From NCBI RefSeq assembly GCF_900403705.1, contig NZ_OUNR01000001.1, forward strand, positions 992,001 to 1,056,000: DNA of 64,000 nucleotides, given 5' to 3'. Source of the DNA: Nitrospira lenta (GTDB lineage: Bacteria > Nitrospirota > Nitrospiria > Nitrospirales > Nitrospiraceae). The notes under the pieces are model-generated. The model saw only the letters and a list, made by a program, of their open reading frames with translations. It searched no databases and was not told where the DNA came from. Positions 1-64,000 of this stretch are shown piece by piece (the first letter of the stretch is position 1; each line of letters starts with the position of its first letter). The position numbers and the translations under genes are program-made.

Positions 1-1246
1 TGTTGACAACCCAGTTACCCCACTTGTCTTTCTCAAGTAACGATGGTGCCAGATGGTAGTATCGGAATCCGCCACCGCCGTTCCACCCAACAGCCTCGGT
101 AATACCGCCCTTGTCCTCACCATCAATGACCTTCTTGATCCGAGGAATAATGTGCGTCTGGCAGTGCTCGCCTAATTCAACCATAATCCAGCGCCGCCCC
201 ATCTTATGAGCCACCGCGCCCGTGGTGCCGGAGCCGGCGAAAGAGTCGAGAACCAAATCTTCTGGATCAGTCGCCAATGTTAAAATTCGGCGGAGTAGTT
301 TTTCAGGCTTCGGAGTTTGAAACACATCTGATTTGTCGCCGAACATTGCTTTTAGATCAATGCTTGCTTCCTTGTTGCTTCCTGTCTCCTCATGTGTCCA
401 CCAGGTGTTTGCCGTGAGGCCGTCTTCCATTTCTGAGAGAAACTTTTTCAGCATGGGACGCCCTTCACCACTACGTCCAAAAGTAATTCGTTTGTCTGCA
501 AGCCAAGTTAGATATTGAGCTTCATTGCACCGCCAATAGCGTCCCTTTGGCGGGAAAAACTCCTGACCTGTTGGGCCTTTTATGGCGAATTGGCCAGCTG
601 AATAAAATTTCCCAGCTGATAAATTCTCAGCTTTCCAGGAACCTCGCGGATCATTGTCAGAATTGCTGAACTTTTGGATTTGCTCCTGTGTGCGTGGGAG
701 CTTTCTTACAGTGAAGGTATCGATCTCCTTTGCGTAGACCAGGACATGATCATGCGTATTAGACAAATGCTTGGCGGTTTGGTTGGAAGTGTAGGCTTTT
801 TGCCAAACGATATTCGCAACAAAGTTTCTCCTACCAAAGACTTCATCACATAGCACACGAAGGTAGTGGCACTCGTTGTCGTCGATCGTCATCCAAATTG
901 AACCATCGCTTCTTAACAGATTGCGCAAAAGATCTAGTCGGTCATACATCAACGAAAGCCAAATAGAGTGCTCCAAACCATCGTCATAATGCTCGAATGC
1001 GCTGCCCGTGTTATAGGGCGGATCGATGTAAATGCACTTGACCTTGCCGGTGAACTCCTGTTCAAGGGCCTTCAAGGCAAGGAGGTTGTCGCCGAAGATG
1101 AGCCGGTTGTCGAATAGGTCGTGATCGGTGACCCGATGCGACGCGTGGTAGGACTTCTCGCGGTCCTCCAGCAGGATGCGCGGCTCCAGCTTCGGCCGGT
1201 TCTCTTTCCCAATCCAGGTGAGTTCGAGTTTTGGTTTTCTTGTCAT
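1..1246 (-). CDS. N6-adenine DNA methyltransferase, type III Mod-like (partial, C-terminus beyond the window)
   Basis: Beta-class adenine methyltransferase that would transfer methyl from S-adenosylmethionine to adenine in a restriction-modification or related defence system. The open frame of about 415 codons runs off the left edge, so the C-terminus is missing. DPPY (in YIDPPYNTG) lies near residue 73 and the SAM motif FAGSGTT near residue 336. The order DPPY, target-recognition region, FxGxG is that of the beta class and of type III Mod subunits. A TAG two codons before the ATG fixes the start. It follows the protease gene by 16 bases on the same strand. A type III Res subunit is not visible and may lie beyond the edge. 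A degraded copy of its first 50 codons sits at 4967. Confidence 0.9.
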   Translation of the reverse strand, partial: MTRKPKLELTWIGKENRPKLEPRILLEDREKSYHASHRVTDHDLFDNRLIFGDNLLALKALEQEFTGKVKCIYIDPPYNTGSAFEHYDDGLEHSIWLSLMYDRLDLLRNLLRSDGSIWMTIDDNECHYLRVLCDEVFGRRNFVANIVWQKAYTSNQTAKHLSNTHDHVLVYAKEIDTFTVRKLPRTQEQIQKFSNSDNDPRGSWKAENLSAGKFYSAGQFAIKGPTGQEFFPPKGRYWRCNEAQYLTWLADKRITFGRSGEGRPMLKKFLSEMEDGLTANTWWTHEETGSNKEASIDLKAMFGDKSDVFQTPKPEKLLRRILTLATDPEDLVLDSFAGSGTTGAVAHKMGRRWIMVELGEHCQTHIIPRIKKVIDGEDKGGITEAVGWNGGGGFRYYHLAPSLLEKDKWGNWVVN

Positions 1247-1262
1247 TGTCTAATGAGACCAA

Positions 1263-3593
1263 TCACGTGCGTGTTCTCACTCGAACACGTTCTCTCTGGC
1301 GAACCTGGAGCATGGTATTAATTTGAGTATAAAGGCGGGCTTCCTGGTTCTCTCGGTCGCTCATTCGGATAGCCAATGCATACCGCTCATCGATAGAGTT
1401 GTCCCCTACCCAGCCATAATCGTTACGTGTCACTACTACAAAAAGCTGCCCAGACAGTCTTTTCCTAAGTGTCCACGTCGCCGATTGGACAGTGCCTTTT
1501 GAACGGATACTCGCCCCATACGCCCACTTATTGCTTCCCCATTCGCTCATCCGCTCATATTCATCTCGGGATGTGGCTCGATTGAACATTTTGACGACCG
1601 CAGCAAGCGATTCTGCCTTGACCACTCTAAAATCCATTCGGACAGCCTTATAATCCACTCGCGTCGTTTTCACTGGAGGGCAGTATGCGAGGGCAACAGT
1701 CAATTGGCGCCGCCTTGATCGCGGCGTCCCGTTTAGAAAGCCATCGGGTATTGGCAATTCATAGAAATGATGACGCTTGTCAGCAAGAGCCTCCTCGGCA
1801 ATCAGAATTAATTCCTCCTCCGTGGAACGGTAAAGACTTGAGGGATTGACCATGCCATAGCCAACAGTTCGGCTCAGGCGCTCCTCATCTTTATCGAAAA
1901 GCACCGCGGAGGCCGGAGGAATCTTGGCGTTGGCGACCAGCACTGCCCTGACTAAATTTATGCTACTGTTGGCCGGCAATTCTCCAAGTGTTCGAGCAGC
2001 TAGATGCGCGACATGGGGTGCTGCGTAGCTAGTACCGCTAGCATCGGAAAGCAATCGGCCATCGGTCAGAAATGCTCTTGATGTCGATAGCTCCCCCAAC
2101 CGCTGAGTTACACGATGCCCCGTTACCAAATGCAATGCCCAGTTCCCTCCATAGCTCACAAGATCGGGCTTGATTGCACCTTTGGCGGATGCTCCACACC
2201 GGGTAAATGGAGATGGTTGATCTCGTTGAGCGATAGGACGCTCTCGTGGGTCATGTGGCCAACGCGATGAATTTGCCGTCTGATCCCAGCGGGCTATACT
2301 TCCGACGGTTAACGCATTCAGGGCAGGAGCCGGATCAATTAGAGAAGCATCATCTCTGAGTAGATATTCCGGGTACTCGGAGCGTAGCCAATCTGAAGGA
2401 ACATCGTTAAAGTTGCCGGTTGGAATCACAAACAGAACATCTAATTCGCGAGAGAGTCGATCCAGTGTGTAGGCCAACCACTTCACACGACCACCGGTAT
2501 AAGGTTTATTTACATCACCATAGGAGAGATTGAAAATGCGGCAGCGGTACTGCTCATGAAAATAGCGAACCGCTTCTTCCACTAGATTTTCGATCAAGCG
2601 TGGATTGCCTTCTGCCTGAGCATCTAGAATGCGACCAGAAAGAAGTCGTAGCTGTGGTTCAAACGACCGCGATTCGAAACATTCCTCAACATCACCATAG
2701 AGAGCAATTCCGGCAACATGTGTACCGTGGCCTTGATCATCATCGGCAGAACGATCCGGAGGCAGAAAGCCTTGTGCATCTGCCATTGCCATTCTGATCA
2801 TTGGGTGCCCCGATGCAACTCCACTATCTAGAACAGCAATGAATGGTGCGTTTGCAGGCGGGGCAGGGATATTCCCCACTTGTTGGATATCGAACTGTAG
2901 CGCCTCAATCTCTAACTGAAATCTTGGAGGCAGATCAACCGTGCGGACGTCTCGATGGTGCAACAAGCGCAACGCTTGTTCCTGGCTTGCTCGAACTCGA
3001 TACAACACAAGGCTATCGACATTGATACTATCTAGATTTTCTATGCCCTCCTGACCCAACCAAAAATTAAAGTGATTGATCATTTCCCTTCTAGAGGTGT
3101 TTGTGCGAATGGGCCATAGCTCGACATCAAGCATGAAATTGTCTCTTGCTGGCAATCCTTCATGCTGAAGCGCCCAGCCCTTACGATCTTCTTCAGTCCA
3201 ATTCTCAAAAGCCTGAAGTGCAAAAAATATTTCCTTTCGCGTTATCTGGCGGCCTCGCTCCAGTGTCGCAAGTCGTGCTTCAAAGGTCTCCAATGCTTCA
3301 ATATTCGCGAATGCCAACGCATAGCCACCGTCCTCTTGACTGATAACCTCAACCCCATTGATCCTTTCAAGTTGATCTGGAGCAAAACTCCCAATTTGGA
3401 GTTTGAACAATAATCGATCGTCAAATCCACCAAGGCTCTGAGTGGCAGATTCACGGGCACGCTCAAGGCTTGCGTGGAGTCGGCGTGCATGTGCGGGAAT
3501 GTTTTCTGGTGGTCGCGTGATAACGCGTCCGACTGGGCGTTTCTCATTAACCGGCTGTTCTCGATCAATCTTCAGATGCGGATAAGCGGGCAT
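1263..3593 (-). CDS. ietS: S8 family subtilisin-like protease, IetS-like defence protein
   Basis: Predicted serine protease of 776 residues. The subtilase triad is visible: Asp in AVLDSGVA near residue 255, His in GHGTHVAGIA near 289 and Ser in SGTSYAAPHVAH near 520. There is no signal peptide, so a cytoplasmic role is likely. About 230 N-terminal residues precede the catalytic domain and about 230 follow it. The start overlaps the end of the AAA+ ATPase gene by 29 bases, implying translational coupling. An AAA+ ATPase paired with a subtilase matches the IetAS pair, known from Agrobacterium plasmid incompatibility and later reported as antiviral. Function here is inferred from that pairing and from the surrounding island; the target protein is unknown. 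Confidence 0.85.
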   Translation of the reverse strand: MPAYPHLKIDREQPVNEKRPVGRVITRPPENIPAHARRLHASLERARESATQSLGGFDDRLLFKLQIGSFAPDQLERINGVEVISQEDGGYALAFANIEALETFEARLATLERGRQITRKEIFFALQAFENWTEEDRKGWALQHEGLPARDNFMLDVELWPIRTNTSRREMINHFNFWLGQEGIENLDSINVDSLVLYRVRASQEQALRLLHHRDVRTVDLPPRFQLEIEALQFDIQQVGNIPAPPANAPFIAVLDSGVASGHPMIRMAMADAQGFLPPDRSADDDQGHGTHVAGIALYGDVEECFESRSFEPQLRLLSGRILDAQAEGNPRLIENLVEEAVRYFHEQYRCRIFNLSYGDVNKPYTGGRVKWLAYTLDRLSRELDVLFVIPTGNFNDVPSDWLRSEYPEYLLRDDASLIDPAPALNALTVGSIARWDQTANSSRWPHDPRERPIAQRDQPSPFTRCGASAKGAIKPDLVSYGGNWALHLVTGHRVTQRLGELSTSRAFLTDGRLLSDASGTSYAAPHVAHLAARTLGELPANSSINLVRAVLVANAKIPPASAVLFDKDEERLSRTVGYGMVNPSSLYRSTEEELILIAEEALADKRHHFYELPIPDGFLNGTPRSRRRQLTVALAYCPPVKTTRVDYKAVRMDFRVVKAESLAAVVKMFNRATSRDEYERMSEWGSNKWAYGASIRSKGTVQSATWTLRKRLSGQLFVVVTRNDYGWVGDNSIDERYALAIRMSDRENQEARLYTQINTMLQVRQRERVRVRTRT

Positions 3594-4596
3594 TCTTGCT
3601 CTTCCCCATCTTCAGCCGTGTATCTCTTGGGATTTCGCGTTCGTGTGCTCGTTTAAGATGTCCGATCGATAGAAACTCTTGGCCTTTAAGAATCATCTCT
3701 TTAATGGCTCTGCGCAAAATACGTTCAATGTCGGCATGGGATCTGCCCTTAAATAGAGTCAGTACTTTCTTGTCGTTTGCTTCAAAATCGCGACGGACTC
3801 CACGTGATTTCAGCCCAAGAAGCTCGACAGTCTCCTTTCCACTTGGCGGTGGAAATACAACAACCTCTTCAAATCGTCGCCAAATAGCCGAATCCAGAAT
3901 TCCTTCGTGATTCGTTGCAGCAATGATTAAACTCTTGCCTTGGTAAGCATCAAGCATTTGAAGCACGGCATTAACCACACGCTTGAGTTCGCCATGCTCA
4001 CTAGCATCGGCACGCTCTTTCCCCAAAGCGTCAAATTCATCAAACAGTGCAACCGTTGAGATGCTTTCAATAAAATCAAAGACTTTTCGTAGGTTAGCAG
4101 CGGTTTCTCCCAGGTAGGAGGACACCACGCTGTCCAGTCGAATGAGTGCTAATGGGCGGTCCAGTTCCGTAGCAATTACTTCAGCAGTAACGGTCTTTCC
4201 ACAGCCGGGAGGCCCACAGAAGAGTAAGCGGTCGGAAGGGCGCATGCCATAACTTCTTAAAACATCTCCCCGGTTATGCTGCTCCAATACATCTTCCACA
4301 ACCTGTTTTGCCTCTGGCGTAAGCACCACTTCATCCATTCGGCGCGCGGGCTCCCGTACAATTAGCAAAGGCAGCCCGCGCTCTTGATCGATGGGGATGT
4401 GCTCCTTTAAGCCATGTCGTAATGGCTGAGGCTGAAAGGTATCTCCATAAAGGATGCGCTCAAGGTCATTCGCAAGGAGATGATGCTGTTTTTCACGCTC
4501 TTCCTGAATAATGGCTTCAGATGCCTGACGAAAAGCAGCGGTATCTCCATTAGCCCCTGCCTTTATCAACTGCCTTAATATCTTGCCACTAGCCAT
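3565..4596 (-). CDS. ietA: AAA+ ATPase, IetA-like partner of the S8 protease
   Basis: AAA+ ATPase of 343 residues. Walker A is GPPGCGKT near residue 128 and Walker B is ALFDEFDALG near 187. A sensor-1-like stretch IIAATNHEG and an arginine-finger-like IWRRFEEVV follow. The single AAA module resembles SpoVK/FtsH-type ATPases that remodel or sort proteins. Its 3' end overlaps the protease start by 29 bases, so the two proteins are probably made together, with the ATPase controlling or feeding the protease. The N-terminal 100 residues are charged and match nothing I recognise. The gene lies just downstream of a fossil R-M fragment, suggesting that the pair sits at a recombination junction. Confidence 0.85.
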   Translation of the reverse strand: MASGKILRQLIKAGANGDTAAFRQASEAIIQEEREKQHHLLANDLERILYGDTFQPQPLRHGLKEHIPIDQERGLPLLIVREPARRMDEVVLTPEAKQVVEDVLEQHNRGDVLRSYGMRPSDRLLFCGPPGCGKTVTAEVIATELDRPLALIRLDSVVSSYLGETAANLRKVFDFIESISTVALFDEFDALGKERADASEHGELKRVVNAVLQMLDAYQGKSLIIAATNHEGILDSAIWRRFEEVVVFPPPSGKETVELLGLKSRGVRRDFEANDKKVLTLFKGRSHADIERILRRAIKEMILKGQEFLSIGHLKRAHEREIPRDTRLKMGKSKNARLSASED

Positions 4597-4713
4597 GAGA
4601 GGACTCTCCGATAAGTATGGAGGCGTAGTTTACTACCTCTCAAAGAACCGTGGTAGAGAAAGTTGACCGTCCCTTGCGGTGAGTTCGTCTTTCCCTGTGT
4701 TCACCCAGGGTTC

Positions 4714-4967
4714 TCACTGTACCTGCCTTCGAACTGAAAAATAACCGCTGCGAACTCACCTTTTGTTCTAGCCTTCCCTCAATCTCGTTGACCGGGTGCT
4801 CGACCTCGCGTGCACCTTGAAGCGAGCCGGTTGTCGCATAGGTCATGGCCAGTCAGCCGATGCGGGGCATTGTAAGACTTCTCGTGGTCCTCCAGTAGGA
4901 TGCTCGGCTCCAGCTTCGGCCGGTTCTCCTACCCAAACCAGGTGAGTTCGAGCTTAGTCTTTGCCAT
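4714..4967 (-). pseudogene. Fossil hybrid: methyltransferase N-terminus joined to helicase C-terminus
   Basis: Read on the minus strand from 4967, this segment begins like the methyltransferase at 1246: it encodes KLELTWFG, a TAG stop, then ENRPKLEP and HDLCDNRL. Immediately after DNRL it changes into a copy of the helicase C-terminus (EIEGRLEQKVSSQ against EIEGKLQQKVGSQ at the end of the gene at 8174). A one-base insertion follows, and then the equivalent of the helicase stop at 4714-4716. It is therefore a deletion scar between a methyltransferase and a helicase gene that once followed it in the same direction. It starts 10 bases past the OLD nuclease stop. It cannot make a functional protein. 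Confidence 0.85.
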
Positions 4968-4976
4968 TCGCTTTGC

Positions 4977-6845
4977 CTATTCCGTCGCGCTGAGTGCCTG
5001 TCCAAGCGTCTGCAACCATAGTCGCACTTCATTGTCTGGATCAATCTGAGTGAGATATTGAGGTGTCATTTTAAGGGTAAAGTGACCGCACAGTCGCCGT
5101 TTGGCATTCGAAACCTTTTTCCCCAACTTTTCTTGATTGGCCTGGAGATCAGCCCACGTCTGAGTTGTGTCGCTCGCTTCGTGTAGGGCTTTGGCTAAAA
5201 GTACAGGCACATCCTCAAACGCGTGACCGGCACCAGAATACGAAGGGCACTCTGCCTTAATCACATCTGGATGGATGTAATTCTCAATTTCTCTTTTCTT
5301 TGTTATCCAGGCGGTGCAGTTACTCCGCTGGCTTAGCTGTGTCGCGATTGGTTGATATTTGGGGGAGGCTGGCGGTTCCGTATCTCTATCCATCAGGTAA
5401 AACTCAGGCCTGTTGAAGCCCTTAAGTCTGGATACCCAGAGGTCGAGGTTACTTCCTCCCAATGGTACAAAGACCAACCTTCCATCTTCCTCCGCTTCTT
5501 CCAAATCAGGCACTGATTCGCCTGCCTGATTGAGGATTCGAGATATTTCTTTAAGAAACGTGATGTCATGCCTGCCTTCAACACCCCAAAATGCCTTAAT
5601 ACCGTGATCAGGTAAAACTCCAAGTGACGCAGTAATCTCGGTAAGGGTCCCCTCATCATGCCCACTGTGGATATCAGGCCAGCCATTTCTCTGCGTCACA
5701 AAACGAAGGGAACTCTGGGGAAAGCTCCGAGCTAAGACTGGGGTATGCGTGGTCAAGATCACTTGGCAACCGTCATTACTTGCTAGATCTTGAATTGCAT
5801 CGACAAGCAGTCTCTGGTTGTGTGGATGCTGACTTGTTTCAGGCTCTTCTATGGCATAGATGATATTGCTGGCTTTGCCCTCCGCATCCTTTTCTGCCTG
5901 TGCGCGAAAGAAATTTAGGAGTACAAGCCTGCGAGTGCCACTGCCACGTTTATTGATCGGAATGTCGTTGTCTCCGGTTAGGCTGACCGAAAAGAGGCTA
6001 TCCCAATTCTTGTTTGTGACCCTGGGGGTTAATTCCCTTGCCAATTCAGGGTTCATCTCGGCAATCTTTTCAACCGTCTTGTTGGCTATGCTTTGCACTT
6101 CCTGCTTGACGCGCTGCGCAATGATGTTGAGTGTATCCTCTTGCGATTTGATGGCTTCTTTGATGGCTAATTTCAACGGATCCTGCGCCTCAGAATCTTG
6201 GTCTGTACTTGGCCTGTCAGATTTAAATAAAGCGAAGACTGGGAAATGCTTTCTCAACTGCTCCCAGATCCTTTCTGCAGCCTCTGACTTTAACTCAATC
6301 TCAATCTGTTGACGCTCCAAATCGGCAGCATGGTTCCAGATGGCCCTTCGGAGGGAAGTATTGATGGTCTGATTCACAGTTTTCAGATCAACACTGAGGT
6401 CTTTCGCTCGCTGCTTCAACTTGGCATTGGTGAGAGTTAGCAGATCGTCATACTTGTCAGCGGTTGGATGATACGCAAGGGCATAGACAGTCGCGGCTTT
6501 TACCTTACCTGTTCCAGTGCATGTAAAAACCTTCTTCGCCACAAACCGACCGCTCTGATCCAATAGATATTCGCTCGCCAAATCTGTTGGGTATTGCTCA
6601 TCAATTACAATCTGGCTGGGGAGATCATCAAACACACAGGTGATGTCTACCTTCTGATCGGTTGCATGAACACAGCGGTCGTCTTGCTCAGGCACAAGAT
6701 CATTCAAGAAGATATTCATAGCATCCAGCAATGACGACTTCCCTGAGTCATTCTTGCCAATGAGCACGACGAGATCATCGAGGTCTACCGAGGTTTCTTC
6801 CTTATAGCCACGGAAATGGGACAATCTCAGCTGAACTAGGCGCAC
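4977..6845 (-). CDS. OLD-family ATP-dependent nuclease (ABC ATPase plus TOPRIM)
   Basis: Protein of 622 residues with an SMC/ABC-like N-terminal ATPase: FRGYKEETSVDLDDL, then Walker A GKNDSGKSS near residues 31-39. A long helical middle follows. The ABC signature and Walker B region is around RGSGTRRLVLLNFF and YAIEEPETSQHP, with a His switch in TTHTPVLA. The C-terminal TOPRIM domain has VEGRHD near 421 and the acidic motif MDRDTE near 485, the metal-binding residues of OLD nucleases. The family includes phage P2 Old and GajA of Gabija. No UvrD-like GajB neighbours it, so Gabija is not supported. It lies 33 bases after the DUF2130 gene, in one run of defence genes. Confidence 0.85.
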   Translation of the reverse strand: MRLVQLRLSHFRGYKEETSVDLDDLVVLIGKNDSGKSSLLDAMNIFLNDLVPEQDDRCVHATDQKVDITCVFDDLPSQIVIDEQYPTDLASEYLLDQSGRFVAKKVFTCTGTGKVKAATVYALAYHPTADKYDDLLTLTNAKLKQRAKDLSVDLKTVNQTINTSLRRAIWNHAADLERQQIEIELKSEAAERIWEQLRKHFPVFALFKSDRPSTDQDSEAQDPLKLAIKEAIKSQEDTLNIIAQRVKQEVQSIANKTVEKIAEMNPELARELTPRVTNKNWDSLFSVSLTGDNDIPINKRGSGTRRLVLLNFFRAQAEKDAEGKASNIIYAIEEPETSQHPHNQRLLVDAIQDLASNDGCQVILTTHTPVLARSFPQSSLRFVTQRNGWPDIHSGHDEGTLTEITASLGVLPDHGIKAFWGVEGRHDITFLKEISRILNQAGESVPDLEEAEEDGRLVFVPLGGSNLDLWVSRLKGFNRPEFYLMDRDTEPPASPKYQPIATQLSQRSNCTAWITKKREIENYIHPDVIKAECPSYSGAGHAFEDVPVLLAKALHEASDTTQTWADLQANQEKLGKKVSNAKRRLCGHFTLKMTPQYLTQIDPDNEVRLWLQTLGQALSATE

Positions 6846-6878
6846 ATAGACCTCTTTTGTCGTCCGGTCAGAGTGTAT

Positions 6879-8159
6879 TCACAGTGGTGTGATATTATTT
6901 CCCGGTGGGTTCAAAGCAGGAAGCTCCAGCCCCTCTATCTCTTGAATCGTTTTTCCTGCAATCCCCTGCAAATCTCCGTACATCCCCGCTGTCGCTTGCA
7001 TGACCCGATCAATCTGCTCTTCTCGCTTCGCCCATTGCTTGATGATGGCCTTCTTCTCTTTATCGAGATCCTCCTGCATGGAGGAGAACGCCTCGACAAT
7101 TGCCTCGACCCGATGACGGAAGCGAGGTCCGGTCAGGTATTGATAGACCATTTCCGTTTTCGTCTGCTGCCCCTCGGACGCTTGACGGGCTGAGGCGACT
7201 TCGATGAGCGTGTGGCGGAGCGTGAGGGCGACAGGAAGTACCGTTTTGGTATGCGTGACCCAGACGTTCTCGACTAACCCGAATGTTTCTATTTCTTTGG
7301 GGAGCGATTGGCTCACGATCACGGCAATCTCTGCTTTGGCCGCCCGCTGGTCTTCGCGAAGCTTAGCCAGCCAGCCGTCGCTCCAGTTCTTGGTTCGCTT
7401 CGACTCCCAGATGATCGTCCCGCAAGGTTGTCCGTTCGGTCCGACAACATGCTGAAGGGCATCACCGCCATGCTCACCTTTGGGAACGGGCTCGATGGTA
7501 TCCCGTGGAAACTTTGCCCGTAAGAGAGCTTCTAGTTCTAATTCCTGAACTTCCCCTTGAAGCTGCTGCGAACCCTGCTCGGCCTTTCGCTTCAGCTCCT
7601 CGATCTGCTTCTGCATGGAAGAGATCGTTTGCTCCGCTTCCATAACCTTGAGCTTCAGCCCTTCCTCGGCTTCTTTCTTCGCCTGTTCTCGGGTGGTCGC
7701 GAGTCCCTCTTGGACCCGCTTTTCAACTGTCAGCTCCAATTCACGCTTGGCGTCGTCGAGCTCGCGTTGTTTGCGAAGAAGATCGGCTTGCGCTTTTTGC
7801 GCCTCGGTCAATTTGACGTTCTGCTGAATGATAACTTCTTGGAGATCGGCAAGAGCCTGCGTCTTTTGGTCAATATCTGTCTGAAGAACCAGCTTCGCTT
7901 TCTTCCCTTCTTCAACCGAAATCTTGCCTCGTTCCAGCTTGAGCTTTTCTGCCACCTGATCATCGATTGTCTGCTGTGCCCTGGAAAGTGCTTCCTCCCG
8001 CTCGCGCAAAGCAGCATCGCGTTTCGCAACATCGGCATCTTTCTGAGCCAGTTGCTTCTGGTATTCGCGGCGTGTGGATTCGATCAATGGAGCTGCGAGA
8101 GACTCCGTGAGTTTGATCTCGGTCTTACAGTTGGGACAGATGATGGTTGGTTCGCTCAT
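6879..8159 (-). CDS. DUF2130 protein, predicted PD-(D/E)XK-like nuclease with coiled coil
   Basis: Protein of 426 residues. An N-terminal zinc-knuckle-like CPNC near residue 9 precedes a long charged coiled coil (about 30-210). The DUF2130 core follows: GGDALQHV near 232, then IIWESKRTKNW with Glu-x-Lys near 251-254. The D...ExK arrangement is what the PD-(D/E)XK nuclease fold shows, so DNA cleavage is a reasonable inference, not a demonstration. It starts 14 bases after the helicase stop and ends 33 bases before the OLD nuclease, so the three are probably co-transcribed. A cysteine pair plus coiled coil suggests a DNA- or complex-binding arm. DUF2130 proteins have no firmly established role that I know of. 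Confidence 0.8.
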   Translation of the reverse strand: MSEPTIICPNCKTEIKLTESLAAPLIESTRREYQKQLAQKDADVAKRDAALREREEALSRAQQTIDDQVAEKLKLERGKISVEEGKKAKLVLQTDIDQKTQALADLQEVIIQQNVKLTEAQKAQADLLRKQRELDDAKRELELTVEKRVQEGLATTREQAKKEAEEGLKLKVMEAEQTISSMQKQIEELKRKAEQGSQQLQGEVQELELEALLRAKFPRDTIEPVPKGEHGGDALQHVVGPNGQPCGTIIWESKRTKNWSDGWLAKLREDQRAAKAEIAVIVSQSLPKEIETFGLVENVWVTHTKTVLPVALTLRHTLIEVASARQASEGQQTKTEMVYQYLTGPRFRHRVEAIVEAFSSMQEDLDKEKKAIIKQWAKREEQIDRVMQATAGMYGDLQGIAGKTIQEIEGLELPALNPPGNNITPL

Positions 8160-8173
8160 AGCCGTCCTCGTCC

Positions 8174-11041
8174 TTACCGTACCTGCCAGCGAACTGAAAA
8201 TAGTTGCTGGGAGCCTACCTTTTGTTGCAACTTGCCCTCAATTTCTGAGATGAGCTGTCCGCGACGACGATCGATCTCATCTTGGGCATCAAACAACGCC
8301 CTGCGGCGCTTGCCTCGTTCGGATTCGATCGCCTTGATCTGCTTTTGACCGGCGAGCTTCTCTTCCAGAGTGAGCGCTGCCACGGCGGCTTTCCTGGCTT
8401 CCTTGATCTGCCGATCGAACTCCTTGATCTCTCGCTCTAGCCCTACCTTCAAGTCATCGGCCCAGGCGTCCAGCTTGTCGGCTTCGATCTCGAAGAATTC
8501 GGCATTGCGCTGCGAGATGTGCCGCCGAATAGTGTCCTGACGTTCTTCCGTCCGCTTACTGAGCGTTGGAGGCTCAACCACGGAGCTCTCCGGCTGCGCG
8601 ACTGTGGCAGGCAGGGAGAACAGGCGCCGAACGGCTTCCTCGTCCAACACTTCGCCGCTGTCGGTCATCCCCGTTGAAATGAGATAGTCTTCAGCTTGAT
8701 CCAACGCTTCTACGGTGAACAAAGAGAGGGTCAGGACTCCGGACTTGCCAATAAGCGGCTCCACCACACTGACTTTGCCATCGTGTTTGCCATATTCGAA
8801 CGTCAGTTCTGCCGGATCGAGCTGGCGGTTCTTTGCCTGCTCCAGCACATGCTCTGCCAGTGGATGTGCCAAGCGATAGAGATGGGCTTCCCGGGTTCGA
8901 CGAGGCAGTTCATAGAGCCCAAGCGGGATCTCTCCTTTGAAAGGACAGGCATGAAGCCGGAACGAGGTGTCCGAAAGGAAGTCGGCATGATCGCGCAGCT
9001 CAAAGCGCGTGAGTTGCATCAGGATGCGCTCATATCGATTCAAATACAGCCGTGAGCTCTCGTCGCTCACGCGCAGTTTTTCTCGCACCTCATCATCAAA
9101 GTGTTCAAATAGCAGCTGGCGGGCACGAGTCATAGCCTCGTCGATCTGGGTGCCAAGCTCACTTTGCAATTGGTCGAAGGAGGTCTTGATCTCCTGTGGG
9201 GTACGGCACCGTTGATAGATGTCGTTAATCCGCTTTTCGAAATCCACGCCGGACTCAATTGCGCCCAGCACTTCGTCGCTGGCCCCAAAGACGCCTTCAA
9301 ACAACAGGAATTTCTCAGAGAGTAGCCGAAAGACGTGCTGATCGGCTTCGTTGTTCTGATTGAGGAAGTTCACCACGACGACATCGTGCTTTTGCCCGTA
9401 CCGGTGGCAGCGGCCGATGCGCTGCTCGATCCGCTGGGGATTCCAGGGGAGATCATAGTTCACGACGAGCGAGCAGAATTGGAGATTAATTCCTTCTGAT
9501 CCTGCTTCTGTGGCGATCATGATCTGGCCCTGCTCCTTGAAGTAATCCACGATCGCAGAGCGCAGGTCGGCTGAACGTGACCCGGTAATTCGATCTGTCC
9601 CTTGATGGCGCTGAAGCCAATCTTGGTAGATTTCCTTTGAGCGGGGGTCGTTGTTCGAGCCGTTAAAGAGAACGATGTGGTCTTTCCAGGGGCTATCGGC
9701 CAGGACTCGGAGGAGATATTCCTGGGTACGACGTGATTCAGTAAAGATGATGGCCTTTTGTGCCGCACCTAATTGTTCTGCTTTGCCAAAGGCCGTGCGC
9801 AGGGCGGTGAGGAGCGCTTGCCCCTTTGCATTATGAGTAATCGACACCGCCAGCTTGCGGAAGCTTTCGAGGTCGTCAATTTCCTGTTGGATGGCTTTGC
9901 GGTCCGCCTCAGTGAGCACTTTCGAGGCGGCTTCTTCCTCGTCCCACTCCTCCGCCAGCTCATCGAGTGTCTCAAAGTCCTCCTCCAGGGCTTCCTCAAG
10001 CGGGTTTGGCCCATCGGCGAGTCGAAGACGTTCACGGAGACGCGAGCTCATTGAGTCCAGCGCTCCGGCGATTGCAAACGAAGACGAGGCCAACAACTTG
10101 CGGAGGACGAGCGTCATCAGGGATCGCTGGCTTGATGGGAGCGCTTGCAGGTTGTCGCGACGGAGATAGTCGGACACTAAATGATAGAGCCGATCTTCAT
10201 TTTCAGCCGGCGTAAAGGGCTGCATCATCGGTAAGCGCTTGGTGTAGCGCACATACGGCAAGACTTGGCGGCGAAGCGTGCGCTTGCAGAGCGGCTGCAG
10301 ACGGGCTTTCAGGGTTTCGAACGTGGCTTGGTTGTGCAGGTTCGCAAACTGCTCTTTGAAGCTCTTGAGGTCGCCGAAGATGCGGTCATCCACCACACTG
10401 ACCAGCCCATACAGTTCGAGCAACGAATTCTGCAGTGGCGTAGCAGTAAGGAGCAGCTTCGGTGCGTCCTTGAGGGCGTGCTTGATGGTGTTGGCAATGA
10501 CATTCGTCGGCTTATACACGTTCCGTAAGCGGTGGGCTTCGTCGATCACCACGAGGTCCCAGCGTATGAGGCTGATCTCCGCAGCCTTGGTACGGGCAAA
10601 CTGGTAGGAGCAGATGATGATGTCGTCGCACTCGAACGGCCGGACATGACCTTGGCGGACCGTATCGTTGTAGGGCTTCGTCTCAAGAATGGAACAGGGC
10701 AGAAAGAACTTCTCCAGAAGTTCCTGATGCCACTGCTTGCGGAGGTTGGACGGAGTAATGACCAGGATGCGCCGTTTTCGCTCCGCCCACTTCTGTGACA
10801 GCACGAGACCAGCTTCGATAGTCTTACCCAGACCAACTTCGTCTGCGAGAAGGGCGCCTTTCGAGAGAGGCGATCGGAAGGCAAATAGCGCAGCTTCGAT
10901 CTGATGGGGATTGAGATCGACTTGTGCATCTACGAGCGCGCTTGCGAGCTTTTCGATGCTATCGGATGGACAACGTTTCGTGAGTTCGTGGGCGAAATAC
11001 TTGGCGTGGTAGGGAGTAAGGTCCGTCAATTCAGAACCCAT
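8174..11041 (-). CDS. SNF2/RapA-type superfamily 2 helicase-translocase
   Basis: Protein of 955 residues. Motif I is ADEVGLGKT near residue 70, motif II is DEAH near 166 and motif III is LLTATPLQNS. The C-terminal RecA lobe carries TEAGSEGINLQFCS and QRIGRCHRYGQKHDV, the Swi2/Snf2 motif VI. A long charged helical C-terminus follows. ATP-driven translocation on double-stranded DNA is the family activity. Large SNF2 proteins of this kind occur next to type III-like methyltransferases and in DISARM, but no DISARM drmA, drmB or drmC gene is seen here. A fossil of its last 30 codons is fused to a methyltransferase start at 4714-4967, supporting a former helicase-Mod linkage. The gene is 14 bases upstream of the DUF2130 gene. 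Confidence 0.88.
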   Translation of the reverse strand: MGSELTDLTPYHAKYFAHELTKRCPSDSIEKLASALVDAQVDLNPHQIEAALFAFRSPLSKGALLADEVGLGKTIEAGLVLSQKWAERKRRILVITPSNLRKQWHQELLEKFFLPCSILETKPYNDTVRQGHVRPFECDDIIICSYQFARTKAAEISLIRWDLVVIDEAHRLRNVYKPTNVIANTIKHALKDAPKLLLTATPLQNSLLELYGLVSVVDDRIFGDLKSFKEQFANLHNQATFETLKARLQPLCKRTLRRQVLPYVRYTKRLPMMQPFTPAENEDRLYHLVSDYLRRDNLQALPSSQRSLMTLVLRKLLASSSFAIAGALDSMSSRLRERLRLADGPNPLEEALEEDFETLDELAEEWDEEEAASKVLTEADRKAIQQEIDDLESFRKLAVSITHNAKGQALLTALRTAFGKAEQLGAAQKAIIFTESRRTQEYLLRVLADSPWKDHIVLFNGSNNDPRSKEIYQDWLQRHQGTDRITGSRSADLRSAIVDYFKEQGQIMIATEAGSEGINLQFCSLVVNYDLPWNPQRIEQRIGRCHRYGQKHDVVVVNFLNQNNEADQHVFRLLSEKFLLFEGVFGASDEVLGAIESGVDFEKRINDIYQRCRTPQEIKTSFDQLQSELGTQIDEAMTRARQLLFEHFDDEVREKLRVSDESSRLYLNRYERILMQLTRFELRDHADFLSDTSFRLHACPFKGEIPLGLYELPRRTREAHLYRLAHPLAEHVLEQAKNRQLDPAELTFEYGKHDGKVSVVEPLIGKSGVLTLSLFTVEALDQAEDYLISTGMTDSGEVLDEEAVRRLFSLPATVAQPESSVVEPPTLSKRTEERQDTIRRHISQRNAEFFEIEADKLDAWADDLKVGLEREIKEFDRQIKEARKAAVAALTLEEKLAGQKQIKAIESERGKRRRALFDAQDEIDRRRGQLISEIEGKLQQKVGSQQLFSVRWQVR

Positions 11042-11232
11042 TGTTAAGGAATGCCTATTAGCCGCCGCAGAATACCCCTTTCCCCGTGAGAAATCACCAC
11101 AGCTTAGGAGGTAAGGAATTCAAAGTTGGCGCAATTAGAGAATTATTCGGCGTCAGTGGATCAAGCCGATCTGCATGCTGATGGGCCCATATAAGCCATT
11201 GATCTGCCTGGTTTCCTTGCTGAACCGCCCCA

Positions 11233-11358
11233 TCAGTTCAAATGCGTCAGTTCTGATAGTTTGATGAATCGATACGCACGGCTTGGCTGTATATTCTGGA
11301 TATCGGTCAGGCGTCCCTCGCTTAGAAACTTCACTTCCAAGACATGATCTCTCTCCAT
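11233..11358 (-). CDS. Possible 41-residue protein overlapping the zincin-like gene
   Basis: A short frame begins at an ATG at 11358, inside the last codons of the upstream gene, and ends at TGA at 11233. It encodes MERDHVLEVKFLSEGR, then a basic, hydrophobic stretch ending KLSELTHLN. Its 28-base overlap with the preceding gene is the kind of coupling seen in real operons, and the composition is protein-like. I do not recognise it, and it could be the remnant of a longer gene. The remaining 11042-11232 shows nothing I can identify. Confidence 0.35.
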   Translation of the reverse strand: MERDHVLEVKFLSEGRLTDIQNIQPSRAYRFIKLSELTHLN

Positions 11359-12041
11359 GCTTCTACTTTTCCAGCAAGCTCCTCCTTTTTAATTAACTGA
11401 ATGGTTCCTCGTAATCGCTCAAGCGGTACTTCTAAATACGGTTCAACTCGATACTCACGCGGCTGTCGTCGCATCAGGTTATTGAAGATATCAAGCATTC
11501 GGCCAGCGGCTTTGCATACAATACGATCTTCTGAATCTTCAGAGAGCTTCTTGAGAACTTGGTAAGTGACCAACTGAGCGAGGTGTTCGTGAAGGAAGGG
11601 GTCAATCTGGTTGTATATTGTGGTCAGGCGTTTCAGCCGCGATGCAGCAAATCTTCCGTTTTTAAGACCTTCCCATCTGTCCGCTTCAGTCACACCGAGA
11701 TGAATAAGCGCATGTGCGTGTTCGTGGTAACGGACTACATACTCAAGATCTTCTTCTTCGCAGTCCAGTAGTCGGGCAGCCCTTTGGATGTTCTCTGAAA
11801 ATAGCTTGATCGACCGGTTGGCTGAATTATATGTGCCTAAGAAGATGTCTATTGTAAATAATTCGTCGGCTTCTGAGAGTATCGGCGGTGACGGAGGATC
11901 ATCAGCCGAGGGCCCCATTATGTCTTTGAGATAACATGGGTAACCCATCACATCTCTAATGATAACGTCTGGAGTCAGCTTATTGTGGAGCTGCTTTAAG
12001 ATATCGAGTCCTTCGATAAATTCAGTCGCGTCAAGTTTCAT
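11331..12041 (-). CDS. Hypothetical protein with HExxH motif, possible zincin metalloprotease
   Basis: Protein of 236 residues that I do not recognise by family. It contains YHEHAHALIHLG near residues 106-117, which satisfies HExxH. A downstream Glu in HEHLAQLV (near 150) could be the third metal ligand, so a gluzincin-like peptidase is possible. No signal peptide or membrane segment is seen. It is transcribed toward the helicase and lies at the upstream edge of the defence island, with no other gene between it and the divergent ParB-like module. A regulatory protease role in defence would be inference only; the HExxH could be fortuitous. Confidence 0.7.
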   Translation of the reverse strand: MKLDATEFIEGLDILKQLHNKLTPDVIIRDVMGYPCYLKDIMGPSADDPPSPPILSEADELFTIDIFLGTYNSANRSIKLFSENIQRAARLLDCEEEDLEYVVRYHEHAHALIHLGVTEADRWEGLKNGRFAASRLKRLTTIYNQIDPFLHEHLAQLVTYQVLKKLSEDSEDRIVCKAAGRMLDIFNNLMRRQPREYRVEPYLEVPLERLRGTIQLIKKEELAGKVEAWREIMSWK

Positions 12042-12199
12042 TCACATTTCCTTCAGAAGTTCTCACGAGGCGTTCGTAAGGACCTTCAACAGTTTCTTGG
12101 CAGAATAATTGCCAATCCGATTTACGCATCAACTCGAACTCGCAAATAGTTATCAGACGCTATAAATGATAATATCACATGAATACAGAATAATAAGAT

Positions 12200-12229
12200 T
12201 TGACATAATCAATATTCAGCCATTATAAT
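12200..12229 (+). promoter_or_regulatory. Consensus sigma-70 promoter ahead of the ParB-recombinase module
   Basis: TTGACA at 12200-12205 and TATAAT at 12224-12229 are both perfect consensus hexamers, separated by 18 bases in an AT-rich stretch. The promoter points toward the ParB-like gene, whose start codon is about 460 bases further on, so the transcript would carry a long untranslated leader. The match is read directly; activity is inferred. Confidence 0.65.
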
Positions 12230-12252
12230 TGGACTCGACGGTGAGTGTTTAT

Positions 12253-12381
12253 CAAGAGGCAACTAGCCTCTAGCTTCACCACCTCTTGAAGCCCAGCCTA
12301 TCGGGGCTTCACCTCCTTCAGCTTTAGCCACACCGTACGCGGGTGGCTGAACGTGAAGGTGGCGCCTAACACGCCATTCAC
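12253..12381 (+). other. Hairpin-rich leader, candidate structured RNA or recombination site
   Basis: Four successive stem-loops are visible. GAGGC/GCCTC is at 12256-12270, GAAGCCC/GGGCTTC at 12288-12310, GCCAC-CCG/CGG-GTGGC at 12327-12347, and GTGAA..TGGCG/CGCCATTCAC at 12353-12381 with a two-base bulge. CAAGAGG (12253) can alternatively pair with CCTCTTG (12282), excluding the first stem. The block lies just after a consensus promoter and upstream of the ParB-like gene. It could be a regulatory leader, a small RNA, or a folded recombinase substrate; the strand used is not certain. The remainder, 12382-12695, shows no gene I can support. Confidence 0.5.
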
Positions 12382-12695
12382 GCTGAGCGCGGATCCTCGT
12401 GCTCGGAAACGTGGTGGTGTGTCGTGAAAACCTTTCCAACATCCTTCGCACTGTCCCTGCCGGTTTTCCCGTACTTTCTGCTCGTCTTATCGATTTGCCG
12501 TGTTGTGCAACCTCTTGCCCTTCAGAGCTATGAGGTTCGCCATAACCAAGGCCGAGCATTGGTCGGCGAAGAGCTGCTCGTTGGCTTCATGTGCAAGGAC
12601 CTCCGCTTGTTTTCTATGCCCCACCCGGGAAAGGCTCAGCACTCAATTTATTTCACCAAAGTCAACCGGCATCGCAAAAAGGAAAGGGAAAATCT

Positions 12696-13541
12696 ATGAA
12701 GCCACAAATGAAAATGATTCCTCTTGCCTCGCTCAAAATTCACCCCAGCAACCTGCTGACGGATCTGGACATGAAGATGATCGAACAACTGACAGAAAGC
12801 ATGCGACGAGAGGGCTTTCGTCTGAACCATCCTCTCTTAGTCACACGTGATTACTCCATTCTTGACGGGAAACACCGGTATTTCGCTGCGGTAAAGGCTG
12901 GGATTAAGGACGTTCCCATTGTGATTGATGAAGCAACCACCGATGTCGAGGCAATGACCGCCACCACTATCGACAACACGTTCGTCAACACTCTCACTCG
13001 GAAACTGCCCAAGGGCATGCGTGTCATTCATACGGTCCGGAAGAATCTCTTAGAAGAGAAACCGATAAAAGAGCCCTGGAGCCTGGCCGGGGTCAATAAA
13101 TCTGATTGGTTTGCTGCCAAACGCGTCATCGATGCAGAGATACAGAAGGCGAGCCAAACCCGAAAGGGCCTCCCGATCGAACTCCTTGATGACATGATCC
13201 GCGGCCGGGAGATCTCCGAGCAGGTTTTCGATTTGTACCACGATGAGAAGGCATGGAACAGGATTGTCAAAAGAACGGCTGCTGCATCGACTACACCGAA
13301 AGGCAACCCTAAACCAACGGAAATCAGCGATGCGATTAATGCCTTAACTCATTATGTGAAGGTGTCATCAGAACAAGACGATAGTTTGCCGGAATCACTG
13401 CAAACTAGTGTTCAATCAGGCCTGGCCAAGATCAAGAAGCTCAGTCGCCCGGATACCGCCCGGCAGGCATTGGTTCTCGCCTGCGAGGTGACGTTGTCCT
13501 TACTGGCCAACAACAAAGATTTCAGCGATCGGCTTTTTTAA
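12696..13541 (+). CDS. ParB/Srx-like nuclease-fold protein, first gene of the recombinase module
   Basis: Protein of 281 residues. The N-terminal ParB-like domain shows IPLASLKIHPSN, a partner-helix region and ILDGKHRYFAAVKAG near residues 55-70, equivalent to the ParB box with its conserved Arg. The rest is helical and unlike plasmid ParB, and no ParA is nearby. The start at 12696 is chosen because GGAAAGGG lies 7 bases upstream; longer frames upstream lack such a site. ParB-fold proteins bind CTP or DNA, or act as nucleases. Here it probably binds DNA for the mobile module. The next gene begins 20 bases downstream on the same strand. Confidence 0.75.
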   Translation: MKPQMKMIPLASLKIHPSNLLTDLDMKMIEQLTESMRREGFRLNHPLLVTRDYSILDGKHRYFAAVKAGIKDVPIVIDEATTDVEAMTATTIDNTFVNTLTRKLPKGMRVIHTVRKNLLEEKPIKEPWSLAGVNKSDWFAAKRVIDAEIQKASQTRKGLPIELLDDMIRGREISEQVFDLYHDEKAWNRIVKRTAAASTTPKGNPKPTEISDAINALTHYVKVSSEQDDSLPESLQTSVQSGLAKIKKLSRPDTARQALVLACEVTLSLLANNKDFSDRLF

Positions 13542-13561
13542 CGGTCTTGAATGGGCACGAT

Positions 13562-14338
13562 ATGAAGTTCTTTTCTATAAAACCTGGATCAACTCCAATA
13601 ATAGTGGGCAAGGATTGCTTCACCCTGCCCGCGGATCAACTGGCTCGTATCCGTGAAAGACTGCGTGCTTTCCACATGCTTTTGATTCGCTTGCCTCTCA
13701 TTGCACGAGAGAGCCCAGGAAAAGAGCCGCTCGAACTTCTGAGCAATCATGTGTCCTTTTCTTTCATGCACGATTACCCGGAGACAGATGTGCCGTTAAT
13801 CGTGCTGACAGAAGAAGATCTATCCGGAGATCAAGCGGGGAAACTCTCCCAATTGGATCGGACAATCGCAAAAGCGTTATGTCAGATGATTTCAACAGCC
13901 AATCAGGCATCGCGTCCCATCGTTATGAGGGACAAGCGAGTGGATGCAAAGCAAACATGCCCTTTGTGTTACCCGGAGAACAAGTACGCTGTGCTCAGAG
14001 TACCCAAAAATTATGCTTCGCTTCTGGCAGAGAAACGAGGCGGATATGTTTCATGTAAAGAGTGTGGAATCCGTGTTTTGTTATCCGCGGAAGAACTCGC
14101 ATCCTTTAAATTGCGCACGCTTCAGACCAAGGAGTTTGTTCGAGCAGGATACGGATCAGATGGCAAGTTGGAAAACTGTCCTAAGTGTCTGGCAACCGGT
14201 ATAAGCCGTGGTCTTATCCTACTAAGAATTGCCAAGGGTCAAGTAGTCGCGAGAATGTGCCGAAACTGGATGACAGTTCAGCAAGAGTGTGAATTTAACC
14301 AGGTGCGTCAAGGTGACACATGGGTGACTACGTTCTAA
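13562..14338 (+). CDS. Zinc-ribbon-containing hypothetical protein of the recombinase module
   Basis: Protein of 258 residues from the ATG at 13562; a TTG at 13547 is an alternative start. I do not recognise the family. It has two Cys pairs, CPLC near residue 133 and CKEC near 161, spaced like a zinc ribbon. A further CPKC near 199 and a Cys at about 226 suggest a second ribbon, so nucleic-acid binding is likely. The first 120 residues are mixed alpha/beta with no clear motif. Its end overlaps the next gene by 19 bases, indicating translational coupling with the large recombinase-like protein. Confidence 0.65.
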   Translation: MKFFSIKPGSTPIIVGKDCFTLPADQLARIRERLRAFHMLLIRLPLIARESPGKEPLELLSNHVSFSFMHDYPETDVPLIVLTEEDLSGDQAGKLSQLDRTIAKALCQMISTANQASRPIVMRDKRVDAKQTCPLCYPENKYAVLRVPKNYASLLAEKRGGYVSCKECGIRVLLSAEELASFKLRTLQTKEFVRAGYGSDGKLENCPKCLATGISRGLILLRIAKGQVVARMCRNWMTVQQECEFNQVRQGDTWVTTF

Positions 14339-16902
14339 GCCCTGATGTTATCCGGTTTCTTGGCAGGGCGGCTACGCCGGCAACTGCAATCCTTCACTAC
14401 GAGGATTGCCTGCCTCTCCGTATCATTCTTTCCCACTTACCACAGCACATTACCGGTTGCTCATTGGACGATGTAATTCAATGGACTAATGCATTCTTCT
14501 CGATTCTGGATGCCCCAGAGGATCTGCGCGGCATCCTGCACGCTGAACCAGTGTTGCATTACTGGACTCCTCTCCTCATCAAGGAGGAGGAGACATCTCT
14601 CAAGGATATGGTCCTAGCTATCCTAAGCAAGGTATTTAAGGGTCTACGGCAGTATGCCGAGATCGAATTAGACAAGGGGGTGTTCGATTGGCGCCCTCAC
14701 ATGGAGAGCGCACCTTTGTTTGCCTTTCACGTGGGTGCCTTCCACGCGACCGGCAAAAATGCAACGCCTTGCCAATTGTATGAAATGTGGGGCAGAAAGC
14801 TTCACGAAGGGCTTCGCGAGGTTCAGAAAACTACGTCAGAAATTGAGACGCTACGTAGGTATACAACAAGCGCGCGGCTGTTCTTCGTCCACTTTCCCCA
14901 TGGTCAGATTCGGATTGAACCTTCTTCGCTAATCACACCAGACTATTTTGAAGAACACCTTGAACACTTCCGTAACGGTTATATCGCTGCTCCTCACAGG
15001 AGAGGACTGATACGGGCTCTGCCGTTGATAGCGAATGACCATTGTCAACGTCTATGGCGACTTTTCTATAAACTGAAGGTGAGCCATAGACGGTATCCTG
15101 ATGTTACACCATCGTCAGAGGAGACATCGACCCTCATCGACGATTCACCCACATCGACGCTGGCATCACAAAATTTAGGAGCTGAGATACTCCCAATTAG
15201 AACAGTAGCTATATCGAGTCCACTGGACGCCGATGTGACGCCGAGTGCTGATGCCGCAGATGGTAGGAAGGAAGATCCTGACGAGACGGTCATCGAATTG
15301 ATATCTTCCACTGAAGAACATCCGCTTCTCCGTCGGCCTCCTCACCTCCCACACAATTATGTGTCCCGCTACATTCTGCACCAATATGAATTCTGGTGGG
15401 ACTCCAAATGCCTAAGCCTTGAGGCGATTGTGGATCTCTACAAGACGGTTGAAGAATTGCGAGCATTGGACATTTCCAAATTTGGGGCGCCAATTCTCGC
15501 TTTGCTTACACCACTGTTCTCCGGTCGTGATGCTCGTGACCTTGAGGAAGCCCTGATCGCCCATTACCCCACAAGCTCTGAGACAGAAGCTGGCCTTTCA
15601 CATGCAAATCTCTTTCTTGACATAGATAAGGCATGGTTCTTTTTCCATCAGAGTAAGCTACGTTCTTCTTTTCAGCAGCCGGAAGCAAGCGGATGGCTTG
15701 CATCCACAGCATGGGTTCCATTTCCTATCCCGAAACCTCTGCTGAACCTATGGAGAGCCTATTTGCGCTGGCACAATGATGTTGGTCATAGTAACCCTGG
15801 ATCTCACGTTCTCCAATATGTTGATAAAACCGGCCAGATAAGACCACTCAAGGGCGAGGAAGTTCCAGACCTGCTCAAGGAAGCCGGGCTAGATGCATCT
15901 CGGATTCCGAGATTGTTCGACATTTCACGGGGATTTCGCGGATGGCTTGTTCATGCTTTTGGTTTGAACGATGTGTCTGCCAATTTTATTAGCGGACAGC
16001 TAACAAGGGTGGGACCGAAACCTCGCTATACCCATCTAGTCATTAGCCACTTCCATGTCGAGTACCAACAGTGTTGCAAGGGGCTGCACGATCTTGTGCG
16101 CTCTTTTCTTCCTTCATCTGGATGGTGGAGCGATTGTGTTGACGTGGCCGATCACCGCCCGGATTTAGGCGGGATATATGGAGTTGGCTCTCCACTGGTA
16201 TTAGGAGAGTCCCTACTGGGGGATGAGATTCAATCCATTGGCAATGAGATTATAAGGACCTCATCGCCTCAGAGACCAGAGGAGATCGTCGCGCATCACA
16301 ATGCATATGTAACTTACGCCGCGCTCGCGTTAGGCATTCTGGGAGTCCGTCCGCGGAATGATTTAGGTCTATCATGTGCCGCCTTTGTCGCTGATGTCGA
16401 CTACATTCCCATCGTCGACAAACTGAGCGCACTGTACATAGAAGACCGATTGCTCGGCCTTCCTCCTACCGTTAAGCATATTCTTCATCAGCTGGCTACT
16501 GGAAGAATGCGCCTCATGCGGATTTTGGAGATGTACTTTGGACGACCTGCGGCTAAGGCGACGTCGAGTGACGCATTGTTAGTAAGCTTGTGTGATAACG
16601 GGACTTTGACCGCTCTCAATTTGTCTCGGCAGAGAGACCATCTCGCATCTTTTGGTTCAGACCACTTGGGGCAGGCCCCTCTGAATGTGGGAAGGCACTA
16701 CAACAGAAGTGCCAAAGTTCCCGTTTGTGCTGAGGACATTATCGATTGCCATATCGGCCATCAACGCGCCGGACGAGAACCATTCTGCTCTTTCGGAAGT
16801 GCTTTTATCGGACAGGCGCTAAATCTCTTGACAGATCAGCACGAAGAGATGGTTGCTCGTCTGCGCTTCAAGAGACTCCTGTATCTTCCAAACACGAAAT
16901 GA
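14320..16902 (+). CDS. Large divergent protein with degenerate tyrosine-recombinase-like C-terminus
   Basis: Protein of 860 residues with no family I can name. Near residue 670 it has ALALGILGVRPRNDLG, resembling the first catalytic Arg box of tyrosine recombinases (GLRxxEL). Near 800 it has GRHYNRS and CHIGHQ, resembling HxxR and LGH. Where the nucleophilic Tyr would fall there is EPFCSFGSAF, without Tyr. A separate stretch near 545-585 (RGFRGW to PRYTHLVIS) also looks recombinase-like. It may be a catalytically altered partner of the true integrase that follows, as accessory recombinases are in multi-recombinase elements. A low-complexity acidic linker spans about 265-330. It overlaps the preceding gene by 19 bases and the next by 4 (ATGA). 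Confidence 0.7.
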   Translation: MGDYVLSPDVIRFLGRAATPATAILHYEDCLPLRIILSHLPQHITGCSLDDVIQWTNAFFSILDAPEDLRGILHAEPVLHYWTPLLIKEEETSLKDMVLAILSKVFKGLRQYAEIELDKGVFDWRPHMESAPLFAFHVGAFHATGKNATPCQLYEMWGRKLHEGLREVQKTTSEIETLRRYTTSARLFFVHFPHGQIRIEPSSLITPDYFEEHLEHFRNGYIAAPHRRGLIRALPLIANDHCQRLWRLFYKLKVSHRRYPDVTPSSEETSTLIDDSPTSTLASQNLGAEILPIRTVAISSPLDADVTPSADAADGRKEDPDETVIELISSTEEHPLLRRPPHLPHNYVSRYILHQYEFWWDSKCLSLEAIVDLYKTVEELRALDISKFGAPILALLTPLFSGRDARDLEEALIAHYPTSSETEAGLSHANLFLDIDKAWFFFHQSKLRSSFQQPEASGWLASTAWVPFPIPKPLLNLWRAYLRWHNDVGHSNPGSHVLQYVDKTGQIRPLKGEEVPDLLKEAGLDASRIPRLFDISRGFRGWLVHAFGLNDVSANFISGQLTRVGPKPRYTHLVISHFHVEYQQCCKGLHDLVRSFLPSSGWWSDCVDVADHRPDLGGIYGVGSPLVLGESLLGDEIQSIGNEIIRTSSPQRPEEIVAHHNAYVTYAALALGILGVRPRNDLGLSCAAFVADVDYIPIVDKLSALYIEDRLLGLPPTVKHILHQLATGRMRLMRILEMYFGRPAAKATSSDALLVSLCDNGTLTALNLSRQRDHLASFGSDHLGQAPLNVGRHYNRSAKVPVCAEDIIDCHIGHQRAGREPFCSFGSAFIGQALNLLTDQHEEMVARLRFKRLLYLPNTK

Positions 16903-19169
16903 ATCCCCGAAATCTTGACCAGCTCGACAGCATAATTGAGGTCTATGCCAGACAACTGGATTGTCAGGGCAAACGTTCACTCGGAACTGTTCGAAGTGTC
17001 TGGTCTTGTCTAAGGGAGAAGCTGGAACAATGCGTGATTGATCGCGCGGGCCGATATATCCTTTCAGATGAACAGCTGACGGATCTCGTCAAGGCATTCG
17101 ATCAGCGGTATTCCTCAAGAGCACATCAATGGCTGGCAAAGCACACCCTTAATCTCATTTTATTCAAGCTCGAGAAGGAGGAGGTGATCGAGACAAAATA
17201 TGTGAAGGTGCCGCATCAAGTGCCTCGTACCTTGGTCGCAACTCTCGATGGAATCACACCAACCATGCTGGCTGGTGCCCGCCATATACGCCGTTTTCTT
17301 AAAAACAACCGGACGCTTGAACCTCCCGGCGACTGGCGTTGGGGGATAGAAGTATGGAAATGCCTGTTGTTTTATACATCGGTCGTTCTCGACAGTTTTA
17401 TACTATTGCCCAGTCTCACCCAGCGGTTGTTTAGTCTTCAGCGGGAAGATCTAAAAGAACGTGATTGGATCCTACTGCCTCAGCGTGGCCGACGCGAGGA
17501 GGTCGATCAAGGCCTCCGCACTCTAATACGATTCTCCCTCACTCCCTCTACGACGCAACACCTGAAGAATCTTCTACGGGTAGTAAAGCTCCCGAAAACA
17601 AGAGAGAGAAACACTCGCAGACGACTTTTCCCCGACGACTGGCGTACGAGGAAGTGGCGCAATCGCATTCTGCGACCGGCGTGGGAGGAGTTCATGACTC
17701 AGCTGATGAGAAATACACCATTTCAGGCTGCTGAGATTTCAATGGATTCACTGGTTCATGTGGGAACCGTGCTGGCGTTGACAGAGAATCTTCCTCCATT
17801 CGCCGTCGCGGTGCACACCGCCCAAACACTGGTCTCACCCATGACCGAGGCGAGTTTCAACCGTCTATTCCTCCTCAAGGACTGGCAGGGCATAGAAAAT
17901 CCAAGGTCGCAACGGCCGCGGGTAAACCCCCGGCAACTAGCCTCCTCATACGGCTCGGATGGGGAACTGTTTCAGCAAATCGAGTTGGCACGCCAGGGGC
18001 TTCATCGAGAGGAGCCAGACGCGAGGAACATCCGAAGAGAAATGGCCTGTCACATCGGTCAGCTGGTTGGGGTGACCGAGAGGGAACTGGCCACCCGCCC
18101 GGGAGATTTCACTTCGCTGGGATACAATACTCGATGTTACGGTCTTTGGTTGATACATCTGCTGATGGGAAAAGATGACAATGGGACTGTTTCAACGCGT
18201 GCTTCCGCCATAGCCGCAGGGTTCTTCCCGTATTGTGCGGAGATGCCTTTTCATAGCTGGGACAAGGCAGACTGGGTATCCAATGTGGCCGGGGCCATGG
18301 AGGAGCATGCGACATCGCATGCTAAAGCCAGTTTCTGTAGGTTGGATGATTTCCTCGTAGAGGTGGGATTGGCGCCAAAGCTGGACATCCCATGGCAGGC
18401 GAAAGCCCTTACCAAACCGCTGGCTCAACAACCCGTGCCACTCGTAGGTCCAGAGGAGTTTGATGCAGCTCTGTCAGCAACCTGCTCAAGTGTCATACCT
18501 GTCGAAATACGGCGACTACTCAGGGTTAAGATGATCCTGGGTTTCTCTCTCGGACTCCGCTCCATGGAAGCAACGAATATGAAGCTGAAGCAATTTGTAG
18601 TGTATCCGGAGCCCGTGATTGAAATCAGAGTCACTAAGACAGCTGCCGGGATTCGGAACCTTCATCTATCCAAACTCATGCCCGTTCATCACTTGAAGGA
18701 AGTTCGAGAGTTTTATGAGCACCGCCTCCGCGAAACATGCGGCAATTTGGAAGCCCCCCTTCTTGCCACGCCGACACATCCTGAGCCTTATGACAGCAGT
18801 TATTTAGCCTCGCTTGCAGGGCTAGTACTTCGGGAAGTCATCGCTGAACCGTTCTGTTTCCATCACTTGAGGCATTCATTTGCCAGCTGGTTCCTCTTGC
18901 GTTGGCTCAAGGCTGTCAAACCATGTGTATTTGATGGGGTGAAGATTCCCCTATTTGAACATAAGATATTTCACGAACCCCTACTGAGCGGCCTCCGACA
19001 ACTTTTGTTCGGCTTACGGGAACCAAAGATCGGGGAAGTTGCCTTCTCTCATGGGTTGGTCGCTCTATGCCGGCTGCTGGGGCATAGCAGCCCAGCAACT
19101 ACCCTTTCCTCATACTGCCATACGGTCGACGTCCTCTCTAGTCTGATTTTAAGGAAAGGGATTATCTAG
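16899..19169 (+). CDS. Tyrosine recombinase (phage-type integrase), large form
   Basis: Protein of 756 residues. The start ATG at 16899 overlaps the upstream stop as ATGA; a longer frame from 16746 would lie inside that gene. The C-terminal catalytic domain is complete: Arg in LGLRSMEA near 553, a Lys region around RVTKTAAG near 582, HHLRHSFASW near 654, LGHSSPATT near 728 and the nucleophile Tyr in SSYCHT near 738. An insertion of about 40 residues, including FDGVKIPLFEHKIF, separates HxxR from LGH. The unusually long N-terminal 500 residues probably carry DNA-binding and partner-contact domains. It is the last gene of the four-gene module and the likely strand-exchange enzyme that moves the island. 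Confidence 0.88.
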   Translation: MNPRNLDQLDSIIEVYARQLDCQGKRSLGTVRSVWSCLREKLEQCVIDRAGRYILSDEQLTDLVKAFDQRYSSRAHQWLAKHTLNLILFKLEKEEVIETKYVKVPHQVPRTLVATLDGITPTMLAGARHIRRFLKNNRTLEPPGDWRWGIEVWKCLLFYTSVVLDSFILLPSLTQRLFSLQREDLKERDWILLPQRGRREEVDQGLRTLIRFSLTPSTTQHLKNLLRVVKLPKTRERNTRRRLFPDDWRTRKWRNRILRPAWEEFMTQLMRNTPFQAAEISMDSLVHVGTVLALTENLPPFAVAVHTAQTLVSPMTEASFNRLFLLKDWQGIENPRSQRPRVNPRQLASSYGSDGELFQQIELARQGLHREEPDARNIRREMACHIGQLVGVTERELATRPGDFTSLGYNTRCYGLWLIHLLMGKDDNGTVSTRASAIAAGFFPYCAEMPFHSWDKADWVSNVAGAMEEHATSHAKASFCRLDDFLVEVGLAPKLDIPWQAKALTKPLAQQPVPLVGPEEFDAALSATCSSVIPVEIRRLLRVKMILGFSLGLRSMEATNMKLKQFVVYPEPVIEIRVTKTAAGIRNLHLSKLMPVHHLKEVREFYEHRLRETCGNLEAPLLATPTHPEPYDSSYLASLAGLVLREVIAEPFCFHHLRHSFASWFLLRWLKAVKPCVFDGVKIPLFEHKIFHEPLLSGLRQLLFGLREPKIGEVAFSHGLVALCRLLGHSSPATTLSSYCHTVDVLSSLILRKGII

Positions 19170-19276
19170 TCATACTGCATACGAATTCCGGCCTGCAACC
19201 GCGCACGTAGTTTCGCCTGTATTTGTGTGTAAAGCATTACTTCAGAATTTTCACGGTCGCGTATGACCATTCACGA

Positions 19277-19480
19277 CTGTCGCTATCCGGCCACTTTGCG
19301 ACAGTCGCTAAGGCAATCTCCGCGCCGGAAAGCTGCCGTTCATGAGAGATTGTGCTGGCTTAGCGGTAAGCCAGCCTGGATTGGATATGAGTCTGCTGGG
19401 GGAGGGTCGTAGAACAGTTACCTAACACAGGTGTCGGTGTCCACAAAACCTGCCCACATGTCTTCCCGCAAGTTCTCGAA
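19277..19480. repeat. Dispersed repeat, copy A (non-coding)
   Basis: About 200 bases resemble 46676-46870 in the same orientation. Shared blocks include CGACAGTCGCTA, CGCCGGAAAGC, GCCGTTCAT, GGGTCGTAGAACA, GTCCACAAAA and the end TTCTCGAA. An internal inverted pair (GACTGTCGCTA near 19276 against GCGACAGTC at 19299-19307) could form a hairpin. The gap between the integrase and merR (19170-19650) holds no gene I can see; this repeat is its only recognisable content. Confidence 0.7.
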
Positions 19481-19650
19481 CTCATGTGACCAAGAACTCG
19501 ACTTCCACCGTCCAGAAATCAGATAATTGATGGACTGATCCTGAACCTCGGTACATGCGGGTTAGGAGGTTCCTCCGATCTACACTCCGACATCCTAGGC
19601 CCACAAGGAGCCACGACTTAGGATAGTGAGCTCGCGGATGAAGAGGACGC

Positions 19651-20049
19651 TTAATCCTGTTCGAGCACCTGAATGATTGGGCATCCCTCTACAGGTTGTT
19701 TCCTGTCGCACTGCTGAACCAGACCGGCTAACGCTTTCCGCATCGCCGCGAGGCCCGTCAGTTTCTGGTCAATCAATCGCATCTTGTGGGCAGCCAGGGT
19801 CCGAGTCTTCGCACAGGCACGGGCTTCCTCCAGCTGTAGCAGTTCGGCGATTTCCTCCAACGTGAACCCAAGCGCCTGCGCCCGCTTAATGAAGCGGATG
19901 TGTTTCACGCTGTCCGCCGGATACCGCCGATAGCCCATGTGCGGCTTGTCCGGCTCGGCCAGGAGCCCTCGTCTCTGGTAATAACGGATCGTCTCGACAT
20001 TCACCCCAGCCAGCTTCGCCACTCGGCCTATCGTTAATTCTGAAGCCAT
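19651..20049 (-). CDS. merR: MerR mercury-responsive transcriptional regulator
   Basis: Protein of 132 residues. An N-terminal winged helix-turn-helix (TIGRVAKLAGVNVETIRYYQRRGLL) is followed by a dimerisation helix. Three Hg(II)-binding Cys are visible: ACAK near 79, QCDR near 114 and GCPI near 123. These are the hallmark of MerR as against other MerR-family metal sensors. The regulator represses merTPFA and, with mercury bound, activates it by untwisting the overlong promoter spacer. It is divergent from merT, and the operator lies 12 bases upstream of its start codon, so it also autoregulates. Confidence 0.95.
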   Translation of the reverse strand: MASELTIGRVAKLAGVNVETIRYYQRRGLLAEPDKPHMGYRRYPADSVKHIRFIKRAQALGFTLEEIAELLQLEEARACAKTRTLAAHKMRLIDQKLTGLAAMRKALAGLVQQCDRKQPVEGCPIIQVLEQD

Positions 20050-20060
20050 GAAGATTTCCC

Positions 20061-20091
20061 TTGATTCCGTACCGTAGTACGGAGTTTAGAC
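20061..20091 (+). promoter_or_regulatory. mer operator-promoter with overlong spacer
   Basis: TTGATT (-35) at 20061-20066 and TTAGAC (-10) at 20086-20091 are separated by 19 bases, the unusual spacing MerR acts on. The spacer holds the dyad CCGTAC-CGTA-GTACGG at 20067-20082, matching the classical mer operator. The promoter reads toward merT. Confidence 0.9.
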
Positions 20092-20255
20092 TGGAATCAA
20101 TGGGCAAGAGTTGGAGATACAGGCCGTGGCTTCATAGAGTGGAAAGGGACCGCTGAGTTGGATCGTGCTGGCCGCCATGGCCCAGTGGTCTGCTGTGTCC
20201 GGCCGCCTGTACTGCGGGCTCTGAAAGAAAATAGGTGGAGCAGAGACATATAGAT

Positions 20256-20636
20256 ATGTTGTTCAGGTCGGAGCAAGAGAACCCTTGGTCTAAAGCGAAA
20301 AATGGTCGCGGCGCCTTGGGTATCGGCGGCCTCGCGGCGGTCCTCGCCTCGATCTGCTGTCTCGGCCCGCTCGTGTTGGTGACGATTGGCGTCAGCGGCG
20401 CGTGGATCAGCAATCTGACGGTGCTCGAACCGTATCGTCCGATCTTAATCGGCGCAGCACTCGTGGCGCTCTTCTTCGCCTACTGGCGCATCTTCCGGCC
20501 CTCCGAAGCCTGCAAGCCGGGGGCGGTCTGTGCCGTGCCGCAAGTCAAGACGGCGTACAAGCTCATCTTTGGGATCGTGGCCGCACTGACGGGGATCGCG
20601 CTGGCGTTCCCCTACATTCTTCCGCTGTTGTACTGA
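20256..20636 (+). CDS. merT: MerT mercuric ion transport protein
   Basis: Inner-membrane protein of 126 residues that passes Hg(II) from MerP to cytoplasmic MerA. Three hydrophobic segments are visible. The Cys pair ICCLGP is in the first helix and CKPGAVCAVPQV is in the cytoplasmic loop, both typical of MerT. The ATG at 20256 gives the usual length; a GTG at 20235 in the same frame is an alternative. It is first in the merTPFA operon, 12 bases before merP. Confidence 0.93.
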   Translation: MLFRSEQENPWSKAKNGRGALGIGGLAAVLASICCLGPLVLVTIGVSGAWISNLTVLEPYRPILIGAALVALFFAYWRIFRPSEACKPGAVCAVPQVKTAYKLIFGIVAALTGIALAFPYILPLLY

Positions 20637-20648
20637 AAGGAACACGCC

Positions 20649-20927
20649 ATGAAAAAGCGCATCACTGTATTGGCCCTCTTGGCCGCCTTGAGCGCGCCCG
20701 CCTGGGCCGCCACGCAAACGGTTACCCTGTCGGTGCTCGGCATGAAATGCGCGACCTGCTCGATTACGCTGAAGAAAGCGCTGAACAAGGTCGAAGGCGT
20801 CGAGAACATCGAGGTCAACTTGGAGAAGAAGGAAGCCCTGGTCACCTTCGATGACGCCAAGACCACGGTCGAGGCGCTGCTGGACGCTACCAAGAACGCG
20901 GGCTACCCCTCTACCGTTCATCCCTAA
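20649..20927 (+). CDS. merP: MerP periplasmic mercury-binding protein
   Basis: Protein of 92 residues with a cleavable signal peptide (KKRITVLALLAALSAPAWA) and one heavy-metal-associated domain. The binding motif GMKCATCS is near residues 33-40. It scavenges periplasmic Hg(II) and hands it to MerT. An AAAGGAA site precedes the ATG. It lies between merT and merF, as in many proteobacterial mer operons. Confidence 0.95.
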   Translation: MKKRITVLALLAALSAPAWAATQTVTLSVLGMKCATCSITLKKALNKVEGVENIEVNLEKKEALVTFDDAKTTVEALLDATKNAGYPSTVHP

Positions 20928-20935
20928 CAGATGCA

Positions 20936-21181
20936 ATGGACGCGAAAACCAATAGTCACGAGACGCCATCATGGTTGGGCCGCACGCTCCTGGCGGTCGG
21001 CATCAGCGGCGCCGCGTTTGCCGCACTCTGCTGCGTGGCGCCGTTTCTTGTCGCCGGTCTGGTCACCGCGCTTGGCCTCGGATTCATTCTCAATGATGCC
21101 CTATTGATCGGTCTTCTTGTGGTGTTCATCGGCGTGGCCGCGCTGGGCTACTACGTCGTGCGGCGCCAGACGTGCGTGTGA
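20936..21181 (+). CDS. merF: MerF mercury transport protein
   Basis: Membrane protein of 81 residues with two hydrophobic helices. It has the vicinal Cys pair ALCCVAP in the first helix and a C-terminal Cys in RRQTCV. This is the MerF pattern, a compact Hg(II) importer that supplements MerT. It starts 8 bases after merP and ends 42 bases before merA. Confidence 0.92.
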   Translation: MDAKTNSHETPSWLGRTLLAVGISGAAFAALCCVAPFLVAGLVTALGLGFILNDALLIGLLVVFIGVAALGYYVVRRQTCV

Positions 21182-21223
21182 CCTGAGGAACATTCCCGGA
21201 CAACCAACCCAGGAGGGAAAATC

Positions 21224-22657
21224 ATGGCGAAGACATTTGACCTAGTAATTCTCGGATCCGGCTCGACGGCGTTTGCGGCGGCGCTTCGCGCGGCAGAACG
21301 CGGAAAAACGGCAGCCATGACCGAGGTGCGAACGCTCGGTGGCACGTGTGTCAATCGTGGCTGCTTGCCCTCAAAGAACCTCATCGAAGCCGCAAAAATC
21401 CTCTACGAGTCGAAGCATCCGCGCTACCCAGGGCTCTCTCCTGCCTCGATGGGCCTGGACTTCCGCGCTCTGATCGAGCAGAAGGATGCCGTGATTGAAG
21501 ACTACCGGGGAAAGAAGTATGAGAGCATTATCTCCAATTCTGAACGCATCCGCGTTTTTGAAGGAGCCGCTCGCTTCAGCGGCCCCAACGAGGTGACCGT
21601 GAACGGGCAGGTGCTCTCAGCGCCTCGGTTCCTTGTCGCGACGGGAAGCGCGCCCACCGTGCCAGAGGTTCCCGGGCTTCGTGACACGCCGTATCTCACC
21701 AGCGACCTGCTCACCAGTCACGAAGACATCGAGCTCACAGAGCTTCCGGCGTCGCTCATCATACTCGGTGGCGGTTACATCGCGCTGGAGCTGGGCCAGA
21801 TGTTTTCGCGCTTCGGCACCCGCGTCACGATTCTGGCACGCGGAGAGCGAATTCTTTCGGCCTACGAGCCGGAGATTGCACAATCAGTGGCAGACGTATT
21901 TCGTGAGGAGGGCATTGCCATCCAGACGAACACCACGGTGAGCCGGGTGCAGGGCGATGAACGCCAAGTCGTCGTCACGCTCCAGGTGGACGGGCGTCAG
22001 AAGGAACTGAAAGCGGCGAAGCTCCTTGTGGCCACGGGGCGCACACCGAATACAGAACACCTGGGGCTTGACCTTCCAGGAGTCGATCTGGATGAACGTG
22101 GTTTCGTGAAGGTCAATGAGGAGCTTCGCACCTCTGCCGAGCACGTGTATGCCGCCGGAGATGTCATTGGTTCCAACACAGGAAGCCAGATGGCGACTCC
22201 TGTGGGGGCGCAGGACGGTGGGATTGCCGCCGAGAATGCGCTCAACGGCAAAGGGGGCCATAAGGTAAACCACGCCGTGATTCCGCGAGCGATTTTTACC
22301 GACCCGCAGATGGGCGTCGTCGGACTGTCGGACGAGGAGGCCAATGCGCGCGGGTACGCGTGCGATTGTCGGGTTATTCCTATGTCTCTCGTTCCCAGAG
22401 CTGGGGCGGTCCGGGAGACCAGAGGGGTTCTGAAGATGGTGGCGGACCGGACAACGAAGAAGGTGCTGGGGGTGTCAATGCACGGAATGAACGCGGCAGA
22501 GGTGATTCATGAGGCGGCAATGGGGCTTCATTTTGGTGCGAGTATCGACGACTTCGCCCACATGCTGCACGTCTATCCAACCATGTCCGAGGCGCTTAAA
22601 ATCGCCGCGTTGTCGTACACAAAAGACGTGTCGAAAATGAGCTGCTGTGCAGACTAG
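21224..22657 (+). CDS. merA: MerA mercuric reductase, short form without N-terminal metal-binding domain
   Basis: NADPH-dependent flavoprotein of 477 residues that reduces Hg(II) to volatile Hg(0). The FAD-binding motif [10 protein letters not shown] is at residues 11-20, the redox-active disulfide is [14 protein letters not shown] near 40, and the NADPH Rossmann motif is [11 protein letters not shown] near 183. The C-terminal Hg-binding pair is in KMSCCAD. There is no MerP-like NmerA domain; the protein starts directly with the oxidoreductase core. AGGAGGG lies 7 bases before the ATG. The last gene of merTPFA; its 3' flank is a scar of duplicated cobalt-uptake DNA. Confidence 0.95.
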
Positions 22658-22734
22658 CGTCACGCCGATATGAGCTAACAAGCCTAGAGGGTCAGAAAAA
22701 GTCGTCGGCTCTGGTTAAGCACTGTCTCAGTATG

Positions 22735-22815
22735 GGGCCATACGTCACCCCGATTACAGTTGCGGACCAGTGGCGGCTACTACCGCGCTTCCCTTAAAGT
22801 ACATGGGTTAGAAAT
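22735..22815 (-). pseudogene. Truncated cobalamin riboswitch remnant
   Basis: The minus strand here reads GGGAAGCGCGGTAG, then GCCGCCACTGG and TCCGCAACTGTAATC, nearly identical to the 5' half of the intact riboswitch at 26844-26989. The 3' half with the GCCACTG and GAGTCAGGAGACCT conserved blocks is gone, so it cannot fold as a B12 sensor. Together with the adjacent transporter tail it is a decayed duplicate of the 26.9-27.1 kb region. Confidence 0.75.
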
Positions 22816-22859
22816 TCATTGGATTGAAAAATTTACTGCTCTAGTAGGCCTCCTTTCAC

Positions 22860-22980
22860 TTACGCGACCCAATACTTTGCTCTCACCAGAGCTGCCAGAA
22901 ACGCCGACAGCACTGCTCCGAACACAGTGATCGTGAGACCCATGTCGCCAATCGGCAGAGCGACCGCAGTCAATCGACTT
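22860..22980 (-). pseudogene. Duplicated C-terminal fragment of the NiCoT-like transporter
   Basis: Translating the minus strand gives VALPIGDMGLTI, then GAVLSAFLAAL, ending KYWVA and TAA at 22860. The intact transporter at 27043 ends FALPISDLGLTI, GAVLLAFLTAL, KCRVA. Similarity stops upstream of about 22980. The pseudogene and riboswitch fragment have the same order and spacing as the intact pair. Apart from these two remnants, 22658-23112 shows nothing I can identify. Confidence 0.8.
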
Positions 22981-23112
22981 TATTGAGACCAAACATTTGT
23001 GAAACAGATTTCTATGTCAACGACCGTTCACCATCGTGTGGATCTTGACGGATGAAAGCACGGACAATGCCACGGTGTCTGTCCTCCCGCCTCCTCGGAA
23101 GACCATGCACTA

Positions 23113-24594
23113 TTAAGTGGCTGGTGGTTTCGGCTGCGACCGACCAACAAACACCGTAATCCCCAAATACACCCCGGACAAGCTGAACAGGAACCCAGCG
23201 ACGCAGAACACCAGGAGTAAGATCTTCCGTTGGCGGTCGTGTTCCAAAAGAAACGGGATATCCCAACTATGCAGACCATGGAACAGCCATCGATACACTC
23301 TCCTGCTGTGATCCATGAGCTCCATCAGCTGGCCTGTCTTCATATCGATGTGAAGCCATGTCTGTGCCGGATTGTCTAAAACAACTCGCAAACCAGGAAG
23401 CGGCCGAGGATTGTGGGTCGTGCTATAGTAATACATGTCGCCGTAGGTGATTTCGCTCCTCTTAATTTCATGAGCTGGGAACACGGCCTTCGCCGCTTGA
23501 CGAAGAGCCTGGAGACCAAATTCCAGAAACGGCGCATGCGCCGTGACCGCGCTCATCACCACTTGCTGCTCAGGATCTGAGCGGAACACATAGTAGCTCA
23601 CTCCCCCAACCTTGGTAACCAGGATCTCTTTAACGGCATCACCGAGCTGGGCCTGCCGCATGGCGTCTCGTAACGGAACGGCAATATCTTCAGGCACCAA
23701 CGTTCCACCCATGAAGCGTTGACGCTGGTCTACCGTTGGCTCGGGGATCGAGAACCAGCGCCCATGATCCATCGAGAACATGCCGCTCAAGAGCCACGTA
23801 CAGACCACAGATCCAATAGCCACTCCAAAAAGATGATGCCATCGCTTGATCCCCGAAAAGGGGCTGCTATGGCCTTGCCGTCTCCAGTGATGAAGATGCT
23901 GAAGACCGAGCACAAACCCGGTGGCGGCAGTGACCACGCCAGCCGCAGCCAGCCACCAGACCGTCTGATCCCACGCAGCCCAATGCCGACGTAGCACCGG
24001 CACATAGAGCCAGTGGATGACAGCACCTACCGTATTCCACCTTCGCTCGAACACCGTCGTCTCCATCACCACTTCCCCCGTTTTGGAAGAGACGTATACC
24101 TCACGCCCATCCGCATCGTGCAATGGGACTTTCCACAAGGGCCGATAGGGGTCGAAACGCTGTTGGACCGTCCATTGATCGTCCTGCAGCGCCTCCGCCG
24201 CGATCTCGTCTTCGCGCGGCACACCTTGTTGTGCAATACGTAAGGCATCGCTGTACGCGACCCCAGACATGGGTTCTCCACGATCCGCCCACAGACTCGT
24301 CAGCGTACCGTCCAGAAAATAGATGACGTAGACCGGACGCCCGGCAGCCATCAGCAGACGCACCCGCTCAACCCCCTGGCTGGGTCCGACCTGACTCCAA
24401 ACCGATTCCAGCGGCACACAGCAGTACTCCAACTGGAGTGGCTCAAGCCATTGGAATCGCTCCGCCTCGGTCAGGCTCGGATAGGGCACAAAGAGCAACA
24501 CCGCACCCGATCCGAACCAGAGCATGACGAGCAGACCGATCCCCACTCCCAACACACGGTGGATTCCTGTCAGTCCGGCACTCACCCAACGCAT
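23113..24594 (-). CDS. PepSY-associated transmembrane protein
   Basis: Inner-membrane protein of 493 residues. It has an N-terminal membrane helix (RVLGVGIGLLVMLWFGSGAV), central helices near 205-225 and 255-275, and a C-terminal helix (LLLVFCVAGFLFSLSGVYL). Periplasmic PepSY-like segments lie around DALRIAQQGVP and KVPLHDADGREVYV. Proteins of this type sit beside TonB receptors and are thought to help reduce or release imported metal chelates at the inner membrane. It follows the TonB receptor by 13 bases, so both are under the cobalamin riboswitch. The transported compound is not known. Confidence 0.8.
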   Translation of the reverse strand: MRWVSAGLTGIHRVLGVGIGLLVMLWFGSGAVLLFVPYPSLTEAERFQWLEPLQLEYCCVPLESVWSQVGPSQGVERVRLLMAAGRPVYVIYFLDGTLTSLWADRGEPMSGVAYSDALRIAQQGVPREDEIAAEALQDDQWTVQQRFDPYRPLWKVPLHDADGREVYVSSKTGEVVMETTVFERRWNTVGAVIHWLYVPVLRRHWAAWDQTVWWLAAAGVVTAATGFVLGLQHLHHWRRQGHSSPFSGIKRWHHLFGVAIGSVVCTWLLSGMFSMDHGRWFSIPEPTVDQRQRFMGGTLVPEDIAVPLRDAMRQAQLGDAVKEILVTKVGGVSYYVFRSDPEQQVVMSAVTAHAPFLEFGLQALRQAAKAVFPAHEIKRSEITYGDMYYYSTTHNPRPLPGLRVVLDNPAQTWLHIDMKTGQLMELMDHSRRVYRWLFHGLHSWDIPFLLEHDRQRKILLLVFCVAGFLFSLSGVYLGITVFVGRSQPKPPAT

Positions 24595-24607
24595 CCCTGC
24601 ACCCCTG

Positions 24608-26803
24608 TCAGAATCGCGCCATCAGGCTCAATTCAACCGTCCGTGGCGCCCCGATAATGACTTCGCTGGGATAGAAATTATCGCCCCAACTCGCATACGT
24701 TTTATCGAACAAGTTGCGCCCGCGCAGCGTGAACCACAGATTCTTGTATGGCACCGTCATCCAGGCATCGGCCGTCATATACGCATGCATCCGTATGGCA
24801 TTCGCCGCATCGTTGTAGCGATCTCCCACATAGCGCAGCGCCGCGCCGAGATCGACCGGCACCGCCGTTGGAAGCCGGTAGATCGACCAGAGGTTGGCCA
24901 TCGCCTGCGGCACATTGAACGGGCGATTGCCGTTCCGGGAGACCACACTGCCTCCGGACAGTTCGGCAAAGTCGTCAAATTTGGCGGATAGAAAGGTCAG
25001 ATTTCCCTGTACTCGCCACGCTTCGGTGGGACGCACCCCCATGGACAGCTCGACGCCTTTAGACGACTGCCGACCGACGTTGACCGCTTCCGTCAGCGAG
25101 GTTTGCGTCAGAATGTTTTTCCGGAAGATATCAAAGTACGCAACGGTCCACTCGGCCCGTTTGTTCCAGAAGTCCCCTTTGGCGCCCACCTCCCACTGCG
25201 CCCCGGTCGCGAGTGCAAAACTTTCCTGACGTGTCACGAGGAAAATATTGCTGGCAGCCGGATCAGCCGCCGTCGCGTATTGCCCATAGAGCGTGATCTG
25301 CGGCAGCACGTCATAGACAAGGCCTGCGCGCCAGGTGGTGGGATTGAAGTTCCGCGAGAAACTGCTCGTCGTATCGAGGACGCCGGCGGTGTCGAACAAC
25401 TCCCGAGTCAAATCGATACGATCATGTCGAAACCCGGCGATCAGCTTGAGCTGATCGGTCAGGCTAAGCTGATCCTCGGCAAACAGCGCGGTCGTGGTGA
25501 CCATTGCCTTCTGCGTTGCTGCCGCGATCGGCCCGAACAGTCCGGCGACAGGGGCAAACGGGTCCACGCTCCCACCCGCCCCATTAAAAAAACTAGGCCT
25601 CGTGAAGTCGAGACGACTAAAGTCCAATCCCGTCACAAAACGATTCTTCAACGACGCGACGGGCTGGTTGACCTGAAACTCGAGTCGGTCGCCGATGATA
25701 GTCTGATCATGCGCCACATAGAATCGATCACGATCAATAAGCTGCGTCCCGGTGTTAAATGTGTAGGTTTCAGCATTTTGCCAATGGCGCTTCGCCGTGT
25801 AGTAATAGGCTTGGTTCCGCACTTCGATCAGATCGGTCGGCTTCCAAGTCGTTTTGAGCTTCGTCCACGTGGTCAGCGCACTCATGTCGCTGTCCTGGGT
25901 GTTGTAGTTTTGCCGCAGCATCCGCCTATCGACAGTGCGCCCATCGAGTGTGCTTACGACTCCGTTGACCCCTTGGGTGGCAAACGACGAGGGCACCAGC
26001 GGCGTGCCAAAGTAGGGCTTGCTGCGATCGAACCCGAGATCGAAGGATACTTCAACGCTGAGACGAGAGGTCACGTCATAGAGGAGGGCGCTGGTCCCAT
26101 TCCAATAGGTATAGGGTGCCCGCTGCACGCCCAGAAAGTTGTCGGAGTTCTGATAACTCAGGTCCACTCGATAATGCAGCTTATCGGTCCCGAGGGTCCC
26201 TCCGCTGCCCACACCGGCCCTGGTTGTATTGAAGGTGCCATACGAGAGAAACGTCTCCGTTCCCTGTAACTCACGGACCGGTCGCTTGGTCACGAAGTTG
26301 ATCGCGCCGGCAATCGCCCCTTCCCCATAGAGCACCGACGCGGGCCCCTTCAGGATCTCGATGCGATCAAGATTCCACGTGTCACGCGGGCGCGAGGTCA
26401 TATTGGCCGGGCCGGTCATCAGCCCATCGTTCAGCAATCGAATCTGGTTATTCGTGAACCCCCGCATGGAAAAGTTCGCGGGGTCTCCTGGTGCGTCGCC
26501 TACCGTCACCCCCGTCGCGCCTTCGATCGCTTCGGAGATCGACCGAAATCCGCGCTCCTGAATGGTCTGTTGACCGATCACCTCAATACTGGCTGGAATC
26601 TCACGTAGCGTCAGCCCCAAGCGGCTGGACGTCATACTTAGACTGTCGAGATTGAGCGTCCCCGTCCCCTGGCGCTCGACTGGCTGTCCAATCACCGTCA
26701 CTTCCTGCACTTCCACGGGATCCCCTTCACCCTCCTTGGCAAAAAGATTGAGGGGCATGAGACACAACACAATTCCTGAGGCCATGACAAGACGGCAAAG
26801 CAT
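24608..26803 (-). CDS. TonB-dependent outer-membrane receptor under B12 riboswitch control
   Basis: Protein of 731 residues. A signal peptide of about 22 residues precedes a TonB box-like VQEVTVIG. The plug domain contains LREIPASIEVI and the conserved EILKGPASVLYGEGAIAGAINFVTK-type stretch. The barrel ends in LSLMARF with a terminal Phe. The plug resembles ferric-siderophore receptors, yet the gene lies behind a cobalamin riboswitch and next to a NiCoT-like transporter, so the substrate may be a corrinoid or a cobalt chelate. AAAGGAAG lies ahead of the ATG. PepSY follows 13 bases downstream. Confidence 0.88.
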   Translation of the reverse strand: MLCRLVMASGIVLCLMPLNLFAKEGEGDPVEVQEVTVIGQPVERQGTGTLNLDSLSMTSSRLGLTLREIPASIEVIGQQTIQERGFRSISEAIEGATGVTVGDAPGDPANFSMRGFTNNQIRLLNDGLMTGPANMTSRPRDTWNLDRIEILKGPASVLYGEGAIAGAINFVTKRPVRELQGTETFLSYGTFNTTRAGVGSGGTLGTDKLHYRVDLSYQNSDNFLGVQRAPYTYWNGTSALLYDVTSRLSVEVSFDLGFDRSKPYFGTPLVPSSFATQGVNGVVSTLDGRTVDRRMLRQNYNTQDSDMSALTTWTKLKTTWKPTDLIEVRNQAYYYTAKRHWQNAETYTFNTGTQLIDRDRFYVAHDQTIIGDRLEFQVNQPVASLKNRFVTGLDFSRLDFTRPSFFNGAGGSVDPFAPVAGLFGPIAAATQKAMVTTTALFAEDQLSLTDQLKLIAGFRHDRIDLTRELFDTAGVLDTTSSFSRNFNPTTWRAGLVYDVLPQITLYGQYATAADPAASNIFLVTRQESFALATGAQWEVGAKGDFWNKRAEWTVAYFDIFRKNILTQTSLTEAVNVGRQSSKGVELSMGVRPTEAWRVQGNLTFLSAKFDDFAELSGGSVVSRNGNRPFNVPQAMANLWSIYRLPTAVPVDLGAALRYVGDRYNDAANAIRMHAYMTADAWMTVPYKNLWFTLRGRNLFDKTYASWGDNFYPSEVIIGAPRTVELSLMARF

Positions 26804-26843
26804 AGGGCTCTTCCTTTGATCACGAAAGGGGTTTCTGGAGTCT

Positions 26844-26989
26844 CCATGTACCCAGGTCTCCTGACTCTCGGCTCGTCCTACTCTCTGCGCCTTCCCATCC
26901 TTGCGGACAGTGGCTGAGTGCAGATTTCGTCCCCGATCACAGTTGCGGACCAGTGGCGGCTTCTACCGCGCTTCCCTTGGGGTACATGG
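26844..26989 (-). promoter_or_regulatory. Cobalamin riboswitch upstream of the TonB receptor
   Basis: On the minus strand the P1 arms CCATGTACCC and GGGTACATGG (26980-26989 and 26844-26853) pair perfectly over 10 bases. Between them lie the class landmarks GGGAAGC, GCCGCCACTGG, CCGCAACTGTGA, GCCACTGTCC, GGGAAGGCG, GACGAGCC and GAGTCAGGAGACCT. It is followed 41 bases later by the receptor ATG. Repression of receptor and PepSY synthesis by adenosylcobalamin is the expected role. Confidence 0.92.
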
Positions 26990-27042
26990 GCTATCAATGC
27001 ATTGGATTGAAAAAGTTACTGCTCTAGTAGGCCTCCCTTCTG

Positions 27043-27843
27043 TTACGCCACCCGGCACTTGGGTTTGATCAGTGCGGTCAGAAACGCCAGCAATACCGCG
27101 CCTAGCACCATAATCGTGAGACCCAGATCGCTAATCGGCAACGCAAACGAGGTGGGCTGGAGTAATTTGATGATCCCGACGACGTAGGCCAGCCCCACGA
27201 CGGTCAGTGTCATCATGCGATTGCCTTGGATCGCCATCGTGGTCGCCGCCAAATACATCCGGCGTACAACAAGGCCGTTGAGGGAATCGGTAACGACCAT
27301 CCCCAGGCTGAAGGCCACGCCGATCAGCAGCGCGCCCAGCAGGCCATAGCCCATCGTGCCGGCCAAGGCCCAGGCCGACATCTGGCTGGCGGTCTCAAAC
27401 CCCAGTCCAAATAAGGCGCCGATCGGCACGGCGCTCATCGGGTGTGTGATGTTGAGCAACTGTCTGGGCAAAAAATGGCCGATGACCCCGTGGCTCGGAA
27501 CCGTCATTCCAGCCGGCAATGTCCTCAGCCTGGCGAGGTTTAATGTCCCAATGGCGAACAACAGGCAGGCCGATAAAACCCCGCTCACGTGCAGCACAGA
27601 GTCGTTGAACGATTGCAGATACTCCGCCGCCAATGCGATCAACCCCGCAATCAACAGGACAGAGAGGGCATGCCCGAACGCAAACCATGTCCCCACCCAC
27701 CGGCTCATTCTCGGATGCCGATCGACAGACGCCCTCGTCATGCCATCGATGGCGGTGAGATGGTCTGGGTCGGCTCCATGGCTCAACCCCAATGCGAAGG
27801 CGAGACCGAGCAAGGCCCAGAGACTGCCATCAGTTGGATTCAT
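27043..27843 (-). CDS. NiCoT-like nickel/cobalt transporter
   Basis: Integral membrane protein of 266 residues with six or more hydrophobic segments. Near residues 21-34 it has SHGADPDHLTAIDG, matching the metal-recognition HX4DH signature of NiCoT permeases, and FGHALSVLLIAG near 52. In this setting, at the downstream end of a cobalamin operon and before a second riboswitch, cobalt is the likely substrate. It starts 49 bases after cbiP. A decayed duplicate of its C-terminus lies at 22860-22980. Confidence 0.82.
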   Translation of the reverse strand: MNPTDGSLWALLGLAFALGLSHGADPDHLTAIDGMTRASVDRHPRMSRWVGTWFAFGHALSVLLIAGLIALAAEYLQSFNDSVLHVSGVLSACLLFAIGTLNLARLRTLPAGMTVPSHGVIGHFLPRQLLNITHPMSAVPIGALFGLGFETASQMSAWALAGTMGYGLLGALLIGVAFSLGMVVTDSLNGLVVRRMYLAATTMAIQGNRMMTLTVVGLAYVVGIIKLLQPTSFALPISDLGLTIMVLGAVLLAFLTALIKPKCRVA

Positions 27844-27892
27844 AGGCTCCCTTGTGGCTCATGGTTCTCACCCCGAAACTCTGACGCATCAT

Positions 27893-29443
27893 TCACCGTG
27901 GCAACACCGGGCACCGGCCAGTGAGACGCCAGAGCAGCTCACAGTCGAGATGCCCACGCACCACGGCTCCTAGCCGGTCGTACTCGTCCTGTTTCGTGGG
28001 AATGCACCGGATGATGTCGCCTGCGAAAATCCCCTTGCGCCGACGCAGGAAAGAAAGAGTCCGCGCCCTGATCACCTCATTCTCGAACAGGCCATGCAAC
28101 ATGGTGCCCACCACCATCCCATCGCTGCTGAGAGCCCCGTCACTGCGTACCTTTGTGCGTCCGTTCCGCGACTGAATCTCGAAGGGGCTCGCCTGCTGAT
28201 TATGTGGCACCACCATTCCCATATGGATTTCATATCCATGGACCGCTTCTTCGAGCCCCACGCCATCGGTGAGAAACGAGGGGCACCGCACGCGGGCTAG
28301 AACCTGCGCCGTGACTTTCTCCTGCTCGAAGTGGGTCCGTAGGGCCAGCAGTCCCAATCCCCGTACGTGAGGCTCCGCCGACTCCACTCCGTGCGGATCG
28401 TCGATCATCTCACCAAGCATTTGGCATCCGCCGCATACACCTAAGAGCGGTCCACCCTCACGGGCGCGCGCCTCAATCGCGCCGGCAAAACCACTGGCAC
28501 GGAGCCACGCGAGATCCGCCACCGTGCTCTTCGAACCGGGAAGAATCACGAGATCGGCACCCGCAACTTCGTCGGGCTGCTCAACGAAACGCACGACAAC
28601 CCCCGCCTCATGTTCCAACGCCTCGACATCGTCGTAGTTGGAGAGGTGCGGCACGCGCACGACCACGACATCTAGTTCCTGCTGGGAGGGTCTACGCCGA
28701 GCCAGTCGCGCTTCAAGCGATACGGAATCCTCGTCGGCGATGCGGAGGTCTTTGATATAAGGCACGACACCCAGCACCGGCTTACCTGTGCGTTCGCTCA
28801 AAAACTCGAGCCCCGGTGTGAGCAACGCCAGATCGCCGCGAAATTTATTCACGACAAAGGCCGCAATCCTGTCCCGCTCGTCCGGCTCGAGCAGTTCCAT
28901 CGTCCCGACAAAGGAAGCGAAGACGCCGCCTCGATCGATATCCCCCACCAGAATAACCGGCGCATCCGCCAGCTTGGCCACATGCATATTGACGATATCG
29001 CGATCCTTCAAATTGATCTCAGCCGGGCTCCCCGCCCCCTCGATCACGACCAGATCGTAGTTCGATCGGAGCCGAGTCAACGACTCCGCAATCACCGTCG
29101 TGAGGCGCGGCTTATACTCGTGATACTCGGTCGCCAGCATGCTACCGATCGACTTGCCGAGTACCACGACTTGGCTGCGTCGATCACCTTCGGGCTTGAG
29201 CAGGATCGGATTCATGTCCACGCAGGACAGAATACCGGAGGCCTCGGCCTGCACCGCTTGCGCCCGCCCGATCTCCAGGCCATCGATGGTGACGGCCGAG
29301 TTCAGCGACATGTTCTGCGACTTGAAGGGAGCGACGCGCAGTCCTTCGCGGCGGAAAAACCGGCAGAGGGCCGTGACCAGGAGACTCTTCCCTGCAGACG
29401 AAGCCGTCCCCTGGACCATGATCGTGGGGGCCAGTCCGCTCAC
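27893..29443 (-). CDS. cbiP: Cobyric acid synthase CbiP/CobQ
   Basis: Glutamine-dependent amidase of 516 residues. It forms adenosylcobyric acid by amidating four side chains of the corrin ring. The N-terminal dethiobiotin-synthetase-like domain has GTASSAGKS; the C-terminal glutaminase domain has GVCGGCQML, with nucleophilic Cys, and MLHGLFEN. The GTG at 29443 is preferred over an upstream ATG at 29512 because AGGAGG lies 5 bases upstream of it and it overlaps the cbiA stop as GTGA. Last biosynthetic gene of the operon. Confidence 0.93.
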   Translation of the reverse strand: MSGLAPTIMVQGTASSAGKSLLVTALCRFFRREGLRVAPFKSQNMSLNSAVTIDGLEIGRAQAVQAEASGILSCVDMNPILLKPEGDRRSQVVVLGKSIGSMLATEYHEYKPRLTTVIAESLTRLRSNYDLVVIEGAGSPAEINLKDRDIVNMHVAKLADAPVILVGDIDRGGVFASFVGTMELLEPDERDRIAAFVVNKFRGDLALLTPGLEFLSERTGKPVLGVVPYIKDLRIADEDSVSLEARLARRRPSQQELDVVVVRVPHLSNYDDVEALEHEAGVVVRFVEQPDEVAGADLVILPGSKSTVADLAWLRASGFAGAIEARAREGGPLLGVCGGCQMLGEMIDDPHGVESAEPHVRGLGLLALRTHFEQEKVTAQVLARVRCPSFLTDGVGLEEAVHGYEIHMGMVVPHNQQASPFEIQSRNGRTKVRSDGALSSDGMVVGTMLHGLFENEVIRARTLSFLRRRKGIFAGDIIRCIPTKQDEYDRLGAVVRGHLDCELLWRLTGRCPVLPR

Positions 29444-30816
29444 CGGACCCTCCTGGCATGGGCCGAGCAGGCCTGCACGAAACCCTGAGCCAGGCGCGGG
29501 TTCGAGGCCCAATGGGCATGGACATAGGACGCCAGCGTATTGCCCTGACGATAGCCCTCTTGAAAGACCTCGCCGCCACGGCGGCGGCGCACGCTATAGG
29601 TACACTCGACTGCTGGCGGAAGGCGAAAGTCCGAATAGCGAAATTGATGGCCTCGAAATTTTAAGCCCGCCGGACCGAGCATCGTCGCGTCCTTCGTGTC
29701 CACTTCGACATATCCGAGCGCCTGCAAACGATCTTTCATTTCCGCTTCGCCTGGAATGAGGCCCACCATAGGATGCAGCACGCCATCGAGCGTCCTGATG
29801 CCGTTGGACAAGTACATGAGCCCGCCGCATTCTCCATAGATGGGGCCATGAGCTTCGGCAAACGAGACCACATCCCTACGCATCGAAAGATTCCGCGACA
29901 GCTCCTCCGCATGAACCTCCGGGTAGCCGCCACCGAAATACAGACCGTCCACGTCCGGCAGATGCGTATCGTGAATGGGAGAAAACCGCACGAGCTCCGC
30001 ACCAAGACTCTCAAGACGGCGGAGGTTGTCGTCATAATAGAAATGGAACGCCTCGTCGAACGCGAGACCAATTCGACAGCTGGCTCCTTCACCGACGATC
30101 CGTTCCATGGTGGGAATTTCAGGAAGAGCCGGCGTGGATTGCGCCAGCGCGATGATCGCCTCGACATCGCACCACTCGCTCACCCGATCGCCCCACGACA
30201 CAAAGACATCCTCCGGGACCGTCGCCCGGTCTGCGCTGCGTAGACCCAGATGCCGATCCGCGAACGCCAAAGTAGCTTCCTTAAGAAGCCCCCCCAGGAC
30301 GGGAGGCTCACCACCCGTCGCCTTGCGGAGCAATTCCAAATGCCCGCGGCTGCCGAGCTTGTTACAAATGAGACCGGCAATCTGCAAGCCTGCGTCGAAG
30401 GTCGAAAACCCTTTGGCTAGCGCCGCAATGCTGCGAGCCATCCCTCCCGCATCGCACACGAGCAGCACCGGCGCTTGGAGCCACTTGGCGATCTCGGCAG
30501 TCGAGCCTTCATCGCCCGTCGGTGACGCGCCGTCGAACAACCCCATCACCCCTTCGATTAATGCAATGTCTGCCCCTTGCGACGCGCGCGTAAACGTCGA
30601 AAGGACCGCCTCACGCCCCATCATCCATCCGTCGAGATTGTGACACGGCGCATCAGCCGCACGAACATGATAGGTCGGATCGAGATAATCGGGGCCACAC
30701 TTGAAGACGGCCACTCGCAGCCCCCGCGCACGTAACGCCCGAACGAGCCCGACCATGACGGTCGTCTTGCCGACGTTGCTAGCAGTGCCGGCGATGACGA
30801 GCCGTGGAATCGTCAC
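29440..30816 (-). CDS. cbiA: Cobyrinate a,c-diamide synthase CbiA/CobB
   Basis: Enzyme of 458 residues that amidates the a and c acetate side chains of cobyrinate using glutamine and ATP. ATP-binding GTASNVGKTT is at residues 10-19 and KCGPDYLDPTYH near 39. The glutaminase domain has FGGGYPEVHAEEL and YGECGGLMYLS with the catalytic Cys near 330. It overlaps cbiP by 4 bases and follows bluB by 46 bases. Confidence 0.94.
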   Translation of the reverse strand: MTIPRLVIAGTASNVGKTTVMVGLVRALRARGLRVAVFKCGPDYLDPTYHVRAADAPCHNLDGWMMGREAVLSTFTRASQGADIALIEGVMGLFDGASPTGDEGSTAEIAKWLQAPVLLVCDAGGMARSIAALAKGFSTFDAGLQIAGLICNKLGSRGHLELLRKATGGEPPVLGGLLKEATLAFADRHLGLRSADRATVPEDVFVSWGDRVSEWCDVEAIIALAQSTPALPEIPTMERIVGEGASCRIGLAFDEAFHFYYDDNLRRLESLGAELVRFSPIHDTHLPDVDGLYFGGGYPEVHAEELSRNLSMRRDVVSFAEAHGPIYGECGGLMYLSNGIRTLDGVLHPMVGLIPGEAEMKDRLQALGYVEVDTKDATMLGPAGLKFRGHQFRYSDFRLPPAVECTYSVRRRRGGEVFQEGYRQGNTLASYVHAHWASNPRLAQGFVQACSAHARRVR

Positions 30817-30862
30817 GAACCAATCTCCGGCTGAGCCTTAACCGCACATTCGAATGGATAGG

Positions 30863-31612
30863 TCATTGGGCTCTGCCTTCCGCGGAGTGTATCGGTGCAG
30901 GTGTCGCTTGCGCTCCGTCGATCCGGCTCGTCTCAAGCGCACGGAGGAGATCGGACCTGGGCCGCGCGTCCCAGCGGTCATGAAACACCAACTCATGAAG
31001 CGGCAGTCGTGGCAACCAGCCATTACTCTCAAAAATTGGCCGCTCAGGAAAACTCTCCACGAACCCGACGCAGAGATAGGCCACCGGAACAATCCGTTCC
31101 GGAATTCCGAGGATCGTGCGAAGGACCGCCGGCTCCATAATACTCACCCACCCGACACCAACCCCTTCTGCCCGAGCTGCCAACCAGAGGTTTTGGATCG
31201 CGCAGCACGTGCTATACACCGCCGTTTCTGGAATGGTGTTCCGCCCGATCACCGTCGGCCCGAACCGCTCCTGGTCGCAGGTGACACAGAGATTGAGGGG
31301 CGCATCAAGGATCCCTTCCAGCTTGAAGGAGAGATACTTCTCGCGGCGTTCCTGATCGAACGTCTCCGCCGCGCGCAGCCGTTCGGCCTCAACATGGGCT
31401 CGCACCTGCACACGAACCTCACGATTCTCGACCACAAGAAAGTTCCAAGGCTGCGAGAGCCCAACCGACCCGGCCTGATGCGCTGCTAGGAGAATACGGG
31501 CCAGGATCTCGTTTGGAATGGGATCCGGGAGAAACGCTCGCATGTCGCGGCGGCGCGTGATCGTTTCGTACAGACCGCGGCGCCAGGCTTCCGGAAAGGC
31601 ATGATCCGTCAT
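30863..31612 (-). CDS. bluB: BluB, 5,6-dimethylbenzimidazole synthase
   Basis: Nitroreductase-fold flavoenzyme of 249 residues. It converts reduced FMN and O2 to 5,6-dimethylbenzimidazole, the lower ligand of cobalamin. Recognisable stretches are RRRDMRAFLPDPIP near the FMN site, AHQAGSVGLSQPWNF, and GVGVGWVSI near the C-terminal part. The ATG at 31612 overlaps the preceding stop as ATGA; a longer reading would run into CobA-HemD. BluB needs oxygen although the rest of the operon is the early-cobalt route, consistent with an aerobe. The last 30 residues are extra. Confidence 0.9.
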   Translation of the reverse strand: MTDHAFPEAWRRGLYETITRRRDMRAFLPDPIPNEILARILLAAHQAGSVGLSQPWNFLVVENREVRVQVRAHVEAERLRAAETFDQERREKYLSFKLEGILDAPLNLCVTCDQERFGPTVIGRNTIPETAVYSTCCAIQNLWLAARAEGVGVGWVSIMEPAVLRTILGIPERIVPVAYLCVGFVESFPERPIFESNGWLPRLPLHELVFHDRWDARPRSDLLRALETSRIDGAQATPAPIHSAEGRAQ

Positions 31613-33081
31613 AGTTTCCCCACCATCGACACCACAAGCGAGACCAACGAGGCCACAGTATCCTCTTTCGCCAACGATACAGATTGAGCCCCGCATTGGC
31701 GCGCCGCTGCTTCGGTCTGAGGCCCAATCGCCGCCATCGGCAGGCCCAACAGAGCCTTGCCGAAGTCTCCAGACAGTACGGTACGAGTCGCCGAGGAGCT
31801 GGGCAACACCACAAGATCGATTGGCAGCAAGGGAGAGGTCGGCATCCGGTGCACATACCGATAGGCAGCCACCGCTTCGACCTCCGCGCCGACCTTCGTG
31901 AGTTCGTTGTATAAGTTGGGGCGCCCCCCCTCCGCTGTTACGAGAAGGAATCGCCCCTTCTGAAAAAACGACGACTGCTCTTCCACCGCTTCCTGACAGG
32001 CGCCTCGCAGCGAAACTTCGGCAGCGAGGCCATGGCGTGACAACGCCTGCGCCGCTGCTGCCCCGACTGCAATAACCGGCAGATCGAGGGTGGGACCATG
32101 GGACAAGACCGCATCGACACCAGCCGCGCAGCCGAAGACGATGCCGCAGAATTCATAGAGGCGAGCTAGCGCGGTATCGAGGGGAGACCCTCCACTGAGA
32201 GAGACCGCTTCGACCTCGGGACTTTCCAGCACCTCGGCACCGAGCGCGCGGAGGTCATCAGCCATGGCAGAGCGGCCAGAGCGCGCGCGGGCGACCAGCA
32301 GGCGGCGTCCCGCCAAAGGCCGGCGCTCGAACCAGGCAATCCGTTCACGCAATCCAACGACGTCGCCGACGATGACGAGGGCCGGAATAGCAAGATCAAC
32401 GTGCTGTATTTTTTCCGGAAGCGTCGCCAGGGTTCCGACAATGACGTTCTGTTCCGAAGTGGTGGCGGAAGCGATATAGGCAGCGGGAGTCTCAGCGGAG
32501 CGGCCAGCCTGAATCAGTCGCTGAAGATTCGCGGAAAGTTTTCGGGCCGCCATGAAGAGTACCAGCGTGCCCTTGCCGCTGGCCGCCTTGGACCAATCAG
32601 TGAGACTCCGGCTCCCCTCGACATCGTGGCCGCTCAGGAAGGTCACATCGGACGCATGCAGCCGATGGGTCAGCGGAATGCCTGCATAGGCAGCGGCGCC
32701 AAGAGCCGAGGAAATGCCTGGCACGATCGTGCAAGGAATACCCGCTTCCGCCAATTCCTCCGCTTCCTCTCCGCCTCGTCCGAAGATGAGCGGATCCCCC
32801 GCCTTCAATCGCACGACCGTGCGGCCGGCCTTGACGCGAGCCAACACCTCCGGATGCAATCGATAGCCTATCGCGCCCTCACCATGACGCCGGCCCACCG
32901 GCAACAGCTCAGCCTCCGACCTGACGAGCGAAAGAATGGCTTTCGAGACCAACTCATCGTAGGCCACGACATCTGCGGCACGCAGCAATTCCAGCGCACG
33001 GACCGTGAGCAACCCTGGATCACCCGGTCCTGCCCCGACCAGATACACCATGCCTGTTCGAGTCTCCGGCTCAGTCGGCAC
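31609..33081 (-). CDS. cobA-hemD: CobA-HemD fusion: uroporphyrinogen-III methyltransferase and synthase
   Basis: Two-domain protein of 490 residues. Residues 10-250 are the SAM-dependent methyltransferase making precorrin-2: LVGAGPGDPGLLT, VVRLKAGDPLIFGRGGEE and PGISSALGAAAYAGIPLTHR are diagnostic. Residues 260-490 match uroporphyrinogen-III synthase (RPLAGRRLLVARA, GCAAGVDAV, LLVTAEGG). The fusion channels hydroxymethylbilane to precorrin-2, feeding cobalamin and siroheme. It overlaps cbiF by 11 bases and bluB by 4. Confidence 0.93.
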   Translation of the reverse strand: MPTEPETRTGMVYLVGAGPGDPGLLTVRALELLRAADVVAYDELVSKAILSLVRSEAELLPVGRRHGEGAIGYRLHPEVLARVKAGRTVVRLKAGDPLIFGRGGEEAEELAEAGIPCTIVPGISSALGAAAYAGIPLTHRLHASDVTFLSGHDVEGSRSLTDWSKAASGKGTLVLFMAARKLSANLQRLIQAGRSAETPAAYIASATTSEQNVIVGTLATLPEKIQHVDLAIPALVIVGDVVGLRERIAWFERRPLAGRRLLVARARSGRSAMADDLRALGAEVLESPEVEAVSLSGGSPLDTALARLYEFCGIVFGCAAGVDAVLSHGPTLDLPVIAVGAAAAQALSRHGLAAEVSLRGACQEAVEEQSSFFQKGRFLLVTAEGGRPNLYNELTKVGAEVEAVAAYRYVHRMPTSPLLPIDLVVLPSSSATRTVLSGDFGKALLGLPMAAIGPQTEAAARQCGAQSVSLAKEDTVASLVSLVVSMVGKL

Positions 33082-33865
33082 GCATCTCTCCTTGCGTCTT
33101 CACCGCCGGCTCGCCCTTCCGGAACCGATGGGTAAACTCCGGATCGTACAACTTCGAATTGGCAAACTCGGTCGCCGTGAGCACACGCCCCACCAACACC
33201 ATCGAGGTCGAATTGAGCTTGGCCGCTCTCACTTTGTCGGCAATATCCGCCAGGGTCCCTGTGACAATCACCTGATCCGGCCACGACGCCTTATGCACCA
33301 CCGCCACGGGACAATCGGCTCCATACGACGGAGTCAAATCACGAACGACATCCTTGAGGAGCGTGATACTTAAAAATAGCGCCAAGGTTGCTTGATGCTT
33401 CGCCAGGGCTTCCAGTTTTTCTCCCTCCGGCATCGAGGTCCGCCCCTCCGCCCTGGTCAGAATCACCGTCTGAGACAGTTCCGGCAGGGTGAGTTCTCGG
33501 CCCAACGCCGCCGCCGCCGCGGTGAAGGAGGAGACACCGGGAATAATCTCGTAGCCGATCCCCAACTCCATCAACCGGCGCATCTGCTCGGCAGTGGACC
33601 CGAAGATCATCGGATCACCCGTATGGACCCGCGCCACATCCTGGTCCGTATCGCGGGCGGCCACGATCACCTCGACGATCTGTTCGAGCGTCATCCCCGA
33701 CGAGTCCATCACCTTCGCGTCAGCCCTGGCACGGGCGATGACTTCCTTGGGGACCAGCGAGCCTGTGTAGAGCACGACGGGACAAGACGCGATCAACTCC
33801 GCTCCGCGAAGCGTGAGCAGTTTGGGATCGCCCGGACCCGCTCCAATGATATAAACACGCATCAA
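33071..33865 (-). CDS. cbiF: Cobalt-precorrin-4 C11-methyltransferase CbiF/CobM
   Basis: SAM-dependent tetrapyrrole methylase of 264 residues. It begins VYIIGAGPGDPKLLTLRG, has VARVHTGDPMIFGSTAEQM near 80-98 and PGVSSFTAAAAALGREL near 108. The family members differ subtly. CbiF/CobM is chosen for LYTGSLVP and SSGMTLEQI, which are typical of C11 methylases. It lies 7 bases after the 137-residue hypothetical gene and overlaps cobA-hemD by 11 bases. Confidence 0.92.
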   Translation of the reverse strand: MMRVYIIGAGPGDPKLLTLRGAELIASCPVVLYTGSLVPKEVIARARADAKVMDSSGMTLEQIVEVIVAARDTDQDVARVHTGDPMIFGSTAEQMRRLMELGIGYEIIPGVSSFTAAAAALGRELTLPELSQTVILTRAEGRTSMPEGEKLEALAKHQATLALFLSITLLKDVVRDLTPSYGADCPVAVVHKASWPDQVIVTGTLADIADKVRAAKLNSTSMVLVGRVLTATEFANSKLYDPEFTHRFRKGEPAVKTQGEMRAD

Positions 33866-33872
33866 AACTCCT

Positions 33873-34286
33873 TTACGTACACTTCAACACGGTCTCTCGC
33901 ACAATTTGCCAAATCTCTGCCGGAATTTCGCCTAGCCACCGCGCGTCGATCGTGCCGCCAGGCACCGCGCGGTTTTCCTGCTTGGGATCGGTCACCAAAC
34001 GCCAAAGGCGATCGCTCACCGATCCATTCCGCTGGATGACGAACCGACCGACCAGCAACCGAACCAAGACTTCTCCCTCGACGTTCATGGTCACGTACGG
34101 TTGCGGAATCTGAACCGGGCGAAGGGGCGAGAGCCTGATAAAGGGCCGCACCATGGCATCGATCACGCCAGGAGACTCGAACCCCACCGCGACGAAATCG
34201 CAGGGCTCCTTGGGATTGCCCACCAGAAAGAACTGTCCTTCCGTCTCGGCCAGAATGGCTCCGGCTAAACGTCCGACCAGCGCCAT
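33873..34286 (-). CDS. Hypothetical protein embedded in the cobalamin operon (137 aa)
   Basis: I do not recognise this protein. It is soluble, about 137 residues, mixed alpha/beta, with no Cys cluster except a single one at the C-terminus (LKCT). Its ATG shares a base with the stop of cbiH (TGATG), and it ends 7 bases before cbiF, so it is part of the coupled operon. Features such as MVRPFIRLSP and VLVRLLVGRFVIQ show no known catalytic motif. A role in corrin synthesis is inferred only from position. Confidence 0.75.
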   Translation of the reverse strand: MALVGRLAGAILAETEGQFFLVGNPKEPCDFVAVGFESPGVIDAMVRPFIRLSPLRPVQIPQPYVTMNVEGEVLVRLLVGRFVIQRNGSVSDRLWRLVTDPKQENRAVPGGTIDARWLGEIPAEIWQIVRETVLKCT

Positions 34287-35122
34287 CAGTCCACCTCCGA
34301 TGCAGGAGGCACAACGAGCGAAAACCCCGGCCTCTGACCTGGAAGCACGGCCCCGTCGAAACTGTATTTATTGGTATAGCCGCGCGGCGTGACCATGTAG
34401 CCCTCGAACATGAAGGTATTGCTCGACCCGATGATGACGGTGGTCAACATCCCGATCTCGTAATCCAGGAAGGTGTCCAGATCGGTCAAAATTACCTGCT
34501 CCATATCGCGATAGGCGCTCTTCACCAGGGCCACCGGCGTGTTCCCCTCGCGGTGACGCCGGATAATCGCCTGGGTATCCACAATCTGCCTCGTGCGTCT
34601 GCCGCTGGCAGGATTGTATAAACCGATCACGAAATCCGCACTGGCGGCCGCCTCGATCCTTCGTTCGATCACAGACCAGGGGGTCAGCAGATCCGACAGC
34701 GAAATCGAGCAAGAGTCATGGACCAGCGGCGCGCCGACCAGAGAGGCGCAGGAATTGAGCGCGGTCATCCCTGGGACGAGTCGGAGTTCAGGCGAGTCGC
34801 CCCTCTTCCAGCCCATTTCTTTCAACACCTGAAAGACCAAACCTGCCATGCCGTAGACTCCCGCATCGCCGGAGGAGATCAACGAGACCGTGGCGCCATC
34901 CCTCGCCCGTTCAATGGCGGCACGAGCACGGCCAATCTCTTCCGTCATCCCGGTCTTGATGATCTCTTTTCCCTCAAGCAGATGGCGGACCAGCTTGATA
35001 TAGGTGCTATAGCCGACCACGAGCTGGGACTCGGCAATCGCCTTCAAGGCCGCCGGAGTCGCATGGTCCTGCGCGCCAGGCCCGATGCCCACGACATAGA
35101 GAATTCCTTTTGCCTCGCTCAT
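34286..35122 (-). CDS. cbiH: Cobalt-precorrin-3 C17-methyltransferase CbiH/CobJ
   Basis: SAM-dependent enzyme of 278 residues that methylates C17 and drives ring contraction. The start LYVVGIGPGAQDHATPAAL, then VVGYSTYIKLV near 36-46 and SLISSGDAGVYGMAGLV near 81-97, fit CbiH/CobJ. LYNPASGRR near 168 is also typical of this branch. It overlaps cbiG by 4 bases (ATGA) and the next gene by one base. Confidence 0.93.
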   Translation of the reverse strand: MSEAKGILYVVGIGPGAQDHATPAALKAIAESQLVVGYSTYIKLVRHLLEGKEIIKTGMTEEIGRARAAIERARDGATVSLISSGDAGVYGMAGLVFQVLKEMGWKRGDSPELRLVPGMTALNSCASLVGAPLVHDSCSISLSDLLTPWSVIERRIEAAASADFVIGLYNPASGRRTRQIVDTQAIIRRHREGNTPVALVKSAYRDMEQVILTDLDTFLDYEIGMLTTVIIGSSNTFMFEGYMVTPRGYTNKYSFDGAVLPGQRPGFSLVVPPASEVD

Positions 35123-36258
35123 AGCCTGCTCACCTCCATCTGCCGTTTCACAAAGGCCCGCCGCGCCACGGCCAAGGTCATCGATCGTCCCGCTCCCGGC
35201 TCCGTATAAATCTGCTTGGGCACGAGGAGCTCCTCCGCCCCTGCTCCGAGCAATGCAGCGGGCTCCGAAACTCCGCGCGAACCGACATGCTGTTTCACCG
35301 TCTCCGATGGGTTCTGGATACCAGGCACCACGTCCAATTGCTCCGGCGGATAGGTGCGCAACGGCCAGCCATATTTCTCGCTCAAAGCCAGCAATGCCGG
35401 CTCATCCTTCTTCACGTCGATCGTCGCCAGCTCTTTCACCGACTTGGGGGAGAGGCCCTGTTTGGCCAAGAGGGCCAGGACTCCCCGCTCCACCAGATCG
35501 GGAGCCGTGCCCCTGTCGCAGCCGATCCCCAGCACGAGACTCTTTGGACGATAGATCACGGCGTTCTTCCAATGGGCCGGATGAGACAAGCCGATCTCGC
35601 GATCCGTGGCGATCAAAAGAATTTCAAATGCCTCCGGGTCCACTCCCTCCAGCGAGGTGGCGTAACGAACCCCTTCCGGCAAGGGCTTCTCAGCCGGCCA
35701 CCAGTCCGGCTCTCCCGTTTCCTGCACGAAGAGCACCTTGGTCGCATTCACCACCGCGGCGCAGCCTCTCGTCACGTTACGGTCTGCATCATCAAGCGTC
35801 CACCCAAGGTCGCGGCCCAAAATATCCACCGTCAAGGTGCCGATCGCGTCGGACGCGGTCGTCACGACTGAGTGCGCGCCCAAGGCGGTCGCGACCCGTT
35901 CAGTAAAGATATTGCCGCGGCCGACGTGACCGGACAGGACACAGATCGAAAAACGCCCTGCGTCGTCGATACAGACCACCGCCGGATCGACCTTCTTGTT
36001 CTTCAAGAGCGGCGCGATCATCCGCACCACCGCCCCAACACTGATAATGAAAATATGGCAATCGTACGCAGAAAAGGTCTCGATCAACGTCGGGCCCATC
36101 GGGAGCGGCAAGCGTAGCGCACCGGCCGGCGCCGAGGCGATCAGCTTCTCCGAGACGAAGAGGTCCGCGCCGGACAGGTGCGGCAGCAAGCGGGAGGCAA
36201 TCGCAATCCCATGCTTCGTAATGGCATAGACGGCAAACGGTGTACGTTCGGCGGTCAT
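35119..36258 (-). CDS. cbiG: Cobalt-precorrin-5A hydrolase CbiG
   Basis: Protein of 379 residues. It opens the lactone of cobalt-precorrin-5A with loss of acetaldehyde, a step specific to the early-cobalt route. The N-terminal domain begins FAVYAITKHGIAIASRL; the central domain has VGAVVRMIAPLL and CVLSGHVGRGN. The C-terminal CbiG/CobE domain starts around LVLGIGCDRGTAPD near 246. The ATG at 36258 forms ATGA with the cbiL stop, so a longer reading to 36357 is unlikely. Confidence 0.93.
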   Translation of the reverse strand: MTAERTPFAVYAITKHGIAIASRLLPHLSGADLFVSEKLIASAPAGALRLPLPMGPTLIETFSAYDCHIFIISVGAVVRMIAPLLKNKKVDPAVVCIDDAGRFSICVLSGHVGRGNIFTERVATALGAHSVVTTASDAIGTLTVDILGRDLGWTLDDADRNVTRGCAAVVNATKVLFVQETGEPDWWPAEKPLPEGVRYATSLEGVDPEAFEILLIATDREIGLSHPAHWKNAVIYRPKSLVLGIGCDRGTAPDLVERGVLALLAKQGLSPKSVKELATIDVKKDEPALLALSEKYGWPLRTYPPEQLDVVPGIQNPSETVKQHVGSRGVSEPAALLGAGAEELLVPKQIYTEPGAGRSMTLAVARRAFVKRQMEVSRL

Positions 36259-37037
36259 GCCCCGGTCTCTCTGGAAGCCGGGCGCGGCGTGGCCGGGACC
36301 ACACCAGCCAACAATCCGCTCCGTTCCTTGCGCGACACGATCATCATCGCAAAGCAATCGCCCCGCTCGGTTTGGATCGTGCGGATGTCCCGAACGATCC
36401 GCTGTTCAGCCATCGTGGCCTTCGACACATAGACCGCCCGGTCGGTCAGACCCTGCTGCTCCAGCGCCTCAACGACCTTGGGGATCTCGGTGCCCATCTT
36501 CATCAAGACGACGGTGTCGAACAGTTCCAGCACCTGACTCAAATCCTCGACTCCGTAGCTCGCGGGGAGGATGGCGATCCGCTCTTGCCCGTCGGCCAGA
36601 GGAATGCCGGTCACGGAGGGCACCGCCATAATCGACGACACACCAGGAACGACTTCGATGCGGATGCCAGGCCAGCGCAGCGGAGCCTCCCGACGCAGAT
36701 AAATGAAGGTGCTAAAGAGCGACGGATCTCCTTCCGTCGCAAAGGCAACCGACAGCCCTTTTTCCAGACGCTCCCCGATGGCCGTGAAGGCTACATCCCA
36801 GGCAGGCCGCAATCGCTCCGGGTCCTTGTTCATCGGGAACGTCAGAAACATCCGTTCCTGTCCAGGAATCTCGCCCAGAGTTGGCTTGAGGATCTTCCAG
36901 GCCATCGACTCTCCGTAATCGGAGCTGCGCGGCAGGGCAAGGACCTGCGCCTGCTTCAGCACAGTGAGCGCACGCAGCGTGATCAGATCCGGCGCACCGG
37001 GACCGACCCCGACTCCATATAATGTTCCGTAGTTCAT
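36255..37037 (-). CDS. cbiL: Precorrin-2/cobalt-factor II C20-methyltransferase CbiL/CobI
   Basis: SAM-dependent methylase of 260 residues acting at C20, the first corrin-specific methylation. It begins LYGVGVGPGAPDLITLRAL; VAFATEGDPSLFSTFIYL near 98-115 and PGVSSIMAVPSVTGIPLA near 130 are characteristic of the C20 enzymes. It is coupled by 4-base overlaps with cbiET upstream and cbiG downstream. Confidence 0.93.
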   Translation of the reverse strand: MNYGTLYGVGVGPGAPDLITLRALTVLKQAQVLALPRSSDYGESMAWKILKPTLGEIPGQERMFLTFPMNKDPERLRPAWDVAFTAIGERLEKGLSVAFATEGDPSLFSTFIYLRREAPLRWPGIRIEVVPGVSSIMAVPSVTGIPLADGQERIAILPASYGVEDLSQVLELFDTVVLMKMGTEIPKVVEALEQQGLTDRAVYVSKATMAEQRIVRDIRTIQTERGDCFAMMIVSRKERSGLLAGVVPATPRPASRETGA

Positions 37038-38290
37038 GAGACCGCTCCTATCTGACTGGGCTTCTCGACGGCAAAAATTTGAATCGGGTTCAAGGCCTCG
37101 TAACGAAGGTAATGGGCTAAGGGCTCGGCTCGCGATACTTGCAGCAAGGTAACCTCCGGCACCAACCCGCGCTTCCGCAAGGTCTGATAGGTCTCCGCGA
37201 CATTCTCCAAGGTGATGGCATTCACGACCAGGCGGCCGCCCGGTTGCAGCTGGTCCATGACAACGTCGATGATCTCTTCCATGCTCCCTTTGCTGCCACC
37301 GATGAAGACGGCATCGGGCGCTTCCAGACCGGTCAGCGCCTCCGGCGCTCGGCCCGCGATGACGCGCACATTGTCCACCGCATGGGCCAACAGATTTTCG
37401 CGGCAGATCTCGACGCCCTCCGGATCGACCTCGATCGCGTAGACCAGGCCTTTTGGCGCCAGCAACGCCGCCTCGATCGACACAGATCCGGAACCGGCCC
37501 CGATATCCCAGACCACACTGTCCGGTCTAATCCCCATCGCGGCCAGCGACAACAATCGCACTTCACGCTTCGTGATGAGGCCCTTCTTCGGCATCCGCTT
37601 CGCGAATTGATCCTCATGGAGGAACGGAATGGTGCAGGGAGCGCGCCAGGAGGGATCGGAGCGGACGAGCAACAGCACATTGAGCGGCCCGACATCTTGA
37701 CAAGTAGCAAGCACCGCTACGTCGAATCGCCGAACCTTTTCATCCGGACCGCCAAGATTCTCACAGACCCAGGCCTCCCAGGCAGTCTCTCCATGTAGGA
37801 CCATGCACTGAGCTAACACCGATGGCGAATTCTTTTCATCGGTGAAAATCGCCACCTTCGCCTGGCCCTTGAGCCTGGTCAGGAATCCCTCGGACGAGCG
37901 GCCATGCAAGGAGACAAACGCAGCATCGTCCCACTTCAATCCGGCTCGCGCAAAGGCCCACTGCATCGAACTGGGCTGAGGCAGTACCTCGACATGCTCG
38001 GTGCCTAGCCTCTTAATCACCAGGCTGCCGATGCCGAAAAACAAAGGATCGCCGGACGCCACCACACAGACATTCTGTTCCTCTGCCAGTTCCGCCACCT
38101 GGTCGAGCACCGACGCCACGCCGCCCTTGAGGACAATCTTCTCGCCCTGAAACTGCGGGAAAAATTCAAGATGGCGCTCGCCCCCCACGAGCACCCCCGC
38201 CTTCATGACCGCATTCACGGCGCGGCTCGTCAGGCTCGCACAGCCGTCGTCCCCGATCCCGATCAAAGTAATGGCGCGCCGTGAACTCAT
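37034..38290 (-). CDS. cobL: Precorrin-6B/7 methyltransferase CbiET (CobL), C5/C15-methylating and decarboxylating
   Basis: Fused protein of 418 residues. The N-terminal CbiE methylase has LIGIGDDGCASLT, VVASGDPLFFGIG and QPSSMQWAFARAG. The C-terminal CbiT part has the class I SAM motif VWDIGAGSGSVSIEAALLA near 250, AIEVDPEGVEIC near 275 and DAVFIGGSKG. It methylates C5 and C15 and decarboxylates the acetate side chain. Overlaps of 4 bases join it to its neighbours. Confidence 0.93.
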   Translation of the reverse strand: MSSRRAITLIGIGDDGCASLTSRAVNAVMKAGVLVGGERHLEFFPQFQGEKIVLKGGVASVLDQVAELAEEQNVCVVASGDPLFFGIGSLVIKRLGTEHVEVLPQPSSMQWAFARAGLKWDDAAFVSLHGRSSEGFLTRLKGQAKVAIFTDEKNSPSVLAQCMVLHGETAWEAWVCENLGGPDEKVRRFDVAVLATCQDVGPLNVLLLVRSDPSWRAPCTIPFLHEDQFAKRMPKKGLITKREVRLLSLAAMGIRPDSVVWDIGAGSGSVSIEAALLAPKGLVYAIEVDPEGVEICRENLLAHAVDNVRVIAGRAPEALTGLEAPDAVFIGGSKGSMEEIIDVVMDQLQPGGRLVVNAITLENVAETYQTLRKRGLVPEVTLLQVSRAEPLAHYLRYEALNPIQIFAVEKPSQIGAVS

Positions 38291-38937
38291 GCCGGCGTCT
38301 TTGCCGAGAGGAGCAACAGGGCATGGATGATCGCAACGGCGATGGGGCTGCCCCCCTTGCGGCCGCGCGCCACGATAAAGGGAGTCGAGAGCTCCAGCGT
38401 CACGTCCTTCGACTCAGCCGCCGACACGAACCCAACCGGCACGCCGATGATGAGAGCCGGCTTCGCTCCCTCCTCGCGAATCAAACGGGCCAGCTCCAAT
38501 AACGCGGTCGGAGCATTGCCGATCGCCACCACCGCTCCATCGAGCAGCGTGAGGCGATGCGCCTTTTTCATGGCCTCAATCGCGCGCGTCGAGTTGTTGG
38601 CCTTGGCCGTCGCGATCACGTCTGCGTCCGAAATAAACGAATAGACTTTGCACCCATAGGAAGACAGCCGCTCTTCGTTCAGGCCGGCAGAAATCATCTT
38701 CACATCGACCAAGAGAGGGCAGCCTCCTTGAAGAGCCACCACCCCGGCGCGCATCGCATCGGGATGGAATCGCATCAGGGTCTTAAATTCGAAATCCGCC
38801 GTGGCATGGATCACCCGGCGCACCACTTCCCATTCATCCGGCCTGAAATCGTGCGGACCTGCTTCCTGATCAATGATCGCGAAACTGCCATCCTCAATAC
38901 TCCGCCCGAGCGCGGTCATCTGCCTCATATCATTCAT
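38287..38937 (-). CDS. cbiC: Precorrin-8X methylmutase CbiC/CobH
   Basis: Enzyme of 216 residues that moves the C11 methyl group to C12 to give (hydrogeno)cobyrinate. Diagnostic stretches are RVIHATADFEF near 42, the conserved His of the HATAD motif, and AIGNAPTALLEL near 135, with GVPVGFVSAAESK following. The ATG at 38937 is preceded by GGAGG and overlaps the cbiD stop as ATGA. A longer reading to 39297 lies in cbiD sequence. Confidence 0.94.
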   Translation of the reverse strand: MNDMRQMTALGRSIEDGSFAIIDQEAGPHDFRPDEWEVVRRVIHATADFEFKTLMRFHPDAMRAGVVALQGGCPLLVDVKMISAGLNEERLSSYGCKVYSFISDADVIATAKANNSTRAIEAMKKAHRLTLLDGAVVAIGNAPTALLELARLIREEGAKPALIIGVPVGFVSAAESKDVTLELSTPFIVARGRKGGSPIAVAIIHALLLLSAKTPA

Positions 38938-40043
38938 GTCTGAACCTCCGGGTAACGACCGAGCAACGAGCCGCCGAAATCTACCAGACAGGTTTCCACC
39001 GCCAGCGTGCCGCCCGCGTGAACCTGACAATGTTCGACAACCCTCTTGCAAACCAACGACGTGATGCCGACGAGGCCTGCCTCGCGGCATAATTCCAACA
39101 CATGGCGGGCCGTATTGGCCTGGCGGATAGCGGCCACCAACTCGTCCGACGCCGATAACTCGGCTGCCAGCGACGCCAGAAATTCCATATCCACTTCCGA
39201 TCCGGCGGCATGCGTCTGCATCTTGCCGTTGGCCATCTTCGACAATTTCCCCATCATCCCGACGATGATGGCGCGCACGATTCCTCGCTTCGCACATTGT
39301 TTGACGCCGACGCCGATAAAATCGCCCACCTGGATAAAGGCCTGTTCCGGCAACTGCGGATAGAGGGCCATCGCATACTGTTCCGATTTGCCGCCGGTCG
39401 TCAGCACCAACTCGCGCAGCCCGCCGGCCGCTGCGACATCGATCTCCTGCATCACGCTCGCCTTGAACGCCGCCGTGGAATAGGGCCTCACGATGCCGGT
39501 CGTGCCGAGGATGGAGATGCCGCCCAGGAGGCCGAGCCGCGCGTTGGTGGTCTGCTTGGCCATCTCTTCACCGCCCGGCACACTGATCGTCACGACTGCG
39601 CCTCCGTAGGGAGCGCCGGCGAGTTCTTCTCCCACCATCTCCGTGATATTGCGCCGCGGGACCGGGTTGATCGCAGGCCCGCCGATCTCTAAACCCAACC
39701 CGGTTTTGGTGACCGTGGCCACGCCCTGACCTCCCCTGATCTCGATGCCTGGTTCGGTGCGCAACTCGACTTCCGCCGTCAACTCGGCTCCATGCGTACA
39801 GTCGGGATCGTCGCCTGCATCCTTGATGATGCTGCAAATCGCACGGTTCTCCAGCCGCTCGCAACGGGCGAGCGCGAACGTGACGCGTGTCCGATTCGGC
39901 AAGGTCGTTTCAATTTCAGACAGCATGGCACCCTTCACGAGACAGCGAGCCGCGGCCTTGGCAGCCGCTGCGGCGCATGCGCCGGTGGTGAACCCGGTGC
40001 GCAACCCCTTTCGATCTTTCGGCGGTACGCTCTTATCCATCAC
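38934..40043 (-). CDS. cbiD: Cobalt-precorrin-5B C1-methyltransferase CbiD
   Basis: Protein of 369 residues. It is the C1-methylating enzyme of the early-cobalt route, unrelated to the other tetrapyrrole methylases. It opens with LRTGFTTGACAAAAAKAA near 13-30, the family signature. GVATVTKTGLGLEIGGPAINPVPR-type residues lie near 110, and GGLRELVLTTGGKSE near 210. Its start overlaps the preceding 123-residue gene by 4 bases, and it overlaps cbiC by 4. Confidence 0.95.
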   Translation of the reverse strand: MMDKSVPPKDRKGLRTGFTTGACAAAAAKAAARCLVKGAMLSEIETTLPNRTRVTFALARCERLENRAICSIIKDAGDDPDCTHGAELTAEVELRTEPGIEIRGGQGVATVTKTGLGLEIGGPAINPVPRRNITEMVGEELAGAPYGGAVVTISVPGGEEMAKQTTNARLGLLGGISILGTTGIVRPYSTAAFKASVMQEIDVAAAGGLRELVLTTGGKSEQYAMALYPQLPEQAFIQVGDFIGVGVKQCAKRGIVRAIIVGMMGKLSKMANGKMQTHAAGSEVDMEFLASLAAELSASDELVAAIRQANTARHVLELCREAGLVGITSLVCKRVVEHCQVHAGGTLAVETCLVDFGGSLLGRYPEVQT

Positions 40044-40411
40044 TCATGTCCCGCCAGCCCACTAAAACACTCACGAATCTTTGCCGCACGTTCAGGGGTG
40101 TAATTCTCTGCCTTCGCCCGATTCGTACCCCGGAACGTCACCCGACAGAGCAACTCCCCATCCGGCCCTGCTAATTCCAGCGCCGCATTAGCCTCATCCT
40201 GCTGTCGATAGAGAAGCCTGCTTCCAGCCTCGATCTTGAGATGCACATGGGTCTGTCCCTCTTCGCCCAGCGTAACCCACTCAGCCCCCTGCCGCACAGT
40301 GAGGAGGCCATGGACCTCGGCGATCGCGCCGGACGAACGAACGATGACGCTCGTCTCCCCAAACTCAAGTGCGGTTTCCAGCGCGGCAAGAATCTGCTCC
40401 CGTCCGGTCAT
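40040..40411 (-). CDS. Hypothetical protein between an FNR-like reductase and cbiD (123 aa)
   Basis: I cannot name this 123-residue protein. It appears mostly beta-strand (SVIVRSSGAIAEVHG, THVHLKIEAGSRLLYRQQD), with a conserved-looking CRVTFRG near 86 and a helical C-terminus. It overlaps the FNR-like reductase and cbiD by 4 bases each (ATGA), so it is translated with them. The fold could resemble small heme- or tetrapyrrole-handling proteins, but this is a guess from strand pattern and position. Confidence 0.75.
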   Translation of the reverse strand: MTGREQILAALETALEFGETSVIVRSSGAIAEVHGLLTVRQGAEWVTLGEEGQTHVHLKIEAGSRLLYRQQDEANAALELAGPDGELLCRVTFRGTNRAKAENYTPERAAKIRECFSGLAGHE

Positions 40412-41133
40412 GCGGACTTCTTCGGCATATTGAAGAACGACTCCACCTGTTCCTTGCTCACGGCCACTCCTGCCGCCACCAAATCGTCGAGCAATGCCAG
40501 GTTCACGACTCCATCGCCCGCAATGAAGGCCTGAGTGAGATCGCCACGCGACAACACTTCACAAAGCATGGCGCTGGCATAAGGAACCCGCTCCGGATGA
40601 CCAACTGCGGGAATCGCCTCGATTCGCACCTCGCCACAAGCCACGGGAACCTGATTCTTCACGAACTCGTCCGGGAGAAAATACTCCGCCGAGTCGCGCA
40701 GCCACATGAGCCGGGCCTGAGGGAGCAACGGCGCAAAACGGGTCGCGCGTAAGAGTCCCAGCGCAGCGGTGATCCCTGTATCCGTCGCCAGGATCAAAGT
40801 CCTGCCTGAGACATCCTCTCTCGGGAAAAACTTGCCCCAGGGTCCGCTGAACGAAACGTCCGTTCCCGCTGCCAGTCCGTGCACGAAGGCGGAACCCAAT
40901 CCATCGGGAATACGCTTCACCGCGAGTTGAAAGCGACATTGTTCCGCATCGCCGGTGAGGAGCGAGTAGGCCCGCTTGACGGCTTTGCCGTTCGGCAACA
41001 CGATTCGACTATCAAGGATGAGGTACTGTCCGCCGATGAACCCCAAGGGCTCGGCCGCGCATAGATCGAGGAGCAGAGTATCGGGCCCCAGCCTCTCGGT
41101 TTCCACCACTCTGGCAGTCTTCGCTACGGCCAT
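40408..41133 (-). CDS. FNR-like FAD/NAD(P)-binding oxidoreductase in the cobalamin operon
   Basis: Protein of 241 residues. The FAD-binding motif RAYSLLTG lies near 54-61, a flavin phosphate loop around FSGPWGKFF near 95, and the nucleotide-binding stretch ILATDTGITAALGLLRA near 112. No iron-sulfur cluster Cys set is present. Ferredoxin-NADP-reductase folds move electrons between NAD(P)H and flavin or partner proteins. The operon has no recognisable CbiJ/CobK, so this enzyme could supply the precorrin-6A reduction, or reduce cobalt for adenosylation. That is inference from context. It lies 5 bases after the DUF3209 gene. Confidence 0.82.
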   Translation of the reverse strand: MAVAKTARVVETERLGPDTLLLDLCAAEPLGFIGGQYLILDSRIVLPNGKAVKRAYSLLTGDAEQCRFQLAVKRIPDGLGSAFVHGLAAGTDVSFSGPWGKFFPREDVSGRTLILATDTGITAALGLLRATRFAPLLPQARLMWLRDSAEYFLPDEFVKNQVPVACGEVRIEAIPAVGHPERVPYASAMLCEVLSRGDLTQAFIAGDGVVNLALLDDLVAAGVAVSKEQVESFFNMPKKSA

Positions 41134-41138
41134 TGCTG

Positions 41139-41513
41139 CTACTCCGCCGGATAAATCTCATGAACAAAGTCATGCATCTCATCGAGATCGCGATAGAGGT
41201 GAGTGAGCCCTTCGATCTGATGGGCCAGATCGAGATCGACCTTCTTCGTGAGCACCACCAGCGTACGCAGATAGGGCAGCTTCGGATCGTCGGCGCGGGT
41301 GGCAGACACGCGCTCTTCAAGCGCAGCTACCGCCGTCTCATAAAACTGCTTGAGCGTGGCCAAGTCCTTGGCGCCGCACATGGAACGAATCGGCCCCGGT
41401 TGATCGGCCCCGGTCCCCAGCTCCGCCAACTCATGCTGCCGTTCGGCTTCGTTCTTCACTCCCAACACTTCCATCAAACCTAGCCGCAACCCTGCGATTT
41501 CATGACAGGCCAT
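41139..41513 (-). CDS. DUF3209-type protein of the cobalamin operon
   Basis: Small helical protein of 124 residues starting MACHEIAGLRLGLMEVLG, with AERQHELAELG near 23-33. I recognise this as the DUF3209 family, which from memory is found in cobalamin gene clusters; its function is not established. CHE near the N-terminus and a Cys in RSMCGAKD could bind metal. The ATG at 41513 has GGAGGA upstream, which decides against the longer frame to 41603 lying in cbiX. Confidence 0.75.
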   Translation of the reverse strand: MACHEIAGLRLGLMEVLGVKNEAERQHELAELGTGADQPGPIRSMCGAKDLATLKQFYETAVAALEERVSATRADDPKLPYLRTLVVLTKKVDLDLAHQIEGLTHLYRDLDEMHDFVHEIYPAE

Positions 41514-41526
41514 CGTCTCTCCTCCG

Positions 41527-42708
41527 TTACTGCATAATGTTATCGACCAGGCGACTGACGAGCCGATCGCCGAGCAGATGCTCCTCGACCAACTCCTTCG
41601 CATCCGTCTCTTTCACACCCCGATACCAAATGCCATCAGGATAGACCGCGACCGTCGGTCCTTCCCCGCAGCGGCCCATGCAGGAGGTCTTCGTCACGCG
41701 AATATCCTGATCCCGCCCGGCGTCCTTCAACAGCCGCCGCAATGTAGCAATGAGGGGAATGCTCCCGCCATCGGCACAATCGACATTCCCGCAGACCAGG
41801 ACATGTTTAGCCAGCGGGCGATGGGCATGCACGTGCGGCATAGCTTGCGCGTGGGTGAAACCGTGCCGCAGACTCCAGAGCAGCGCTTTGAGCCCGCCCA
41901 CATGCTCGGTCACAGCGGACACCGGCACACGATACTGACAGGTATCGCAGGGGAGCGGCCGCTCCCCTCCCGTCGCTTCGGCCAGGCGCTCGTCCATCAA
42001 GCGGAGCAACCGGTCGTCGATTCCCAAATGGGGTACCAGTTCGGTCTTGATCCAGGGATAGCGCGCTTGGAACGATTCCACCTGCTCGCGAATTTTCGTG
42101 ATCAGTCTTCCGCCGAAGAGAAAGTAGGGAGCCACGACGATCCGCTCTGGGCGCGCGCGCGCGACCAGCTCCACCGTCTCCTCAAACAGCGGTCTCGTCA
42201 CGCCGATGAAACAGGGCACCACCCACCCGATCTCGCGCCCCTCGGCAAGGAGACGAACAACTTTACAGAAGTCCCCGTTCGCATCCGGGTCGCTTGAACC
42301 ACGGCCCACGACCACGACGGCAGTCTTCGAGGATTCACGGGCACCTTCCAGCGCCGCCCGCGCCCGCTCAAAGGCCAGCTCCACGAGATTGGGATGGATG
42401 CCCAAGGCATTGGCCACGATAAAACGGACGGAGGGAAACTCTTGCCGAGCCTGCGAGAGTGCGAGCGGAATATCGTTCTTCACATGCCCCGCGGCAAAAA
42501 GGAACAACGGCAGGACCACAACGGAATCGGCCCGTTGCGCCAACTCGCGAAGCGCGGTGGCCAATGACGGGCGGGCCAGCTCCACATAGCCGTGCGCCAC
42601 ATCAAGATCGGGTCGCGCCGCGCGAAAGGCTGCCACCAAGGCCTCGAACTCACCATTGGCATTGGAATCACGGCTGCCGTGCCCGACGATGAGCAATCCC
42701 GTCGTCAT
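41527..42708 (-). CDS. cbiX: Sirohydrochlorin cobaltochelatase CbiX, long form with C-terminal [2Fe-2S] domain
   Basis: Protein of 393 residues that inserts cobalt into sirohydrochlorin, committing the early-cobalt route. The N-terminal half has GHGSRDSN near 9 and AGHVKNDIP near 75, with the metal-binding His residues. The second half is an internal repeat (GRGSSDPDANGD, FGGRLITKI) in which both His are replaced. A Cys/His-rich linker (PCDTCQYR, AMPHVHAHRP) leads to a thioredoxin-like ferredoxin domain with CGNVDC and CMGRC. The ATG at 42708 is chosen because a longer frame enters riboswitch leader sequence. First gene of the cobalamin operon. Confidence 0.9.
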   Translation of the reverse strand: MTTGLLIVGHGSRDSNANGEFEALVAAFRAARPDLDVAHGYVELARPSLATALRELAQRADSVVVLPLFLFAAGHVKNDIPLALSQARQEFPSVRFIVANALGIHPNLVELAFERARAALEGARESSKTAVVVVGRGSSDPDANGDFCKVVRLLAEGREIGWVVPCFIGVTRPLFEETVELVARARPERIVVAPYFLFGGRLITKIREQVESFQARYPWIKTELVPHLGIDDRLLRLMDERLAEATGGERPLPCDTCQYRVPVSAVTEHVGGLKALLWSLRHGFTHAQAMPHVHAHRPLAKHVLVCGNVDCADGGSIPLIATLRRLLKDAGRDQDIRVTKTSCMGRCGEGPTVAVYPDGIWYRGVKETDAKELVEEHLLGDRLVSRLVDNIMQ

Positions 42709-42837
42709 GCGACACAAACCGTGGGAGAGGCTGCCGGCATAATAAAACCTCCAGCTCCACAACAGGAACAAGAGGTCGCATGCCAAAAAGGCAGGAGAGA
42801 TCCTCCGTTACCGCGCGGAGAAACCGTACTATGTCAG

Positions 42838-43010
42838 CTCGGATAGGTCTCCTGGCTCATGGGTTCAGAAGGTCGAACCTTCAACGCTACCCCCAGCCTT
42901 CCCCAACAAGTGTGTCGAGTGGCTAAAACGGGGGAGCTTCCCACTTACAGTGGCGGGACCGCGCCGGTTTTTCACCGGACTTCCCTGTTACGCCCTAGCG
43001 GGCATCCGAG
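42838..43010 (-). promoter_or_regulatory. Cobalamin riboswitch controlling the cbi/cob operon
   Basis: The minus strand shows P1 arms CTCGGAT and ATCCGAG (43004-43010 and 42838-42844). In order come GGGAAGTCCGGTG, CCCGCCACTGTAA, AGCCACTCG, GGGGAAGGCT and GAGCCAGGAGACCT, the conserved blocks of the AdoCbl aptamer. It lies about 130 bases upstream of cbiX and should shut down the operon when cobalamin is plentiful. The 43011-43321 stretch beyond it, before the IS remnant, shows no gene I can support. Confidence 0.95.
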
Positions 43011-43321
43011 AGATTACTCAATTATCAGCCAAGATACCTAACGCGGGCTAGTCCACCCTGTCAAGGCTGAAATATCATGAGTGCACGCGATCCGAAGCAG
43101 CTTTACGCGAACTGCGCGACCACAAAGCCCAATAACTTAACAAGACATGCACTGAGACCGGTTGTTTATTTAGTTGCCCAGGCTCACCACAGTGAAAAAG
43201 CGCAAATATTTTCAGCTCCTTATAAAGATACAGCGCGGGCATGTCCTGAAAAGGCGAGTATCGTTGCAGTAACAATCTCAAAAGTGATTGTCAGTAAAAC
43301 AGTGTTTCCTTCGTGCGTTTA

Positions 43322-43585
43322 ATGAAACCTCTGTTTTCCGAGAAGCAAATTGCGACGGCCTTGCGGCAAATCGATGCGGGGGCACCGATTCCGGAGGTAA
43401 CGCGGAAGCTGGGGATCAGTGAGGCGACGTACTACGTCTGGCGGAAACGCTACGGCCAGATGGCGATCGCCGAGATTCGGCGGTTACGGCAACTGGAGGC
43501 AGAGAACAGCAGACTCAAGCAGCTCGTGGCGGATCTGACCTTGGACAAAGTCATCCTGCAAGAGGTGCTCGCACAAAAGGCCTGA
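43322..43585 (+). CDS. IS3-family transposase OrfA (helix-turn-helix)
   Basis: Protein of 87 residues from the ATG at 43322; a GTG at 43313 is also in frame. It has the helix-turn-helix stretch SEKQIATALRQIDAGAPIPEV and GISEATYYVWRKRYG, then a leucine-zipper-like LRQLEAENSRLKQLVADL. In intact IS3 elements it binds the terminal repeats and is fused to OrfB by frameshifting. Here it is intact, but its partner is broken, so it is without transposition function unless supplied elsewhere. Confidence 0.88.
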   Translation: MKPLFSEKQIATALRQIDAGAPIPEVTRKLGISEATYYVWRKRYGQMAIAEIRRLRQLEAENSRLKQLVADLTLDKVILQEVLAQKA

Positions 43586-43608
43586 AGCCCACGCGCAAAC
43601 GCGCCCTC

Positions 43609-44444
43609 GTGCGGGAGGTGCTCGGGCACTGTCCGATTGGAGTGCGACGGGCCTGTGGGCTCCTGCGGTTGAATCGGGCGTCGTGGTATTACCGACACCA
43701 CGGGCGGGAGGATACGGCGATTCGCATGCGGGTGCGGGAGTTGGCGCAAGCGCGGCCGAGATTTGGCTATCTGCGCCTCCAGGTCATGCTCCGACGCGAA
43801 GGCTGGGTAGTGAATCGGAAGCGGGTGCATCGGATCTATCGGGAAGAAGGGCTTACGATGAGATTACCGCGCCGTCGTAAACGGTCGAGTCATCTGCGGG
43901 TCGTGCCACCACACCCGAGTGAGATGAATGAGCGGTGGAGCATGGATTTTGTGGCGGATACGTTACTGGATGGCCAGCGGTTTCGAGCGCTCACGGTCGT
44001 GGATACCTATAGCCGGCACAGTCAATTAATCGAGTCCGATTTCACCCTCCCGGGAACGAAAGTCGTGGCGGCTCTGGAACGGGTGGCGAACCGGAGCGGC
44101 TACCCGCAGATGATCACAGTGGACAATGGGAGCGACTTGACCTCGAAGGCACTTGACGCCTGGGCATACGAGCACGGAGTGAAACTCGATTTATTCGGCC
44201 CGGGAAACCCGTGGAGAATGCGGTGATTGAGAGTTTCAATGGGCGCTTTCGAGACGAATGTTTGAACGCGCAGGTGTTCGTCTCGCTGCACGATGCCTGA
44301 CAGAAGATTGAAGCGTGGCGGATCGACTACAATGAGCACCGGCCGCATGGTTCGCTTGGGAACTTAACACCCCAGGAATTTGTCGAACAGGCGGCTCAAA
44401 CCGGGCTGCAGGAGGCATCGAATTTCCAGCACCGCGTGGTCTAG
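43609..44444 (+). pseudogene. IS3-family transposase OrfB, frameshifted and interrupted
   Basis: DDE integrase (rve) domain remnant. The first two acidic residues are readable in MDFVADTLLDG and TVDNGSDLTS. Near 44209 one base is missing from the usual Lys-Pro-Val-Glu-Asn stretch, so the frame ends at a TGA just after 44220. The catalytic Glu ([14 protein letters not shown]) survives only in the shifted frame. An in-frame TGA also interrupts LHDA-QKIEAWR near 44298. Two lesions make it dead. Confidence 0.88.
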
Positions 44445-44772
44445 TTTTCAGGGAAGGGTCAGAAGGAGCGCATTTCCAGTTTTCAGCGGTCTAGTTTCTG
44501 GGGAGGTCTCATCATTTGTCCTATCCCCCGCTCCATCTGCACAAAATATGGGAGCAGCGGCGCAGCGCCCAGACCGTCAGATCAAGCCGAAACGGCTGCA
44601 CCGGATACGATGCAAAGCCGATCTCCTTCATGATTCACAATCGCCTGCCCGCCCCGATGTGCCGATTATTCCTGTATCGCCTGCCGCCTCTCCCACACCA
44701 GCTCTCTCATGATCCTTCCTTTTGTCTGTCATTCAATCGGCCGGCGATGAATTGCTCGGCCCGTGGGGCTGC

Positions 44773-45939
44773 TCAAATCGCTTCCAGCGCGTCCTCAAGA
44801 TCGGCGATGACATCTTCGATATCCTCGCAGCCGACGGAGATTCTTACGAGCCCGCTCGTAATCCCCTGCCGCTCCATGATGTCTTTCGGTGTCGCGACAT
44901 GGGTCATCGACGCCGGATGTTCGATCAACGTATCGACCGTGCCCAAGGATACCGCCAAGGTGCAGAGTTTCAGTTTACTCAACAACCGCGTGGCCGCCTC
45001 GAACCCGTCGGCAAGCTCGAAACTGAAGCAGCCGCCAAAGCCGGTCATCTGTCGGGCTGCGACATGGTGGCCGGGGAACTGGGGGTCACCTGGATAGTAC
45101 AACTTGCCGACTTTGGGAACACTGGAAAGAAACTCAAAGAGCTTCATCGCGTTGTCGTGATGCCGCAGCATACGCAAGGAAAGGGTTCTGATGCCCCGCA
45201 ACAGCAGATAAGCATCGAACGGGCTCAGAATGCCTCCGGTGTCACGACGATAGGTGCGAATCATGGCGGCCAGCTCTGAGCGCGCCACAACAATCCCCCC
45301 GATCACGTCCCCATGGCCGTTAAGGTACTTCGTGGCGCTATGGAGGGAGATATCCGCGCCGTGATCCAGTGGCCGCTGAAAGTAAGGACTGGAGAAGGTG
45401 TTATCGACGATCGTCAAAATGCCCTTGGGTCTGGCCAGTTCGGCGATTGCCCGGATATCCGTGATCTTGCACGTAGGATTGGCGGGGGTTTCAAAGAAAA
45501 TCACTTTTGTCTTGTCCCGTATGGCATCTCTTACGGCCTGCTCATTCGAAGTATCGACCACCGTGGAGGTAATCCCCAGATCTGCCAGGCGCTCTGTGAT
45601 CAGATGGAGGCTTGGACTATAGAGCACCTCCCCGCAGATCACATGATCACCGGCTTTCAGAATACTCAATAAGCTCGCATGGATAGCCGCCATTCCCGAG
45701 CCCAATGCGACAGCGGCCTCCCCGTTTTCCAGGTTCGCAATCACCTGCTCGAGAGCTTCGACGGTCGGATTTCCCACCCGACTATAGATATGCCCGGCGC
45801 GACGCCCCAGAAAAAGATCCGCGCCTGCTTCGGGAGAATCGAACGAAAACGTCGACGTTAGGAACAGGGGCATCGCATGCGCGTTCAACGGCTTCTGTTG
45901 TCCATCGGCATGCAGTTGTCTGGTTGTAAACCCATGCAT
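44773..45939 (-). CDS. Trans-sulfuration PLP enzyme (cystathionine gamma-synthase / methionine gamma-lyase family)
   Basis: Fold-type I PLP enzyme of 388 residues. The substrate and phosphate loop YSRVGNPTVEALE is near 51-63, ALGSGMAAIHASLL near 79, and the PLP-binding Lys in HSATKYLNGHGDVIGG near 205. EHPASMTHVATP near 335 is typical of the family. It could be a cystathionine gamma-synthase, an O-acetylhomoserine sulfhydrylase or a methionine gamma-lyase; the sequence by eye does not separate these. GAGGAGG precedes the ATG. A short frame lies just upstream on the same strand. Confidence 0.9.
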   Translation of the reverse strand: MHGFTTRQLHADGQQKPLNAHAMPLFLTSTFSFDSPEAGADLFLGRRAGHIYSRVGNPTVEALEQVIANLENGEAAVALGSGMAAIHASLLSILKAGDHVICGEVLYSPSLHLITERLADLGITSTVVDTSNEQAVRDAIRDKTKVIFFETPANPTCKITDIRAIAELARPKGILTIVDNTFSSPYFQRPLDHGADISLHSATKYLNGHGDVIGGIVVARSELAAMIRTYRRDTGGILSPFDAYLLLRGIRTLSLRMLRHHDNAMKLFEFLSSVPKVGKLYYPGDPQFPGHHVAARQMTGFGGCFSFELADGFEAATRLLSKLKLCTLAVSLGTVDTLIEHPASMTHVATPKDIMERQGITSGLVRISVGCEDIEDVIADLEDALEAI

Positions 45940-45954
45940 GGCTCGCCTCCTCTG

Positions 45955-46173
45955 TCAGTGTTCGTCGAGCTTATGAGCGAGCAGCCTTGTCTCACACAGC
46001 ATACTGTGATCATCCCAGCTCTCAGGCGGAATTGCCACATCGGTAATCTTGTTCTCCTCATCCAGGAGCAGAATTACCCATCTCCTTTTCAGCAAGTGGC
46101 CGAGTTTTTCTTCGACAGAGGGCCGACTTCCGTATGGTGTTCTTTCCCGGTTCCTGCTGCACACCATGGTCAT
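45955..46173 (-). CDS. Small hypothetical protein upstream of the PLP enzyme
   Basis: Frame of 72 residues that ends 15 bases before the trans-sulfuration gene. The central stretch KRRWVILLLDEENKITDVAIPPESWDD looks like a genuine beta-strand protein segment. I do not recognise it, and the N-terminal 15 residues look less protein-like, so the true start may be further in. It may be co-transcribed with the PLP enzyme. No function can be assigned. Confidence 0.35.
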   Translation of the reverse strand: MTMVCSRNRERTPYGSRPSVEEKLGHLLKRRWVILLLDEENKITDVAIPPESWDDHSMLCETRLLAHKLDEH

Positions 46174-46675
46174 CAGGACGGGGGCTTCCCCTATTGCGGC
46201 CTCGATGTCGCTCCTTTCGTTGTCGTGACCTGCCCGGGCAAATTGGGTCCAGGGTGAATGTTAGACTGGACCAGTGAGATGCGAGCTCTTTTTAGGCTAA
46301 GCGAAATCATCCGTTGTATTCCGCCAGAGGACAACTGAGCTTGCCTATGAATTGACCAGATTTTTTCGGGAGTATCTACTCGCGACGTGAATTTCGACTG
46401 AACCTCAGGCCCGCAGGGGCCCACCGTCTTGCAGAAGCAGAACGGCCTTGGCCGCTGATCGTTCGACAACGGGCGACACGTGAGGAATGTCATTCCGGCC
46501 GGATAGGGCCCACGCACTGCAACAACGCATAATGGGCGCCGCCCGTCATCGACGGCTTCCTGGGCACTGTCGCCCACGGCAAACGCTACTGAAAATGTGA
46601 AAACGGATCGTTGGAACTGACGCGTTTCTTGAAGGCCGGTAGTCGGTCGTTGGCAGCATATGTGCCGCCGGGTGA

Positions 46676-46870
46676 GTGTCTCAGTTCGGCCACTTGGCGA
46701 CAGTCGCTACGGCACTCGCCACGCCGGAAAGCGGCCGTTCATCAGAGATGGTGCGTGCGTCGCGCTACGCTTGGCTGAAGTGGATCTGAGTCGGCTGGGG
46801 AAGGGTCGTAGAACACCTGCTTATCGGCGTCCACAAAATCTACAAAAATGTCTTCCTGTAAATTCTCGAA
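46676..46870. repeat. Dispersed repeat, copy B (non-coding)
   Basis: Same orientation and general order of blocks as 19277-19480: CGGCCACTTGGCGACAGTCGC, CGCCGGAAAGC, GCCGTTCAT, GGGTCGTAGAACA, GTCCACAAAA, ending TTCTCGAA. The hairpin repeat at 46883 follows directly, whereas copy A lacks it. The surrounding gap 46174-47228 contains no gene I can support; a 128-codon minus-strand frame there lacks protein character. Confidence 0.7.
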
Positions 46871-46882
46871 ATTGGGCTACCT

Positions 46883-46924
46883 CCGGTTTCATTCATACAC
46901 TTAACTCGGTGTCTTTGAAACCGG
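46883..46924 (-). repeat. Hairpin repeat, left copy (inverted relative to 50475)
   Basis: Arms CCGGTTTCA (46883-46891) and TGAAACCGG (46916-46924) enclose a 24-base loop. That loop, on the other strand, is nearly the same as the loop at 50491-50514 (AAGACACCGAGTTA shared). The two copies face each other across the two-component and chlorite dismutase genes. Confidence 0.85.
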
Positions 46925-47237
46925 CAGAAGGCCACATATCGGATTTGCCTGATTTCTGATGCTTGCTTGTGCAAGAACTAGAATAAATCAGACCTTCCTT
47001 AGATATTGCGCTCCTTGATATTTGCAAAGAGGTTGGCAGTATCTTAGTGGTTGGCTGGATTGTGAAAAGCGGCTGCTGAGGAGTCCACTTCCTGAAATAT
47101 CCGTAGCCCTCTGAAATCTAGAGAAGCACACGTCCTCTTAGAGCGCTGAGCTATCCTCCAATCGCGGGTCCGTGATACTTTTGTGACACAGGTTATGCTA
47201 AGCGATCCAGTATTATCCTTCTCTTCTCATGGTGGTC

Positions 47238-47957
47238 ATGGGTAAAAAAATCTTGGTGATCGAAGACGACATGGATATTGGCCGGCTATTGGGCATGCAT
47301 TTGAGAGATGCCGGCTATACCGTCGACAGTGTGGCCACGGGTGTCGAAGGTCTTCAACAGGGCCTATCAAACAGGTATGACCTCATTATCCTGGACGTCA
47401 TGCTTCCAGGCCTCGATGGGTTCGAGATATGCCGGCAGCTTCGAGGCCTTCCGTCCTATACCCCGCTTCTAATGTTGACTGCGAAATCATCAGAGCTCGA
47501 CCGCGTGCTTGGCTTGGAAGTCGGGGCTGACGACTATATGACTAAGCCATTCAGCGTTCGAGAAATGTTAGCCCGGGTCAAGGCACTCTTTCGACGGTCT
47601 GAAGCCTTTTCGGGAAAGAATCAGAACGTCCATGATGTCATCCGCGCGGGACAGTTATGTATTGATGTGGAGAAACGCAAAGTTGTTGTCCGAGGCAGCC
47701 CGTTGGAGCTCACGGCTAAAGAATTTGATTTGCTCCTACAGTTTGCACTCCATCCCGGCCGGGTCTTTACAAGGGCACAGCTACTGGATGTGGTCTGGGG
47801 CTATGGGCATGAAGGATACGAGCATACGGTCAATTCCCATATCAATCGATTACGCGCTAAGATTGAAAAAGACTCCTCGAAGCCGGACTTTATTTTGACC
47901 GTGTGGGGTGTCGGATACCAGTTCTGTGAACGGGATGGCCCACACACCGAAGAGTAA
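47238..47957 (+). CDS. OmpR-family response regulator
   Basis: Protein of 239 residues from the ATG at 47238; an ATG at 47229 is equally possible. The receiver domain shows KILVIEDDMD, the phospho-acceptor Asp in LIILDVMLPGLDG near 50 and the Lys in DDYMTKPFS near 101. A C-terminal winged helix (LTAKEFDLLLQFALHPGRVFTRAQLLDVVWGY) binds DNA. It is paired with the histidine kinase 3 bases downstream. The next gene is chlorite dismutase, a possible target. Confidence 0.92.
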   Translation: MGKKILVIEDDMDIGRLLGMHLRDAGYTVDSVATGVEGLQQGLSNRYDLIILDVMLPGLDGFEICRQLRGLPSYTPLLMLTAKSSELDRVLGLEVGADDYMTKPFSVREMLARVKALFRRSEAFSGKNQNVHDVIRAGQLCIDVEKRKVVVRGSPLELTAKEFDLLLQFALHPGRVFTRAQLLDVVWGYGHEGYEHTVNSHINRLRAKIEKDSSKPDFILTVWGVGYQFCERDGPHTEE

Positions 47958-47960
47958 TTT

Positions 47961-49439
47961 ATGGCGCGCTCACTCTACGGGAAACTCGCTCTCGTGTTGT
48001 TCATCCTCTTTGGATCGGTAGGTATGCTCTATACCTCCCTCACGTCGTTTACGACGCGCATGTATCAGCAGGAAGTGAATCAGAAGCTCAACCGGGCCTT
48101 GGCCCGCAACATTGTGGGCGACCAATTGCTCAGTAGCCAGGGAGAAGTCAGCCCCTATGCTTTGAAGGAATTGTTTCACCTGCTCATGATCGTCAACCCC
48201 AGTATTGAGATGTACCTGCTGGATGCTCAGGGGGTGATTCTGAACTTCTCTGCGCCAGCCGAGAAGATTAAACGATCGGCGGTCTCGCTTGATCCGATTC
48301 AACGGTTCTTGACCACCGAGGATACCTTTCCCATTCTGGGTGATGATCCGCGTGATACGAGTCGCCACAAGGTGTTTTCTGTCGCTCCTATCCCACTCAC
48401 GGGATCGCCCACAGGGTATCTCTATATCGTGCTTGGCGGCGAGGAATATGATTCGGTCGTAGACATGCTGCAACGCAGCTACATACTCCGACTCAGCTTT
48501 TGGGCGGCCCTAGCCGGCCTGGTCTTTGCTCTCCTCGCTGGCCTCGTGTTGTTCAATATGCTGACACGACGGCTCCGCCTGCTCGCCTCGACGATGGACA
48601 GGTTCGCTAAAAGTGACTTCTCGCATGCCATATCAATGCGTACGCACGAGCCGGTGACAGAGCGCTCAAGAGATGAAATTGACCGCTTGCAAATAACGTT
48701 TAATCTGATGGTCCAGCGGATTCTCAAGCAAGTGGACACCCTCAAGCAGACGGACACGCTCCGCCGGGAACTCGTGGCAAACGTTTCCCATGATCTCCGG
48801 ACGCCCCTCGCATCGCTCCATGGCTATCTGGAGACTCTCATGATCAAAGAGGGAAGCCTAACAAGAGAAGAATCCCGGGCCTTTCTTGACATCGCACTCA
48901 AACAAAGCGAGCGGCTGAGGCGACTAGTCGGCGAGCTCTTTGAATTGGCCCGCTTGGATTCGCAAGAGGTGCACATCGACCACGAGCAATTCTCTTTGGC
49001 GGAGTTGGTGCAGGACGTCTGTCAAAAGGTGCAACTCACCGTGGAACCGAAAGGCATCACGCTCAAGACCAGCTTTCCAGAAGCGCTTCCATTTGTCGTG
49101 GCGGATATCGGCCTCATTGAACGGGTGCTGGAAAACATTCTTCATAACGCGATCCGCTACACCAAATCTGGAGGCCTGATCACGGTGTCGCTGAGCCAAC
49201 AATCACAATCTGTACGCGTGCAGATCGCCGATACGGGCTGCGGGATTGCCGCTCAAGACCTCTCACATATTTTTGATCGGTTTTACCGAGCCGATCGGCA
49301 GGATCCAGCCGGAGGAGCAGGTCTAGGACTAGCCATCTCGAAGCGCATTCTTGAGTTGCACGGCAGCACGATTCGCGCGGAGAGCACTCAAAACGTCGGA
49401 ACCACGATGATCTTCGATTTGCCCACCGTATTGTCCTAA
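47961..49439 (+). CDS. Membrane sensor histidine kinase
   Basis: Protein of 492 residues. Transmembrane helices are near 7-28 and 176-200, enclosing a periplasmic sensor of about 145 residues. A HAMP linker follows, then the HisKA box ANVSHDLRTPLASLHGY with the phospho-acceptor His near 276. The ATPase domain has ENILHNAIRYTK (N box), DTGCGIAAQDL (G1) and GAGLGLAISKRI (G2). Signal unknown. It is coupled to the response regulator and lies 150 bases upstream of cld. Confidence 0.92.
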   Translation: MARSLYGKLALVLFILFGSVGMLYTSLTSFTTRMYQQEVNQKLNRALARNIVGDQLLSSQGEVSPYALKELFHLLMIVNPSIEMYLLDAQGVILNFSAPAEKIKRSAVSLDPIQRFLTTEDTFPILGDDPRDTSRHKVFSVAPIPLTGSPTGYLYIVLGGEEYDSVVDMLQRSYILRLSFWAALAGLVFALLAGLVLFNMLTRRLRLLASTMDRFAKSDFSHAISMRTHEPVTERSRDEIDRLQITFNLMVQRILKQVDTLKQTDTLRRELVANVSHDLRTPLASLHGYLETLMIKEGSLTREESRAFLDIALKQSERLRRLVGELFELARLDSQEVHIDHEQFSLAELVQDVCQKVQLTVEPKGITLKTSFPEALPFVVADIGLIERVLENILHNAIRYTKSGGLITVSLSQQSQSVRVQIADTGCGIAAQDLSHIFDRFYRADRQDPAGGAGLGLAISKRILELHGSTIRAESTQNVGTTMIFDLPTVLS

Positions 49440-49523
49440 TGTCCCCCGTGATTCTGCCGGTCCCGTGATAGAAACGTGATCGTTTTGTGAGGCCGGCGTG
49501 AGAACGAGACGCTATGTTAAGTA

Positions 49524-49556
49524 CAATTTACTGAGAGGCCGGCCTTCAGTAAATTG
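49524..49556. promoter_or_regulatory. Long palindrome upstream of chlorite dismutase
   Basis: Arms CAATTTACTGA (49524-49534) and TCAGTAAATTG (49546-49556) flank the inner palindrome AGGCCGGCCT. The dyad is nearly perfect over 33 bases and ends 33 bases before the cld start codon. It could be an operator for a dimeric regulator, for instance the adjacent OmpR-type protein, or a terminator or attenuator after the kinase gene; no T-run follows it. Confidence 0.75.
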
Positions 49557-49589
49557 AGTATTGACCGATGCCAAAAGGAGAATTGATCC

Positions 49590-50387
49590 ATGAAACGTAT
49601 CAAGAAATCATTGATGGTGGGTGCTGTGCTCGGCCTTCTGGCTCTTTTCCCCTCAGCTGGTGAGGCAGGGGTGGATCGCGAAAAGTTCCTGAAGGACCCA
49701 GGCGTCTATGGTACGTTTGCCGTGTTCCAGGTCGATGAGGAGTGGTGGAAGCTCGACAAGGCGGCCAAGGTTGCTGCCGTCAGTGAAGTGAAGGCCATCT
49801 TTCAGAAGCATAGCGATGCGCTCATTGCCGACACGTACCTCTTGAGAGGGCTCGTCGAAAAGGCCGACGTTCTCGTCCGAATCCATTCTCTGGAGATCCT
49901 GACGAATCAAAACTTTCTCATCGATTTCATGGGAACGGCGCTGGGACAGCATTTGAAGAATACGTACACGTTTAACGGGCTCACGAAAGCTCTCAATTAT
50001 GTGCCAGGGATGTCCGAGGATCTGAAGATTGCCTTGAAAACACAAACCGATCCAGGACCGAAACCGTACGCCATTATCGTGCCGATTCGTAAAGATGCCG
50101 AATGGTGGAACGCGGGGCAAGATGTCCGCACAGCGATGATGAAGGAGCACACCGAAGCCACGGTCCCATACCTGAAGACGGTCAAACGGAAACTCTATCA
50201 TGCCAGTGGGCTGGATGACGTCGATTTCATCACCTACTTTGAGACCGCAAAACTGGACGACTTTAATAACCTCATCATTGCATTGGAAAAGGTAAAAGAA
50301 AATCGCCACAACAAGCAGTTCGGTGCACCAACCCTGCTGGGAACTATCCGACCCTTAGACGAAATCTTGGCCATTCTCAGCCACTGA
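49590..50387 (+). CDS. cld: Chlorite dismutase (periplasmic heme b enzyme)
   Basis: Heme enzyme of 265 residues that converts chlorite to chloride and O2. A signal peptide (about residues 1-26, ending SAGEA) directs it to the periplasm. The heme-ligand His lies in MKEHTEATVPYL and the distal catalytic Arg 13 residues later in VKRKLYH, the same spacing as in the characterised Nitrospira defluvii protein. LYHASGLDDVDFITYFET and PTLLGTIRPLDEIL are family-diagnostic. The length is that of the large pentameric clade. AAAGGAG is 9 bases upstream of the ATG. In nitrite oxidisers it may detoxify chlorite formed from chlorate by nitrite oxidoreductase. Confidence 0.96.
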   Translation: MKRIKKSLMVGAVLGLLALFPSAGEAGVDREKFLKDPGVYGTFAVFQVDEEWWKLDKAAKVAAVSEVKAIFQKHSDALIADTYLLRGLVEKADVLVRIHSLEILTNQNFLIDFMGTALGQHLKNTYTFNGLTKALNYVPGMSEDLKIALKTQTDPGPKPYAIIVPIRKDAEWWNAGQDVRTAMMKEHTEATVPYLKTVKRKLYHASGLDDVDFITYFETAKLDDFNNLIIALEKVKENRHNKQFGAPTLLGTIRPLDEILAILSH

Positions 50388-50474
50388 ATACGAGAATGGC
50401 CTCCGAAGCCGCTCTGACTCCATTAAGGAGCTGCCTGTCGCATTTTCTAATTGAAGAATTGCCGCGGAGACTCT

Positions 50475-50530
50475 GCTGCTGCCGGTTTCAAAGACACCGA
50501 GTTAGGTGTGTGAATGAAACCGGCAGCAGC
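50475..50530 (+). repeat. Hairpin repeat, right copy
   Basis: Perfect 16-base inverted arms GCTGCTGCCGGTTTCA (50475-50490) and TGAAACCGGCAGCAGC (50515-50530), with a 24-base loop containing a smaller CACC/GGTG stem. It is the reverse of the copy at 46883-46924. The DNA after it (50531-51045) is non-coding and includes CTTTGGGTCGGAAGCAGCCA near 50559, which from memory resembles a motif scattered in many bacterial genomes. Confidence 0.85.
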
Positions 50531-51045
50531 CCAGATAGCGGTCGGTCGTGTACTTCCGCTTTGGGTCGGAAGCAGCCATTCAGAACAGCGAGCAAACCTC
50601 AATCCAGCGCCCCACCTTACCCGATTTGGGGAGTCAATCAAGACTCGCACGACACTGTTCGCCTTGGGCAGTGAGGGCGGCTGGTTTGCAGCATTTTGAG
50701 TGGCTGCGTTGGAGCAGAATCGGTGGCCGGTTTGAGCAGAATACGCAATCAGAGCGCAGATACTCATTCGATCCCCGTTCCACATGGATAGAGAGAGCAC
50801 AATCCTAAGAAGGAAGAAAGTATCCCTTCAGAGGGCCCAGTGAGTGAAACGAGCACTGATACATAGACTTATGGACTAGTGCGGGGATTGTCCAAGCTAC
50901 CAACAGCTTGAACAACCCCCGGGTGATGCACTCTTAATCAGGGAGCACCCTGTGTCATGTAGTGACTTGAGTGAAACGCCATAATCAGAATGGATAACCT
51001 ATGCCGCAGCAAACTTAAGTAGACCAAGAGACAATCCCCAAAACC

Positions 51046-51153
51046 AGGTACCGTAAAAGGTACCGCTGTACCTTCGGTTTTTCCGTTTACGCATCGTTTA
51101 CGGTCGATCGCGTAACTAGTTTACGCGGATCAGTCAATCGAAGAGGCGTAAAC
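51046..51153. repeat. Cluster of short GGTACC and GTTTACGC repeats
   Basis: GGTACC occurs at 51047-51052 and 51059-51064, 12 bases apart. GTTTACG occurs at 51085, 51096 and 51119, and its complement GCGTAAAC at 51146-51153. The last pair could form an 8-base stem with a 19-base loop. The block is non-coding. Such iterated sites suggest binding of a regulator or recombinase, but no function is established. Confidence 0.6.
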
Positions 51154-51433
51154 AATTTTACAACCCTGGCAGGGAGACTGCATTAATTTATATATAAAAC
51201 AATGGGTTCGATAAGTACTGTTTGAAGGAATCCAGTCCCCGCAACCAATCCGGACCTTCCCTCTCCCCTTCAAATTTTCTTTCATAGTTGTGCTATAGAG
51301 CACGATGGGTTCTCTCTCAATTTGCGCTATCACACCGTCCGATCCTTCTCGCAGAGATTCTTAAGTTCCTTTGGAGGGTTCTCCATTTGCGATAGGATCA
51401 CCCTACGCTGACTGGCGGGAAGGGAGCGGGGCT

Positions 51434-51631
51434 GTGAACTTCATTCGAATCGGTAACCGCGCACTGAATCTTGATCGCGTCACCCATTGCGAAGTGCAAA
51501 TCTGGCAAGATGCGATATCCGTAAAAATTTATATGGCTGGGACCGCGAATAACACCCCGTTGGTACTGAATGAAGAAGAAGCCAAAGAGTTCTGGAAATA
51601 TATTGAGTACGTCGCTGAAAAACCTGTGTAA
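51434..51631 (+). CDS. Small hypothetical protein (65 aa)
   Basis: From a GTG at 51434 the frame gives VNFIRIGNRALNLDRVTHCE, then strands and a terminal helix NEEEAKEFWKYIEYV. The frame extends upstream to 51371, but those residues look non-coding, while GGGAGCGGGG precedes the GTG. The pattern resembles short single-domain beta proteins that bacteria carry in several copies. I cannot assign a function. The following 51632-52054 contains no gene I recognise. Confidence 0.6.
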   Translation: MNFIRIGNRALNLDRVTHCEVQIWQDAISVKIYMAGTANNTPLVLNEEEAKEFWKYIEYVAEKPV

Positions 51632-52054
51632 CCCCTCCCTAGCCATGTCCTGCCTTTAACCCATCTATCTATCCCTGATTCCGTAGATCGTGCGTATCAT
51701 CGATGTCCCACACTCCCCGTCAACCAGAACTGCGAGTGCTGTAATGGCTCATGAAAGCAAGCTGGCCATGCGCCTGTCCCCAATCCATCTCCTGCCAACT
51801 AATTATTTTATTGTGAACTTTCAATCAAATACACACGCTTATACGTCCAGCCCTATGTAGGGGAGGACGTCACAGGACAGTTACCTTTTTGCCATTGCAT
51901 CGCCCTTTGTCTCACAGATCAAATGCCCGAAACATTCTCAGATAAAAGACCATGATATGCTCGATCAATGCTCACTGGTTATGTTACGGTTATCTTGTAA
52001 TTTGCGTAGTTTGAGACGCACTGACGAGAAGAGAAGATTGGTGAAAAAAACAGA

Positions 52055-52405
52055 ATGAGCAATGGGCAGCAACAATTCCTTCGGCTCATTGCTGCATGTG
52101 GAGTCATGTTGTTCATAAATGGCTGTGCGAGTGAATACGACGTCTTCCATACACAGACGGGAGACCCCATCCTCCTTTCACGGCGGGCCTACTCAAAAGA
52201 AACTTGCCTGGAAAAGATTCATGCAGAGGGTACCCGCCTTGGAGTCACCTTTCGCTATGTTCACGTGAGGGGATCCCTTTTTGGCCAATCCCTCCTATGG
52301 CCATTTGAAGGTGGGTATGCCTGTGAAGCTGCCGTAGGACCGGAAGGATTGCCTAGAGGCATTTACCCGCTCAAAAACTCGCCTCTCCTTGCACACAGGG
52401 AGTGA
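52055..52405 (+). CDS. Predicted small lipoprotein
   Basis: Protein of 116 residues with a hydrophobic N-terminus and lipobox FINGC, the acylated Cys being residue 24, so export and lipid anchoring are likely. The mature part contains YDVFHTQTGDPILLSRRAYS and GQSLLWPFEGGYACEAAV, with three Cys including the anchor. No family is recognised. It stands alone between two non-coding gaps. Confidence 0.65.
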   Translation: MSNGQQQFLRLIAACGVMLFINGCASEYDVFHTQTGDPILLSRRAYSKETCLEKIHAEGTRLGVTFRYVHVRGSLFGQSLLWPFEGGYACEAAVGPEGLPRGIYPLKNSPLLAHRE

Positions 52406-52503
52406 ACTGCCCCCGCACCCACGGCTCAAGCCGCTGGCACAATAAATATTTCCCTTCCATACTCCCGATTAGTAAGAATTCTTCTCTTTCAGGAAAAGTC
52501 TTG

Positions 52504-52533
52504 TTGACAACACTCCCTATAGCGCAGTAATAC
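52504..52533 (+). promoter_or_regulatory. Probable sigma-70 promoter
   Basis: TTGACA at 52504-52509 and TAATAC at 52528-52533 with an 18-base spacer, pointing to the gene at 52775. The gap 52406-52774 otherwise contains only overlapping short frames without protein character. Confidence 0.4.
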
Positions 52534-52774
52534 TCGTTCCTCCACAGAATATAGGGGCGTGTGGGCACAACGCTCCTTCTCGCACTTCTGTTTTTTGGAA
52601 TGCGGGCAAGTCGAAGGGAGGTGGACCCAGGAATCTGGCACATTGGAATACGAGCCAGATCCACGAACAACAGACCGCGAGTGCTGTACCATCAGCATAT
52701 GCATTCAGGGAAACCTGTGGTTCTTGCGCCTTTTTGTTTACAAAAATCTGCTGGACTAGGAACAAGGAGTACGT

Positions 52775-53152
52775 ATGGAAGACTTGGTGATTGAAGAAGA
52801 AGGCACCTCCTCGGCATTGACCATTACTCTCGGTGATTTTCTCGTCTTCATTAATTGGATGAATCAAACTGAAAAGGCTCTTGAACGCGCAGAAGCGCTT
52901 CCCACCATGCCACAGCTCGACTCAGGCAAAGTGCGCGGCTGGGTTCAACTGGTTCAGCGATTAGAAGAGCGGTTCCGTCGGAGCGAAGAAAAGAAATTGG
53001 CGATGGAAGCGAATGTCATCGCGCAGGAAGCCCAACTGGGGCAGCTGTTATCACATCTCCATTCAAACATTGCTTCCTTATATGAAAATCTCGGACAGTC
53101 GCAAAAAGCCGAAGAGGTTCGCCGACGCGCCGAAGCCCTTCATTCCGCATAG
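52775..53152 (+). CDS. Hypothetical coiled-coil protein (125 aa)
   Basis: Acidic, mostly helical protein. After a short N-terminal segment (LTITLGDFLVFINWMNQTEKAL) there are charged helices (RLEERFRRSEEKKLAMEANVIAQEAQ) and a TPR-like terminal helix pair (SLYENLGQSQKAEEVRRRAEAL). No enzyme motif, signal peptide or Cys is seen. AACAAGGAG precedes the ATG. A strong hairpin follows the stop. Protein-protein contact is likely, but the role is unknown. Confidence 0.65.
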   Translation: MEDLVIEEEGTSSALTITLGDFLVFINWMNQTEKALERAEALPTMPQLDSGKVRGWVQLVQRLEERFRRSEEKKLAMEANVIAQEAQLGQLLSHLHSNIASLYENLGQSQKAEEVRRRAEALHSA

Positions 53153-53167
53153 CTTCACGTAGGATAT

Positions 53168-53202
53168 CCCGGAGAAGCAGCAACACCGCTTACTTCTCCG
53201 GG
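53168..53202 (+). terminator. Hairpin terminator-like structure
   Basis: Arms CCCGGAGAAG (53168-53177) and CTTCTCCGGG (53193-53202) are perfectly complementary with a 15-base loop, 16 bases after the upstream stop. The following CCCTCTTCCTTG is pyrimidine-rich but not a pure T-run, so termination is probable rather than certain. Confidence 0.6.
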
Positions 53203-53369
53203 CCCTCTTCCTTGTAACAGCCCTCCGAATACTCACCGTTCATCACACCCACTATTTCTGACATTTCCTTGTGAAGGTATAGACTTTGGCTATACTTGAG
53301 CCAGCGACGCCGAGGCCTTGCTAAGAGAAGCCTTACTCGCCACAAGTTTCTTAGCCAGAGGGATCAGGA

Positions 53370-54305
53370 TTGAGCCCTTCAATAATCAAATTGCTGCTCG
53401 TCGAAGACAATGATGTCGATGCTCACCTCACTCGGGACATCCTGGCAGAATGGAGCATTGAACAATTCGACATTACCCACGTCACGCGACTGAGCGAAGC
53501 GTTTGCCCATCTTGCGCGAGATCGCTACGATGCCATTTTGCTTGATCTCTCCTTGCCCGATGCCTATGGGCTCCCAACATTGAAGCAAGTTCAAGCCACC
53601 AGCCCTACCATCCCTATCATTGTCCTCAGCGGGGTCAGTGACCAGGCCCTATCGCTCCAGGCCGTGCAGCAAGGTGCCCAGGATTATCTCGTCAAGGGAC
53701 AGGGCCACCCCGAACTGCTCGCTCGCTCCATTCGTTACGCGATCGAACGGAAGCGAGCAGAAGAACGCATGACGTATCTGGCGCAGTACGACCAGTTAAC
53801 CGGACTAGTCAATCGGACGCTATTCCGCGATCGACTCGTCCAAGCCATGGCGCGAAGCAAGCGCCTCCAACGCCCGCTCGGCTTGATGCTATTGGACCTC
53901 GACCGGTTTAAAGCCGTCAACGATACGATGGGCCATGATGTCGGCGATTTGCTGCTCAAAGCAGTGGCAGACCGGCTCAAACTCTGCGTCAGAGAAGTAG
54001 ATACGGTGGCCCGAATGGGCGGTGACGAGTTTACGATTATCCTGGAAGGCTGCGCAGCGGATCAGGACATCACGGTCGTGGCTCAACGGATTACCGAATC
54101 GTTGAGAGAGCCTTTCGAACTGGGGTCGCATCGCCCAGCGATTGGCGTCAGTATTGGAATTACCGTCTATCCATCCGATGATCACGATATCGACGACCTT
54201 CTGAAACATGCCGATGCCGCGATGTACCGGGCCAAGCAAAAGGGTGGCTGCACCTTTCAATTTCACATATCCGATGCGAAGCCTCAGTCTCCTCTCGTCT
54301 CGTAA
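53370..54305 (+). CDS. Response regulator with GGDEF diguanylate cyclase domain
   Basis: Protein of 311 residues that starts with TTG, supported by GAGGGATCAGG just upstream. The N-terminal receiver has KLLLVEDNDVDAHLT, phospho-acceptor Asp in AILLDLSLPDAYG near 55 and Lys in DYLVKGQGHPE. The C-terminal GGDEF domain has DQLTGLVNRTLF and the active-site motif RMGGDEFTIIL near 215-225, so cyclic di-GMP synthesis on phosphorylation is expected. No RxxD inhibition site is obvious before the motif. There is no cognate kinase beside it. Confidence 0.9.
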   Translation: MSPSIIKLLLVEDNDVDAHLTRDILAEWSIEQFDITHVTRLSEAFAHLARDRYDAILLDLSLPDAYGLPTLKQVQATSPTIPIIVLSGVSDQALSLQAVQQGAQDYLVKGQGHPELLARSIRYAIERKRAEERMTYLAQYDQLTGLVNRTLFRDRLVQAMARSKRLQRPLGLMLLDLDRFKAVNDTMGHDVGDLLLKAVADRLKLCVREVDTVARMGGDEFTIILEGCAADQDITVVAQRITESLREPFELGSHRPAIGVSIGITVYPSDDHDIDDLLKHADAAMYRAKQKGGCTFQFHISDAKPQSPLVS

Positions 54306-54317
54306 TAGACCGTCCTT

Positions 54318-55115
54318 CTAGCGACCGATATCTTCCAACGGTTGGTCGGTCACCACAGAGGCTCCCCGGGGATTACGCGTAAGGTCATTGGCCTGCACCA
54401 ATTCTGAAGGAGCCGGATTGGGGCGCGCATCCGGCGTCACCACGACTCCCCAGTGCTGATTGTCCCGGCAATGATTATCTGCCAGCAGCGCGCCACCATG
54501 GTGAAACAGCAATATGCCGCTCAGCATGTTGCTGTCGCATTGATTGCGGACGATATCCGGACAAGTCCCTGCATCGCGGACAGCAATACCGAAATGATGA
54601 TTGTCAAAGCACCGATTGTCTGCTACCCGAGCATGCGCTCCGGCAAATACAAAAATCCCCGACTCTCGATTGCGACAGACTTCATTGCCTGAGAAGGTCA
54701 CCCGACATTCCGGACCGTACAGTACAACACCTGACAGAATCCCTTCCATCGCGCGACAGTCTGAAATCACGCAGGTGCTATCCAGAACGTTGATGGCCGA
54801 ATGTTGATCGCTCCCCACATAACGAAATGCAATTCCTGAAATTCTCCCGCCAGGGACCTGTTGTAAGTATAAGGGGCCACCACGACGAGAAAAAATCTGC
54901 ACCTGGTCACGCCCGGCACCAATCAACCGCACAGGACGGTTCGAGATGAAGATCTTGTCTTCATACGTGCCAGGTCTAATATAGATCTGATCATGTTCCG
55001 CCGCGTCGCGAAGCGCGTCACTTGGGAGAGCATAGCAGCGTGGGTCTGTTGCATCGACAACTAGCGTCTTGCCGCCGGCGGGATTGGGCGGTAGCGACTC
55101 ATCCATAAATAGCAT
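54318..55115 (-). CDS. Parallel beta-helix repeat protein (NosD/pectate-lyase-like fold)
   Basis: Protein of 265 residues with tandem strand-turn repeats of about 22 residues: SGIAFRYVGSDQHSAINVLDS, CRVTFSGNEVCRNRESGIFVF, ARVADNRCFDNHHFGIAVRD, PDIVRNQCDSNMLSGILLFH and ALLADNHCRDNQHWGVVV. This is the right-handed beta-helix pattern of carbohydrate-binding or carbohydrate-active proteins. Cys recurs at the same turn of several rungs. There is no signal peptide, so its location is unclear. It converges with the diguanylate cyclase gene 12 bases away. Confidence 0.8.
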   Translation of the reverse strand: MLFMDESLPPNPAGGKTLVVDATDPRCYALPSDALRDAAEHDQIYIRPGTYEDKIFISNRPVRLIGAGRDQVQIFSRRGGPLYLQQVPGGRISGIAFRYVGSDQHSAINVLDSTCVISDCRAMEGILSGVVLYGPECRVTFSGNEVCRNRESGIFVFAGAHARVADNRCFDNHHFGIAVRDAGTCPDIVRNQCDSNMLSGILLFHHGGALLADNHCRDNQHWGVVVTPDARPNPAPSELVQANDLTRNPRGASVVTDQPLEDIGR

Positions 55116-55353
55116 CTTCTTTTCCAGCTAGCTGGAGCAGCGTAGCATTAACATCACACTGGGCAAAAATGGACTCGTACAAATCTGTCATCATTCAGAA
55201 CCTTTGACCAAATTGCGGCAAATGTCACCTATTGGATAGTCTGAAAGCTTCAGTTTTTGACCATTTTTCTCGCCTTCCTCTAATATCCCTGTGGCATACC
55301 GATTGCGATGTCTCCCGTGCAGATCCAAATGGGTTGGCTCGCTGGAGGAAACC

Positions 55354-55854
55354 ATGAAGAAGCAACTACGAATCGGAGTCCTCGTCGTAATGGGCGCCCT
55401 GCTCCTCTCGCCAAGTATTCCATTCGCAGCTCAAGGTCAGATGCAAGACAGCTCCCGCCGTTTATATGATCGGGTGATGGAAGAGTTCAAACATCGGGAC
55501 TATGAAGCTGCGCTCGCAGGCTTTCGTCTTTTTATCGAGGTTCATGGACACTCTGCGCTCGCCGCGAACGCCCAATATTGGATCGGAGAATGCCAGTATC
55601 GCATGGGCCGCTATAAGGATGCTCTGGCCTCATTTTACAATGTCGTCTCGTACTATCCGCTCAGCCCGAAGCTGGCAGCATCAACCCTGAAAATCGGGCA
55701 GGCCTATACAAAACTCGGCGATCAGGACAAAGCCCGCATGATGTTTGAACGTGTGGTCGACCAGTATCCCGATAGTTCAGAGGCCGAGCTCGCCAGGAAA
55801 GCCATTGACACAACCAATGCCAAGTCCGAACCGATTGCGCATACGCTTGAATAG
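55354..55854 (+). CDS. CpoB/YbgF-like periplasmic TPR protein
   Basis: Protein of 166 residues. A signal peptide (KKQLRIGVLVVMGALLLSPSIPFAA) is followed by three TPR units: LYDRVMEEFKHRDYEAALAGF, NAQYWIGECQYRMGRYKDAL and STLKIGQAYTKLGDQDKARM. The pattern and length fit the C-terminal domain of CpoB, which links Tol-Pal and septal peptidoglycan synthesis; the N-terminal coiled coil is absent. CTGGAGGAA lies before the ATG at 55354. No tol genes are adjacent. Confidence 0.75.
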   Translation: MKKQLRIGVLVVMGALLLSPSIPFAAQGQMQDSSRRLYDRVMEEFKHRDYEAALAGFRLFIEVHGHSALAANAQYWIGECQYRMGRYKDALASFYNVVSYYPLSPKLAASTLKIGQAYTKLGDQDKARMMFERVVDQYPDSSEAELARKAIDTTNAKSEPIAHTLE

Positions 55855-55888
55855 CGCAACCCATACCTGCCCCCTCCCACCTACATCG

Positions 55889-56398
55889 CTATGATTCATC
55901 CGGCTCGCATCCGAGTAGGGATGCGAGCGCCGGAACGGTGTAGGACTTCTGCACGCGCAATGTCACCAGCTTAATCCCCGCAGCATCAAGAACCGACTCA
56001 ATCACACGCTGCCGGTTGCCTTGGCCCCCTCTCACAACACTATCCTCTACTTGCACCACCTGCTCAACCTGCCTCGACCCCGGATGCACGAGGACAAACG
56101 CCACGCGCTTCAGCGCAATCTGACGAAAGGCCTGCGACCGAATTTCTCCGGGCGCATCAATATGAACAAACGCCCACAACGGAACTTGGGAGAACACTAA
56201 ATACTGATCCTGGACGGCCAACCGAAGGAGGTTATAGAGCAGCACTTCTTGCTCCGTAAGCAACGGAGCGGGATTGACCTTCGTCCCGGCCGGGAAAACG
56301 GGTCTGTGACTCTTCATCTTGTCTGACGCAGGGCTCCGTTTCCAGAGCAGCAATACCAGCACACCTACGACGAGAGAACCAATGAGAATGACGTCCAT
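55889..56398 (-). CDS. DUF2726 membrane-anchored protein
   Basis: Protein of 169 residues. An N-terminal membrane helix (VILIGSLVVGVLVLLLW) is followed by a basic linker and a DUF2726-like domain (LLTEQEVLLYNLLRLAVQDQYLVFSQVPLWAFV, then FVLVHPGSRQVEQVVQV). The domain is distantly related to restriction-endonuclease-like folds, but catalytic residues are not evident here. Function unknown. It is downstream of anmK on the same strand. Confidence 0.7.
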   Translation of the reverse strand: MDVILIGSLVVGVLVLLLWKRSPASDKMKSHRPVFPAGTKVNPAPLLTEQEVLLYNLLRLAVQDQYLVFSQVPLWAFVHIDAPGEIRSQAFRQIALKRVAFVLVHPGSRQVEQVVQVEDSVVRGGQGNRQRVIESVLDAAGIKLVTLRVQKSYTVPALASLLGCEPDES

Positions 56399-56415
56399 GT
56401 GCTACGTACGGCCCT

Positions 56416-57597
56416 TCAAGAGGAGAGTTTCAATCGGCGCATCCACCCCGGTCCTCCGGGAACAATGCACCCCAGCAATGCCGGATGACTTGCGCCAGTG
56501 ACGGCGGGTACATTCCCGCACTGTTCCATCACCGTTTGATATGCCAGAACGGCAAACGCAACCGCCTCGAAGGCCTTACTATCCCACCCGAGCGCATCGA
56601 ACGTGGAGACAGGAGCCGGTGAAAACACATCGGCGAGGTGCGCCATAATGGCACGGTTGCGCACCCCACCGCCCCCGACAATCACTTCGTCGATCCCTCC
56701 CTGAATCCATCGTCTGGCTGTGCCGACGGACTCGGCCGTCCAACGGCTGCACGTGGCCAGGAGGGTTTCGATCGAAAGCTGGCGAGCCTCTTGGATGGCC
56801 GCAAGCTCCTCGACCATCGGCGCGCCAAACATTTCTCGCCCGGTCGACTTCGGCGGCTGTTTCAATAAATAGGGATGCGCCAGCAATTTTGTCAGCAACC
56901 GCCCATCCGGCTTCCCACGCGAGGCAAGGCGTCCGTCTCGATCCATCGAAACACGACCATTCGTCGCCCGATACATGAGACCGTCTAGAACCATATTCGC
57001 CGGACCGGTATCAAATGCACTGACGCCGCCAACCCCTTTCCCGCGCGGTAAATACGTGACATTACTGATCCCGCCAAGATTGACCACCAGCCGTGCACGC
57101 CGGGGATGACGAAATACGAGCGCATGCACACCGGGCGTCAGCGGAGCGCCTTGCCCACCGGCGGCAATGTCGCGCGGGCGGAAGTCAGCCACTGTCGTGA
57201 TACCCGTTCGCTCCGCGATCACAGCCGGCTCGGCAATCTGCAAGGTAGACCGGATCGATCCGACCCCGGCATCCTTCACCCCATGAGGTAAGTGGTGAAC
57301 CGTCTGGCCATGAGAGCCGATTAAATCGATATCCTTGGGACGAAGCCCGGCGGTGCGGATCGCGCCGAGAGCCGCATTGGCAAACCATTCACCGAGCAAC
57401 GCATTCAAGTGACATATTTCCGCAACAGATCCGGAAGCCGAGGCCGTAAGAATCCGCTGTTGCAGAGAACGCGGATACGGCAATACGTGGAAGGCGATGG
57501 TTTGGATGTCCAGCCCCTTCCGTGATCGCGTGATCTCGACCAGTGCGGCATCAACTCCATCGCCGGACGTGCCAGACATCAGTCCTACCACTTTCAT
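56416..57597 (-). CDS. anmK: Anhydro-N-acetylmuramic acid kinase
   Basis: Sugar kinase of 393 residues that phosphorylates and opens 1,6-anhydro-MurNAc during peptidoglycan recycling. It begins VVGLMSGTSGDGVDAALVE, the AnmK signature. IGSHGQTVHHLP near 100 and LVVNLGGISNVTYLP near 197 with AFDTGPANMVLD near 215 form the ATPase-fold active site. GGGAGACAGGATT precedes the ATG at 57597; a longer frame to 57672 has no such site. Confidence 0.93.
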   Translation of the reverse strand: MKVVGLMSGTSGDGVDAALVEITRSRKGLDIQTIAFHVLPYPRSLQQRILTASASGSVAEICHLNALLGEWFANAALGAIRTAGLRPKDIDLIGSHGQTVHHLPHGVKDAGVGSIRSTLQIAEPAVIAERTGITTVADFRPRDIAAGGQGAPLTPGVHALVFRHPRRARLVVNLGGISNVTYLPRGKGVGGVSAFDTGPANMVLDGLMYRATNGRVSMDRDGRLASRGKPDGRLLTKLLAHPYLLKQPPKSTGREMFGAPMVEELAAIQEARQLSIETLLATCSRWTAESVGTARRWIQGGIDEVIVGGGGVRNRAIMAHLADVFSPAPVSTFDALGWDSKAFEAVAFAVLAYQTVMEQCGNVPAVTGASHPALLGCIVPGGPGWMRRLKLSS

Positions 57598-57737
57598 AAT
57601 CCTGTCTCCCTTTCCTCGATAGGCCTCGCACAGATACCGCGCTACGCTAATGGAAGTCGGCCATGCGGTCAAGCCATGGCACGCCTCTCACCTGAGGTGT
57701 GAGCGCCGGATCAACTCGTTGACATCACGGAACCCCG

Positions 57738-58691
57738 ATGCTACCGTCCCCGCCCATGTTTGCACTAATTCGAATGGCGTTCAGAATGGTTTGTGCAGCC
57801 GGATGCTGCCTCGCGGTGTTCTTGCCATCACAAGCCTTGGCGGCTACTCCGCCTCCCTTGAACGTCGTCGTCACAATCCCGGTCCTGAAGGATCTCACGC
57901 AGCAAGTAGGCGGCCCCTACGTACATGTCACGTCCCTCTTGAGCGGCTATGAAAACGAACATACCTACGCACCAAAGCCCAGCGATTTGATCGCGGTCAG
58001 AAAAGCCCGAGTTCTTTTTGAAGTCGGCATCGGACTAGAGATCTGGGTTGCAGCCCTGGTGAAGAACGCCGGAAGTCCTTCGCTGGTTGTCATTACGACT
58101 TCCGATGGCATTGGGCTGATCCGTGATCATTCCGATCAGGAGACCCCACACTCAGGCGAGCATCAGCATGCCAACGGCGGAAATCCCCATGTGTGGATGG
58201 ATCCAGAGAGCGTCGCCACGATGCTCCGGCACATTACGGCAACACTCATTTCGCTCGACCCGGCACATGCCAAGGAGTTTCGAGACAACCAAGCCGCGTA
58301 TCTCCGCCAGCTGGATCAACTCCGAAAAGAGCTGTCCGAACGCGTCAAGCGGCTGCCTGATCGGCGCTTTATCGCCCACCATCCCGCCTGGCCTTACCTG
58401 GCTAGACGATTTGGATTCGATATTGTGGCTACAATTCAAGCCCAGTCCGGCACAGAACCATCGGCCCTTCAGATTCAGTCGCTCGTCGCGAAAATTAAAA
58501 AGGACCATATCAAGGTCATCGTCTCTGAAATCCAGTTGAGTCAACGGATCCCTGAGCTCTTGGCAAAAGAGACCAAAACCCACGTGATTGTCCTCACCAC
58601 GCTTCCAGGCGGCCTCCCCGGCACCGAGACCTACCTCGACATGCTTCGCTATAATGTGCTCCAATTGGCCAACGCGCTGGAGGCGACCTAA
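57738..58691 (+). CDS. znuA: Zinc/manganese ABC transporter substrate-binding protein (ZnuA-like)
   Basis: Periplasmic binding protein of 317 residues; the hydrophobic signal lies near residues 7-35, so the true start may be the Met at residue 7. VVVTIPVLKDLTQQVGG and ENEHTYAPKPSDL contain the first metal-ligand His. A His-rich loop (HSDQETPHSGEHQHANGG) precedes GNPHVWMDPESV, and FIAHHPAWPYLARRFG supplies another ligand. A His-rich loop favours zinc. It is the first gene of an ABC transporter operon. Confidence 0.9.
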   Translation: MLPSPPMFALIRMAFRMVCAAGCCLAVFLPSQALAATPPPLNVVVTIPVLKDLTQQVGGPYVHVTSLLSGYENEHTYAPKPSDLIAVRKARVLFEVGIGLEIWVAALVKNAGSPSLVVITTSDGIGLIRDHSDQETPHSGEHQHANGGNPHVWMDPESVATMLRHITATLISLDPAHAKEFRDNQAAYLRQLDQLRKELSERVKRLPDRRFIAHHPAWPYLARRFGFDIVATIQAQSGTEPSALQIQSLVAKIKKDHIKVIVSEIQLSQRIPELLAKETKTHVIVLTTLPGGLPGTETYLDMLRYNVLQLANALEAT

Positions 58692-58703
58692 CAATCGCTC
58701 GGC

Positions 58704-59528
58704 GTGCGCTCAGCGCCGGAAGGAGCCCGTGTTCCCGTGCCCGAATCATCCAACCCGATTATCCAATTCGACCATGCGACCTTTGGCTTTCCTGGAGTGA
58801 TCGCGCTCCAGGATATTTCCCTTTCCATCTGCATGGGAGAGTTTGTCGGCGTCATCGGTCCCAACGGCTCCGGCAAGACCACACTCTGCCGCGCAGTGTT
58901 GGGCCTCATGGCGCCACTGACCGGACATTTGCGTATCTTTGATTGCGCCTGCGGCGAGCTGCGCTGCCACCACCGCGCCCAGATTGGCTACCTTCCCCAG
59001 AAAGGCGTCGTAGATCGGAACTTCCCGGTCACCGTCCTTGAAACCGTGATGATGGGCCGCTACGGCACCCTAGGTCTGCTCAGACAAACGACGAAGCGGG
59101 ATCAAGCCATTGCCCTCGATGCCCTCGCCCACGTGGGGATGGATGTGCATCGAGATACAGCGCTCGGCCATCTGTCCGGCGGCCAGCAACAACGCGTATT
59201 CATTGCCCGCGCCTTGGCCCAGCAGCCGAAAGTCCTCTTGCTCGATGAGCCGACCACCGGCCTCGATATCACCACCCAGCACAACGTCATTGAACTCGTT
59301 GCGCATCTGCATAAGGAACTGGGCTTGACCGTGCTCTTGATCACGCACGATATCAATATGATCCGCCCGCACGTCGACCGACTCGTGCTGCTCAAGACTC
59401 GCCTGTTTGCCGCAGGACCTCCGGCCGATGTGCTGAAGCCGGACATCCTTCGCCAAGTCTATGGAAAAGAGCTGGTCATCACCGAGAAAGATCTCGTGAT
59501 CGTTGAGGACTATCACCACCATCATTGA
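58704..59528 (+). CDS. znuC: Zinc/manganese ABC transporter ATP-binding protein (ZnuC-like)
   Basis: ATPase of 274 residues starting with GTG, 12 bases after znuA. Walker A is GPNGSGKTT near 51, the signature LSGGQQQR near 155, Walker B LLLDEPTTGLD near 176 and the His switch LITHDIN near 208. Organisation and length fit the metal ABC family. The C-terminus ends in DYHHHH, an unusual His cluster that might sense or bind metal. It powers uptake through the adjacent permease. Confidence 0.92.
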   Translation: MRSAPEGARVPVPESSNPIIQFDHATFGFPGVIALQDISLSICMGEFVGVIGPNGSGKTTLCRAVLGLMAPLTGHLRIFDCACGELRCHHRAQIGYLPQKGVVDRNFPVTVLETVMMGRYGTLGLLRQTTKRDQAIALDALAHVGMDVHRDTALGHLSGGQQQRVFIARALAQQPKVLLLDEPTTGLDITTQHNVIELVAHLHKELGLTVLLITHDINMIRPHVDRLVLLKTRLFAAGPPADVLKPDILRQVYGKELVITEKDLVIVEDYHHHH

Positions 59529-59542
59529 AATGCCTGCAACCT

Positions 59543-60367
59543 ATGATTGACCTCTTCACCTATGATTTCATGCAACGCTCACTTCTCGCGGCGGCGATGG
59601 TGGGGGGGCTCTGTTCTGTCATCGGCGTATTTGTGGTGTTGCGGGGGCTCGCCTTCGTCGGTGCTGGAACAGCCCACGCCGCGTTTGCCGGAGTAGCACT
59701 CGGCTATTTAATGGGCTGGCCGCCGCTGCTCCTGGCGATTATTTTTGGCCTGGCAACAGTATGGATCACCGGATGGGTGGAAGAGAAAGGCCGAATGAAG
59801 CTGGATGTGTCGATCGGAATTCTCTACACAACCACCATGGCGCTGGCCATCCTCTTCATTGGCCTCATGAAAACCTACAATGCTGAGGTGTATGGCTATC
59901 TGTTTGGCAGTGTGTTGTCCGTCACAAGTGAAGAACTGCGGACGATTGCCGGGCTCAGCATACTGGTACTCGGCCTGATCCTGCTTTTCTCAAAAGAGCT
60001 TTACTTCATCGCGTTTGATCAGGAAATGGCTGAAGCCTCGGGCGTACCGGCCCGTAAGATCTTTTTTCTCCTACTCACATTAGTCGCACTCACCGTCGTG
60101 ATTTCCTTGAAAACGGTCGGGGCCATCCTGGTCTTTGCTATGATTCTGATCCCCGCATCCACGGCCTATCAGCTCACGCATAGCCTCCGCACGCTGACGA
60201 TCTACTCCATTCTCATCGGCATCTCGACCTCGGTATCCGGCGTCCTCATCTCAGCGATCTGGGATATTCCATCAGGCCCCGCCATTGTCTTGCTGGCCAC
60301 CTCCATCTTCTTTCTCGCCATCCTGTTCTCTCCAAAACGGGAGCGGCGCGTAGTTCCAGCAGCGTAG
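59543..60367 (+). CDS. znuB: Zinc/manganese ABC transporter permease (ZnuB-like)
   Basis: Integral membrane protein of 274 residues of the ABC-3 family, with about eight hydrophobic segments. VLRGLAFVGAGTAHAAFAGVALGYLMG and FDQEMAEASGVPARKIFFLLL are family landmarks. A TTG at 59525 overlapping the znuC stop is an alternative start in the same frame. Operon order is binding protein, ATPase, permease. Confidence 0.92.
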   Translation: MIDLFTYDFMQRSLLAAAMVGGLCSVIGVFVVLRGLAFVGAGTAHAAFAGVALGYLMGWPPLLLAIIFGLATVWITGWVEEKGRMKLDVSIGILYTTTMALAILFIGLMKTYNAEVYGYLFGSVLSVTSEELRTIAGLSILVLGLILLFSKELYFIAFDQEMAEASGVPARKIFFLLLTLVALTVVISLKTVGAILVFAMILIPASTAYQLTHSLRTLTIYSILIGISTSVSGVLISAIWDIPSGPAIVLLATSIFFLAILFSPKRERRVVPAA

Positions 60368-60623
60368 CTTACACAATCGATCTCTCTGCATTCATAGTGT
60401 AGGCCGTTGCGTACAACCTGTGTCGTAATGGAATCACTCATGAGAAGTTGCGCGAAAGTTCCGTTTCGAAAAAATCTGAAAGGACTTTGATAGCGCGAGG
60501 CTAATGAGATACATTGACTCCATTGTCCATGTTTCACTTTCCATCTGCCCTCGGCATAGGATTTGCCATCTATTCATCCAACTCATTGTCTTCTGTCTCA
60601 TAAATGTACCAAGGAGAATTTGC

Positions 60624-61265
60624 ATGCCTATGAAGCTTCATCGCTCAATCATGGCCGGTCTGCTGTTCGCAGCCCTCAGCCTGTCTATTCTTTTTAGCAA
60701 TGCGGCCTTCGCACAAGACGGGAAAGATACGTTCGGCGGGATTGAACCAGGAAAATGGGTACTCGGAATGCGGGCTGGATTTGCGCCGCTCACGCAGCAA
60801 CTGTCCGGGAATACCTCAACCGATGTCGGATCGCTGGTCAACTTTCAGGCGATGTATAGCCTCAATAGATGGTTGCTCGTCGGCATGATGTTGGAATGGG
60901 AACGTCACGCAGTGGACCGGGAGCGTCCGTATTTAGATCTTGGACATCAGGACACGGTGTCCGTGCTGCCGACGGTAGAACTCCGTCCAACAAACTTCGG
61001 CCCCATCAGCCCATATCTCAACATGAGCATGGGCGTCAACGTGAATAGCTTCGGGGAAAACTCTCGATTTCAAATCAGCCCTAGTAATACGTTTGCTTGG
61101 CGCCTGGGTTGGGGAGCGGATTATATGATCACGAAGCAGTTCGCGCTGAACACAGAAATGGCCTACAAGCGGAACGACGGGCACGCCACGGTGAACGGAG
61201 TGCGAAACGACGACTGGAACGCCTCGTCATTTGGCTTCTTGTTCGGTGTGAAGCTGTTCTTCTAA
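60624..61265 (+). CDS. Outer-membrane beta-barrel protein
   Basis: Protein of 213 residues. The signal peptide ends near SNAAFAQDG. The mature part has alternating amphipathic strands (MYSLNRWLLVGMMLEWER, VLPTVELRP, FAWRLGWGADYMIT) and ends GVKLFF with a terminal Phe, the hallmark of outer-membrane barrels. The pattern resembles small OmpW/OmpX-like barrels; no ligand is evident. The ATG at 60624 is chosen for AAGGAGAA upstream; the longer frame to 60504 is not needed. A strong hairpin follows the gene. Confidence 0.82.
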   Translation: MPMKLHRSIMAGLLFAALSLSILFSNAAFAQDGKDTFGGIEPGKWVLGMRAGFAPLTQQLSGNTSTDVGSLVNFQAMYSLNRWLLVGMMLEWERHAVDRERPYLDLGHQDTVSVLPTVELRPTNFGPISPYLNMSMGVNVNSFGENSRFQISPSNTFAWRLGWGADYMITKQFALNTEMAYKRNDGHATVNGVRNDDWNASSFGFLFGVKLFF

Positions 61266-61285
61266 GCAGAATACTTTATGAGATG

Positions 61286-61320
61286 GAGGCGCAGTGGTGG
61301 TTCGACGGCCACTGCGCCTC
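61286..61320 (+). terminator. Hairpin terminator-like structure
   Basis: Perfect 12-base arms GAGGCGCAGTGG (61286-61297) and CCACTGCGCCTC (61309-61320) with an 11-base loop, 20 bases after the outer-membrane protein stop. No T-run follows, so it may be a stabilising hairpin or a Rho-assisted end. Confidence 0.55.
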
Positions 61321-61415
61321 TGAATCGTCCCGCCATCCAAGCCCATTGATGCGCCTAGAGTGAGCCGACCAAAGACGCGTTCGTTTTATCAGTGCAGCGG
61401 TCGCACGGCCTACCA

Positions 61416-61847
61416 TTACTCGGACTTCGCCTGCTGGCTGCGATTCCACACCATGCCGGTCTGTTCCTTGGAACTGAACCCCAGCTTTTCATAGAACCCC
61501 GGTCGCCTGGTGCAGAGCCAGAAGAGCTCGACTTTCTTCAAGCGGGGATGATGGAGAATACGCTGCACGATTTCAGTTCCAATGCCTTGCTTCTGATAGG
61601 CTTCGTCGACGATCACATCCCAAATAGTCGCGCGATAGACGAAATCCGTGAGGACCCGGCCAAAGCCGACGAGCTGATCGCCGTCCCAAGCGCACAGCGC
61701 CACATCCGTATGACGAAGCATGTCACGGGCGTCATTCAGGGTCCGTCCCTTCGCCCAGGGTGCCTGCTGAAACAATGTCATTAATTGTTCGGGTTGGAGC
61801 GACTTCTTCTCTGAAAATGTAACCGTGGTCTTGAGCGTGGGGGGCAT
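61416..61847 (-). CDS. GNAT-family N-acetyltransferase
   Basis: Protein of 143 residues. LCAWDGDQLVGFGRVLTD is strand beta-4, and WDVIVDEAYQKQGIGTEIVQRIL near 75-97 contains the acetyl-CoA pyrophosphate loop Q-x-x-G-I-G. GFYEKLGFSSKEQTGMVW near 119 is the typical C-terminus. Acetyl-CoA dependent acylation of an amine is expected; the substrate is unknown. It is divergent from the small zinc-ribbon gene. Confidence 0.85.
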   Translation of the reverse strand: MPPTLKTTVTFSEKKSLQPEQLMTLFQQAPWAKGRTLNDARDMLRHTDVALCAWDGDQLVGFGRVLTDFVYRATIWDVIVDEAYQKQGIGTEIVQRILHHPRLKKVELFWLCTRRPGFYEKLGFSSKEQTGMVWNRSQQAKSE

Positions 61848-61911
61848 TGTATACTAGAGTATCTCCCGTTGAGAGACTGTACTGTGAAGTTGGAAGTGTA
61901 CGAGGAAACCG

Positions 61912-62091
61912 ATGTCAACGCAAGTCCGTAGCTGTCCCAAGTGCTTCCAGTTAATGTGGCTGAAGCAGAACGAGTTTGAGCTCATCGATGTTGAAACCAT
62001 CCGAGCCAAATGCCCCCACTGTGATTCAACCGTTCGGTTTAGACTCGTGAGTGAAGGGGCCAACGCCGCCGGCCCCAAAATGGGCCACTGA
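61912..62091 (+). CDS. Small zinc-ribbon protein (59 aa)
   Basis: A short frame from the ATG at 61912 to TGA at 62089-62091 encodes a single zinc ribbon. CPKC is near residues 8-11 and CPHC near 34-37, with FELIDVETIRAK between them. A GAGGA site lies 8 bases before the ATG. Such ribbons bind nucleic acid or protein partners. The regular Cys spacing and ribosome-binding site make it more convincing than an average short frame. Confidence 0.75.
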   Translation: MSTQVRSCPKCFQLMWLKQNEFELIDVETIRAKCPHCDSTVRFRLVSEGANAAGPKMGH

Positions 62092-62137
62092 CTAGAAAGC
62101 GGCCTGCCTCAGGCAATCATCGCTCAGCCATAGACCG

Positions 62138-62560
62138 TCACATGCCCCGACCGGAACCATCCAGTTCAGGTTTATTCCCTGGAAGAATCTTGTGGAGCAC
62201 CGCGCGGTATTCGGCAACCCGCTTTTCGTCGATCCGCCCCACTTCGATTTCCTTATCTCGTTGCATGCGCTCTACATGGTCGAGCACAGCCAACAAGGGC
62301 TGCACCGCTCCGAGTAAGTTCCCCACCTCAAAGGCTTCCAACGAAGCCACGAATGATTCGTTCAACCCTTTGTAGGGCGTACCGGCACTCTGGCCGCGCA
62401 CTCGTGAGACATTGTCTTCATAATCATCCACAGCTTCCAACTTAGGCTTTACACCAGTTGGCACTGCCGATAAGTGGACAATGGGTGGCAACTTAGCGGC
62501 ATAGGCTTTCAATTGAGCCGAGAGGCCGCCGATCGCATCAAGAATATCTGCTGTCTGCAT
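62138..62560 (-). CDS. Hypothetical helical protein (140 aa)
   Basis: Helical protein without a recognised family: TADILDAIGGLSAQLKAYAAKL at the N-terminus, a central variable stretch, then ASLEAFEVGNLLGAVQPLLAVLDHVERMQ and ARG/GLU-rich helix RIDEKRVAEYRAVLHKIL. There are no Cys, signal or membrane segments. It lies just downstream of rluD on the same strand, 47 bases away. Unknown function. Confidence 0.65.
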   Translation of the reverse strand: MQTADILDAIGGLSAQLKAYAAKLPPIVHLSAVPTGVKPKLEAVDDYEDNVSRVRGQSAGTPYKGLNESFVASLEAFEVGNLLGAVQPLLAVLDHVERMQRDKEIEVGRIDEKRVAEYRAVLHKILPGNKPELDGSGRGM

Positions 62561-62607
62561 ACGCGTACCCTCTCAGAGATAGCGCTTATTGGATAGCGCA
62601 GGGGCTC

Positions 62608-63573
62608 TCATAGCTCTAGCGCCGGCTTAGCGGGCTTGAAGCGTTCGAGCCCCTGGGTGACTGCTTCCATATCGGATGGAAAGGGGCGAGAGAAATCTTG
62701 TCTCGTCCCGGTCCTGGGATGCGTAAAACCGAGAGTCCTCGCATGAAGCATCACGCGCGGAATCTCTACCTCATCAAGAGCACAGACCTTTCGCCCTCCA
62801 TACGTCGGGTCTCCGAGAATCGGATGGCCGAGAGAGGTGAGATGGACTCGAAGCTGATGGGTGCGCCCTGTCCGAGGGTAGAGGAGGACATGCGCGGCGA
62901 CTTTGCCGTATCGCTGATCCACCTTATACTCCGTCACGGATTCCCGTGGGCTAGTCGTGCGCGTCGAGATTTTCTTGCGCTCCTTGGTATCGCGCCCAAT
63001 TGCCAGCTCGATCAACCCATGGCCCTTCTTCGGAACTCCCCAGATCAAGGCTTCGTACACTCTCGTGATCGTATGCTCTTTAAACTGTGCGGCCAGATGT
63101 CGGTGCGCTTGATCCGTCTTGGCAATCACCATCACGCCGGACGTTTCCTTATCCAGGCGATGGACAAGTCCAGGTCGTTCCTTCCCTCCGATTGCCGAGA
63201 CGGTCCCTCCGGATGTCTGAAAGTGATGGAGCAGCGCATTCACCAATGTCCCAGTCCAATTCCCCGGAGCAGGATGAACCACAATGCCTGACGGTTTGTT
63301 CAAGACAAGGAGACTATCGTCTTCGAAAAGAACTTCCAGTGGAATGGCTTCGCCCTTAAGCGCAAGCGGCTCGGGCTTCGGCACATCCATGCTGATAGTA
63401 TCGCCAGGCTTGATCTTTTGGCTGGCCTTCACGACCTGCTCGTTGATGCGAATGCGACCAAGTTCAATCAGGCGCTGCAAGGCAGATCGGGAGATATCTC
63501 GTTGGTGATTGGCCAGAAAGATATCCAGACGTTTGGGCTGCTCTCCAGCCGTGACCACAAATTCCGTAATCAT
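62608..63573 (-). CDS. rluD: Ribosomal large subunit pseudouridine synthase RluD-like
   Basis: RluA-family enzyme of 321 residues that isomerises uridines in 23S rRNA. The N-terminal S4 domain (RLDIFLANHQRDISRSALQRLIELGRIRIN) binds RNA. The catalytic domain has GLVHRLDKETSGVMVIAK near 136-153 with the active-site Asp, and RTGRTHQLRVHLTSLGHPILGDPTYG near 235. The RluD assignment rests on the S4 domain and overall length; RluC is possible. The ATG at 63573 starts at the S4 domain. Confidence 0.88.
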   Translation of the reverse strand: MITEFVVTAGEQPKRLDIFLANHQRDISRSALQRLIELGRIRINEQVVKASQKIKPGDTISMDVPKPEPLALKGEAIPLEVLFEDDSLLVLNKPSGIVVHPAPGNWTGTLVNALLHHFQTSGGTVSAIGGKERPGLVHRLDKETSGVMVIAKTDQAHRHLAAQFKEHTITRVYEALIWGVPKKGHGLIELAIGRDTKERKKISTRTTSPRESVTEYKVDQRYGKVAAHVLLYPRTGRTHQLRVHLTSLGHPILGDPTYGGRKVCALDEVEIPRVMLHARTLGFTHPRTGTRQDFSRPFPSDMEAVTQGLERFKPAKPALEL

Positions 63574-63690
63574 AGCGGCACAAGCTACTAAAGAGCCTCG
63601 ATCAATTGCAATGGGAACATACAGCCCCAACCGTCTTGCAGGAGCCAGGGGAGGAATAAGAGGAGAGAATTGAAAGGCGAGAAAATGAAT

Positions 63691-64000
63691 CTAGGCGCGA
63701 CCGACTTTATGAGCGCGCTCAGCGATCTTCTTGCGGAGACGGGCCTTTTCAAGGCTGATTTCGGCTTCTTTGACTTCCGATGGGAGGCCGCCGGCCTTCA
63801 GGCGCTGTTCAGCCTTTTCAACCGCAGCTTGAGCGCGGCCGACATCAATATCCTCGGCCTTCTCCGCGATCTCTGCCATGACCGTGACTTTAGTAGGCGT
63901 GACCTCGGCATAGCCCCAGAGGATCGCCATATGATTCGTCTGATCACCCACGCGATAGCGCAGCTCGCCGATACGCAGAGTCGATAGAAAGTAGCAATGG
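63691..64000 (-). CDS. atpC: F0F1 ATP synthase epsilon subunit (C-terminal part; N-terminus beyond the window)
   Basis: The frame enters from the right edge and ends at 63691. It reads RIGELRYRVGDQTNHMAILWGYAEVTPTKVTVMAE, then the two-helix C-terminal domain EKAEDIDVGRAQAAVEKAEQRL. This is the end of the beta-sandwich and the helical arm of epsilon, which regulates rotation of the F1 motor. The rest of atpC and the atp operon would lie to the right. Confidence 0.88.
   Translation of the reverse strand, partial: HCYFLSTLRIGELRYRVGDQTNHMAILWGYAEVTPTKVTVMAEIAEKAEDIDVGRAQAAVEKAEQRLKAGGLPSEVKEAEISLEKARLRKKIAERAHKVGRA

Follow-up and report, generated by a model that had tools for sequence, protein, structure and literature searches.

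A recombinase operon of Nitrospira lenta that looks like an undescribed kind of DNA-moving machine

An operon located next to defence genes raises the question of what a large protein with a damaged tyrosine-recombinase active site does directly ahead of an integrase gene, and whether these genes together drive an integrative element. The question was addressed in a window of 64,000 nucleotides (the whole stretch of DNA that was analysed) and in relatives of its genes.

Results

Organization of the operon

Four coupled genes, designated A, B, C and D, constitute an operon on the plus strand (12696-19169), of which the host genome contains one copy. The features are as follows.

12200..12229, plus strand: candidate sigma-70 promoter upstream of the operon (TTGACA-18-TATAAT, 12/12 consensus matches, 18-bp spacer)
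12696..13541, plus strand: gene A, accessory, ParB-like protein of 281 aa (ParB_N PF02195, E 7e-8)
13547..14338, plus strand: gene B, protein of 263 aa with a ParB-like N-terminal part and two zinc ribbons (homologues in place; PF13408)
14320..16902, plus strand: gene C, 860-aa pseudo-tyrosine-recombinase (family in 18/395 phylum genomes; recombinase-like domain in the last ~280 residues)
16057..16899, plus strand: degenerate catalytic domain of C, as judged from alignments (R677, K701, R710, N789-x-x-R792-H793, G813-H814, F825 at the Tyr position)
16899..19169, plus strand: gene D, 756-aa tyrosine recombinase with an intact active site (invariant residues; XerA profile match; PF00589 at E 1e-4, which is below the curated cut-off for this member alone)

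A and B are separated by 5 bp, and the subsequent genes overlap by 19 bp (B/C) and 4 bp (C/D, ATGA), respectively. Gene B starts with TTG, and an ATG is located a few codons further in. In an earlier note on this DNA, four genes coupled by short gaps or overlaps had been placed behind one promoter; the coordinates were as described there, and the predicted sigma-70 consensus agreed with a promoter ahead of the genes. Rfam returned two cobalamin riboswitches and nothing else. C and B have no database name, and Pfam, NCBIfam, PADLOC and PHROGs gave none for the C of the window alone.

Active sites of D and C

D is, as predicted from its sequence, a complete tyrosine recombinase. The residues R554, K580, H655xxR658, H659, G728H729 and Y739 were identified, so that the RKHRHY set is present within a Phage_integrase domain. 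The D family profile matched XerA (E 4e-9), and K, R, RH (in HxLRH), GH and Tyr are invariant in the family.

For C, the alignment of the catalytic domain from 18 proteins was compared with PDB sequences, and a XerA-like protein (4a8e, E 2.9e-7) was matched together with XerD and other Int proteins; with a strict set (n=13, remote members left out), 4a8e was still matched at E 1.9e-5. Phage_integrase (PF00589) matched 8/18 C members, with the best at 8.8e-9. Profile comparison of full-length C with D was negative, and the direct comparison of the C and D domains gave a weak match (10%). The single-sequence structure prediction of the catalytic domain of C had a pLDDT of 33.

Arg-I, Lys, the Arg before an IPL-like strand, Arg-II and the His of GH are invariant columns of the C family. 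The position of the catalytic His (three residues before Arg-II) is occupied by Asn in 18 of the 20 members counted (NxxRH; Asn789 in the window), for which the motifs of the window, L069 and L079 were taken from the family alignment. In the Tyr column (H+11) of the same 20 members, Tyr was found in five and Phe in five, including F825 of the window, and the rest have H, S, A, I, T or L. By sequence profile, C thus has the catalytic-domain fold of tyrosine recombinases and lacks the catalytic His-II and Tyr; it appears to be a diverged tyrosine recombinase without the cutting residue.

The full set of tyrosine-recombinase residues ascribed to the integrase in the earlier note was recovered in D. 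The motifs ascribed there to C stood in part: the Arg box (R677) and the LGH-like motif (G813 H814) are kept, as is K701, and the Tyr is missing. The HxxR motif was out of register, since the invariant Arg-II is R792, the 'HYNR' at 793-796 is not the catalytic HxxR (R796 is variable), and the family alignment has Asn in place of the His. The suggestion of a catalytically altered subunit is supported by the degenerate domain that the profile search of C detected.

One C-family member (L066:874-1743) still carries the catalytic His (HAGRH) and Tyr and is possibly an intermediate between D-like and C-like proteins. In L016 (G139), C is interrupted by about 1.25 kb (contig 2169678 to 2170928), probably an insertion sequence, which is absent from G378, where the relative is intact.

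Distribution of relatives and coupling of C with D

When a single C or D sequence was used as the query against genome and viral contig sets, no relatives were obtained. Relatives were found by whole-genome search, in which C was detected in 8/295 phylum genomes with the single sequence and in 18/395 with the alignment. The module is sporadic (1/77 genus genomes). The closest relative is in G094 of the same family (C 54%, D 66% identical), and the others are near 20-28%.

At 14/14 phylum loci with enough contig, D follows C directly in the same orientation, and the two genes overlap or are separated by a few bases. Across 12 loci the C and D distances co-vary (Mantel r 0.94, reached in 0/5000 permutations; 0.89 without L011). 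Outside the phylum, the pair was found in Vibrio cyclitrophicus (C 743, D 995) and Aeromonas caviae (C 790, D 1120), and Sphingobium has a D with a partial C. The D search also matched tyrosine recombinases in Acinetobacter plasmids, more than 190 of which carry C directly before D. A single Acinetobacter protein of 1683 aa contains both: the C profile matched its N-terminal half (88%, E 3e-6) and the D profile its C-terminal half (98%), which makes it a C-D fusion. Such natural fusions occur in two Acinetobacter plasmids (L018:4704-9752 and L019:4470-9872; about 1680 and 1800 aa, respectively); within the L019 protein, one stretch is repeated. In a second Acinetobacter type the genes are separate and encode proteins of 154, 786 (C) and 1066 aa (D); the D of this type was matched in 213 plasmid records at a coverage of at least 80%.

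Helper genes A and B and adjacent cargo

B homologues were found at the equivalent place in L011-L015, L017, L072, L073 and L077. Four B members matched the recombinase zinc ribbon PF13408 of serine recombinases (best 1e-5), and the ParB resemblance of the N-terminal part was judged by eye. A ParB-like protein without zinc ribbons stands ahead of C in L016/L074 and L078, and in L076 a lone true ParB replaces B. A separate ParB gene A was found only in G094 (L011, 81% identical) and is absent before B in most relatives; it sits in a cargo block of 89-95% identity, outside the diverged module. Because C is usually preceded by a B homologue and otherwise by one of these ParB or ParB-like genes, what stays constant is a helper (ParB-fold or zinc-ribbon) followed by C and then D, and gene A is an addition shared with G094.

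6879..12041, minus strand: adjacent cargo, comprising a DUF2130 protein, a DISARM DrmD-like SNF2 helicase and a 236-aa protein (93-96% identical in L011)

The upstream cargo varies and is usually defence. The window and G094 have the DISARM-like helicase with DUF2130, whereas L012 has SIR2, PifA and OLD-like proteins; in G139 the module adjoins an SNF2 helicase, and in L017 a MADS-like protein is encoded nearby. The neighbouring defence island that had been reported for this DNA agrees with the DISARM-like helicase and DUF2130 genes, which adjoin the module. A survey of neighbourhoods, which had been proposed for the four-gene set, showed that the set recurs with different neighbours; its conserved core was narrower, consisting of B-C-D, with A present only sometimes. 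Neither result that the note had named as a refutation was encountered.

Ends of the window copy

19264..19267, no strand: probable right end of the module, 98 bp past the D stop (homology to G094 stops at 19267)
19268..19570, no strand: probable target, right half, made up of a repeat found in extragenic DNA of the host genus (in 23/79 genus genomes, usually with the same start base)

The counterpart in G094 of the repeat-matching sequence beyond 19267 is uninterrupted on its left. The repeat family, which has a sharp left edge at CGGCCACTTTGCGACAGTCGC, is represented in the window by this copy (19288-19570) and by a second at 46674-46870; up to eight copies occur in G327 among the matches listed. 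A 390-bp segment just ahead of that second copy (46274-46662) is also present after D in G094.

No terminal inverted or direct repeats of the window module were found above shuffled controls, and a 9-bp repeat, CCATTCACG, at 12374 and at the right junction was not significant. Position 254 was considered as the left end and rejected, because a methyltransferase gene spans it. For the window copy, neither an empty site nor a circular form nor a target duplication was found.

A larger region is common to the host genome (G000) and G094 at 94-97%, with host flanks at 70-73%. At its left end, next to fmt, is a large serine recombinase (L045:3480-5192, about window -16520 to -14808); a CD-NTase (SMODS) gene and genes of type III restriction come after it. 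Since the shared region starts with its own large serine recombinase, its horizontal arrival is no proof that D moved it. B-C-D is far more diverged from G094 (42-66% protein identity) than its neighbours are, with a sharp break after gene A; in an island that is similar elsewhere, the C-D modules of G000 and G094 are at 55-69%. Such divergence with a sharp break is the pattern that module exchange would leave, and we infer that the window copy is mobile.

The Acinetobacter unit

In Acinetobacter plasmids the unit is a discrete block of 6338 bp (6.34 kb) with sharp ends. At the left edge, AATAACAGAAAACTAAAAA, the match of 57/60 listed plasmid records begins at that base, give or take 3, with none ahead of it, and the right edge, GACARTTACCCATTTTT, is equally sharp. 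On its left the unit borders, among others, a transporter gene, a type I restriction operon, a Fic region, an insertion sequence or a further D-like gene; the right flanks are of at least two kinds, a umuC locus or a different gene. An artificial empty-site query made from joined flanks found no intact empty site in Acinetobacter plasmids. Of the two precise ends and the empty site by which an integrative element is judged, the right end was mapped in the window, both edges were mapped in Acinetobacter, and no empty site was found. The unit may move alone or may mark one end of larger elements.

At L110:18-1121, a second gene of the D family (24% identical) is cut by the left edge of the unit, an arrangement in which units are inserted next to or into each other.

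Comparison with known systems

GInt elements (ginABCD) consist of three integrase genes and the small HLH protein GinD; GinC is without catalytic residues, and all four genes are essential (Bardaji 2017, PMC5385486). Like GInt, the present set is a multi-gene tyrosine-recombinase operon at one island end, with variable cargo and one recombinase without catalytic residues. Unlike GInt, by the gene content described for it, the set has one intact recombinase, the 860-aa pseudo-recombinase and a ParB/zinc-ribbon protein. It was not assigned to GInt: only C and D are recombinase-like, and B is a zinc-ribbon protein.

Strand-biased circularizing integrative elements (SE) encode IntA, Tfp, IntB and Srap, of which Tfp has the tyrosine-recombinase fold without the RHRY motif, and a copy-out model was proposed for them (PMC10214605). 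An operon with a recombinase-fold protein that lacks the catalytic motif and translational coupling are shared features, whereas the intA-tfp-intB-srap gene content is absent here. SE membership was rejected on the differing gene content, and the putative Tfp of an SE-like operon had no profile similarity to C (P 0.1%). The gene set accordingly resembles GInt and SE in pairing intact and degenerate recombinases but belongs to neither. The SE-type operon used as comparator (L071:7389-12864) adjoins tmexC on a Pseudomonas aeruginosa plasmid.

The gamma-mobile-trio (GMT), said to have appeared in Nat Microbiol in 2024, reportedly places the recombinase trio GmtX, GmtY and GmtZ beside defence cargo. 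Recombinase genes beside defence cargo are thus common to both, as far as GMT is known here by citation and by NCBIfam model (441 positions for GmtY). No GMT model matched the window genes, and none exceeded its cut-off in the relatives tested.

Tn554 and RIT elements have two or three intact, adjacent, overlapping recombinases, and relatives of Tn554 include abnormally long ones (PMC3414803, PMC2864759). Adjacent and overlapping recombinase genes are likewise present here. The second recombinase, without Tyr and His-II, is at odds with Tn554 (TnpA and TnpB both intact, and TnpC), and one intact recombinase was found against the three adjacent ones of RIT. The opinion in the earlier note that the gene content differs from Tn554, RIT and the gamma-mobile-trio held for all three. 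BIM elements comprise the bimA recombinase and a putative repressor, bimB, and are so far confined to beta-proteobacteria (PMC3414803, PMC2864759); no Cupriavidus plasmid match to D was obtained at E 1e-3. No published description of the gene set was found in a search mostly of literature outside subscription journals, and the set looks like an undescribed kind of DNA-moving machine.

Discussion

The reading preferred here, to which a probability of about 0.68 is given, is that B-C-D (with A as an accessory) is a two-subunit recombinase operon driving an integrative element, with C as the structural and D as the catalytic subunit. D would cut the DNA, and C would be its paralogous and obligate partner subunit, contacting both att DNA and D within the synaptic complex but unable to cleave. 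The two would take alternate positions in the synaptic tetramer, where C would hold the DNA and D would cut it, and B may be a DNA-binding helper that sets target or direction. The complex would join the end just after D to the target, with the cargo, often defence, on the B side and exchanged. Since half of the subunits would have neither nucleophile nor catalytic His, one strand pair may be exchanged, and by analogy with SE elements the junction would be left to replication. A broader proposal is offered tentatively, and we would sooner doubt than assert it: that the elements, from the phylum of the window to Proteobacteria, are a separate class of tyrosine-recombinase element with an obligate heteromer of an intact D and a larger, nucleophile-less C with NxxRH, in which one strand pair is exchanged per synapse, replication finishes the process, and the ParB-like zinc-ribbon protein picks target or direction.

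The operon might instead be a fixed regulatory or defence component, with DNA ends or invading DNA as the substrates of C and D, in an island that is moved by the fmt-side serine recombinase. The defence genes next to it, that recombinase at the left end of the shared region, and the identity of the region between G000 and G094 (94-97%, against 70-73% for host flanks) agree with such a component. It is nevertheless thought unlikely, as the Acinetobacter unit has sharp ends, different flanks and no common defence partner, and the C-D module is at 55-69% between G000 and G094 within a similar island.

Two other roles for C itself have been weighed. It is improbable that C is a working subunit with another nucleophile, e.g. 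the conserved Ser beside the lost Tyr, such that C and D both cleave: although nearly all members retain Arg-I, Lys, Arg-II and GH, most have a Ser directly after the Tyr position and 5/20 still have the Tyr itself, the His of HxxR is Asn in 18/20, the Tyr position is otherwise F, H, S, A, I, T or L, and we know of no tyrosine-recombinase fold with a serine nucleophile. Marginally less probable again is a recombination directionality factor or transcription regulator derived from a recombinase, which would be required for excision alone or for controlling D. Elements of this kind usually have helper proteins, and the degenerate active site and translational coupling would suit one; C, however, is the larger of the two proteins here, and two plasmids have the whole of C fused to D. 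Its size and these fusions favour a structural subunit over a separately timed factor.

Several mobile islands carry a recombinase-like protein without catalytic residues (GinC, Tfp). In the present case such a protein makes up one half of a system of two proteins; it is defined by a His-to-Asn change, is strictly coupled to its partner, co-evolves with it and is in places naturally fused to it, which makes its role directly testable. The unit lies beside defence cargo and in more than 190 Acinetobacter plasmids, where it is annotated only as an integrase and a hypothetical protein, and it may help to explain the exchange of defence and other cargo between plasmids.

With regard to the defence genes themselves, the DrmD-like SNF2 helicase lies beside the DUF2130 protein in the window (6879-11041) with no other DISARM genes seen, and the pair may be a defence system of its own. 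Just downstream of the module, two distant genomes carry a gene for a type IV DinG-like helicase (L012:15292-17181 and L017:13528-15450), which is a possible common target or partner.
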